DNA of 35,270 nt from Rhodobacteraceae bacterium PARR1 (lineage in GTDB: Bacteria > Pseudomonadota > Alphaproteobacteria > Rhodobacterales > Rhodobacteraceae), in contig NKIT01000025.1 of assembly GCA_002256185.1 (NCBI GenBank), positions 1-35,270 of the forward strand. Reading direction: 5' to 3'. Numbering within the stretch: the stretch's first letter is position 1; each line of letters starts with the position of its first letter. The notes under the pieces were generated by a model. That model made no database searches. It saw only the letters and a list, made by a program, of their open reading frames with translations, and was not told the origin of the DNA. This document shows positions 1 through 35,270 of the stretch, piece by piece. A program made the translations under genes and the position numbers.

Positions 1-125
1 TGAGGGGACATTAGCGCAGGTTGTGCGAAAAGCCCATTCAAGCCTGACCAAGTTGTCAGCCTGTGGCTCTGCTACATCAGCACGGCCCTTTGCGGCAAGC
101 CAAATCCTTGAATTTGCACGGGACA

Positions 126-575
126 TCAGAACATCTCCCAAGTGCAGGCCCCGTTTTCGATGCTGTAGGATTCAAAGAACTGTGTCGCTTCGGGCGCGGA
201 CTGGCCAAAGGGGACGGGGCGGTCGGACAGGGAAATCACGATTTGCGCGGGTGGCGGGATGTTGTCCATGACGCGCGGCAGGGCGAAGGCGTCGCACAGG
301 TGCTGCATGTCGGTGCTGGCGGTGTCAAAGTCGATGCCGCCACCGGGGGCGATGGCGGGAGCCACAAACAAGAACCGCGTCGCCACACCATCCGTGCCGG
401 GGGCGTTCCAGACCACCTCTTGCAGGGTGATGCTTTGGCCGGAGGGAACTTCGACCGTCACGCCGTCGCCGGGGGTGACCTGCACCCCGTCCGTCGCCTG
501 CGCCACACCCGCCCACAACAGCGCTGCCGCCACAAGGGCGGATCGAGTGTAACGACGGGGCGGGCCAAAGCGCAT
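126..575 (-). CDS. Small secreted protein, DUF6497 type
   Basis: A 149-residue protein with a basic N-terminus followed by a hydrophobic stretch (ALVAAALLWAGVAQA, about residues 13-27) that ends in a likely signal-peptidase site, so it is probably exported to the periplasm. The mature part contains the phrases VVWNAPGTDG, RFLFVAPAIA and QIVISLSDRPV, which I recognise from the DUF6497 family of Rhodobacterales. No enzymatic function is known to me. It begins 23 bases after the pccB stop on the same strand and is probably co-transcribed with it. The ATG at 575 has only a weak ribosome site. The 125 bases downstream, to the window edge, show no gene I can support. Confidence 0.75.
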   Translation of the reverse strand: MRFGPPRRYTRSALVAAALLWAGVAQATDGVQVTPGDGVTVEVPSGQSITLQEVVWNAPGTDGVATRFLFVAPAIAPGGGIDFDTASTDMQHLCDAFALPRVMDNIPPPAQIVISLSDRPVPFGQSAPEATQFFESYSIENGACTWEMF

Positions 576-598
576 GACGGGGGCTTTCTGCGGTCAGG

Positions 599-2131
599 TC
601 AAAGCGGGATGTTATCGTGCTTTTTCCACGGGTTGGTCTGGCGCTTGTTGCGCAACGCCGCAAAGGCGCGGGCGACGCGGCGGCGGGTGGAATGGGGCAT
701 GATCACCTCGTCGATAAAGCCCTTTTCGGCGGCGACGAAGGGGTTGGCGAAGCGATCCTCATAATCCTTCACGCGGGCGGCGATCTTGTCCTTGTCGCCG
801 AGTTCGCTGCGATAAAGGATTTCGACAGCCCCTTTAGCGCCCATCACGGCAACCTCTGCCGTGGGCCACGCATAGTTGAAATCGCCGCGCAGGTGTTTGG
901 AGGACATCACGACATAGGCCCCGCCATAGGTCTTGCGGGTCAGGACGGTGACCTTGGGAACGGTGGCTTCGGCATAGGCGAACAGCAGTTTCGCGCCGTG
1001 CTTGATGACGCCGCCGTATTCCTGCGTCACGCCGGGCAAAAAGCCGGGAACATCGACCAGAGTCAGGATCGGGATTTCAAAGGCATCGCAGAACCGCACA
1101 AAGCGCGCGGCCTTGCGGCTGGAGTCGATGTCCAGACACCCGGCCAGAACCATCGGCTGGTTGGCGACGACGCCCACGGTCTGACCCTCAAGCCGGATGA
1201 AGCCGGTGATGATGTTTCCGGCGAAATCCTTCTGAATCTCGAAGAAATCGCCCTCATCGGCGAGCTTCAGGATCAGTTCCTTCATGTCATAGGGCTGGTT
1301 CGGATTGTCCGGAACCAAAGTATCCAAGGACGGCTCCACCCGTGCCGGATCGTCAAAGAACGGGCGGACGGGGGCTTTCTCGCGGTTGTTCAGCGGCAAA
1401 AAGTCGATCAGGCGGCGGGTTTCCGCGATCAGTTCGACGTCGTTTTCATAGGCCCCATCGGCGACCGAGGATTTTTTGGTGTGGGTCGACGCCCCGCCCA
1501 ACTCCTCAGCCGTTACCTGTTCGTTGGTGACGGTCTTGACCACATCCGGGCCGGTGACGAACATGTAGGACGAGTCTTTGACCATGAAGATGAAGTCGGT
1601 CATGGCGGGCGAATAGACGGCCCCCCCGGCACAAGGCCCCATGATCAGCGAAATCTGCGGCACCACGCCCGAGGCGAGGACGTTGCGTTGAAACACCTCG
1701 CCGTAAGCGGCCAAGGACGACACGCCTTCCTGAATGCGTGCACCGCCGGAGTCATTCATGCCGATGACGGGGGCGCCATTCTGGATTGCCATGTCCATGA
1801 TCTTGCAGATCTTGGCACCATGGGTTTCCGATACAGACCCGCCCAGCACGGTGAAATCCTGCGCAAAGACATAGACCTGACGACCATTGATCGTGCCCCA
1901 GCCGGTCACGACGCCATCGCCGGGATGCTTGGTTTCCTCCATCCCGAAATCGGTGCAGCGGTGCTGCACGAACATGTCGAATTCTTCAAAGCTGCCTTCG
2001 TCAAGGAGAAGCTCGATCCGCTCCCGCGCGGTGAGCTTCCCCTTGCCGTGTTGCGCGTCAACCCGCCGCGCACCCCCGCCAGCGCGGGCCACGGCGCGGC
2101 GGTTTTCCAATTCTTGCAGGATATCTTTCAT
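599..2131 (-). CDS. pccB: Propionyl-CoA carboxylase beta chain (carboxyltransferase)
   Basis: A 510-residue protein, the usual length for PccB. It transfers the carboxyl group from biotin to propionyl-CoA, giving methylmalonyl-CoA in the cytoplasm, in a complex with the biotin-bearing PccA subunit (not in this window). Family signatures seen are [20 protein letters not shown] near the N-terminus, [33 protein letters not shown], the second acyl-CoA region [17 protein letters not shown] and [13 protein letters not shown]. The reading frame stays open further upstream to 2305, but those residues do not look like the family. The start at 2131 ([13 protein letters not shown]) matches the usual N-terminus. 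A TTTGCAAA palindrome lies about 80 bases upstream. A methylmalonyl-CoA-type propionate pathway is inferred. Confidence 0.95.
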
Positions 2132-2211
2132 GGGCGTGGCCCCCCAGCTTGACCCGAATTTTGCCGGACCATAGCGGGATGCGGCGGCGCGGCAAAACGG
2201 AGTCTGGCATA

Positions 2212-2231
2212 TTTGCAAAGTATTGGCACAT
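2212..2231. promoter_or_regulatory. Candidate ScfR/PccR-type operator upstream of pccB
   Basis: A perfect palindrome TTTGCAAA (2212-2219) is followed three bases later by TTGGCACA (2223-2230), which matches it at six of eight positions. Regulators of the short-chain fatty acyl-CoA family (PccR of Rhodobacter sphaeroides) are described as binding paired TTTGCAAA sites upstream of pccB with a short spacer. The spacer here is three rather than the four bases I recall, so the second half-site is uncertain. No such regulator gene lies in the window. Confidence 0.4.
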
Positions 2232-2322
2232 CTAATCATGCTAAATGCAAATCCGCTAAGCACTCGCCCCCTTGCGCGGGCTGGGCTATGCCGAAACCGC
2301 CCCATGAAAAAAGGTGCCGACC

Positions 2323-2673
2323 ATGCCGCAACTCCCCGTCCCCGTGCTGACCATCGGACTGCTCGCGGCGTCCAACATCTTCATGACCTTTGCGTGGTAT
2401 GGCCATCTGAAGTTCAAGACCGCGCCCTTGGCCATTGTCATCGTGGTCAGTTGGGGGATCGCGCTGTTTGAATACATGCTGCAGGTGCCTGCCAATCGCA
2501 TCGGCCACGGATATTTCAGCGCGGCAGAATTGAAAACCATCCAAGAGGTGCTGACGCTGTCGGTGTTCATGGTGTTTTCGGTCGTCTATCTGAAAGAACC
2601 GCTGAGTTGGAACCACTTCGTCGGGTTCGGCTTCATCTGTCTTGGCGCGTGGTTCATCTTTCACAAATGGTGA
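2323..2673 (+). CDS. DMT-superfamily membrane protein, DUF486 family
   Basis: A 116-residue inner-membrane protein with about four hydrophobic helices: [52 protein letters not shown] and [15 protein letters not shown]. The phrases [24 protein letters not shown] and [12 protein letters not shown] are typical of DUF486, a small branch related to EamA/drug-metabolite transporters whose substrate is not known. The ATG at 2323 is preceded by AAAAAAGG at eight bases. A GTG at 2314 is an in-frame alternative. The gene is divergent from pccB and ends about 40 bases before recJ, which runs in the same direction. Confidence 0.85.
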
Positions 2674-2712
2674 GTCTTGCGCCCTGCCCCGGATTGCGGC
2701 ACTTCACCGACC

Positions 2713-4458
2713 ATGACCCGCGCTTTTCTGAACGTCGAAGCCTCGCTCACCGGTCGCCGCTGGATTGGCCCCACGGCGGAAGAAGATCGTTTGGCCGAAG
2801 CGATGGCACAGGCGACGCGCCTGCCCTTGGCGCTGTGCCTGACGCTGGCCAAGCGCGGCGTGACGGCAGAGGGCGCGGTGGATTACCTTACGCCGTCCTT
2901 GCGCGATCTGCTGCCTGACCCCTTGACGCTGCGCGACATGAAGCGGGCGGCAGAGCGGTTCTTGGTGGCAGTGCAGAAGCGCCAGCGCATCGCGGTCTTT
3001 GCCGATTACGATGTGGATGGTGGCACGTCGGCGGCGCTGTTGATCCTGTGGCTGCGGGCGATGGGGCGCGAGGCGACGCTCTATATCCCCGACCGCATCG
3101 ACGAAGGCTATGGCCCCAACGTTCCGGCGATGACGGAACTGGCGGCGCGGCATGACCTGATCATCTGCGTCGATTGCGGCACGCTGAGCCATGAGCCGAT
3201 CGCCGCCGCCGCTGCGCGTTGTGATGTCGTGGTGCTGGATCACCATTTGGGCAGCGACACCCTGCCCGCCGCGCTGGCCGTGGTGAACCCCAACCGGCAG
3301 GATGAGGATGGCACGCTGGCGCATCTTTGCGCCGCCGCCGTGGTCTTCCTGATGCTGGTCGAGGCGAACCGCCAGTTGCGCGGTGAAGGTGTGCAAGGCC
3401 CGGACCTGATGGCGATGCTGGACCTTGTAGCGCTGGCGACGGTGGCCGATGTCGCGCCCTTGGTCGGCGTGAACCGTGCACTGGTGCGGCAGGGGTTGAA
3501 GGTCATGGCGCGGCGCGACCGGATCGGTTTGCGCGCGCTGGCCGATGTGGCGCGGCTGGACACGGCCCCCACCTGCCATTCGCTGGGGTTCCTGTTCGGC
3601 CCGCGCGTCAATGCGGGCGGGCGGATCGGCGCTGCAGATTTGGGCGCGCGTTTGCTGGTCTGCGACAACCCCGCTGAGGCGCAGGCCTTGGCGCAGCGCT
3701 TGGATGAGTTGAACACCGAACGGCGCGAGATTGAAAACCGCGTGCGCGATGCGGCCTTGGACCAGGCTGCGGCGCGGGGGCTTGAGGGGCCTTTGGTCTG
3801 GGCAGCAGGTCAGGGATGGCATCCGGGCGTGGTGGGGATCGTGGCCAGCCGGTTGAAAGAGGCGACGAACCGTCCCGCCGTGGTGATCGGGCTGGCGGAT
3901 GGCGAGGGTAAGGGATCGGGGCGGTCGGTGTCCGGCGTGGACCTTGGCGCATCGGTGCAGCGGCTGGCGCAAGAGGGGCTCTTGATCAAGGGCGGCGGCC
4001 ACAAGATGGCGGCGGGCCTGACGGTGGTCGAGGATCGTCTGGAAGAGGCGATGGCGCGCTTGGGCGAATTGCTGGCGCGGCAGGGGGCAGGGGCTGGCGG
4101 GCCTGCGGATTTGAAGCTGGACGGATTGCTGATGCCATCGGCGGCGACGGTTGCGCTGGTGGAGCGGCTTGAGGATGCGGGGCCTTATGGTGCTTCCTCC
4201 CCCGCGCCGCGCTTTGCCTTTGCCGATGTGGCGGTCACACCCCGCCGGGTGGGGGAAAGCCATCTGAAGGTCAGCTTGACCGATGGCATGGGCGCGCGCA
4301 TCGACGGCATCGCCTTCGGGGCGTTCGACAGCCCGCTTGGCCCTGCCCTGAACGAAGGCGGACATGCCCGCTTTCATCTGGCGGGACGGTTGGAGTTGAA
4401 CGTCTGGAACGGGCGCACATCCGTGCAGTTGCGCCTTGAGGATGCCGCCCGCGCCTGA
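2713..4458 (+). CDS. recJ: Single-stranded-DNA-specific exonuclease RecJ
   Basis: A 581-residue cytoplasmic 5'-3' exonuclease acting on single-stranded DNA in recombination and mismatch repair. It belongs to the DHH phosphoesterase superfamily: metal-binding motifs are FADYDVDG (Asp98, Asp100, Asp102), CVDCGT (Asp154) and LDHHLG (Asp176-His177-His178). The DHHA1 domain follows, with GRIGAADLGARLL, WHPGVVGIVASRLKE and GKGSGRSVSGVDLG, then GGGHKMAAGLT. The C-terminal OB-like region is present (HLKVSLTD to VQLRLED). The frame opens at a TTG (2677), but the ATG at 2713 gives the family-like N-terminus. Length and motifs are normal for alphaproteobacterial RecJ and no damage is seen. A tRNA-Glu gene follows about 100 bases downstream. 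Confidence 0.95.
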   Translation: MTRAFLNVEASLTGRRWIGPTAEEDRLAEAMAQATRLPLALCLTLAKRGVTAEGAVDYLTPSLRDLLPDPLTLRDMKRAAERFLVAVQKRQRIAVFADYDVDGGTSAALLILWLRAMGREATLYIPDRIDEGYGPNVPAMTELAARHDLIICVDCGTLSHEPIAAAAARCDVVVLDHHLGSDTLPAALAVVNPNRQDEDGTLAHLCAAAVVFLMLVEANRQLRGEGVQGPDLMAMLDLVALATVADVAPLVGVNRALVRQGLKVMARRDRIGLRALADVARLDTAPTCHSLGFLFGPRVNAGGRIGAADLGARLLVCDNPAEAQALAQRLDELNTERREIENRVRDAALDQAAARGLEGPLVWAAGQGWHPGVVGIVASRLKEATNRPAVVIGLADGEGKGSGRSVSGVDLGASVQRLAQEGLLIKGGGHKMAAGLTVVEDRLEEAMARLGELLARQGAGAGGPADLKLDGLLMPSAATVALVERLEDAGPYGASSPAPRFAFADVAVTPRRVGESHLKVSLTDGMGARIDGIAFGAFDSPLGPALNEGGHARFHLAGRLELNVWNGRTSVQLRLEDAARA

Positions 4459-4561
4459 CCGACGCACGCCGCGCCCTTTGGTCAAATGACGGTCACAAAA
4501 CCGCATTTTTCCCCTTGCGAGTCACCGCAGCGCCCACTAGATAGCCGCTCACCGACAGCGT

Positions 4562-4636
4562 GGCCCGTTCGTCTATCGGTTAGGACACCTGGTTTTCAAC
4601 CAGGTAAGAGGGGTTCGACTCCCCTACGGGCTGCCA
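4562..4636 (+). tRNA. tRNA-Glu (anticodon TTC)
   Basis: The sequence folds as a cloverleaf. Acceptor strands are GGCCCGT (4562-4568) and ACGGGCT (4626-4632), with a first G:U pair, discriminator G at 4633 and an encoded CCA at 4634-4636. The anticodon stem is CCTGG/CCAGG around loop TTTTCAA, giving anticodon TTC at 4595-4597. The T arm has the usual GGTTCGACT core. The 3' end (4622-4639) is the attachment site used by the element that follows; the gene remains complete, so glutamate decoding is not disrupted. Confidence 0.96.
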
Positions 4637-4639
4637 CTT
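4622..4639 (+). repeat. attL core (18 bp, tRNA-Glu 3' end)
   Basis: CCCTACGGGCTGCCACTT, identical to 16109-16126. It comprises the last acceptor bases, the CCA and three bases beyond the tRNA. It lies immediately beside the integrase stop codon (4642), as is usual for tRNA-targeted tyrosine integrases. Confidence 0.9.
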
Positions 4640-4641
4640 CT

Positions 4642-5742
4642 TCATTTTTTCGCCTTCCTTTCAATAGGTTGCGACACCCTTGTGTCCAACCCATCCGAAA
4701 GGTTGGACAAGTTTCGTTCCGCTTCTGTGCTGGACAACCCGACAAACCCGCTATCGGCAAGCCGTGATCGATCCGCCTTTTTGGTGTAGGTCGCGCCTTC
4801 CTTGTTGGTCTTGTGGGCCATCACGGCGCGGATTTCGTCGGGTGACTTGCCCGCGTTCGCCATCAAGGTTGCAAGCGACTTTCGCAGCCCATGCGCCGAA
4901 CAAAGCGGGTTGCCTGCGGCCTTGCACTGATCCTTGAACCAGTTGCCCAAAGTCGTCGGCTTGTAGGCCAAGCCGTCGCCATGCGTGACGAACAGAAACT
5001 GGTCACGCGGGACATTGGCCAGTTCTGCGGCAAGTTCTTCGTGGATCGGCAGATCGGCCCCAATTCCCGTCTTGCCGCGCCTGTAGGTGATCCGATCACC
5101 CTGCACATTGCGCCAGCCCATCGCCGCCACGTCTTGCCGGGATGCGCCCGTCCAGAGGAACAGCATCATCGCCAGCCGGGCCTTGCTGCCCGTCGGATGG
5201 TGTTCCTTGAATCGGGCAATCTCTTGATCGGTCCAAGTGTGATAGCCGTCGGCGTTTTCCTTGCGCCTGTCAGCGTATCGGGCCGGGTTGAACGTCACAC
5301 CCATTTCCCGCTTGATCGCAAAGTTAAACAGCATGGACAGGTTCTTCTTGACCGTGTTCGCAGCGGTCGGGCCAGACTTCTTGCCCATAAGCGCTTCGAC
5401 GTGCTGGGTGCCAAACTTCGCAAAGGGCAGATCGCCCGCGACGCCGCGCAACCAGTCCAGTTCGCCCCGGATGCTGCGCTTGCGGCTTTCCGACAGGTTC
5501 CGATATTTTGGGCTGGCCAGATACTGTTCGATCAGCCAAGCCAAGGTGCCTTGGGGCGTTGTGCTGCGGTTCGGTGACTTTGCGCCGTCAATCGCCGCGT
5601 CATAGGCAGCACGAAACGCGACGGAGCCATACGGCCCCGGCAGATAGCAAGTGAAGCCCTTACTTCGAAACCGGAAACGGGTTTGGCCGTGCCGATCCAC
5701 GATCCGGGTCACGCCGGGATAAGGGTTCTTGCGTCGGATCAT
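4642..5742 (-). CDS. int: Tyrosine-type integrase of the element
   Basis: A 366-residue site-specific recombinase that catalyses integration at, and excision from, the tRNA-Glu 3' end. The N-terminal arm-binding region (about 1-60) is followed by a core-binding SAM-like domain (about 62-150) and the catalytic domain. Catalytic residues visible are Arg202 (WTGASRQDV), Lys224 (RRGKTG), His284 and Arg287 (HGLRK), His310 (MAHKTNKE) and nucleophile Tyr319 (GATYTKK), so it looks intact. The stop codon lies only three bases from attL. Its start codon overlaps the stop of the upstream small gene (ATGA), implying translational coupling. The coding end (4683-4709) contains two inverted copies of the element's GGTTGGACA motif. 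Confidence 0.95.
   Translation of the reverse strand: MIRRKNPYPGVTRIVDRHGQTRFRFRSKGFTCYLPGPYGSVAFRAAYDAAIDGAKSPNRSTTPQGTLAWLIEQYLASPKYRNLSESRKRSIRGELDWLRGVAGDLPFAKFGTQHVEALMGKKSGPTAANTVKKNLSMLFNFAIKREMGVTFNPARYADRRKENADGYHTWTDQEIARFKEHHPTGSKARLAMMLFLWTGASRQDVAAMGWRNVQGDRITYRRGKTGIGADLPIHEELAAELANVPRDQFLFVTHGDGLAYKPTTLGNWFKDQCKAAGNPLCSAHGLRKSLATLMANAGKSPDEIRAVMAHKTNKEGATYTKKADRSRLADSGFVGLSSTEAERNLSNLSDGLDTRVSQPIERKAKK
4683..4709. repeat. Inverted pair of GGTTGGACA motifs, left end
   Basis: TGTCCAACC (4683-4691) and GGTTGGACA (4701-4709) are perfect inverted 9-mers separated by nine bases, about 45-70 bases inside attL. The same 9-mer recurs at 5762-5770 and twice near attR. Likely roles are integrase arm-type sites or replication iterons; a hairpin at the end of int is a further option. 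It lies inside the integrase coding sequence. Confidence 0.6.
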
Positions 5743-5918
5743 TTCAGTAACCTGTCACAAGGGTTGGACACGGTAGAGGCTTCGGACTCGCCTTGGAAGA
5801 TGACGTGAGTTCCATCAGGCTTCACTTCAACTCTGCCGCCCTCATTGCCAGCGGCTTTCATCGCCTTGAGATAGCGAGTCAGTTCAGACTGTTTCAGAAG
5901 TGCGGGACGGTTTGCCAT
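5739..5918 (-). CDS. Small protein coupled to integrase, function unknown
   Basis: A 59-residue basic protein beginning MANRPALLKQSELTRYLKAM. Short proteins of this kind often sit directly upstream of integrases in Rhodobacterales prophages. I do not recognise a characterised domain, but the position and the predicted helix (LTRYLKAMKAAG) would allow a DNA-binding or excisionase-like role. The ATG at 5918 overlaps the TGA of the previous gene (TGATG), with AAAGG six bases before it; a GTG at 5921 is also possible. Its own stop overlaps the integrase start. A copy of GGTTGGACA (5762-5770) lies in its 3' part. Confidence 0.65.
   Translation of the reverse strand: MANRPALLKQSELTRYLKAMKAAGNEGGRVEVKPDGTHVIFQGESEASTVSNPCDRLLK
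5762..5770 (+). repeat. GGTTGGACA motif upstream of integrase
   Basis: A single copy of the 9-mer found at both ends of the element, here about 20 bases before the integrase start codon on the minus strand and embedded as GGGTTGGACAC. The 11-mer GGGTTGGACAC also occurs at 16063-16073 and, inverted, at 4682-4692. Possible integrase autoregulation or arm site. Confidence 0.5.
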
Positions 5919-6133
5919 CACATACCTTTAGAGGTTGAAAAGTTGATATTGCTGGGTCGGGGCGCAGAGGCGCGGCGGATACGGGTTTCCAGATCGGCAA
6001 GGGCGTTCGCCATTTCGGCGTCGCTGCCATATTCAACCCGCTTGCCCTCAAACATAACGACTCGTGTTGCACTTGCGCGCGCCCTGATCAGGGCGTCGCG
6101 CAGGGTTTCCAGTTCGGTCGGGTCAATCGCCAT
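5918..6133 (-). CDS. gpW-like phage head-tail joining protein
   Basis: A 71-residue protein beginning MAIDPTELETLRDALIRARA. The pattern of a helical Leu/Ala/Arg-rich N-terminus, a beta-hairpin (RVVMFEGKRVEYGS) and a C-terminal helix ending in LADLETRI is that of gpW-type head-completion proteins, which sit at the portal vertex and provide the surface for tail attachment. The frame is open upstream to 6181, but the ATG at 6133 follows the capsid gene stop by one base (TGATATG) and gives the family N-terminus. It is the last structural gene before the integrase. Its retention in an element without tail genes suggests that the heads are made ready to accept tails from elsewhere. Confidence 0.75.
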   Translation of the reverse strand: MAIDPTELETLRDALIRARASATRVVMFEGKRVEYGSDAEMANALADLETRIRRASAPRPSNINFSTSKGM

Positions 6134-6134
6134 A

Positions 6135-7874
6135 TCAGCCGTTCCGATACCAACCGCGATGGTCGATCCATGCCGCGCCAAAGTCCAAGCGGACCTTGAT
6201 CATCATGGCGTCAACCTCGAAGGCGACGGTCGTTTCCACCTGCGGGCCGGGTGCGCCTTCAAGATAGGCGTATTCCAGACCGTCGATGTTCGCCGGGTCC
6301 GCCGCCAGATACCATTGCGTCGCGTTGGTCAGGCGGGGTTCCACCAGAAGCGACAGCTTGGCGAAGGGGTTCACATCGGCGACGGCGGTTGCTGCCAGCG
6401 TGGTCAGCAACTGTTCACCGATGGTTTCGTATTCGGGCGGCACGATCAGGAAGCGGGGCGCGGCATTGATCGGCATCCCGTTTGCCGAAGTCTGTTTCCG
6501 CATCCGAACCCGCCCGGCGTTCAGGCTGGTGACGCTTGGCGCGGACGCCGCGTCAAGGTTGCCGTGGCCAGCGACGAACACCGCCAGACCGTCGCCCATG
6601 ATCGGGTTGCTGGTCAGTGCGGTGACAAGCTGCGAGTTCTCGAATTCACGCGCGGCAATGCCCATGCGGCGGCTGAAGTCTGCAAGCGCGTTCAGATCAT
6701 CGTTGATCCACATTTGGCGCGTGTAGGGGATCATGCTGCCGAAGGTTTGCAGGGTGTTCGTATTGGCCGACTCGGCAACCGAACCCATCGAATATTCGCC
6801 GCCTTCCAGAACCCGCCGAAGGGCCGGGGCATCGCCAAGCATATACTTGGTCTGCACTTTGAAGTTCGGATATTGCGTCTGGCGCGCAGCGGGGCGCAGA
6901 CCGGACGGGGCGGCGTCATAGGCGGTGCGAAGGCTGCGCCCGGCGCTATCGCCAAGGATGCCCGCCAGATCGCCCGTGACCATGCTGCCCGCGCGGGTGA
7001 ACACCTGCGCGTCAGACACACCCTGCAAGGGCTGGCCATGCCGCTTCATGACTTCCCGCACCACGTCGGGAAGGCGAATGTTCGCATATTGGCGCGCCGG
7101 GGCGGACAGTTCATGTGTCGGGTTCATCCGGGCGTGGATCGCTTCCCCGACACGCGCCGCGAAAACCGCCGGGTCGTTGTGGTCGAACGTGATCTGCGCC
7201 GTGGTGCGGGTGCGGGTCTGCGATTGCCGCTGCGCCATCGCAGCGAAGGCCAGTTCCCGTGCGGCTTCCGGCGTCGCCTCGGCGTCGATCTGCGCGTCGG
7301 TCCAAGCCCGGTCCAGCCCCGCCAGTTCGGCGATGCTGCGAATCTCGGTGTTCATTTCAGCGCGGGTTTGCACCTGCACTTCAAGTTCAGTGGTCGGCAT
7401 GGTGACTTCTCCATTTCTGAAATGTGCGCCGGGATCGGCGGGAACGGGAACGATGGACACTTCAATCGGCGTCCATCGGGTCGCGGTGCGAACCCGCTTG
7501 GTGCCGTCTTTGGCTTCGCGGGTCTGTTCGATGGTGTAGCCAATCGACAGCCCGCGCAGGGTGCCGTTGGCAACGTCGGTCATCACGGCTTGCGCCGGGG
7601 TGGATTCGCGGAACCGGATCACCACAAGCAAGCCTTCGGGCGTCATCCGCGCCGCCTCGATCACACCCAACTGATCGCGGGTCGTGTCGCGGCGATGCCC
7701 GTCCAGAACCGGGGCACCGACAAGCCGCGCAAGATCGACGCCGCGCAGGTCCAGAACCTCGGTGTAACCGGGGCGCGCAACGGGTGCCCCGGTCGAAACG
7801 ATTGCTTCAATCGTCCGGGCCTCTGCGCTGAAGGTGGCAGGACGCATGTTCGCCGCCCGAAGGTGAATGGTCAT
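6135..7874 (-). CDS. Prohead protease / major capsid protein fusion
   Basis: A 579-residue fusion. Residues about 5-155 form an HK97-type prohead serine protease (peptidase U35), with putative catalytic His60 (LDGHRRD) and Ser110 (LRGLSIGY) and the family strand PIEVSIVPVPADP. After a linker of roughly 60 residues, the C-terminal part (about 260-579) is a major capsid domain with FENSQLVTALTSNP, PRFLIVPPEYETIGEQLL, QWYLAADP, GLEYAYLEG and the ending RLDFGAAWIDHRGWYRNG. Fusions of this layout are known in tailed phages and are annotated as protease/major capsid fusions. The protein would build, mature and form the shell. It lies in the operon portal - cement - capsid - gpW. No truncation is seen. 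Confidence 0.92.
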   Translation of the reverse strand: MTIHLRAANMRPATFSAEARTIEAIVSTGAPVARPGYTEVLDLRGVDLARLVGAPVLDGHRRDTTRDQLGVIEAARMTPEGLLVVIRFRESTPAQAVMTDVANGTLRGLSIGYTIEQTREAKDGTKRVRTATRWTPIEVSIVPVPADPGAHFRNGEVTMPTTELEVQVQTRAEMNTEIRSIAELAGLDRAWTDAQIDAEATPEAARELAFAAMAQRQSQTRTRTTAQITFDHNDPAVFAARVGEAIHARMNPTHELSAPARQYANIRLPDVVREVMKRHGQPLQGVSDAQVFTRAGSMVTGDLAGILGDSAGRSLRTAYDAAPSGLRPAARQTQYPNFKVQTKYMLGDAPALRRVLEGGEYSMGSVAESANTNTLQTFGSMIPYTRQMWINDDLNALADFSRRMGIAAREFENSQLVTALTSNPIMGDGLAVFVAGHGNLDAASAPSVTSLNAGRVRMRKQTSANGMPINAAPRFLIVPPEYETIGEQLLTTLAATAVADVNPFAKLSLLVEPRLTNATQWYLAADPANIDGLEYAYLEGAPGPQVETTVAFEVDAMMIKVRLDFGAAWIDHRGWYRNG

Positions 7875-7892
7875 GGTTTCAGTTCCCGGTTG

Positions 7893-8225
7893 TCAGCGGA
7901 TCGCACCGTCAATCAGCACCTGCCCCACCGTGTCCGCCGCAAGGGCAGCGGCGAAGGCGGCACCGATGATCTTATTGCTGCCAACCGTCGTTGTGACGGC
8001 GCGGGCGGAGTTGTCCCAATAGAGGGTCTGGCCAAGGGTCCATGCCTGCGCGGCGGTCTTGGTCAGGCTGAAAACGCCCTGGCGCACAAGCACCACGTCG
8101 GCACTGATCGCAGCGGCACCTTGGGCGACGCCGATGATCGAACCGACTTGCGCCACCTGCCCCGAAGTCAGGGCATAGGGCGCGGGCAGCGTGACGTTGT
8201 TGCCAGAGAAAAGGGAATTTCGCAT
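7893..8225 (-). CDS. DUF2190-type capsid cement/decoration protein
   Basis: A 110-residue protein. The repeated short strands (MRNSLFSGNNVTLPAPYALTSG, VLVRQGVFSL, LYWDNSARAVTT, IIGAAFAAALAADTVGQVLIDG) match DUF2190, small beta-rich proteins encoded beside protease and capsid genes that decorate or stabilise heads. The frame extends upstream to 8306 but the ATG at 8225 begins one base after the portal stop (TGAAATG) and is preceded by CAGGAG. It is in the expected position between portal and capsid. The role is taken from the family; nothing is unusual in the sequence. Confidence 0.85.
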   Translation of the reverse strand: MRNSLFSGNNVTLPAPYALTSGQVAQVGSIIGVAQGAAAISADVVLVRQGVFSLTKTAAQAWTLGQTLYWDNSARAVTTTVGSNKIIGAAFAAALAADTVGQVLIDGAIR

Positions 8226-8226
8226 T

Positions 8227-9563
8227 TCAGACTCCTGTGGGTTTGGTTGCGCGGGCGAACGTGTCCGCCGCGATTTCTTCGTCCAGTTCTTCGATATCGC
8301 GGCCACGGCCTGCGACCACTTCGGCGCGGGACTTCAACCCCGCCTCAATGGCGCGGATATCGGAATTCGCTTCCTTCAGCGGGTCCACCCATTGCCAACC
8401 GGGGGCAACGAATTTGACGGCGCGATAATCGGCCAATTCGGCTTCGCTTGCGCCGATCTCGCCTGCCAATGCCTTGGCGTCGATCCAGCGCCGCCAGAGG
8501 GGGCGTAGCAACTGCGCTTCGATCAGAGTTCGTTGCAGCATTTCGGCGCGACGGCGGAATTCCAGCAAGCCGACACGGGCGCTTGAATAGTTGGTGCCCG
8601 ACAGATCGCCCGTCACCTGTTCATAGGTAAGCCCGACACCGACGGCAATTTCGCGTTGCTGGCCTTTCACGAATTCAACGGCCTGCGACAGACCTTGGCC
8701 GGGCTGCGAGAATTCAACCTCTGCACCGAAGGGCAGAACGCGCATAGCGCCCGGTTCAAGGCTCACATTCAAACTGCCGTCGGTTGACTCGAACCCCGCC
8801 GTGCCGCCTTCGGCGTCGCGCACAAAGCCCGTCATTAGGCTTTGCACCTTCAGCGTCATCAGCATGGCGTCGGACGCGGCGTCAAAGTCCGCCAGTTTCA
8901 GCAGCACCGGGGCAAGCCATGAAATGCCGCGCACCTGTCCGGGGAAAAGCTGGTCAAAGACGTGTAGCACTTCGCGCGCCGGAACCCGCACCGCTTGCCC
9001 GATCATCCCGAACGGGGTTCCGGGGGCATCGGGCAGAATGTGATAGGCGACGATCCGGTCGCTTGCGTCAAACTCCACCCCGGCAACGATGCGCGCGCCG
9101 TCGCCAAGGTCGCGGGTTAGGGACGGGTCGATCTGGTCGGCGGGCAGCGCCAAGGAACTAAACGCTGCCCGTCCTGATCCGTCGGCGTCGCTGCCACCTA
9201 CGGATGTTCTGATAAACGCCTCACCATCCCGCACAAGGGCGCGCACCGCGACGGGCAGCAAGGCCAGCATCTGCCCTTCAAACTCATTGTTCAGCGCCCG
9301 CCGTATGCCTGCGTCCGGGTGCTGCGAAAGCCCCTGCCAGCGAGTGCCGCAAGCCACGTCTCCACGATCCGCGCCGCCGTCGGGTTGTTCATGGACAGCG
9401 CCGCCGCGCGGGCCTTGGCTGCCGCGCGGGCCGCAAGGATCGACGCTTGCGGCGCGTTCATCATGGGCGAACCCTGCCAGCGCCGCCCGCCGCCGCCAGC
9501 TTCGATCTGACGCTTCTGGGTCGGCCCCGTCATGCGGTCGAAAAGGCGGGCAAGGAAACTCAT
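8227..9563 (-). pseudogene. Lambda-type portal protein, interrupted by a frameshift
   Basis: The N-terminal part (start ATG 9563: MSFLARLFDRMTGPTQ, then NNPTAARIVETWLAALAGRG) is in one frame and stops at 9291. The rest (QHPDAGIRRALNNEFEG, VRALVRDGEAFIR, GGSDADG, ILPDAPGTPFGMI, VPAREVLHVFDQLFPGQVRGISWL, YEQVTGDLSGTNYSSARVGLLEFRR) continues in another frame to 8227. Adding one G to the four-G run on the minus strand (9331-9334 on plus) joins them into a normal phage portal of about 445 residues (lambda gpB family). The frame that opens at 9576 contains non-homologous residues before this point, so it is not the real start. The portal forms the dodecameric DNA gate and receives terminase. ATGA overlap with the MerR-like gene. 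Real mutation or sequencing error cannot be separated here. Confidence 0.85.
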
Positions 9564-10153
9564 TCTGCGCCGCCATCCAAAAGGCGCGCCGTCACGACAT
9601 GGGTTTCAAGGGGCATCTTGGCGCGGCTGTGAACCAGCTTGGCCACGGCCTCAAGGTCGATCAGAAGCCCGTGGAAAACGCCTTCCTGATCGACCAATTC
9701 GTGAAGGTCGGACAGGTCTGCGCGAAGGTATTGGGCGATGCGCCCTTCCAAGTCGTCGCGTTCGGGCAAGGGCCAGAACACATAGCGAACTTTGCTGTGC
9801 GATGCCCAGCTTTCGATGCGCAGCCGTTCTTCGGATTCAGCTTCGGGCGAGTCGGCCTTGATTGCGACGGAACCGGGCAAGCCCATCAACTTCGCGGTCG
9901 CATGGTGTGCCGCAAGTCCAGAGAACGCTTGCAAGCCCTTGATGCTGATTCCACCTTCGGTCAGCCGCTGCATGATCGTCATGCGAACCACTTCGCTGAT
10001 CGAAAATCGCGCGTTCCGTTCCCCTTCAATATGGGGAAGCAACCCGCGCTTGCGCCAGTGCCGTTGAAGAACCGGGTTCACGCCAGAGATTTCGGCGGCT
10101 TCACCTGCGCTGAACTCAGCCTGATCGGTGTATTCGATGTGGTTGTTTGACAC
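9560..10153 (-). CDS. MerR-like DNA-binding regulator of the head operon
   Basis: A 197-residue protein with an N-terminal MerR-type winged helix: FSAGEAAEISGVNPVLQRHWRKRGLLP (about residues 14-40) is the recognition HTH and wing, followed by ARFSISEVVRMTIMQRLTEGGISI (about 48-71). The C-terminal half has no effector-binding motif that I recognise. The start is GTG at 10153 with GAGGG six bases upstream. Its stop overlaps the portal start (ATGA), so regulator and head genes are one transcript. The promoter region (10175-10215) has a TTGACA -35 box with a dyad in the spacer, the arrangement MerR-family activators act on. Autoregulation and control of the head operon are inferred. Confidence 0.8.
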   Translation of the reverse strand: MSNNHIEYTDQAEFSAGEAAEISGVNPVLQRHWRKRGLLPHIEGERNARFSISEVVRMTIMQRLTEGGISIKGLQAFSGLAAHHATAKLMGLPGSVAIKADSPEAESEERLRIESWASHSKVRYVFWPLPERDDLEGRIAQYLRADLSDLHELVDQEGVFHGLLIDLEAVAKLVHSRAKMPLETHVVTARLLDGGAE

Positions 10154-10174
10154 GCTGCGCCCTCACTCTGCATA

Positions 10175-10215
10175 GTGATAGCCAGCACCATACGCCACAT
10201 GGTGTCAACTATCAC
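10175..10215. promoter_or_regulatory. Nested palindrome and MerR-type promoter
   Basis: GTGATAG-CCAG-CACCAT (10175-10191) and ATGGTG-TCAA-CTATCAC (10199-10215) are inverted repeats with 13 of 17 matching positions around a 7-base centre. On the minus strand TTGACA (10208-10203) forms a perfect -35 box. The CACCAT-N7-ATGGTG dyad fills the following spacer, and a GCTATC-like -10 box lies about 20 bases on. A lengthened spacer holding a dyad is characteristic of promoters activated by MerR-family proteins. The same DNA overlaps the two most upstream possible starts of the divergent cargo gene. Confidence 0.6.
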
Positions 10216-12469
10216 CAATGATGGCGCGCAGTCAGTTGCTGCGAGGGTCGACAGATGGTTGACCCCCAGTCCGCAACAAGCCAAAGTTGAAAAGGCGCAC
10301 AAAAGCGGACCAACCAACAAGGAAAACCCATTGAGTAAAGAATTACCAGTTCGCAGCGAAAATGAAATATTTTCCGACTTGGAAGCCCTTTGCAAACAAG
10401 ACGGCTTCTCCCACGCTATTGCTGCGCTATGCTTCCGAGACAATTTCTTTGGAATCAAGAAAGAGATAACCGGCAAGCAAATAGCGGACCGGCGTTCGTT
10501 CGAGAGACTCATACGAACAGAAATATCGACCTTGATTGGCTGCCTTGCTAAACACCCTATTTCAATCGAACTGCCCGAACCTGCGATACTTCAGGCAATG
10601 TGTGACCATGCGGAGAGACTTCTTAACGAAATTCATGGCGCGATGATTGCCGATGCCTATAAGGATTTCTCAAAGGACATTAACCCACTAACGACAGGGG
10701 AAGCTATAAGAGAAGCGGTCTTTTACGCAACAGAATCTGCTTACTCATTTCAGTATCGTGACTTCTCCCCTACTCGATACAAAAATGATGACGCATGGAT
10801 CTCTGAAAAATTTGGATTCAATAGCCAAGAAGCAAGCATACTGCTTCGGACGATTCTAGACTTCCAGTCAGAGAAGGCTATGATCCACCTAGAGTCACTA
10901 CGGAGTGTTTCTCCTGATAAGTGGACGATGCTACCTGCGTTCATGTTTACTTTGGATGAAATGGTTGAGCATTCCAAACTATCCGGCGCAGTAGTCAAAT
11001 GTTTTTTAGACGCATTCTCCACTGAATCAAGCGGCGGAAATCCTGCCTTTGTGGACATCAATTCTTTCAACGAAACAAATGCTAAACCAATAATCGAGAC
11101 AAACGGTTCTTATTTGCTATTTCAATTTGTGAGCCTTGCAGAAGCGGTCTACGAAGCGCCATTCTTCTGGATGCTTCAAGATGCGACTTACAGGAACACT
11201 GCATCCACTAATCGTGGGGCCTTTACAGAACAGTTTACGTTTGATGCAATGCGCAGAATCTTTGGCGATGATCATGTTTTTCAGAACATTGACCTGTATG
11301 ACGGCAAAAGCAAAGTCGGTGAGGTGGATGTTCTTGTTTCCTACGGCGAGTATGCCCTAGTTTGCCAAGCCAAGTCACAAAAGCTTACACTTGAGGCACG
11401 AAGAGGCAATCTTCCCAAAATCCAAGATGATTTTCAGAAGGCCATACAAAAGGCATACGATCAGTCTGTTGATTGCGGGTCTGCAATCCTGAGCGGTAAA
11501 GTCGAACTGAGAGATTCAACGGGAACGCCCCTACTTATCCCAAGACCGCAACACATTTTTCCCATAACAGTGCTTTCAGATCACTTCCCGGCGCTAAGCG
11601 TGCAGGCTCGCCAGTTTCTCAAGTTGAAATCGACGAAGCAGGTTCATAATCCCCTATGCACCGACGTTTTTACGCTTGATGTGATCTCAGAGTTAATGCC
11701 ATCGCCAATCCGGGCACTAGCTTACTTGGAACGACGCTCGAATTACTATGAGCGAATAATGACTACCAACGAACTTGGATTGTTCGGTTACTTTTTGAAA
11801 TTTAATCTTTGGTTGGATAACGACACGGATCTTCTCAACTTGGATGATAGTTTGTCAGCGGACGTGGATGCTGCCATGCTAGTTAGAAGAGAAGGTATGC
11901 CGGGAAAGAGCACACCAGAAGGTCTTTTAACAAAATATCAAGGTTCATTCATTTATGGAATAGTTGACGAGATTGAGCGGGACCCAAACGCCTTGTGCGT
12001 TGAATTGGGGTTGACACTTCTTGAGTTTAGCGGTGACGCAATCGAAAATATCGGCACATTGGTGCGACGAATGTGCGCAGATACAAAAAGAACAGGTAAG
12101 CAACATGATTTAACACTTCCTATCGAAAACCGTTCCTCAGGCTTGACCTTCCACTGCAACTTCCTTCCGACAAATCATGCAAGGCAACAGTTGCGCGACC
12201 ATATGCGAAAGCGCAAGTATAGCCAGAAGGCAAGCAGTTGGATCGGCTTAGTTCTTGAGCCGGGAACAGCCAAAGTGCGATTTGGGGAGTATGTTCGCGC
12301 ACCTCATGTGTTTGACTATGCACTGGAAGGTATTGTTGCGTCTGCACCCCCATTGACGAAGACACAGGATATTCTTCGGAGTCCCTTTGCCAAAAGAAGT
12401 GTTGGTCGTAATGGCCCTTGCCCTTGTGGTAGCGGAAAGAAACATAAGCGATGCTGTGGCATGAATTAG
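10199..12469 (+). CDS. Cargo protein: PD-(D/E)XK-like nuclease core with C-terminal SEC-C motif
   Basis: About 756 residues, not assigned to a named family. Counting from the ATG at 10199, Glu344 (GAFTEQFTFD), Asp377 (GEVDVLV) and Gln390-x-Lys392 (ALVCQAKS) form the E..D..QxK layout of PD-(D/E)XK nucleases with a Mrr-like Gln variant. The C-terminus is a SEC-C zinc motif, NGPCPCGSGKKHKRCCG, with Cys741, 743, 752 and 753. The N-terminal third is mainly helical and has no recognised motif. It is the only plus-strand gene of the element, is clearly AT-richer (28 G+C in the 60 bases 10861-10920) and separates terL from the portal operon, like cargo inserted in a satellite. An anti-phage role is inferred. 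Starts are uncertain: GTG 10175 and ATG 10199 lie in the palindrome, while TTG 10331 has AAGGA at seven bases. Confidence 0.8.
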   Translation: MVSTITNDGAQSVAARVDRWLTPSPQQAKVEKAHKSGPTNKENPLSKELPVRSENEIFSDLEALCKQDGFSHAIAALCFRDNFFGIKKEITGKQIADRRSFERLIRTEISTLIGCLAKHPISIELPEPAILQAMCDHAERLLNEIHGAMIADAYKDFSKDINPLTTGEAIREAVFYATESAYSFQYRDFSPTRYKNDDAWISEKFGFNSQEASILLRTILDFQSEKAMIHLESLRSVSPDKWTMLPAFMFTLDEMVEHSKLSGAVVKCFLDAFSTESSGGNPAFVDINSFNETNAKPIIETNGSYLLFQFVSLAEAVYEAPFFWMLQDATYRNTASTNRGAFTEQFTFDAMRRIFGDDHVFQNIDLYDGKSKVGEVDVLVSYGEYALVCQAKSQKLTLEARRGNLPKIQDDFQKAIQKAYDQSVDCGSAILSGKVELRDSTGTPLLIPRPQHIFPITVLSDHFPALSVQARQFLKLKSTKQVHNPLCTDVFTLDVISELMPSPIRALAYLERRSNYYERIMTTNELGLFGYFLKFNLWLDNDTDLLNLDDSLSADVDAAMLVRREGMPGKSTPEGLLTKYQGSFIYGIVDEIERDPNALCVELGLTLLEFSGDAIENIGTLVRRMCADTKRTGKQHDLTLPIENRSSGLTFHCNFLPTNHARQQLRDHMRKRKYSQKASSWIGLVLEPGTAKVRFGEYVRAPHVFDYALEGIVASAPPLTKTQDILRSPFAKRSVGRNGPCPCGSGKKHKRCCGMN

Positions 12470-12498
12470 AGGAGCGGACAACAGAAGGAACAGCAATG

Positions 12499-14277
12499 TC
12501 AACGCTTCATCCAGCTTGACGCCAGCACCGGGGCGCGCTTCGGCGCGGGGGCAGCCTCGGTCGAAAGATCGGCGCGGCGCTGTTCGTAGTCCAAATTGAG
12601 CAATGCCCGCGCGGCAAAGGCATAGACCACACAGTCAAGCGCCTCTGCCCGCCGCCCCGGTATCCGAACGAAGCTGCGCGTCGGCTGGCCACGGGTGTAG
12701 CGCACCACAGACCGTTCGGACGCAAGCTGTTCAAACCAGACCGGGGGCAGATCGGCCGAAAACCGGAAGCTGCCTGCCTGCGCCAGCCGCCCGAACAGTT
12801 GCAGTTTCACCGTGTCCACGCCGATGATCCACAAGCGCGCGCCCGTCTTGGTGGTCGATCCTGCCCGTTCGATCATTGGACGGTTGCCGGGCGCGCCCTT
12901 GATCGCCAGCACCTTGCGCCGCGTCCGGGGCGTGGCAAAGGCGGTGACGTGGTGCATGGAAACCCCGTCGCCCGCGTCAATCGCGCAGGCATCCACCCCG
13001 ATCTTGCCGCCAAGCGCATGGGGAAAGCGGGCACCGATCAGCCCTTCCAATTCGACCCAAGTTTCTTCGGCGTCATACTGCCCCCAGATCACCCGATGCC
13101 CAAGCACAAGCGCCACGCCGCCTTCGGTCCAGCCCAGATAGGTGACTTCTAGGCGGTCGTGTTGCACGTCCACTCCAACCGTCAAGGCCAGCACTTCGGC
13201 GGGAACCGCGGCAAGCCCGAAAGGTTCGGCTCGGGCCATCAGTTCATCTTCGGCCAGCTCATCGCCTTCACTGCGCCAGCCTTGGCCAAGGATCGTGTTG
13301 ACGAAGGTTTGCAGCGTCGTCGGATCGTCTTTCGCCTGGACGAATTCCACCGCCAGCTTGCCCCATGCTGCATTGGTGTGAAGGCTGATCAGGGCATTCA
13401 TGCGGAACCCCGCATGGCCTCTGACTTCGGGCCTTGTGGCGCGCCACGCGCCCGCCGCGACCATATCCGGCTTGTGCCGTTCCGACACCTCTGCGGCGCA
13501 ATGGGGGCACCGCCAGCGGGCCGTTTCGGGCGCGCCTGCATCCCAGACGATATCGGGCCACAGAAGTTCGCTCATGGCCCCACATTCGGGGCACGGCACT
13601 TCATAGATTCGGGCGTCGGATTGGGCATAGGCGCGCAGAACATGGCTGGTTTCGTCGTGAACCGGGGTGCTTCCCAAAACGATCTTGCGGTCGGGAAACG
13701 ACATGGTGCGGCGTTCGGCCAAAAGGATCGGCGACCCTTCAGCGGTCGATTCCATGCCGTCGGCTTCGTCCATGAACAGAACCCGGACGTTGTGACGGCG
13801 CAGGTTGCGGGGTGCCTTCGCTGCGACCACTTTCAACGATCCGCCGGGGAAGCGGCGCGACAGAAGCGTGTTGCGCCCGGACTCGTCCTGTTCATCCGAC
13901 AGGGCAGCGGCAAGCGCCGGGGAAGCCCCGAAGATCGGTTCGATATCCGATACCATGTAGTCGCGGCAATCGGCCTCTGCGGGCAGAAGGCAGAGGATCG
14001 GTGCGGGTTCATTGGCCACGAAGGACGCAAGGGCGCTGGTCAGAAGCGTGGTGAACCCCACCCGGACGGGCTTCACCAGAGTCACCCGTTCAATTTCCGC
14101 GTCGCCTATGGCGTCGGCAATTTCGCGCTGAAAGGGCCAAAGGCGAACCGGACCGGGCAAGGCGGACACCCCGTCGGGCAGCACGATTTCCCGTTCGATC
14201 CATTCCGACAGGCGCAGGCGCGGCGGGGGGATCAGGGCGCGCAGCGCCTGTTTCGTGATCTGGTCAAGCGTCGGCAT
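12499..14277 (-). CDS. Phage terminase large subunit, GpA family
   Basis: A 592-residue packaging motor that translocates DNA into proheads and cuts it. The N-terminal ATPase has a lambda gpA-like deviant Walker A (LVKPVRVGFTTLL, about 67-79) and Walker B VLFMDEADG (Asp170-Glu171). A Cys-rich insert with CPECG and CPHC follows (about 230-265). The C-terminal nuclease domain contains GVDVQHDRLEVTYLGW and ends near EALDCVVYAFAAR. The frame opens at a TTG (14283), but the ATG at 14277 is preferred; it overlaps the terS end by 14 bases. It is convergent with the cargo gene, 29 bases apart, with no obvious terminator between. The protein looks intact. Confidence 0.93.
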   Translation of the reverse strand: MPTLDQITKQALRALIPPPRLRLSEWIEREIVLPDGVSALPGPVRLWPFQREIADAIGDAEIERVTLVKPVRVGFTTLLTSALASFVANEPAPILCLLPAEADCRDYMVSDIEPIFGASPALAAALSDEQDESGRNTLLSRRFPGGSLKVVAAKAPRNLRRHNVRVLFMDEADGMESTAEGSPILLAERRTMSFPDRKIVLGSTPVHDETSHVLRAYAQSDARIYEVPCPECGAMSELLWPDIVWDAGAPETARWRCPHCAAEVSERHKPDMVAAGAWRATRPEVRGHAGFRMNALISLHTNAAWGKLAVEFVQAKDDPTTLQTFVNTILGQGWRSEGDELAEDELMARAEPFGLAAVPAEVLALTVGVDVQHDRLEVTYLGWTEGGVALVLGHRVIWGQYDAEETWVELEGLIGARFPHALGGKIGVDACAIDAGDGVSMHHVTAFATPRTRRKVLAIKGAPGNRPMIERAGSTTKTGARLWIIGVDTVKLQLFGRLAQAGSFRFSADLPPVWFEQLASERSVVRYTRGQPTRSFVRIPGRRAEALDCVVYAFAARALLNLDYEQRRADLSTEAAPAPKRAPVLASSWMKR

Positions 14278-14764
14278 TGCCAAGTTCCTGCAAGGCGTCG
14301 CGCAATTCGCGGTCGATCATCGTCACGTCGCTGGTGGTCAGATGCTGCATGGACTGGCGCAGCCGGGAAGGCACCGCCAGAAGCCGGGAACGAAGGGCGC
14401 GCAGGGTATCGGACCAAGCCCGTTCCACGTCGCTTGCCGGGACGTATTCGCCGCGCAGAACCGCGTTCTTCAGGGCCTGCGCGTCGGCTTGTTCCCGTGC
14501 CAGCCGCGCCCGTTCGCTGGTCAGGTTCAGCACCTGTTCTTCGCCGCCGCGTCCGCTTGCCGTCTCGCGCAGACTGGCGATGTAGCGGCGGGTGCTTTCT
14601 TCAAGGTCATAGGCATCATGGCCAAGACGAACCACGATATCGCGCTTGCCAAGGGTGGTCAGCATCCCCGGCGTGATGCCGAACAGGTCGCAAAGGTCGG
14701 AACCGCCAATGCGATGGACGGGCTTGTCGCCCCCCAGCCCCGGCAGTTCCGACATGATCCGCAT
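14264..14764 (-). CDS. Terminase small subunit, Nu1-like
   Basis: A 166-residue protein. The N-terminal winged HTH (VHRIGGSDLCDLFGITPGMLTTLGKRDIVVRLG, about 16-48) resembles lambda Nu1/gpNu1-type packaging proteins that recognise the cos or pac site. A long charged helix follows (LTSERARLAREQADAQALKNAVLRGEYVPASDVE), the usual oligomerisation region, then RLLAVPSRLRQSM. AAGGGG lies about eight bases before the ATG at 14764. It overlaps terL, so the two are translationally coupled. In satellites this subunit often confers specific packaging of the element's own DNA; that role is inferred here. Confidence 0.88.
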   Translation of the reverse strand: MRIMSELPGLGGDKPVHRIGGSDLCDLFGITPGMLTTLGKRDIVVRLGHDAYDLEESTRRYIASLRETASGRGGEEQVLNLTSERARLAREQADAQALKNAVLRGEYVPASDVERAWSDTLRALRSRLLAVPSRLRQSMQHLTTSDVTMIDRELRDALQELGNADA

Positions 14765-14826
14765 CTTTTAACCCCTTGTAAATTCTTACATAGCTTCAAA
14801 CATCGCGCCTCTGCCCCCCGTATAGG

Positions 14827-15126
14827 TCAGGGACGGGAAGGACCCAAAGTCGGCAATGGGCGGTCAATCAAGGCAAGGTGCACCGGCTTGCCGCGCTTGC
14901 CGAGATTGTCAATGGTCAGCCAACCCGCCTGTTCCAACTGGTTCAGTGCCCGCTTCGTGGTTCGCGGCGACACACACAACGCCTTAGCGAGTGCGTCGAT
15001 ATCCGGGGCGCGAGTATTGCCTAGGAAGTCGCTGATCAGCACCGCGCCCAGAACGCGCGCAGCCGGGGACAGGCCACGGTCATGCATCACGGCCCGAAGC
15101 CATCTGTCCTTCGCTTGTTCAAGCAT
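14827..15126 (-). CDS. Small winged-helix protein, paralogue of the replication protein domain
   Basis: A 99-residue protein that is almost entirely one winged helix: LSPAARVLGAVLISDFL, then IDALAKALCVSPRTTKRALNQLEQAGWLTI (recognition helix and wing). The same pattern occurs in the upstream protein (LSPMARLLAHVLATQF, TLADALATSVDTIKRALRDLAATGWLI), so the two share a duplicated domain. It overlaps that gene by eight bases and lies 62 bases before terS. It may act as a regulator or replication accessory. The exact function is not known to me. Confidence 0.75.
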   Translation of the reverse strand: MLEQAKDRWLRAVMHDRGLSPAARVLGAVLISDFLGNTRAPDIDALAKALCVSPRTTKRALNQLEQAGWLTIDNLGKRGKPVHLALIDRPLPTLGPSRP

Positions 15127-16075
15127 TGGCCCGGTCCTTCATCTTGCGGGAAAAGACGCGCGCCCATTTCTCAGCCAAGCTGACTTCGAACCGATCACCT
15201 TCGCGGCGTGGCGGTAGGGTGCAGGGCACCGCCCATCCATCTTCACCATTTCTCGGCCCGATCTCGGCCAGTGTCGGAAACCCATGACCCGTAAGCCAAT
15301 CGTTCCAAGCAGCTTCAGCGTTACCGCCGCGCTTGATCGTGAAAAGGACACCAGTCCATGTTTCAGGTGCCGTCGCCCGGTCGTAAGACGTCCAGTCCAT
15401 CCGGCCAGAAGAACGCTTCGACAGATCGGTTTCAGATAGCTGGCCAGCCCTTTGGATATTCTTTGGATCAGCCTTTATATGAGAAGGTGCAGCCTTGCCC
15501 CCTTTTCCGCGCATATCTGCCCCCTTTTGCGTTGCCCCTTCGCGGTTACAAACGGGGGCAGGCTTGCCCCCCTTTTTGTGCTGCGTGGTTGGTGCTTGTG
15601 CCGCTTTCGGGCGGTCATGGCCGGACGCTTCCGGCCCCTTTGGGCAGATCATCGGCACCACGTTGTTGCCGCCCAGAAAGAAGATTTCAGACCGATTCCC
15701 GCGCCCGCGTCCTTCGGTCTTGATCAGCCATCCCGTGGCCGCCAGATCGCGTAGGGCGCGCTTGATGGTATCGACGGACGTAGCAAGGGCATCGGCCAAG
15801 GTATCGGTGCCGGGCGCGCAATGCGCCGTCTCATGGTGCGAAAACTGCGTTGCGAGAACATGGGCGAGAAGCCGGGCCATGGGCGACAGATCAGGGTCAC
15901 CCGTGATCGCTTTGAGCCATCCCCAGCGGGCACGGTTCCAGTTGCCGTTCTGATCAACACGCCTTCCAAGGATCGGTGCGTCGGCGCTTCCGTTTTCAGC
16001 ACCGTCAAATCGGTTGGACAAACGCCGATTTTCGCCATTGTTTTCAATGGTGCCAGTTGGCAGGGTTGGACACAC
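15119..16075 (-). CDS. Winged-helix protein, probable replication initiator of the element
   Basis: About 318 residues if the GTG at 16075 (AAGGGA five bases upstream) is the start. An RHH/Rep-like N-terminal winged helix (WLKAITGDPDLSPMARLLAHVL to AATGWLIKTEG) is followed by a low-complexity basic linker (PKAAQAPTTQHKKGGKPAP to GGKAAPSHIKAD) and a C-terminal domain (TWTGVLFTIKRGGNAEAAWNDWL to EKWARVFSRKMKDRANA). This layout is common for phage or plasmid replication proteins, but no catalytic motif is seen, so the role is inferred. The frame is open through attR to 16168 in the host flank, so the upstream ATG there cannot be the native start. Two GGTTGGACA copies lie in the first codons. Confidence 0.7.
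   Translation of the reverse strand: MCPTLPTGTIENNGENRRLSNRFDGAENGSADAPILGRRVDQNGNWNRARWGWLKAITGDPDLSPMARLLAHVLATQFSHHETAHCAPGTDTLADALATSVDTIKRALRDLAATGWLIKTEGRGRGNRSEIFFLGGNNVVPMICPKGPEASGHDRPKAAQAPTTQHKKGGKPAPVCNREGATQKGADMRGKGGKAAPSHIKADPKNIQRAGQLSETDLSKRSSGRMDWTSYDRATAPETWTGVLFTIKRGGNAEAAWNDWLTGHGFPTLAEIGPRNGEDGWAVPCTLPPRREGDRFEVSLAEKWARVFSRKMKDRANA
16012..16073. repeat. Two GGTTGGACA motifs and a palindrome, right end
   Basis: GGTTGGACA occurs at 16012-16020 and 16064-16072 as direct repeats 52 bases apart, 36-115 bases inside attR. Between them is CCATTG-TTTT-CAATGG (16035-16050), a palindrome with six-base arms. The mirrored presence of the 9-mer at both element ends fits integrase arm-type sites or iterons; the palindrome could be an operator for the replication gene. 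Confidence 0.6.
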
Positions 16076-16108
16076 CAAGTCCCTTGATATTGCTAGAGAA
16101 GTGCCCTT

Positions 16109-16126
16109 CCCTACGGGCTGCCACTT
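16109..16126 (+). repeat. attR core (18 bp)
   Basis: CCCTACGGGCTGCCACTT, identical to the tRNA-Glu end at 4622-4639. The flanking base before it differs (T versus C) and similarity stops after it. No other part of a tRNA gene is here, so this is the displaced attachment half left by integration. Confidence 0.9.
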
Positions 16127-16174
16127 TTCCTTCCTCACAAAAGATGCCGCCGCATGGTAAAGGCGCACGGTGCA

Positions 16175-16195
16175 CGCGGCTTTCGGTCAGCCGCG
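16175..16195 (-). terminator. Hairpin after the TetR gene
   Basis: CGCGGCT-TTCGGTC-AGCCGCG forms a perfect 7-bp stem just downstream of the tetR-type gene stop (16208). There is no clear T-tract, so it may be a weak or factor-assisted terminator. Confidence 0.35.
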
Positions 16196-16207
16196 AGGTG
16201 GGTGCCG

Positions 16208-16855
16208 TCAGCGGGGTTCGGTCACCTCGGGCAGGAAATCATGTTGGGCGTGGAAGCGGGCAATCTCTCGCGCAGGGGGCGCAATGCCGGTGTAGATCTG
16301 CACATAGGACGGAATGCGCGACATACGCACCGCCAAGGGCTCCTGCACCCGCATGGAGATATAGCCGATCTGCGCCAGATAGACCGTGCGCGCGCGAGTT
16401 TCGGCATCCACACCGGAATGGCCCCAACGGTGGAACATCTGCACCAAAGCCTCGATCCGGACCTGATCTTCATGGTGCAGGCGGGCCATGATCTGCGGGT
16501 CACTTTGCGCCCAGGACCGGATGGCGAATTCCAAGGCGCTGTCAAAGGCCTTGTCCCCCAGAAAGCAACTGATGACGTTCAGCATCGCCTCGGATTCGGT
16601 TTCGGCGAACGCCTTGCAGGCAGCGATCAGCCCGTCGCTTGTGCGCGACGCCCAGCGGTCGGCCAGTGCGGTCAACAGCGATTGGCGGTCAACGAAATGC
16701 CAATAAAAGCTGGTGCGCGCCAGTTTCAGGCGCTTGGACAGGCTTTGGATCGTGACGCTTTCCACGCCGGAATCGATCAGCAGATCATGCGCGGCCTCTA
16801 GCCAGACCTCGCGCGAGCCCCGCCAACCGGATTCTGGAAGTTCACCCTTGCTCAT
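16208..16855 (-). CDS. TetR/AcrR-family transcriptional regulator
   Basis: A 215-residue repressor-type protein. The N-terminal TetR HTH is clear: REVWLEAAHDLLIDSGVESVTIQSLSKRLKLARTSFYWHFVDRQSLLTAL (about 15-64). The C-terminal ligand domain is helical, with AIRSWAQSDPQIMARLHHEDQVRIEALVQMF. The frame opens much further upstream, but MSKGELPES at 16855 is the natural start; the ribosome site is weak. It lies 73 bases after the end of the flavoprotein pseudogene on the same strand, so it may have controlled that operon. Unlike its neighbours it looks intact. Its ligand is unknown. Confidence 0.88.
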   Translation of the reverse strand: MSKGELPESGWRGSREVWLEAAHDLLIDSGVESVTIQSLSKRLKLARTSFYWHFVDRQSLLTALADRWASRTSDGLIAACKAFAETESEAMLNVISCFLGDKAFDSALEFAIRSWAQSDPQIMARLHHEDQVRIEALVQMFHRWGHSGVDAETRARTVYLAQIGYISMRVQEPLAVRMSRIPSYVQIYTGIAPPAREIARFHAQHDFLPEVTEPR

Positions 16856-16928
16856 CGGGGTTTGTCTAAAGTCATTCCGCCAAGGGGGGAAGCGGTATCT
16901 CTGCCGCTGTGGCCTGCGGCGGGGGCGG

Positions 16929-18218
16929 TCATTCGGCCCCCGCGCGCCATTCCTTGTACCGCAGGAAGATATTCGCACCCAGCGATGAAAACGGCTCTGG
17001 CGGCAGGGTCACGGGTGCGGCCCCGGCGGCGAAAGAGCGGGTCGCCACCGATGTCTGGCCCATCGCAATGTCGGTGGTCGCGATGCCGGTCCGCGTGGGC
17101 CGCGCGGTGCCAAGGCCGTTGCAGACCGCGGCGGCGAACAGCCCCTGATCCAGCGCACGGGCGACGGACAGGCCGTTGCGCGTCAGGCACAGTTGCCCGG
17201 CACAGGTGAATTTCTACCGCACGCCCGCAAGTTGCGAAAAGCGGTCGGCGAATTTGCGTCGGCGCGCGGCGGCGGTGCGCATCAACGCCGCCTCAGTCGG
17301 TTCCATCCCCGGCAGAAAGGTCGCGCAGGTGCGGGTGATGATCCGGTTTCCGCCCAAGGCGGTGTCGATCCGGCGCATGGTGGTCCCCTTCGGGTCCGAA
17401 GGCGTGACGCCCAAACGCGGTTGCCCACCCAAGATGGCAAGCGTGGCCGCGTCCAAATCCACCGACATCGAGGCGTAAAGTTTCCCATGCATCAACTGCC
17501 CCTAGGCAAAGCCGAAGCGTTCCAGATGGCCGTTGTTGGCAAGGATCACCTGCCCCGCGCGGACGCGGCCATAGGGGGTGGCCAGCGTTCAGCCCGTGCT
17601 GCTGCGGGCAAAGGCAATGACGGGGGTGTTTTCCCAGATGCCGACACCGCTGGCGCGCAGCCCTTCGCCGAACCCCCGGATGAAACCGGCAGCTTGCAGC
17701 ATCACCGTGCCGGGGGTGTAGCCCCCCGACAGGTAGTGGCGGCTTCCGGTCGCTGTCGTCATCGCCTGCGCATCGAGGAATTCGTTCGCCTCACCCAACC
17801 CCGAAAGGTGCTGCGCGCAAGAGCGGTTCAGCGCATCCGCCGTGGGGCTGGCGGCACCGTTGATCTTGCCCACCGGGTCAAAGAAATTGCGGTTGATCCC
17901 GTAGTCATCGTCCGCCGCCTGCGCAAAGGCGATGGCGTGGCGGTTCAGCGCGATCATCGCCCGGTCATCGCCATGGCCGGAATAATCATCCGAGGTCAGC
18001 TCATGCGGCAAGTCGGTCATGAAGCCGGAATTGCGCCCCGATGCCCCTTCGGCCAGACGGCTGGCCGCAAGCTCGGCGACAGGCAGCGCGGGGTCGATCT
18101 GGCGCAGGCGGCGCGCGGCGGCAAGGTCTGCAAAACCCTCGCCGATGATCGCGGCATCCACGGCTGCGTTCCCCGGCAGTGGCACCGGCTCAGGCTGTCC
18201 GGGCAGCATGGCGGACAA
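16929..18218 (-). pseudogene. FAD-dependent amine/amino-acid oxidoreductase with three in-frame stops
   Basis: One continuous frame of about 430 codons encodes a DadA/PuuB-type flavoprotein. Seen are a degraded FAD-binding start (AAIIGEGFADLAAARRL, where the family has GxGxxG), SGRNSGFMTDLPHELTSDDY, GGYTPGTVMLQAAGFIRGF, ATPYGRVRAGQVILANNGHLERFGFA, LMHGKLYASMS, GNRIITRT and the end GLGTARPTRTGIATTDIA to FLRYKEWRAGAE. Stops interrupt it at 17589-17591 (TGA), 17502-17504 (TAG) and 17214-17216 (TAG), with no indel. Substitutions such as a Cys in FTCAGQLC, where the family usually has an aromatic residue, also suggest relaxed selection. Amine or amino-acid oxidation is inferred from the family; the start codon is uncertain. 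Confidence 0.85.
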
Positions 18219-18261
18219 GCCACAACGCCGCGATGCCGGGGGGTGCGCCGAGCAGTCTAGG

Positions 18262-19020
18262 TCATGCTTTGCCCTTCAGTCCCAGTCGGGTGGAAAAGCC
18301 GTCAAGGCCCTGTACCATATCCACCTTGGACCCCGCCATCTTGGCGCGCAGGGTGGCGTTCAGCCCGCCTTCGGTGGACAGGTTGCGCAAGGCACCGGCC
18401 AATTCGCCGGGGGCAGCGCGTTCAGGCAGATAGGCGCGGATCATCGCGGCAACATAAGCCTCTGCCGCCGCTGGATCGCCGGTATGTCCGGCCAGCCAGC
18501 CCGCAGCGGTCAGCAACTGGTCCAGCATCGGCGAACAGATGGCCGACACGCCCAGATGCGCGGCCAAGGCGGTCTCGGTCTCCAGCGTGATCACCGGATT
18601 GCGGGCACCGAACAGCGCCTCAAGGGTCGCGGAGGCCGGATAGACCGGCAGCGGGCAACCGCCCTTGGCGATGGGCGGCAGCGGGATCGTCAGGGCAATG
18701 TCGGTCGCCGGGGCGCACAGGCGGCGCAACTTGGCCAAGGGTGCATCCACCATGACCGAGATCACGCGGTGATCGGTGCGGAATGGCAGGCCGGGCAACA
18801 CCTCTTCGGCAACGCGGGCCAGAAGGCACAGGAACACCACATCCGACCCCGCCACCACATCGGCGTTGGTGGCGATGGTGACGCCCGCAACCTCTGCCGC
18901 CAAGGTGGCAGCGATGGCGGCGTTACGGGGCGAGATCAGGATTTCATGTCCCTGCCCTGCCAAGCCCCGCACCATGGCGCGGGTAATGTCCCCGGTTCCG
19001 ATAAAGCCCAGCCGCGCCAT
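18262..19020 (-). CDS. ProC-like pyrroline-5-carboxylate reductase family protein
   Basis: A 252-residue NAD(P)-dependent reductase of the ProC family. The N-terminal Rossmann motif is LGFIGTGDITRAMVRGL (about 4-20). SPRNAAIAATLAAE follows, as in P5C reductases, then ISVMVDAPLAKLRRL. The helical C-terminal dimer domain has ICSPMLDQLLTAAGWL and LSTEGGLNATLRAKM. Length is slightly below typical ProC (about 270). Two adjacent ATGs (19023 and 19020) follow AGGAGG; the second has the better spacing. It stands between two broken genes but is itself open, and its substrate may be a cyclic imine other than pyrroline-5-carboxylate. I would not equate it with the housekeeping proC. Confidence 0.8.
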   Translation of the reverse strand: MARLGFIGTGDITRAMVRGLAGQGHEILISPRNAAIAATLAAEVAGVTIATNADVVAGSDVVFLCLLARVAEEVLPGLPFRTDHRVISVMVDAPLAKLRRLCAPATDIALTIPLPPIAKGGCPLPVYPASATLEALFGARNPVITLETETALAAHLGVSAICSPMLDQLLTAAGWLAGHTGDPAAAEAYVAAMIRAYLPERAAPGELAGALRNLSTEGGLNATLRAKMAGSKVDMVQGLDGFSTRLGLKGKA

Positions 19021-19054
19021 CATTCCACCTCCTGATCGTCGTCGTCGGACAAGT

Positions 19055-19294
19055 CCAAACCCGACGTGACCAGCGGCCATCCTCGAACACGTCGCAGGCC
19101 TTGGACACGGCCAGATCCACATCAGCGGCGTAACAGGCGGCGACCTTTGCCAACAGATCACCCGTCGCGGGGTTCACACTGTCAAAGGTTTTGCCCGACA
19201 CGGCGGGGCGGAACGCGCCGTCGATGACGACCCCTGTCGGGAAGGTAAGACCGGCAGCGATGGCCTTGTCGCCATCATGGGCCAAAAGGGTCAT
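19055..19294 (-). pseudogene. Aldehyde dehydrogenase, only the N-terminus remains
   Basis: From the ATG at 19294 about 78 codons match the start of a PuuC-type aldehyde dehydrogenase: FPTGVVIDGAFRPAVSGKTF, SVNPATGDLLAKVA, DVDLAVSKACDVFEDGRWS. Such enzymes have about 490 residues with a catalytic Cys and Glu. Here the similarity stops after RWS, and the ProC-like gene begins only 35 bases later, so more than 400 codons have been deleted. The frame continues into the ProC-like gene with unrelated residues. It begins six bases after the dapA-type gene end, so it was part of the same operon. Confidence 0.8.
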
Positions 19295-19299
19295 GGGCC

Positions 19300-20182
19300 T
19301 TACTCCGCCTCGATCTCTGCCACGGTGCGTTTCAGCATGCACACCACCTGTTCAAGCTGACGCTTGTCGTCCTTGTTCAGCCCCCTCAGTAGCGGGCCTG
19401 CGGAATTGCCCATCATCTCGACCCCGTGCTTGATCCGTTTGGATGAACTTGCCGCCCTGGTCCAGAACGCGCATCAACGGCATCAGCGCCGACATGATGC
19501 GGCGGCCCTTGGTGACGTTGCCCTCTGCTGCGCAGGCCTGCCACAGCGCCAGATGTTCGGCGGGCAGGAAGTTCGAGCCACCGCAGACCAAGAGCTTTGC
19601 GCGCCCCATGCAAAGAACTCCAAGGCTTGGTCATCCATGCCGCAGGACAACTGAATTTGCGGGCAGTCGCGGGCCAGAACAGCCGCCCGGTTGATGTGGC
19701 CCGAGGATTCCTTGATGGTGCAGAAGGTGCGGCTGCGGCCCACGCGGTCAAGGAACGCCTCGCCCATGTTGATGCCCATGCGGCCGGGGTCGTTCTACAG
19801 CATGATCGGCAGAACGGCGACGCGGTCGATGGCAAGCGCATTCAGCGCGTTTTCCTGTTCGGTGGGCACCGCATAGGGGGGGAGAGCCGAAACGGATGCT
19901 GTCGGCCCCGATCCGGGCAGCATGTTCGGCCATGGCGATGGAATCCTCTTGCCGGATTGCCACGGTGGCGACCATCAGATGCACGCGCCCCTTGGTCAGT
20001 TCGCGCGCGAATGACGCCATCTCGCGGCGTTTATCCATCGACTGGGCGTAGTATTCGCCCGTCGATCCCCGGTTGATGATGCCATCCACGCCCGCCGCAA
20101 TCAGCCATTCGATATGGGCGGCAAAGGCGTCGCGGTCGATGGAACCGTCCTCGCGATGCGGCGGGATGTCGGGGGTGTCCAT
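19300..20182 (-). pseudogene. DapA-family aldolase/lyase, multiply disrupted
   Basis: Fragments in several frames rebuild a dihydrodipicolinate-synthase-family protein of about 295 residues: IEWLIAAGVDGIINRGSTGEYYAQS (residues 25-50), ATVAIRQEDSIAMAEHAARIGADSI, the Schiff-base Lys segment FCTIKESSGHINRA, CGMDDQALEFFAWGAQ, VCGGSNFLPAEHLALW, and the end SIKHGVEMMGNSAGPLLRGLNKDDKRQLE. A seven-G run on the plus strand (19876-19882) gives a frameshift. Where the family has MLYNDPGRMG, the Tyr codon is TAG (19795-19797). Two more frameshifts lie near 19590 and 19437. Not a housekeeping dapA by sequence; a catabolic aldolase or dehydratase is likely. Confidence 0.85.
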
Positions 20183-20246
20183 GCGCCCCTTCACCGATTG
20201 GCTTTTGCTGTGTCTGCCTGGTTTGCCGACTCAGGGCAGGGTCGCA

Positions 20247-20265
20247 CTACAATTTGTCTACAATT
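20247..20265. promoter_or_regulatory. Candidate GntR/FadR-type operator
   Basis: TTGT-CT-ACAA (20254-20263) has the form of GntR/FadR-family operators (inverted GT..AC half-sites), and the octamer CTACAATT occurs twice (20247-20254, 20258-20265) with an 11-base period. It lies about 70 bases upstream of the dapA-type pseudogene start. No GntR gene is in the window. Confidence 0.4.
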
Positions 20266-20372
20266 GAGAACACGAGCCGAAAGTCCGCCCCTGCGGACTG
20301 CAAGCGCAGGTCTGAGGGCGGCGCAGCCAAGGCAATCACAGCTCTAGGCGACAGGGCGGCGGACATAAGCAA

Positions 20373-20407
20373 ATCATGCCGACGGGAAGGCATCCCGTCG
20401 GCATGAT
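20373..20407 (-). terminator. Terminator hairpin after the amidohydrolase
   Basis: A perfect inverted repeat with 15-base arms, ATCATGCCGACGGGA / TCCCGTCGGCATGAT, around a 5-base loop. It starts 19 bases past the amidohydrolase stop. On the minus strand the stem is followed only by TTGCTT, so the T-tract is weak, but the stem is long and GC-rich. Confidence 0.7.
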
Positions 20408-20425
20408 ACAGTCGGCGCGACAGTG

Positions 20426-21880
20426 TCAGGCGCGGAACAGGTCTTGGGCGACCCCGGCCTTGTCCAGCAGGTAATCGCGGCTGACCTCGATCTCGGCCCG
20501 CAGTTTTGCCATGTCGTGGCCCAGAACCGCGCCCTGCCATTTGCGCACTTGCCCCGCACAGATCACCGTGGCGACGTTTGAGCGTTCCATCAGCGTGACC
20601 ACAGCGCCCGGCACATGGTTCAAGGGCGCGACGTTCAGCGCGGTGGCGTCCAGCAGGACGATGTCAGCCTCTTTGCCCGGGGTCAGGCTGCCGGTCTTAT
20701 GGTCCAGCTTCAGCCCCTTGGCCCCGCCCATCGTCGCCATGTTGATCACATCCACCGCCGACAAAAGCTTGGGATAATCCTCGCCGCGCAGGGCCAGATC
20801 ATTGGCCATCATACGCTGCAAGGTGATGGCCGCGCGCATCTGCGTGAAGGGGTCCGCCGTCATGGTGCATTCCACATCCGACGACAGCGACGGCAGCATG
20901 CCAAGGTCCAGACATTTCTGGATCGGCGGATTGCCGTGGCGCATCTGCATTTCGATCGGGACCGACAGCGAGACATGCGCGCCCGCATCGGCGGCCTTTT
21001 GCCATGCCATCTCACTCATCCCGGTCATGTGGATGAAGATGCAATCCGGCCCGAATTGCCCCGCAGCAGCCAGCGCGTCAAAGGTGGGGGCCATGCCGAA
21101 AGTGCCGACGATGTGCATCGCCAGCGGCAGGCCCAGCTCGCGTCCCGTGGCCCAAGCGGCCTCATACCCCGGCAGATAGATTTCGGCACCCATCACCATC
21201 GACAACAACTGATCGTCGCTGGCGAAGTGCTGCGCCTTGATACGGCGGGCGTCAGAGGGGTATTGCGCCTTTTCGCCCCAACCTTCGAAATAACCAAAGA
21301 CCGCGCGGCGGCCTGCGTCATGCAGGGCTTGGATCACGGCGTCGGAATGTTCGGGGCTGTGGTGGATCTGGCTGACATCCATCACCGTGGTCACACCGGC
21401 ATCGATCTGGCTGATCGACCCGAAGAGTTCCGAGATATAGACATCCTCAGGCCGGTAATGCAGCGAGAATTTCTGCAGCATCCATTCATAGTAATTCGCC
21501 CCGCTTTCGGGACGGCCATCATTCACAAGGATCGCATCGGCAAGGACCGACCGCAGCGCCGTTTCGAACTGGTGATGGTGGGTGTCGATGAAGCCCGGCA
21601 TCACCACATGGCCCGTCGCATCAATCACGGCGGCATCGGGGGCGTCGATATGGGCGGCGATGGCGATGATCTTCTTGCCCTCGATCAGCACATCGCCCTT
21701 GGCGAAATTGCCGATGGCCGGGTCCATCGACAGCACATGGCCGCCCCGGATCAGGGTCTTGCGTCCGGCTTGGCCGATCCCGGCGGGCAGGGCCGCAGAG
21801 GCGGCGCGGGTTGAGCCGCCACCTGCATCGGCGGGGGCGCGGGTCAGGGTCGGGCGTGTGGCATCACAGAATTTGCACAT
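20426..21880 (-). CDS. Amidohydrolase-family metal-dependent hydrolase
   Basis: A 484-residue cytoplasmic hydrolase of the amidohydrolase superfamily, AtzA/TrzN/SsnA-like subgroup. A beta-sandwich N-terminus (TLIRGGHVLSMDP, VLIEGKKIIAI) precedes PGFIDTHHHQFETALRS with metal ligands in the HxH at about 101-103. Further expected ligands are His256 (AMHIVGTF), His284 (FIHMTGMSE) and Asp335 (LSSDVECTM). The end has GSLTPGKEADIVLLD, typical of the family. The first residues contain CKFC, a possible metal-binding pair that is unusual. GGAGG is found 11 bases before the ATG. It follows the IclR gene by 50 bases in the same direction. The substrate (deamination or dechlorination of a ring or an amide) cannot be told from sequence. 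Confidence 0.9.
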   Translation of the reverse strand: MCKFCDATRPTLTRAPADAGGGSTRAASAALPAGIGQAGRKTLIRGGHVLSMDPAIGNFAKGDVLIEGKKIIAIAAHIDAPDAAVIDATGHVVMPGFIDTHHHQFETALRSVLADAILVNDGRPESGANYYEWMLQKFSLHYRPEDVYISELFGSISQIDAGVTTVMDVSQIHHSPEHSDAVIQALHDAGRRAVFGYFEGWGEKAQYPSDARRIKAQHFASDDQLLSMVMGAEIYLPGYEAAWATGRELGLPLAMHIVGTFGMAPTFDALAAAGQFGPDCIFIHMTGMSEMAWQKAADAGAHVSLSVPIEMQMRHGNPPIQKCLDLGMLPSLSSDVECTMTADPFTQMRAAITLQRMMANDLALRGEDYPKLLSAVDVINMATMGGAKGLKLDHKTGSLTPGKEADIVLLDATALNVAPLNHVPGAVVTLMERSNVATVICAGQVRKWQGAVLGHDMAKLRAEIEVSRDYLLDKAGVAQDLFRA

Positions 21881-21930
21881 GTCTTGTCTCTCCTCCCAAA
21901 GAATTTCGTAGTGCGTTTGATTGGCATTGA

Positions 21931-22731
21931 TCAGGGCCGGGTCAGCAGCGCCGACAGGGCCGGAATGCGGGCCGTGGCGGCGGACAGGCGACTTGCGGCG
22001 GCGCGCAGGTCGGGCAGCCGTTCGGCCACCATCTTTTCAGGCGTGACCAATCCCGTGTAGCCCGACGAATTCAGCGCCGCGACGACCTGCCCATCGGCAG
22101 CCCGGATCGGCACCGCAAGCGCGGTGATGCCGTAATCCAACTGGTCCACTGTCGCCGCATAACCTGTGCTCCGCGCATCACCGATGAGGCGGCGCAATTC
22201 GGCCTTGTCGGTCACTGTGCGCGTGGTCAGGGCAACGGGGGCCATCCGGTCCAAAGCCGCCTCTAGCGCATCATCCGGCAGACCGGCCAGCAAGACGCGC
22301 CCAAGGCTGGTAGCGTGGGCCGGATAGCGCGCCCCTACTACGGCGGATGCCCGGCGCGCGCGCTGGGTGGAATGGTGCGCGATGTAGATCACGTCGCTGC
22401 CGTCCAGCATCGCCACGGATGAGGCGTCGCCATGCGTTTCCACGATCTGCCGCAGTTCGGGCAGCATGAATTCATCGATCCGCGCCGCGAAGTAGAACCC
22501 CGACCCCAGCGCCATCACCTTGGGCCGCAGGTGGAACCGCTTGCCGTTCTGGCCGACATATCCCAGCGCCGACAGCGTGATCAGGCTGCGCCGCGCCGTG
22601 GCGGGCGAAACCCCGGTTCGGCGGGCAATGTCGGACAGGGTCATGTCGGGGTGGGCCGGGTCGAAACATTCCAGCACCGAAAGCCCGGTGGCCAAGGCCT
22701 CAACAAACTCTGCCGGGCGATCCGCCGTCAT
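21931..22731 (-). CDS. IclR-family regulator (PcaR/PobR-like)
   Basis: A 266-residue regulator. The N-terminal HTH is VEALATGLSVLECFDPAHPDMTLSDIARRTGVSPATARRSLITLSALGYV, followed by FHLRPKVMALGSGF as in the PcaU/PcaR/PobR branch that controls aromatic catabolism. The C-terminal effector domain has ASVVGARYPAHATSLGRVLLAG, ALTTRTVTD and YGITALAVPIRAADGQVVAALN. The frame is open well upstream, but the ATG at 22731 follows the dioxygenase stop by one base, so the two are coupled. It probably controls the divergent promoters at 23594-23689 in response to an aromatic intermediate (inference). Confidence 0.92.
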   Translation of the reverse strand: MTADRPAEFVEALATGLSVLECFDPAHPDMTLSDIARRTGVSPATARRSLITLSALGYVGQNGKRFHLRPKVMALGSGFYFAARIDEFMLPELRQIVETHGDASSVAMLDGSDVIYIAHHSTQRARRASAVVGARYPAHATSLGRVLLAGLPDDALEAALDRMAPVALTTRTVTDKAELRRLIGDARSTGYAATVDQLDYGITALAVPIRAADGQVVAALNSSGYTGLVTPEKMVAERLPDLRAAASRLSAATARIPALSALLTRP

Positions 22732-22732
22732 C

Positions 22733-23593
22733 TTAGCCTGCCGGGGCCAGCACAAAGTCAAACGCGCATTTGGCGTCGGGCTTCTTGTCGGTCGGCGGCA
22801 GGGTGTCAGTTTTCTTGACCGTCTCAAGCTTGGTGACCAAGGACCGGCGCACGCCAAAGACGGCGTCGTTATCCAGATATTCGGTCGCCTCAAAGAACAT
22901 CTCGGTCGTGATGGCGCGGTAGCCTTCGGCGCGGATGATATAATGCAGGTGCGACGCCCGCCACGAATGGCGCTGGCCTGCGCGCAACAGCCGCCCGACC
23001 GGACCGTCATAGGGCACGGTATAGGGTTTGGGCAGCACGGTCGTATACCAATACTCGCCCTTGTCATTGGCCGTGATGATGGCGCGCAGGTCGAACTTGT
23101 CCTGCCCACTGGCCTGTTCCTGAATGGGGTAAGTCCCCGCAGCATCGGCCTGCCAAGTGTCAATCACCGCGCCGGGGATCGGATTGCCCAGCGTGTCGCG
23201 CACCTGTCCCTGAACCAGCAGAACCGCGCCATCGCGCCCGCGACCCAGATCACCGCCAAGCGCCATGCGCGGCGCATCGTCCAGATAGAACGGCCCAAGG
23301 TTCGATCCTTCGGTCGCGCCGCCGCGCGTGTTGATCATGTCCACCAGCGCGGAAAAGCCCAAGACATCCGACAGCAGGATGAATTCGTGCCGTTCGGGGG
23401 TGGAGATTTGTCCGCAGTCATACAGGAAATTCAGCACCCCGATCCATTCGTCATGGGTCAGGTTCACCTCACGCGTGTAGTCGTGCAGATGGTCGATGAA
23501 GGCTTCGAGCAGGAACTTCAGGCGGCTGCCCTCGGCCGTTTTGAACGAGGCCTTGACCGCTTCGGTGATGGTGAACTGGTTGATGTCGCGCAT
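22733..23593 (-). CDS. Intradiol ring-cleavage dioxygenase, hydroxyquinol 1,2-dioxygenase type
   Basis: A 286-residue Fe(III) enzyme that opens a catechol-type ring between the hydroxyls. The N-terminal helical domain (EWIGVLNFLYDCGQISTPERHEFILLSDVLGFSALVDMI) is the dimerisation domain of catechol/hydroxyquinol dioxygenases. Iron ligands by alignment are Tyr155 (AGTYPIQ), Tyr191 (KPYTVPYDGP), His215 and His217 (SHLHYII), with the 36- and 24-residue spacings seen in catechol dioxygenases. GSNLGPFYLDDAP and LLRAGQRHSWR favour the hydroxyquinol subgroup; the product would be maleylacetate. No maleylacetate reductase is in the window. First gene of the operon with iclR and perhaps the amidohydrolase. 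Confidence 0.92.
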   Translation of the reverse strand: MRDINQFTITEAVKASFKTAEGSRLKFLLEAFIDHLHDYTREVNLTHDEWIGVLNFLYDCGQISTPERHEFILLSDVLGFSALVDMINTRGGATEGSNLGPFYLDDAPRMALGGDLGRGRDGAVLLVQGQVRDTLGNPIPGAVIDTWQADAAGTYPIQEQASGQDKFDLRAIITANDKGEYWYTTVLPKPYTVPYDGPVGRLLRAGQRHSWRASHLHYIIRAEGYRAITTEMFFEATEYLDNDAVFGVRRSLVTKLETVKKTDTLPPTDKKPDAKCAFDFVLAPAG

Positions 23594-23665
23594 GGGTCAG
23601 CCTCCCTCGCATTTCCCGTTGACGTGAAGCTAGGGCGGCCCATATCTTTCGGCAAGAGAATTTAT

Positions 23666-23680
23666 TTTCGCTGTGCGAAA
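23666..23680. promoter_or_regulatory. 15-bp palindrome, candidate IclR operator
   Basis: TTTCGC-TGT-GCGAAA is a perfect palindrome of 15 bases between the divergent dioxygenase and citryl-CoA-lyase-like genes, ending just before the AGGAAG ribosome site of the latter. IclR-family operators such as that of PcaR are pseudo-palindromes of about this length. The regulator gene is three genes away at most. Confidence 0.5.
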
Positions 23681-23689
23681 GGAAGTGGC

Positions 23690-24478
23690 ATGCGGATCGG
23701 CAAACAGGACAACGCCTTTACGGCCATCGCCACGTCAGACGACCATTCGATCACGGTGCGCGGGCATGATCTGGTGAATGATCTGATCGGGCAGATCGAC
23801 TTTACCGATTACTTCTGGCTCCTGGTCTGCGGCCATCGCCCGACCAAGACGCAGACCGCGATGATGAACGCCTGTCTTGTGGCGATTGCGGAACATGGGC
23901 TTGTGCCCTCTGTGCAGGCCGCCCGGATGACTTTGGCCGCAGCACCCGAGGCATGGCAGGGCGCGATGGCGGCGGGCCTTTTGGGCATGGGCACCGTCGT
24001 TGCCGGATCAACCGAAGTTGCGGGGCGGTTTCTGGCCGAGGTGGTGGCGGCAGGCGGGGACGAAGCCGCCGCCGTGGCCGCGTTGGAGCGTGTGAAAGCC
24101 GCCAAGCAAAAGGTGCCGGGCCTTGGCCATCCGCAGCATACGGCGGGCGATCCGCGGGCCGACAAATTGTTGGCCATCGCGGATGATCTTGGGATTTCCG
24201 GCGCGCATGTCGCCGCCTTGCGCCATCTGGGGGCAAAGGCCCCTGCCCTGATGAACCGCCCCTTGCCGATCAACGTCTCGGGCGCGATTCCAGCGGTGAT
24301 CCTGGACGCGGGCTGGCCTTTGGCGGCGTTGAAGGCCGTGCCGATCCTTGCGCGTGCGGCTGGATTGGCGGCGCACCTGTTTGAGGAGTCGCAGCGGCCC
24401 ATCGGGTTTATCCTGTCCAACCACGCCGATCAGGCGATCACCTATGACGGGGCCAAGGCCGGGGAGAGCGCCCAATGA
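23690..24478 (+). CDS. Citryl-CoA lyase / short citrate-synthase-like protein
   Basis: A 262-residue protein of the citrate-synthase fold, lacking the large N-terminal part of true citrate synthases (about 430 residues). Such short forms are annotated as citryl-CoA lyase, which cleaves citryl-CoA-type thioesters to acetyl-CoA plus an oxoacid. Active-site regions seen are IAEHGLVPS (His69) and KVPGLGHPQH (His147). In the next motif PLPINVSGA I see no Asp where citrate synthase has its catalytic Asp, so the chemistry may differ. The ATG at 23690 has AGGAAG six bases before it; the long open frame upstream is antisense to the dioxygenase. Its stop overlaps the CoA-transferase start (ATGA). Confidence 0.85.
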   Translation: MRIGKQDNAFTAIATSDDHSITVRGHDLVNDLIGQIDFTDYFWLLVCGHRPTKTQTAMMNACLVAIAEHGLVPSVQAARMTLAAAPEAWQGAMAAGLLGMGTVVAGSTEVAGRFLAEVVAAGGDEAAAVAALERVKAAKQKVPGLGHPQHTAGDPRADKLLAIADDLGISGAHVAALRHLGAKAPALMNRPLPINVSGAIPAVILDAGWPLAALKAVPILARAAGLAAHLFEESQRPIGFILSNHADQAITYDGAKAGESAQ

Positions 24479-25611
24479 AGCCGCTTCGCAGCCTGCGCGT
24501 GGTGGAAATGGGCACCTATATCACAGGCCCCGCCTGTGCGATGCAATTGGCCGATCTGGGGGCCGATGTGATCAAGGTCGAACGCCCCGGCGAGGGCGAC
24601 CCCTTCCGCGCGTTCAAGGGCGGGCTCTATTCCCCGCATTTCCAGACCTATAACCGCAACAAACGCTCCATAGCTTTGGACACCAAGAAACCCGACGATC
24701 TGGCGGTGTTCAACGCCCTGATCGCGCGGGCCGATGTGTTCATCCAGAACTTCCGCCCCGGCGTGGCCGAAAAACTGGGCGCAGGCGAAGATGACCTGCG
24801 CGCCATCAACCCGAAGATCATCTATTGCGCGATTTCGGGTTTTGGCACATCCGGCCCCGCGCGGGACAGGCCGACCTATGACACGGTGGCACAGGCGGCG
24901 TCGGGGTTCCTGCGACTGATGACCCCACCGACCCATCCGCGCGTCATCGGCCCCGCAATCGCGGATGCGGTCACTGGGCATTATGCGGCGACAGGCATCC
25001 TTGCCGCGCTGGTGGAGCGTGGGGTGACAGGTCAGGGGCGGCGGCTGGATATTTCCATGCTTGAGGCGATGTGCCACTTCAACCTTGACAGCTTTACCCA
25101 TTTCTACAGCGCGGGTGAGGTGATGGGCCCCCTGTCGCGCCCCGTGGTCAGCCAGTCCTACACCTTTGAATGCGCAGACGGGCGATGGATCGCCATCCAC
25201 ATGTCCAGCCCGCCGAAGTTCTGGACCGGGTTTCTGGCGGCGACGGGGCAGGACCATCTGGCCACTGATCCGCGCTTTGCCGAACGGTTGGAGCGGATCA
25301 AGCATCAGGACGACCTGATTGACATCATGACGCCCGTGTTCCGCACCCGCCCCTTGGCGGATTGGTGCGCCGCGCTTGAGGCGGCAGAGGTGCCCTATTC
25401 CCCCGCCTATGACAGTGATGAGGCGCTGGATGACCCGCAGGCGGTGCATCTGGGCATCAAGGTCAACGCGGATCATGCGGCGATGGGCCAATTCACCACT
25501 GTCCGCGCGCCCTACAATTTCGACGGCAAGGCGGATGGGGACGTCCGGCCCCCGCCGATGCTGGATGAGCATGGCGCGGAAATCCGGGCGGAATTGGCAA
25601 GGGCGGGTTAA
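24475..25611 (+). CDS. CaiB/BaiF family (class III) CoA-transferase
   Basis: A 378-residue enzyme that moves CoA between carboxylic acids through an aspartyl-CoA intermediate. Family signatures are RVVEMGTYITGPACAMQLADLGADVIKVERPGEGDPFR at the N-terminus, NRNKRSIALD, ADVFIQNFRPGVAEKLG, ISGFGTSGP, the putative catalytic Asp164 (IADAVTGHYAATGILAAL) and GRRLDISMLEAM. Full length. The four-base overlap with the lyase-like gene indicates one transcript and perhaps sequential action: the transferase would activate an acid and the lyase cleave the thioester. The acid is unknown. The stop codon is part of the palindrome CGGGTTAACCCG (25604-25615) shared with the end of the convergent IclR gene. Confidence 0.93.
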   Translation: MKPLRSLRVVEMGTYITGPACAMQLADLGADVIKVERPGEGDPFRAFKGGLYSPHFQTYNRNKRSIALDTKKPDDLAVFNALIARADVFIQNFRPGVAEKLGAGEDDLRAINPKIIYCAISGFGTSGPARDRPTYDTVAQAASGFLRLMTPPTHPRVIGPAIADAVTGHYAATGILAALVERGVTGQGRRLDISMLEAMCHFNLDSFTHFYSAGEVMGPLSRPVVSQSYTFECADGRWIAIHMSSPPKFWTGFLAATGQDHLATDPRFAERLERIKHQDDLIDIMTPVFRTRPLADWCAALEAAEVPYSPAYDSDEALDDPQAVHLGIKVNADHAAMGQFTTVRAPYNFDGKADGDVRPPPMLDEHGAEIRAELARAG

Positions 25612-25615
25612 CCCG

Positions 25616-26437
25616 TCAGCTTGCGCCCGTGGCCCCGGCCCCCAGCCGGGTCGAGATTGTGGCAGCCATGGCCAGCAACGCCTCGCGCGCTTTGTCCACC
25701 GACAGCGTGTTGGTTCCTGACAGGCGGCGGACGAAAGGGATGGTGACGGCCGCCACGACGCGCCCGGTCAGATCACGGATCGGGGCGGAAATATTGCTCA
25801 CGCCTTCGATGGTGAAGGACGGGTTCTGCGCGTAGCCCAACGCCCGCACCGTGGGCAGATCGTCCACGAAATCGGTCTGCCGCCCCTCTGCCCCCGGCCC
25901 CGCCGCATCCAGCAGCAGCGCCAGCGCCTCGGGGTCCATCCATGCCGCCAGCACCCGCCCGGAGGAGGTGTCATAAAGCGAGATTTGCGCCCCCAACCGC
26001 ACGGCGGTGATGTTGTTGTCGCTGCAATCGACCTGAGCGATCACCAGAACCTTGCCGGAATGCAGGATGGCCAGGTGCATGGATTGGTTGATGCGATTGG
26101 CCAAGCGCTGCATCGCCTCGCCCGCGATGCTGGTCAGGCGGCGGATCGGCGGGTGGCGATGGGCGATTTCAAACAGCTTGGTGGTCAGGCTGTAACGGTC
26201 ATCCTCTTCGTTCAGGCGGACATAGCCGCGCTTGCGCAAGACCATCAGCATGCGGAAGATTTCCGATGTGGTGCGCCCCAGCGTCTTGGCGATGTCGGCT
26301 TGCGTCTGGCCATCCGCCTCGGACGCCAGAAGCTCAAGGATGTCCAGACCCTTGGACAGGGCCGGGGCGCGATACTTGTCGTCGGACCCGTCGTCCGCGT
26401 CCAAAGCGTCGTCTTCGTCACGGGTCGCGTGCACCAT
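25616..26437 (-). CDS. IclR-family regulator (second)
   Basis: A 273-residue regulator with an acidic N-terminal extension (TRDEDDALDADDGSDDKY). The HTH is LSKGLDILELLASEADGQTQADIAKTLGRTTSEIFRMLMVLRKRGYV, followed by LTTKLFEIAHRHPP and the effector domain (SMHLAILHSGKVLVIAQVD, GAQISLYDTSSGRVLAAW, SFTIEGVSNISAPIRD, VVAAVTIPFVRR). It begins at ATG 26437 with AGAGGTGG upstream; the frame extends further but is not family-like. It ends four bases from the CoA-transferase gene, tail to tail, and lies 97 bases downstream of putA on the same strand. It may regulate either neighbour. Confidence 0.92.
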   Translation of the reverse strand: MVHATRDEDDALDADDGSDDKYRAPALSKGLDILELLASEADGQTQADIAKTLGRTTSEIFRMLMVLRKRGYVRLNEEDDRYSLTTKLFEIAHRHPPIRRLTSIAGEAMQRLANRINQSMHLAILHSGKVLVIAQVDCSDNNITAVRLGAQISLYDTSSGRVLAAWMDPEALALLLDAAGPGAEGRQTDFVDDLPTVRALGYAQNPSFTIEGVSNISAPIRDLTGRVVAAVTIPFVRRLSGTNTLSVDKAREALLAMAATISTRLGAGATGAS

Positions 26438-26534
26438 CAGCCCACCTCTTTTCGCTGATGATATACCGGCTTCACATCTGAAATCAAACTGCGGTGCGGG
26501 GGCTGGATTTGCCCCCGCCTGTGCCAGATACGCC

Positions 26535-29500
26535 TTACCCTGCCAGCAGCGCCGCGTTGCCGCCCGCCGCCGTGGTGTCCACGCATAGATGCCGCTCATG
26601 CGCGACATGGGCCTGATCGGGCAGCGCGGTGATCAAAGGCACGATGGCACCGTCCCGGTCGGCCAAGGCTTGGGCCAAGGCGCGGCCTTCGCTGGCGTCC
26701 CCCCACCACAGCGCGGCGGAAAAGCCGTCAAGGCTGGTCAGGGTTTCGGCGGTGATGTGGCCTTCGGCCGAGACAGCGATGCCGCCCAAGCCCTCAACCG
26801 CCGCCTTCTGCGCGGCCGCTGCATCGAAACCGGGACCAAGGCACAGGACTGCCCCGCGCGCGTGCAGGGTCAGGCGGTTCAACTCTCCGGTCGGGCCGGG
26901 CATGACCCGTTCGGCAATCTGCCGCGCGACGGGTTGCTGCAAGGTCTGGGTCAACGCCGCCACATTGGCCCGGCCCAGCCACGGGTTGGGCGACACCGGG
27001 GATGTCGCGGGGGCAAAGAACCGCGTCAGGTAGTTCGGCCCGCCCGCCTTTGGCCCGGTGCCGGAAAGCCCCTCACCACCAAAGGGTTGGCTGCCCACCA
27101 CGGCGCCAATCTGGTTGCGGTTGATATAGATGTTGCCGGCATGGATCGCCCCGGCAATCTCTTGCACCCGCGAGTCGATGCGGGTGTGCAGGCCAAAGGT
27201 CAGACCGAACCCCTTGGCGTTGATCGCGGCGACGACGTCGGGCAATGCCTCGGCCTTGAAGGTGGCGATGTGCAGGATGGGGCCGAAGATTTCACGCCCC
27301 AAAGCCTCGATCCCCGGCACGCGGATCAGGGTGGGCGCGATGAAGGTGCCGACAAGGGGTGCGGTGCGCTGATGCAGGATATGGGCGCGCTGTTCTGCCA
27401 GATAGTCGGTGATGCCAGCATGGGCGCGGGCGTCGATCACCGGGCCCACATCGGTGGTCAGATCAGACGGATCGCCCAGAACCAACTCGTCCATTGCGCC
27501 CTTGATCATCTCGATCACATGCGGAGCGATGTCTTCCTGCACATAAAGGCACCGCAGCGCCGAACACCGCTGACCGGCCGAGCGGAAGGCAGAGGCGACG
27601 ATGTCCCGCACCGCCTGTTCCGGCAGGGCGGTGGAATCCACGATCATCGCGTTCAATCCGCCGGTTTCGGCAATCAGCGGCGTGCCGGGGGTCAGGTGAT
27701 CCGCCATGTTGCGCGCGATGGTCTGGGCGGTGGCCGTCGATCCGGTAAAGACCAGCCCCGACACCCGCGCATCTGACGCCAGCGCGGTGCCAACCACGGG
27801 GCCGCGCCCCGGCAGCAGTTGCAGCGCCGCGACGGGAACCCCGGCCTGATGCAGCAGGCGCACCGCGATTGTCGCGATGATCGGCGTGGCCTCTGCCGGT
27901 TTGGCAAGGACGGCATTCCCGGCCATCAAGGCCGCCGCAATCTGGCCGGTGAAGATGGCAAGCGGGAAGTTCCACGGGCTGATCGCCGCAACAATGCCGC
28001 GCGGCGTGCTGGTGGCGGTTTCGCCTTCGGTTGCGTAATAGCGCAGGAAATCAACGGCCTCGCGCAATTCACCCACGGCATCGGGCAAGGTTTTCCCGGC
28101 CTCATGCGTCAGGGCGGCAAAGAGGGGGCCGAAGTGATCTTCATACAGGTCCGCCGCGCGGCGCAGGACGGCCGCGCGGGTGGCGGCGGGGGCATCCCAA
28201 GGTTGGGCGTCGTCAATGGCACGGGTGACGGTCGCGGCATCGACGAACAGCGCTTGCGCCAAGGTGTCGCCTGTCGCCGGGTTGATGACGGGATGCAGGC
28301 TGCCGGTCGCCAGACGAACGGTCAGCGCTTGTGCGTCAGGCAAGGCACCCTGTTGGGCCGCTGTGATGCGCGCGAGTGTCCCGGCATCGGGCAGGTCAAA
28401 CCCTGTGGAGTTCATTCGCCCCACCCCAAACAGCGCCTGCGGCGCGACCAAGGACGCCGGGGCGCGGGCGGTGGACAGGGCGGCAAATGGATCGCGCGCG
28501 ACCTCTTCGGGGGCGATGCTTTCATCTACGATCTGATGCACGAAGGAGGAGTTCGCGCCATTTTCCAGCAAGCGCCGCACCAGATAGGCCAGCAAATCCC
28601 GATGCGCGCCCACGGGGGCATAAATCCGGCAGCGGCCCTGCGTTTCGGCCAAGACGATGTCATGAAGGCGTTCGCCCATGCCATGCAGCCGCTGGAATTC
28701 AAACGGCACGGTTCCGGCCAATTCAAGAATGGCGGCGACAGTCTGGGCGTTATGGGTGGCGATTTGCGGGTAGATGCGGTCGCCGTAGCCGATCAGTTTT
28801 TTCGCATGGGCAATGTAGCTGACATCCGTCGCGGTCTTGCTGGTGAACAGCGGGAACCCCGGCAGACCTTCGACCTGCGCGCGTTTGATTTCGGAATCCC
28901 AATAGGCCCCTTTCACCAAGCGCACCATGATCTTACGGTCCAGCCGCGTGGCAGTGGCATAAAGCCAGTCGATCACCAGACCGGCCCGCTTGCCATAGGC
29001 CTGCACCACCACGCCGAACCCGTCCCACCCCGCCAGCGACGGATCGGCCAGAACAGCCTCAATGACCTTCAACGACAGCACCAGACGGTCCTGTTCTTCG
29101 GCGTCGATGTTCATCCCCATCCCTGCCGCCTTGGCGGCTTGGGCCAGTTTCAACACCACGGGCACCAGTTCGGCCATGACGCGGCCTTCTTGCGCCACCT
29201 CATAGCGCGGATGCAGGGCAGAGAGTTTGATGGAAATACCGGGGTTCGCCTCAACGCTGCCTTTGTCGCAGGCGCGGGCGATAGAGGCGATGGCCTTGGC
29301 ATATTCGCGGGCATAGCGGGCGGCGTCGGCGCGGGTCATCGCAGCCTCACCCAGCATGTCATAACTGTAGGTGAACCCTTGTGCTTCGCGCTTTTTGGCG
29401 CGGTCAAGGGCGGTGTCGATGGTCTGGCCCAGCACGAATTGGCGGCCCATTTCCTTCATGGCGCGCCCCACAGCGGTGCGGATCACGGGTTCACCCAGCC

Positions 29501-29936
29501 GCTTGACCATGCCGCGCAGGGTGCCCGCGATGCCGGGTTGATCAGCCTCCAACACCTTGCCCGTCAGCATCAAGGCCCAGGTTGAGGCGTTCACCAGGCT
29601 GGAGGACGCCTCACCCAGATGGCGGCCCCAGTCCGATGGGGCGACCTTGTCTTCGATCAGCGCGTCAATGGTCAGTTTGTCCGGCACCCGCAGCATCGCT
29701 TCGGCCAGACACATCAGCGCGACCCCTTCGCGGGTGGACAGGCCGTATTCCGACAGGAAATGTTCCATCAGAGTGGGCTTTGCCTCGGCCCGGATGCGGC
29801 GGACCAGATCGGCCCCCTTGGCGGTGATACGCGCGCGCAGGGCCGGGTCCAGCGCGGCCTCGGCCACCAACTGATCCAACAGGGCGGCCTCATTGGCGAA
29901 TTTCGCGTTCAGGTCGAAATGGGAAAGATCGGTCAT
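26535..29936 (-). CDS. putA: Bifunctional proline dehydrogenase / glutamate semialdehyde dehydrogenase
   Basis: A 1133-residue PutA that oxidises proline to glutamate in two steps with substrate channelling, peripherally at the inner membrane. The FAD-dependent proline dehydrogenase barrel occupies about 70-470 (MLGEAAMTRADAARYAREY, GISIKLSALHPRYE, NIDAEEQDRL, VKGAYWDSEIKRAQ, VGAHRDLLAYLVRRLLENGANSSFV). The aldehyde dehydrogenase covers about 520-990, with Glu757 (AETGGLNAM) and catalytic Cys791 (SAGQRCSALR), then GREIFGPILHIATF. A C-terminal region of about 130 residues follows. The ribbon-helix-helix domain of enterobacterial PutA is absent, so it is not a self-repressor. GGAGG precedes ATG 29936. 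The locus shows no damage. Confidence 0.96.
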   Translation of the reverse strand: MTDLSHFDLNAKFANEAALLDQLVAEAALDPALRARITAKGADLVRRIRAEAKPTLMEHFLSEYGLSTREGVALMCLAEAMLRVPDKLTIDALIEDKVAPSDWGRHLGEASSSLVNASTWALMLTGKVLEADQPGIAGTLRGMVKRLGEPVIRTAVGRAMKEMGRQFVLGQTIDTALDRAKKREAQGFTYSYDMLGEAAMTRADAARYAREYAKAIASIARACDKGSVEANPGISIKLSALHPRYEVAQEGRVMAELVPVVLKLAQAAKAAGMGMNIDAEEQDRLVLSLKVIEAVLADPSLAGWDGFGVVVQAYGKRAGLVIDWLYATATRLDRKIMVRLVKGAYWDSEIKRAQVEGLPGFPLFTSKTATDVSYIAHAKKLIGYGDRIYPQIATHNAQTVAAILELAGTVPFEFQRLHGMGERLHDIVLAETQGRCRIYAPVGAHRDLLAYLVRRLLENGANSSFVHQIVDESIAPEEVARDPFAALSTARAPASLVAPQALFGVGRMNSTGFDLPDAGTLARITAAQQGALPDAQALTVRLATGSLHPVINPATGDTLAQALFVDAATVTRAIDDAQPWDAPAATRAAVLRRAADLYEDHFGPLFAALTHEAGKTLPDAVGELREAVDFLRYYATEGETATSTPRGIVAAISPWNFPLAIFTGQIAAALMAGNAVLAKPAEATPIIATIAVRLLHQAGVPVAALQLLPGRGPVVGTALASDARVSGLVFTGSTATAQTIARNMADHLTPGTPLIAETGGLNAMIVDSTALPEQAVRDIVASAFRSAGQRCSALRCLYVQEDIAPHVIEMIKGAMDELVLGDPSDLTTDVGPVIDARAHAGITDYLAEQRAHILHQRTAPLVGTFIAPTLIRVPGIEALGREIFGPILHIATFKAEALPDVVAAINAKGFGLTFGLHTRIDSRVQEIAGAIHAGNIYINRNQIGAVVGSQPFGGEGLSGTGPKAGGPNYLTRFFAPATSPVSPNPWLGRANVAALTQTLQQPVARQIAERVMPGPTGELNRLTLHARGAVLCLGPGFDAAAAQKAAVEGLGGIAVSAEGHITAETLTSLDGFSAALWWGDASEGRALAQALADRDGAIVPLITALPDQAHVAHERHLCVDTTAAGGNAALLAG

Positions 29937-30063
29937 GCTGGCCTCCGCTGGATGAGACGGGGATACAGCATCGGCCTTGGGCCATGTCACCAAACTGGGG
30001 CAAAACGGCAGGCTATTGGACCAAAATCAGCCCCGAAAATAGGCCGAAGGGGCGAAAAGCCCC

Positions 30064-30813
30064 TCAGGCGTAGATATACCCGCCTGAGACGATGATGTTT
30101 TCGCCCGTCATGTAGGTGTTGCGCGGACCACCCGCCATCAGCACCCATTCGGCCATCTCTTCCGGCTCTCCACCCCGCCCTAACGGGCTGGCCTTGGCGA
30201 GTTCGTCCAAGAACCCCGAGGCCCGCGCCTTTTCGGTGGCCATTCCGGCGGGGGCGACGGAGTTGACCAAGATGCCATCCGCCGCCACGGCATGGGCAAT
30301 GCTTTTGGTCAGGCTGACTACGGCGGCCTTGGTCGCGGCGTAATGGGCGTTCTGCGGATGCGCCTTGAAGGCATCGACCGAGGTGATGTTGACGATCCGC
30401 CCACGCACCCGCCCGACCATCTCTTGCGCCTGCATGTGGCGGATGGCGGCGACCATCATGTGATAGGTGCCCTTGACGTTGATCGCGTTTGAGGCGTCCC
30501 AGTCGTCATCCGAAATCTCAAGGATCGGGCGGCGCGGATAGATCGCGGCAGAGTTCACCAGCGTGTCTACCCGGCCCAAAGCGGCGGCCACCGTATCAAA
30601 GGCGGCATGGGCGGCGGGCGCGGTGCGGATGTCGCAGGCGGCAAAGGCGGTGGGCAGACCGGCGGCGCGGGCGGGGGCAAGGGCGGCTTCGGCGGCGTCC
30701 CCGTTCAGGTCGATGATGCCGATCGCGCGGGCACCTTCATCCACCGCCATGCGGGCGAGAAGTGCGCCAAGACCAGAGGCCCCGCCGACGATCACAACCG
30801 ACAGGCCCTTCAT
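30064..30813 (-). CDS. Short-chain dehydrogenase/reductase (SDR)
   Basis: A 249-residue NAD(P)-dependent oxidoreductase. The cofactor motif is [15 protein letters not shown] (GGxSGLG at 10-16), Asp35 (IIDLNG) suggests NAD(H), and NSAA replaces the usual NNAG at 87-90. The catalytic residues are Ser145 (NITSVDA), Tyr158 and Lys162 (YAATK). The C-terminus has [20 protein letters not shown] and [13 protein letters not shown]. The start at ATG 30813 lies inside the end of the upstream SDR gene, an overlap of 77 bases. The substrate is unknown; the DGxA/AP-type loop resembles 3-hydroxyacyl or hydroxyacid-CoA dehydrogenases, but this is weak. Confidence 0.9.
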
Positions 30814-31522
30814 TTCTTGCCCCCCGCTGGCGTGTCGGCAGAATGTCAAAGCGCGAGACGTTGACATGGGCGGGCATCGCGTGCACCGCCATCACCATCG
30901 CCGCCACATCCTCGGGCTGGACCGCCGTTTGCCCGGCATACATCGCGGCGCGTTCGTCCAGCGTCAGCACATCCTTGTAAAGCGGGCTTTCCACGCGCCC
31001 CGCGACAATCTCTGTCACCCGCACACCATGGGACGACAGGTCCAGCCGCAGGCTTTGGGCAAAGCCCCCGAGTGCTGCCTTGGTCGCAGCATAAACGGCC
31101 ATGTTGGGATAGGGCGTGTGCCCCGCGATAGAGCCGGTAAAGAAGATATGCCCCGCCCCCCGCGCGCGCATCCCGGGTGCCACGGCATGCGAGACGAGGA
31201 TGGCTTGCGTCAGGTTGGTGGCAATCTGGCGGTGGATATCGCCTTCGTCCATGTCGCAGAAATTGCCGGGGGGCGCGACCATGCCGGCGTTGTTCACCAG
31301 CACATCCGGCACCGTGGCCGCCAAGGCTGCGGCCAGCCGATCCGACAGACCTGCGGTATCGCCAAGGTCCATCGGCAGCGCCTTCAAGCCCTGCGCGCCA
31401 AGCCGCGCCAAGGCGTCTGTATCGCGGCCAATCGCCGTGACCTGATGACCCGCCGCGTGAAAGGCCAGCGCGATGGCCTGCCCGATCCCGCTTGTCGCCC
31501 CTGTGACCAAAACCTGTGCCAT
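30737..31522 (-). CDS. Short-chain dehydrogenase, YdfG-like
   Basis: A 261-residue SDR. The nucleotide motif is [18 protein letters not shown] (TGxxxGIG at 7-14), Arg33 (IGRDTDAL) suggests NADP(H), NNAG is at 77-80, and the catalytic residues are Ser131, Tyr144 and Lys148 (YAATK). The segment [15 protein letters not shown] and [20 protein letters not shown], ending [14 protein letters not shown], resembles YdfG-type 3-hydroxy acid (serine) dehydrogenases. Family members usually end about there; here some 30 extra residues (GARNEGPVG onward) read into the next gene, as if the original stop was lost. The ATG at 31522 is preceded by AGGGGG. The two SDRs form an operon. Confidence 0.9.
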
Positions 31523-31648
31523 GTGGTCCCCCTGCCCTTTGGCGCAGGCTGTAGCATTTCTGCGCAAAGCCACATCAAGAAATTCTTCGCAAGGGAAAGA
31601 AATGCTTGACTGTCGGTCTTTGACCCAGCCAGGACCCAGCCAGTCAGT

Positions 31649-32671
31649 TCACCCCGATTGCGCGGTCTGGGCGCTGCGGCGGGGAATGGATTGCTGTTTC
31701 AGCCACGCCAGCACCTCGGATTGACGTGAGCGGGCGGTCTTGACCACCTCGCCGTCGCGGGTGTGCACAAGGATATCCATCCCCTGCCGCTGGAACGACT
31801 CCACCTCGTCCGATGCGAGCCAAAGTGACCGATGCAACAGCAAACCGTCGTCGGCGTCCATCTGCTGCAGGACAGAGCGCATGGTGGCCTGCACAAACAT
31901 CTTGTCCGACCGCAGCGTGATGTCCAGATAGTTGCCCGCCGCGCGGATGATGCGCAGTTGGTGCTTTGGCAGTCGTTTTCCGGTGACAACAACCTCTGCC
32001 GGAAGAGGCACTGCCCTGCGAAGATCACCGACAGGCCGCGCAGCTTCATCGCCGTTTCCGACAGTCTCACTGTCCTTGGCGGCAGACGCAGCGTCGCTTG
32101 TGGTGTCATCTTGCATGACACCGATCAAGGGCGTTGGTGGCCCTGCGGTGATGGCTGGCCGATCCTCTGGGAAAGGATAAGTGCGGATGTCATCAAGGAT
32201 CGTCGGCAGAAAAAAGGTCAGAACCAGCGCACCAACCAACTCTGTCAGAACAAGTTGCAAGACGGCGTAGATCAGGATCGTTGAGACATCGACACTCACC
32301 GACCCGCTGAACACACGAAAGCCTAGCACGATGGATAAGCAGCCCAAGATGGTGCCGAAAAAGACCACCGCGCTTACATAGACTGCAGGGACCGGCTTGT
32401 GCCGATTGGCCCGCGCCACCAAAGCGACCATCACAGGCAAGGACGAGATGACGACGACCTGTGACAAAAGAAAGATCAGAATCTCTCTCCAGATGTCCAG
32501 ATAGGGAACATCGGGGCGATAGCGGATCGGGTAAATCGCGACCCAGCACCCAAAGTATGTGATGACGACAAGGCGATGGCGCAGCGCGATCATCAACTCG
32601 TCAAGGGTGATCCTGATAGACCCCCAAGTCATCAATTTGATGTCTATTTGGTCACTTCGCACCTGACTCAC
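31649..32671 (-). CDS. Membrane-anchored LytTR-family transcriptional regulator
   Basis: About 340 residues. Four predicted membrane helices come first (HRLVVITYFGCWVAIYPI, ILIFLLSQVVVISSLPVMVALV, VYVSAVVFFGTILGCLSIVLGF, ILIYAVLQLVLTELVGALVLTFFL), then an acidic linker (TSDAASAAKDSETVGNGDEA) and a C-terminal LytTR DNA-binding domain (about 225-325) with RIIRAAGNYLDITLRSDKMFVQATMRSVL, LLLHRSLWLASDEV and VVKTARSRQSEVLAWL. It would bind DNA from the inner membrane, perhaps sensing a membrane or external signal. No ATG has a good ribosome site; GTG 32671 (AGGA eight bases upstream) is chosen, GTG 32662 and ATG 32632 are alternatives. It is divergent from the RTX gene region. Confidence 0.85.
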   Translation of the reverse strand: MSQVRSDQIDIKLMTWGSIRITLDELMIALRHRLVVITYFGCWVAIYPIRYRPDVPYLDIWREILIFLLSQVVVISSLPVMVALVARANRHKPVPAVYVSAVVFFGTILGCLSIVLGFRVFSGSVSVDVSTILIYAVLQLVLTELVGALVLTFFLPTILDDIRTYPFPEDRPAITAGPPTPLIGVMQDDTTSDAASAAKDSETVGNGDEAARPVGDLRRAVPLPAEVVVTGKRLPKHQLRIIRAAGNYLDITLRSDKMFVQATMRSVLQQMDADDGLLLHRSLWLASDEVESFQRQGMDILVHTRDGEVVKTARSRQSEVLAWLKQQSIPRRSAQTAQSG

Positions 32672-32928
32672 CTTTAGTTTCCTATCACCGTCTCTTGGCG
32701 TGACGGGGTGTGAGCCGCTGTTTTTCCAATACTGCGCATACATCCCGGTCACGTGCCAAGCAAGCCCGTGCATGACGCCGATACGAAAAACGGCACCCTG
32801 CACGGGCATGTTAGGGCGAGAGTGTAAAAATTCCGGACTCGGCCAAGCGGGGGCTGCGGTCGATCCGGGCAAGTGAAATCAGGCTGGCGGTCTTTGACCA
32901 CCCAGCCCCGTGTGTTCTGAGGTGATTT

Positions 32929-33063
32929 ATGTTCGCCCCCATCATTGCCGCATTCGGCCTCGGTCGTCGACCAGCGCCGCACAGGGGTGCGCCGCCCGGC
33001 TTTGCCTTCGCCCTGACCTTCGGGCACGGGCCACAGCACGGGCCATCCTTCGGTCCCGCCTAA
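32929..33063 (+). CDS. Possible small ORF upstream of the RTX gene
   Basis: A 44-codon frame beginning MFAPIIAAFGLGRR, with GAGGTG four bases before its ATG. It is rich in Pro, Gly and His (GHGPQHGPSFGPA at the end). I do not recognise a family. The good ribosome site is the only support. Between 32672 and 32928 no gene is seen; that part presumably holds divergent promoters. Confidence 0.3.
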   Translation: MFAPIIAAFGLGRRPAPHRGAPPGFAFALTFGHGPQHGPSFGPA

Positions 33064-33115
33064 GCCAAGCCACCCCTCTTTGTGCTGTCACCTGTTCGCT
33101 TCGGGAGGTTTGCCG

Positions 33116-33235
33116 ATGTGGTCTGAAGTCATGTCCGGCGGGCAGCCGAAACCTTTTCCACCTTCCCAGTTTTGCGCGGCCAAAGTTTCCGCGCGGTTGA
33201 CCGTTTCGCAGAAGGAAATGCGCCATGCCCGATAA
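33116..33235 (+). CDS. Possible leader ORF overlapping the RTX gene start
   Basis: A 39-codon frame (MWSEVMSGGQPKPF at its start) with a strong ribosome site GGGAGG seven bases before ATG 33116. Its TAA (33233-33235) lies just inside the RTX coding sequence, whose ATG is at 33225, so translation of this frame could be coupled to the RTX gene. No family recognised; conservation would decide whether it is real. Confidence 0.35.
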   Translation: MWSEVMSGGQPKPFPPSQFCAAKVSARLTVSQKEMRHAR

Positions 33236-35270
33236 CAAGATCGACGGAACCGACGCCACCGACAACATGGCACCGGGATTCACCGACGCCCAAGGCGACC
33301 AGATCGGCGCGGGCAATGACCTGATCTATGGCAACGGTGGGGCGGATACGATCAACGGCGGCGCCGGGGATGACACGATCTTTGGTGGTCTGGGGCGCGA
33401 CTACCTCTATGGCGGCGCGGGCAATGATTATCTGGATGGCGGGGCCGACTACGACTTTTTCTATGCTGGGGCAGGCAATGACACGATCCTGATCTCACCC
33501 ATCGGAGAGTCGGCCTTTGGCGAGGCAGATGCCGACACCTTCATCGTCGTGCCCGATGCCATCGGGTTCATCCCCGGCGGGTCGCTGCATGTGAACGGCG
33601 ATTCAACAGGCATCGACAACGACACGCTTGATCTGTCGCGGATGGCGGCGGATGGGTGGACGATCACGGCCACATCTCAGGCGACGGATGGTCAGGACAG
33701 CCCCTTTGTCGCAGGGAATGGCGGGTTCAACGGCACCTTCACCCTGACCAAGGCAGGGTTTCAGACCTTTACGCTTAGCTACGTCGACATCGAGAATTTC
33801 AAGCTGACCGCCCCCGGCCCGGTCGATGGCACCGCAGGCGCGGATGCGATGAACCCGGGCTACGCGGACCCGCAGGGCGACCAGATCGACGGTACCGACG
33901 GGCTGAACGACACGATCCTTGCCGGGGGCGGCAATGATGTCGTCGATGCGGGTCAGGGCGATGACACGGCCCAAGGCGACGCGGGCGATGACACGCTGAA
34001 CGGCAATATCGGCAATGACAGCCTGATCGGCGGCGATGGTCGTGACAGCCTGATCGGCGGCACCGGGGATGACACGCTGTCCGGAGGCGTGGGCAGCGAC
34101 ACCCTGAGCGGGGGCGACGGCAATGACAGCCTGATCGGTGATGCAGGCTCTGACAGCCTCATCGGCGGGGCGGGCAATGACACGCTGATCGGCGGCGGCA
34201 ATGACGACGATCTGCTCCTCGGGGCCGGTGACCGGGGCGATGGCGGCGCGGGCGACGATGAGTTCCGCATTGATCCGGCGCTGACGGGGACGGCCGGGGT
34301 CACCGTGATCGGCGGTGAGCTGGGCGAAGACCTGACCGACCCGACCAATGGCGGCGCGGGCGACGTTCTGGACCTGCGCGGATTGACCGGGGTGGTGGTC
34401 ACCTACACCAATCCCGACCCGATCACCGGCACGTCAGAGGCGGGGACCGCGACCTATCTGAACGCGCTTGGCCAGCCCGTCACCATCCAGTTCTCGGAAA
34501 TCGAGCGGGTGCTGACCGGCCCTGATGGCGTGGTCGACGGCACGGCGGGCGGCGATCTGATGACGCCCACCAGCGGCGCAGGCGGCCTGCCCTATGCCGA
34601 CGCGCAGGGCGACCAGATCGACGGGACGGATGGCATCAATGACTCGGTCCGTGGCGGCGCGGGCAACGACACCATCGACGCAGGTCTGGGCAACGACACG
34701 GTCGATGCTGGCACCGGCAACGATTCCGTCGCGGGCGGGGCGGGGAACGACTCCGTCCTCGGCGGTGAGGGGTCGGACACGCTGGCGGGCGGGCTTGGGG
34801 TGGACACGCTGGCTGGTGGGGCCGGAGATGACGATATTGCTTTAAGTGGTGCCGATGTTGCTTCGGGCGGGTCGGGGGATGACGTCTTTACCCTCGACCC
34901 CACCGATTCCGCGGCGGAGATCAACGCCACGGTGGATGGCGGCACGGACGCGACCTCGGGCAATCCCGATGATGCGGCGAATGGCAATGCGGGCGATGTG
35001 CTGGACCTGTCCAGTGTGACAGCGCCCCTGTCGGTGGTGCTGAGCGCGAACCCCGAGACCGGCACCGTCAACGGGCTGGACGGTGACGCGGGAACGGACC
35101 TGACCTTTGCCGAGATTGAGCGCCTGCTGACCGGCAGCGGCAATGACACCGTCAACGGCAGCGCGGCGACGGGTCCGGTCGTGGTGGATGCCGGCGCGGG
35201 CAACGACAGTGTCACCGGCGGGACCGGCAACGACAGCCTGACCGGCGGCGACGGCGCGGACACGCTGGCG
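33225..35270 (+). CDS. Large RTX-repeat calcium-binding protein (partial, 3' end outside)
   Basis: The frame is open from ATG 33225 (GAAGGA eight bases upstream) to the window edge, 682 codons, with no signal peptide, as expected for type I secreted RTX proteins. It is very acidic. Ca2+-binding nonapeptides (GGxGxDxLx) occur in blocks at about 29-85, 219-345 and 463-545 and again at the end, for example GGAGNDYLDGGAD, GGTGDDTLSGGVGSD, GGAGNDTIDAGLGND. Between blocks are about 100-residue non-repeat segments ending in similar phrases (SEIERVLTGP, AEIERLLTGS). Each block is introduced by a conserved cassette, VDGTAGxDxM..YADxQGDQIDGTDGxND (residues about 200 and 437; a diverged copy at 7). Adhesin, S-layer-like or enzyme carrier; the C-terminus is needed to tell. 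Confidence 0.9.
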   Translation, partial: MPDNKIDGTDATDNMAPGFTDAQGDQIGAGNDLIYGNGGADTINGGAGDDTIFGGLGRDYLYGGAGNDYLDGGADYDFFYAGAGNDTILISPIGESAFGEADADTFIVVPDAIGFIPGGSLHVNGDSTGIDNDTLDLSRMAADGWTITATSQATDGQDSPFVAGNGGFNGTFTLTKAGFQTFTLSYVDIENFKLTAPGPVDGTAGADAMNPGYADPQGDQIDGTDGLNDTILAGGGNDVVDAGQGDDTAQGDAGDDTLNGNIGNDSLIGGDGRDSLIGGTGDDTLSGGVGSDTLSGGDGNDSLIGDAGSDSLIGGAGNDTLIGGGNDDDLLLGAGDRGDGGAGDDEFRIDPALTGTAGVTVIGGELGEDLTDPTNGGAGDVLDLRGLTGVVVTYTNPDPITGTSEAGTATYLNALGQPVTIQFSEIERVLTGPDGVVDGTAGGDLMTPTSGAGGLPYADAQGDQIDGTDGINDSVRGGAGNDTIDAGLGNDTVDAGTGNDSVAGGAGNDSVLGGEGSDTLAGGLGVDTLAGGAGDDDIALSGADVASGGSGDDVFTLDPTDSAAEINATVDGGTDATSGNPDDAANGNAGDVLDLSSVTAPLSVVLSANPETGTVNGLDGDAGTDLTFAEIERLLTGSGNDTVNGSAATGPVVVDAGAGNDSVTGGTGNDSLTGGDGADTLA

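Follow-up and report, generated by a model that had tools for sequence, protein, structure and literature searches.

A plus-strand gene between the terminase and the MerR/portal operon of an integrated element in Rhodobacteraceae bacterium PARR1 probably encodes a stand-alone anti-phage nuclease, which travels as exchangeable cargo of a satellite-type element that has a capsid gene of its own; the protein seems to be a compact relative of Upx. This Upx-like defence reading is preferred because the predicted fold resembles Upx, the nuclease core is invariant, the cargo is swapped among sister elements, one relative (in locus L055) lies in a P2-type hotspot, and the gene has no recurrent partner. 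As a result, an unassigned "SEC-C/NERD" protein becomes a testable candidate, with Upx as its structural model, a single gene of 712 aa, and defined residues to mutate. The window referred to below is the whole stretch of DNA that was analysed, i.e., 35,270 nucleotides of contig NKIT01000025.1.

The satellite-type element and its cargo slot

The element spans about 11.5 kb (4562-16126), is integrated at tRNA-Glu, and encodes its own capsid, portal and terminase; together with the integrase and the att repeats, these genes bear out the first-pass annotation, which had taken the region for a satellite. Its backbone features are as follows.

4562..4636, plus strand: tRNA-Glu, the attachment gene (ARAGORN)
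4619..4639, no strand: attL, 21 bp, from the tRNA-Glu 3' end (direct repeat of 16106-16126, 20/21)
4642..5742, minus strand: tyrosine integrase (Pfam PF00589, phrog_1)
6135..7874, minus strand: fused prohead protease and major capsid protein (PF25209, PF04586; phrog_4523)
7893..8306, minus strand: small gene that accompanies the head module in sister elements (tblastn)
8227..9576, minus strand: portal protein (PF05136, phrog_21)
9560..10153, minus strand: MerR-type regulator (PF13411)
12499..14283, minus strand: terminase large subunit (TerL), gpA type (PF05876, PF20454; phrog_15)
14264..14764, minus strand: terminase small subunit (TerS; phrog_57)
15119..16168, minus strand: replication initiator-like protein (phrog_270), with its true start probably inside the att-bounded element
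16106..16126, no strand: attR, 21 bp (repeat of attL; homology to sister L069 ends at 16126)

Pfam and PHROG scans of the element ORFs other than 7893-8306 (137 aa), 14827-15126 (99 aa) and small overlapping ones gave no tail or lysis gene, and the element has little room for a tail module. A search for the empty attachment site matched the right flank in 17 of 19 same-genus genomes, the element's own included, but revealed no tRNA in the nine loci scanned and thus no demonstrable empty site. The stretch 4562-16126 is thus a capsid-encoding satellite-type element in an alphaproteobacterium, with relatives in numerous viral contigs of roughly 10-12 kb.

A TerL scan of viral contigs yielded 48 related loci, in 41 of which a portal gene could be assigned to TerL in the expected order and no more than 6 kb away; of the other seven, four offered no pair and three differed in order or distance. 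In ten loci, one of them partial, TerL was at least 92% identical, and the TerL-portal gap was measurable in nine of these. The family gene occupies the gap of L068, and an identical 147-aa Arc-type gene is shared by L070, L074 and L112; the remaining gaps contain a pair of genes of 468 and 230 aa (L069), a 594-aa gene (L072), small ORFs (L073), a 196-aa ORF in the same orientation as the terminase (L076), or no ORF longer than 100 aa clear of the MerR region (L071). Relative to both L069 and L071, the homologous backbone is interrupted between 10217 and 12499-12501 by different sequence. The gap between the terminase and the MerR/portal genes is thus supported as an exchangeable cargo slot, and the comparison of cargo at the same position, which had been proposed as a check, found other genes there, including one resembling NsnA of Menshen.

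The latter gene (L072:2667-4451, 594 aa) combines GmrSD_N with Schlafen AlbA_2 and matches the PADLOC model of Menshen NsnA at 5e-33. It was the clearly defence-like protein among ten sister cargo proteins submitted to PADLOC; a 138-aa protein of L097 matched a restriction control-protein model at 1.5e-18, and eight of the ten gave weak matches (three) or none (five). Since several sister cargoes match no known family, the exchangeable site beside the terminase of capsid-encoding satellites is a place in which further defence genes are worth seeking. As a separate observation, the low-GC two-gene cargo of L069 (4134-6225) is without a PADLOC match and without a Pfam match above cut-off.

The cargo gene itself lies in one uninterrupted open frame on the plus strand (10175-12469), while the integrase, capsid, portal, MerR, TerL, TerS and replication genes all occupy the minus strand. 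Its GC content is about 0.45, compared with 0.59-0.65 in the element's 1-kb bins outside the gene, and its GC3 is 0.45, compared with 0.70-0.76 in the terminase, portal and capsid genes; hence the description of a long, AT-richer single gene on the opposite strand stands. The start at 10199 assigned in the first-pass annotation does not, because ATG 10199-10201 lies inside the backbone (10198-10217 recurs at 19 of 20 bases in sisters L069 and L071, the last 16 being identical), residues 1-49 counted from that start have pLDDT below 50 in the AlphaFold model, many homologues begin at about residue 45-52 of the 10199 frame, and AAGGA at 10319-10323 precedes TTG 10331. In L069 and L071, which carry other cargo or none, the position of ATG 10199 reads ATA. 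Translation is therefore more likely to start at TTG 10331, giving 712 aa, and the cargo edges are moved to about 10218-12498.

10202..10217, no strand: backbone block of 16 bp at the cargo edge, identical in L069 and L071 and containing TTGACA on the minus strand
10218..12498, no strand: exchangeable cargo segment (between the last backbone base shared with L069/L071, 10217, and the return of homology at 12499-12501)
10331..12469, plus strand: cargo nuclease coding sequence, 712 aa, from the likelier start TTG (homologue starts, pLDDT, backbone over 10199, AAGGA)

The block at 10202-10217 was not found in the remaining close sisters. Its minus-strand TTGACA may possibly belong to a promoter of the MerR operon, and promoter and terminator scans gave matches at chance level. 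Between the copies of the family gene in the window and in L006, seven synonymous and seven non-synonymous codon differences were counted, so that purifying selection is not apparent over this short distance.

Domains and predicted fold of the cargo protein

The protein, about 712 aa long, is predicted to start with a helical domain, followed by a PD-(D/E)XK core of the QxK type and an alpha/beta part, and to end in a SEC-C zinc motif. The residue numbers below follow the 10199 frame.

10349..11188, plus strand: predicted N-terminal helical domain, residues 51-330 (AlphaFold models; top Foldseek match Upx 9wuf, E 0.17)
11228..11374, plus strand: PD-(D/E)XK-type core E344...D377...Q390-x-K392 (row conservation; weak NERD and weak Can2 matches)
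12407..12460, plus strand: C-terminal SEC-C zinc motif CPCGSGKKHKRCC (Pfam SEC-C at 1.2e-5, above cut-off; 12/16 rows)

Both the nuclease core and the C-terminal SEC-C motif had been recognized from the single sequence, and both are upheld. Residues E344, D377, Q390 and K392 are invariant in all 16 aligned rows, the window counted; in a wider alignment, E, D and K recur in 27 of 27 rows and Q in 25, with E replacing it in two archaeal rows. In the model, a helix and strands surround the E...D...(E/Q)xK core in the arrangement of a PD-(D/E)XK nuclease. SEC-C (PF02810) scores 25.5 bits, passing the Pfam cut-off of 20.4, and occurs in 12 of the 16 aligned rows.

Profile searches, which had been suggested as a check, returned no clear housekeeping or structural phage family, and that assignment was rejected: Pfam, PHROGs and NCBIfam gave just the SEC-C tail, a weak NERD match (PF08378, 16.6 bits, under the cut-off of 22.1), a weak match to phrog_30399 (7.3e-5, over the nuclease core, function not assigned there) and an insignificant HAS-barrel match. 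The NERD profile also found no match in the element's own genome. Similarly, a known named defence system was rejected by profile, as PADLOC returned only SEC-C-tail matches (CBASS E2, PDC-S12) and weak nuclease matches for the window protein.

The full-length AlphaFold model, built from 12 sequences, has a mean pLDDT of 78.4 and a pTM of 0.79. When the whole model was compared with 350,542 PDB chains by Foldseek, the sole match with E < 0.001 was Upx (9wuf; E 9.7e-6, probability 1.00, 617 columns), which superposes with a TM-score of 0.30 by query and 0.20 by target, an rmsd of 14.6 and 8% identity. Chains of Can2 follow at ranks 2-11, from E 0.013. The N-terminal domain was also folded alone (residues 51-330, pLDDT 81.2), a fragment that excludes the nuclease core; Upx again came first, with an E of 0.17 that is not significant alone, a probability of 0.89 and a TM-score of 0.42 by query, and the next match appeared at E 2.9. 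Structure prediction, another check proposed at first pass for the nuclease fold and the helical N-terminus, thus points to Upx as the best solved match. The one match with E < 0.001 in a viral structure library, of TM-scores just 0.11 and 0.15, was set aside.

Upx is a single-gene defence system, named as an uncharacterised PD-(D/E)XK protein. By sequence, it was not matched in any of four sequence searches of the PDB or two scans with PADLOC, the former of which may lack 9wuf in their sequence set and the latter an Upx model. The earlier statement that the architecture matches no named system therefore holds by profile, but the resemblance of the fold to Upx gives the architecture some precedent. 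Upx is listed among defence systems in the literature, and the matches listed for open-access PMC, outside which subscription papers lie, included no paper on a NERD plus SEC-C defence protein and none on an Upx structure.

Distribution and neighbourhoods of the family

Relatives of the cargo gene occur in five loci of named genomes (99% identity in one, a Gemmobacter assembly), in 12 viral-contig loci (99% identity again in one) and in 35 plasmid records, of which 19 are from Agrobacterium and the last four are haloarchaeal at 25-26% identity; no match was obtained among INPHARED phage records. Several of the plasmid homologues are named NERD or nuclease-related by NCBI. The family ranges over Proteobacteria, Bacteroidota and one cyanobacterium, with distant haloarchaeal relatives. 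Its gene is sparse and patchy, because few genomes match either in draws or among relatives: of 398 genomes drawn from the phylum, five matched at E <= 1e-20, the window's own included, and among 195 relatives, just the own genome and one other matched beyond the C-terminal end. A wider profile without SEC-C raised the number to eight of the same 398 genomes at E <= 0.001, and two of the three added relatives (745 and 777 aa, the latter a weak match at 2.2e-4) also end in SEC-C. These two genes (L142:577-2814 and L143:337-2670) are distant relatives that suggest a wider superfamily. Disrupted copies occur in five of 30 loci, in addition to a Salmonella plasmid copy in two pieces, as would be expected of a dispensable gene.

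The surroundings of the homologues give no indication of a fixed partner. In a test covering ORFs of at least 70 aa within 5 kb (blastp E <= 1e-6), no neighbouring gene family recurred in more than two of 30 loci, 18 of which had at least 3 kb on both sides; a two-gene system was accordingly rejected. The L055 homologue, 34% identical, belongs to a P2-like prophage, where it is flanked by gpA (phrog_91) on one side and by portal and terminase genes on the other. In PMC9122126, the gpA-gpQ interval of E. coli P2-like phages is described as an anti-phage hotspot, with old and tin in P2. Other copies have phage terminase and portal genes (L050), a phage major head gene (L051), a tail fibre gene (L057) or a tape measure gene (L059) nearby. 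A flank of the distant L059 copy (14089-15107) also contains coding sequence related to the capsid and small head genes of the element described here, and zonular-occludens-toxin-domain genes occur near the Vibrio plasmid copy (L046:14563-15864) and, as a homologue, beside the L054 copy (L054:4096-5532), which suggests filamentous-phage surroundings.

Individual copies are accompanied by defence genes. For instance, an Avs2 gene (PADLOC E 0) follows the copy on an Azonexus plasmid (L041:12566-16837), and a Mokosh MkoA gene (4.7e-181) precedes that on a Rhizobium plasmid, with one gene between (L039:5057-8122); moreover, a Vibrio copy adjoins the candidate system protein PDC-S20 (PADLOC 1.7e-85), and a Sphingomonas neighbour partially matches PDC-M54A (PADLOC 5.8e-11). 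At E <= 0.001, PADLOC matched four of ten neighbours from seven loci versus two of ten controls from seven plasmid stretches (one strong, CARF at 1.6e-190, and one weak), a comparison that is only suggestive because both sets were hand-picked. Another scan of seven usable neighbour proteins found no defence system, one homing-endonuclease model, and several phage or housekeeping genes. Defence keywords in plasmid neighbourhoods were present at 5 of 11 loci versus 4 of 11 controls under a strict list, and at 10 versus 4, of 11 each, under a broad list that was not made blind. Defence neighbours are not clearly enriched. A DUF4238 gene also sits immediately after a disrupted copy of the family gene on a Bradyrhizobium plasmid (L042:12425-13285); defence by one DUF4238 protein on its own is reported in PMC9122126.

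Interpretation and comparison with known systems

The anti-phage role proposed at first pass is plausible as a candidate function, with a relative in a published hotspot and Upx as the best solved match. In such a system, the helical N-terminal domain might keep the nuclease inactive until a cue derived from the phage is bound, whereupon the freed nuclease would cut DNA, while the SEC-C tail, putatively zinc-binding, could help to bind a partner or nucleic acid. The outcome would be either selective destruction of phage DNA or cell death (abortive infection), and we lean slightly towards a gated, non-specific nuclease that aborts infection. There is about an even chance that the protein represents a new single-gene defence family, forming a compact branch of an Upx-like superfamily with members in haloarchaea as well as in Proteobacteria, Bacteroidota and cyanobacteria; in this family, the helical N-terminus would be a shared phage-sensing module with varied tails (SEC-C here), and spread would proceed by satellites, P2-like and other phages, and plasmids.

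A defence nuclease of a general NERD-like or Can2-like kind, unrelated to Upx and resembling it only through a shared nuclease core and helical bundles, is unlikely. Can2 takes Foldseek ranks 2-11 and, when SEC-C is excluded from the profile, scores best among the nuclease matches (E 0.015, core motif aligned), and NERD is the sole Pfam nuclease match, below cut-off; yet the N-terminal fragment, which has no core to share, also ranks Upx first and leaves a gap to the next match, though at E 0.17.

A role restricted to the exclusion of other mobile elements (plasmids or competitors) or of the helper phage, rather than general defence against phages, is improbable: satellites elsewhere carry anti-helper genes, and homologues reside on plasmids (35 records, 19 from Agrobacterium) and phages, but the family also occurs in non-viral genome contigs and in the P2-type anti-phage hotspot. 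A non-defensive DNA-processing enzyme, or a part of the satellite's own life cycle, would likewise be compatible with a nuclease core and with a gene that adjoins the terminase; it is nevertheless highly improbable, as sisters with near-identical terminase are without the gene and carry others, and the family occurs far outside such elements.

Among known elements, the one in the window resembles capsid-forming PICIs (cf-PICIs) in its genes: it has an integrase, a tRNA att site, and its own terminase, portal and capsid. Capsid-forming PICIs have been described with an average size of 14 kb in PMC10803314 and PMC11389934, compared with about 11.5 kb here, and the host is an alphaproteobacterium, outside the main cf-PICI hosts given in PMC10803314. 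Turning to the protein, several homologues carry NERD or nuclease-related names and PF08378 matches locally over the core; however, the match stays under the cut-off, and the large helical N-terminus and the SEC-C tail lie outside that domain. Shedu has a DUF4263 nuclease domain, which was absent from the Pfam matches of the window protein at E <= 0.1. Can2, a cA4-activated nuclease acting with type III CRISPR, shares the aligned core motif (profile E 0.015, fold E 0.013), whereas the window protein is without a CARF domain in the Pfam scan; CARF_PDDEXK models match weakly in two of 16 family rows. The Upx chain, at 1212 aa, is longer than the window protein of about 712 aa, with 8% identity, low TM-scores and no sequence match found, yet both the complete model and the isolated N-terminal domain have Upx as their top Foldseek match.
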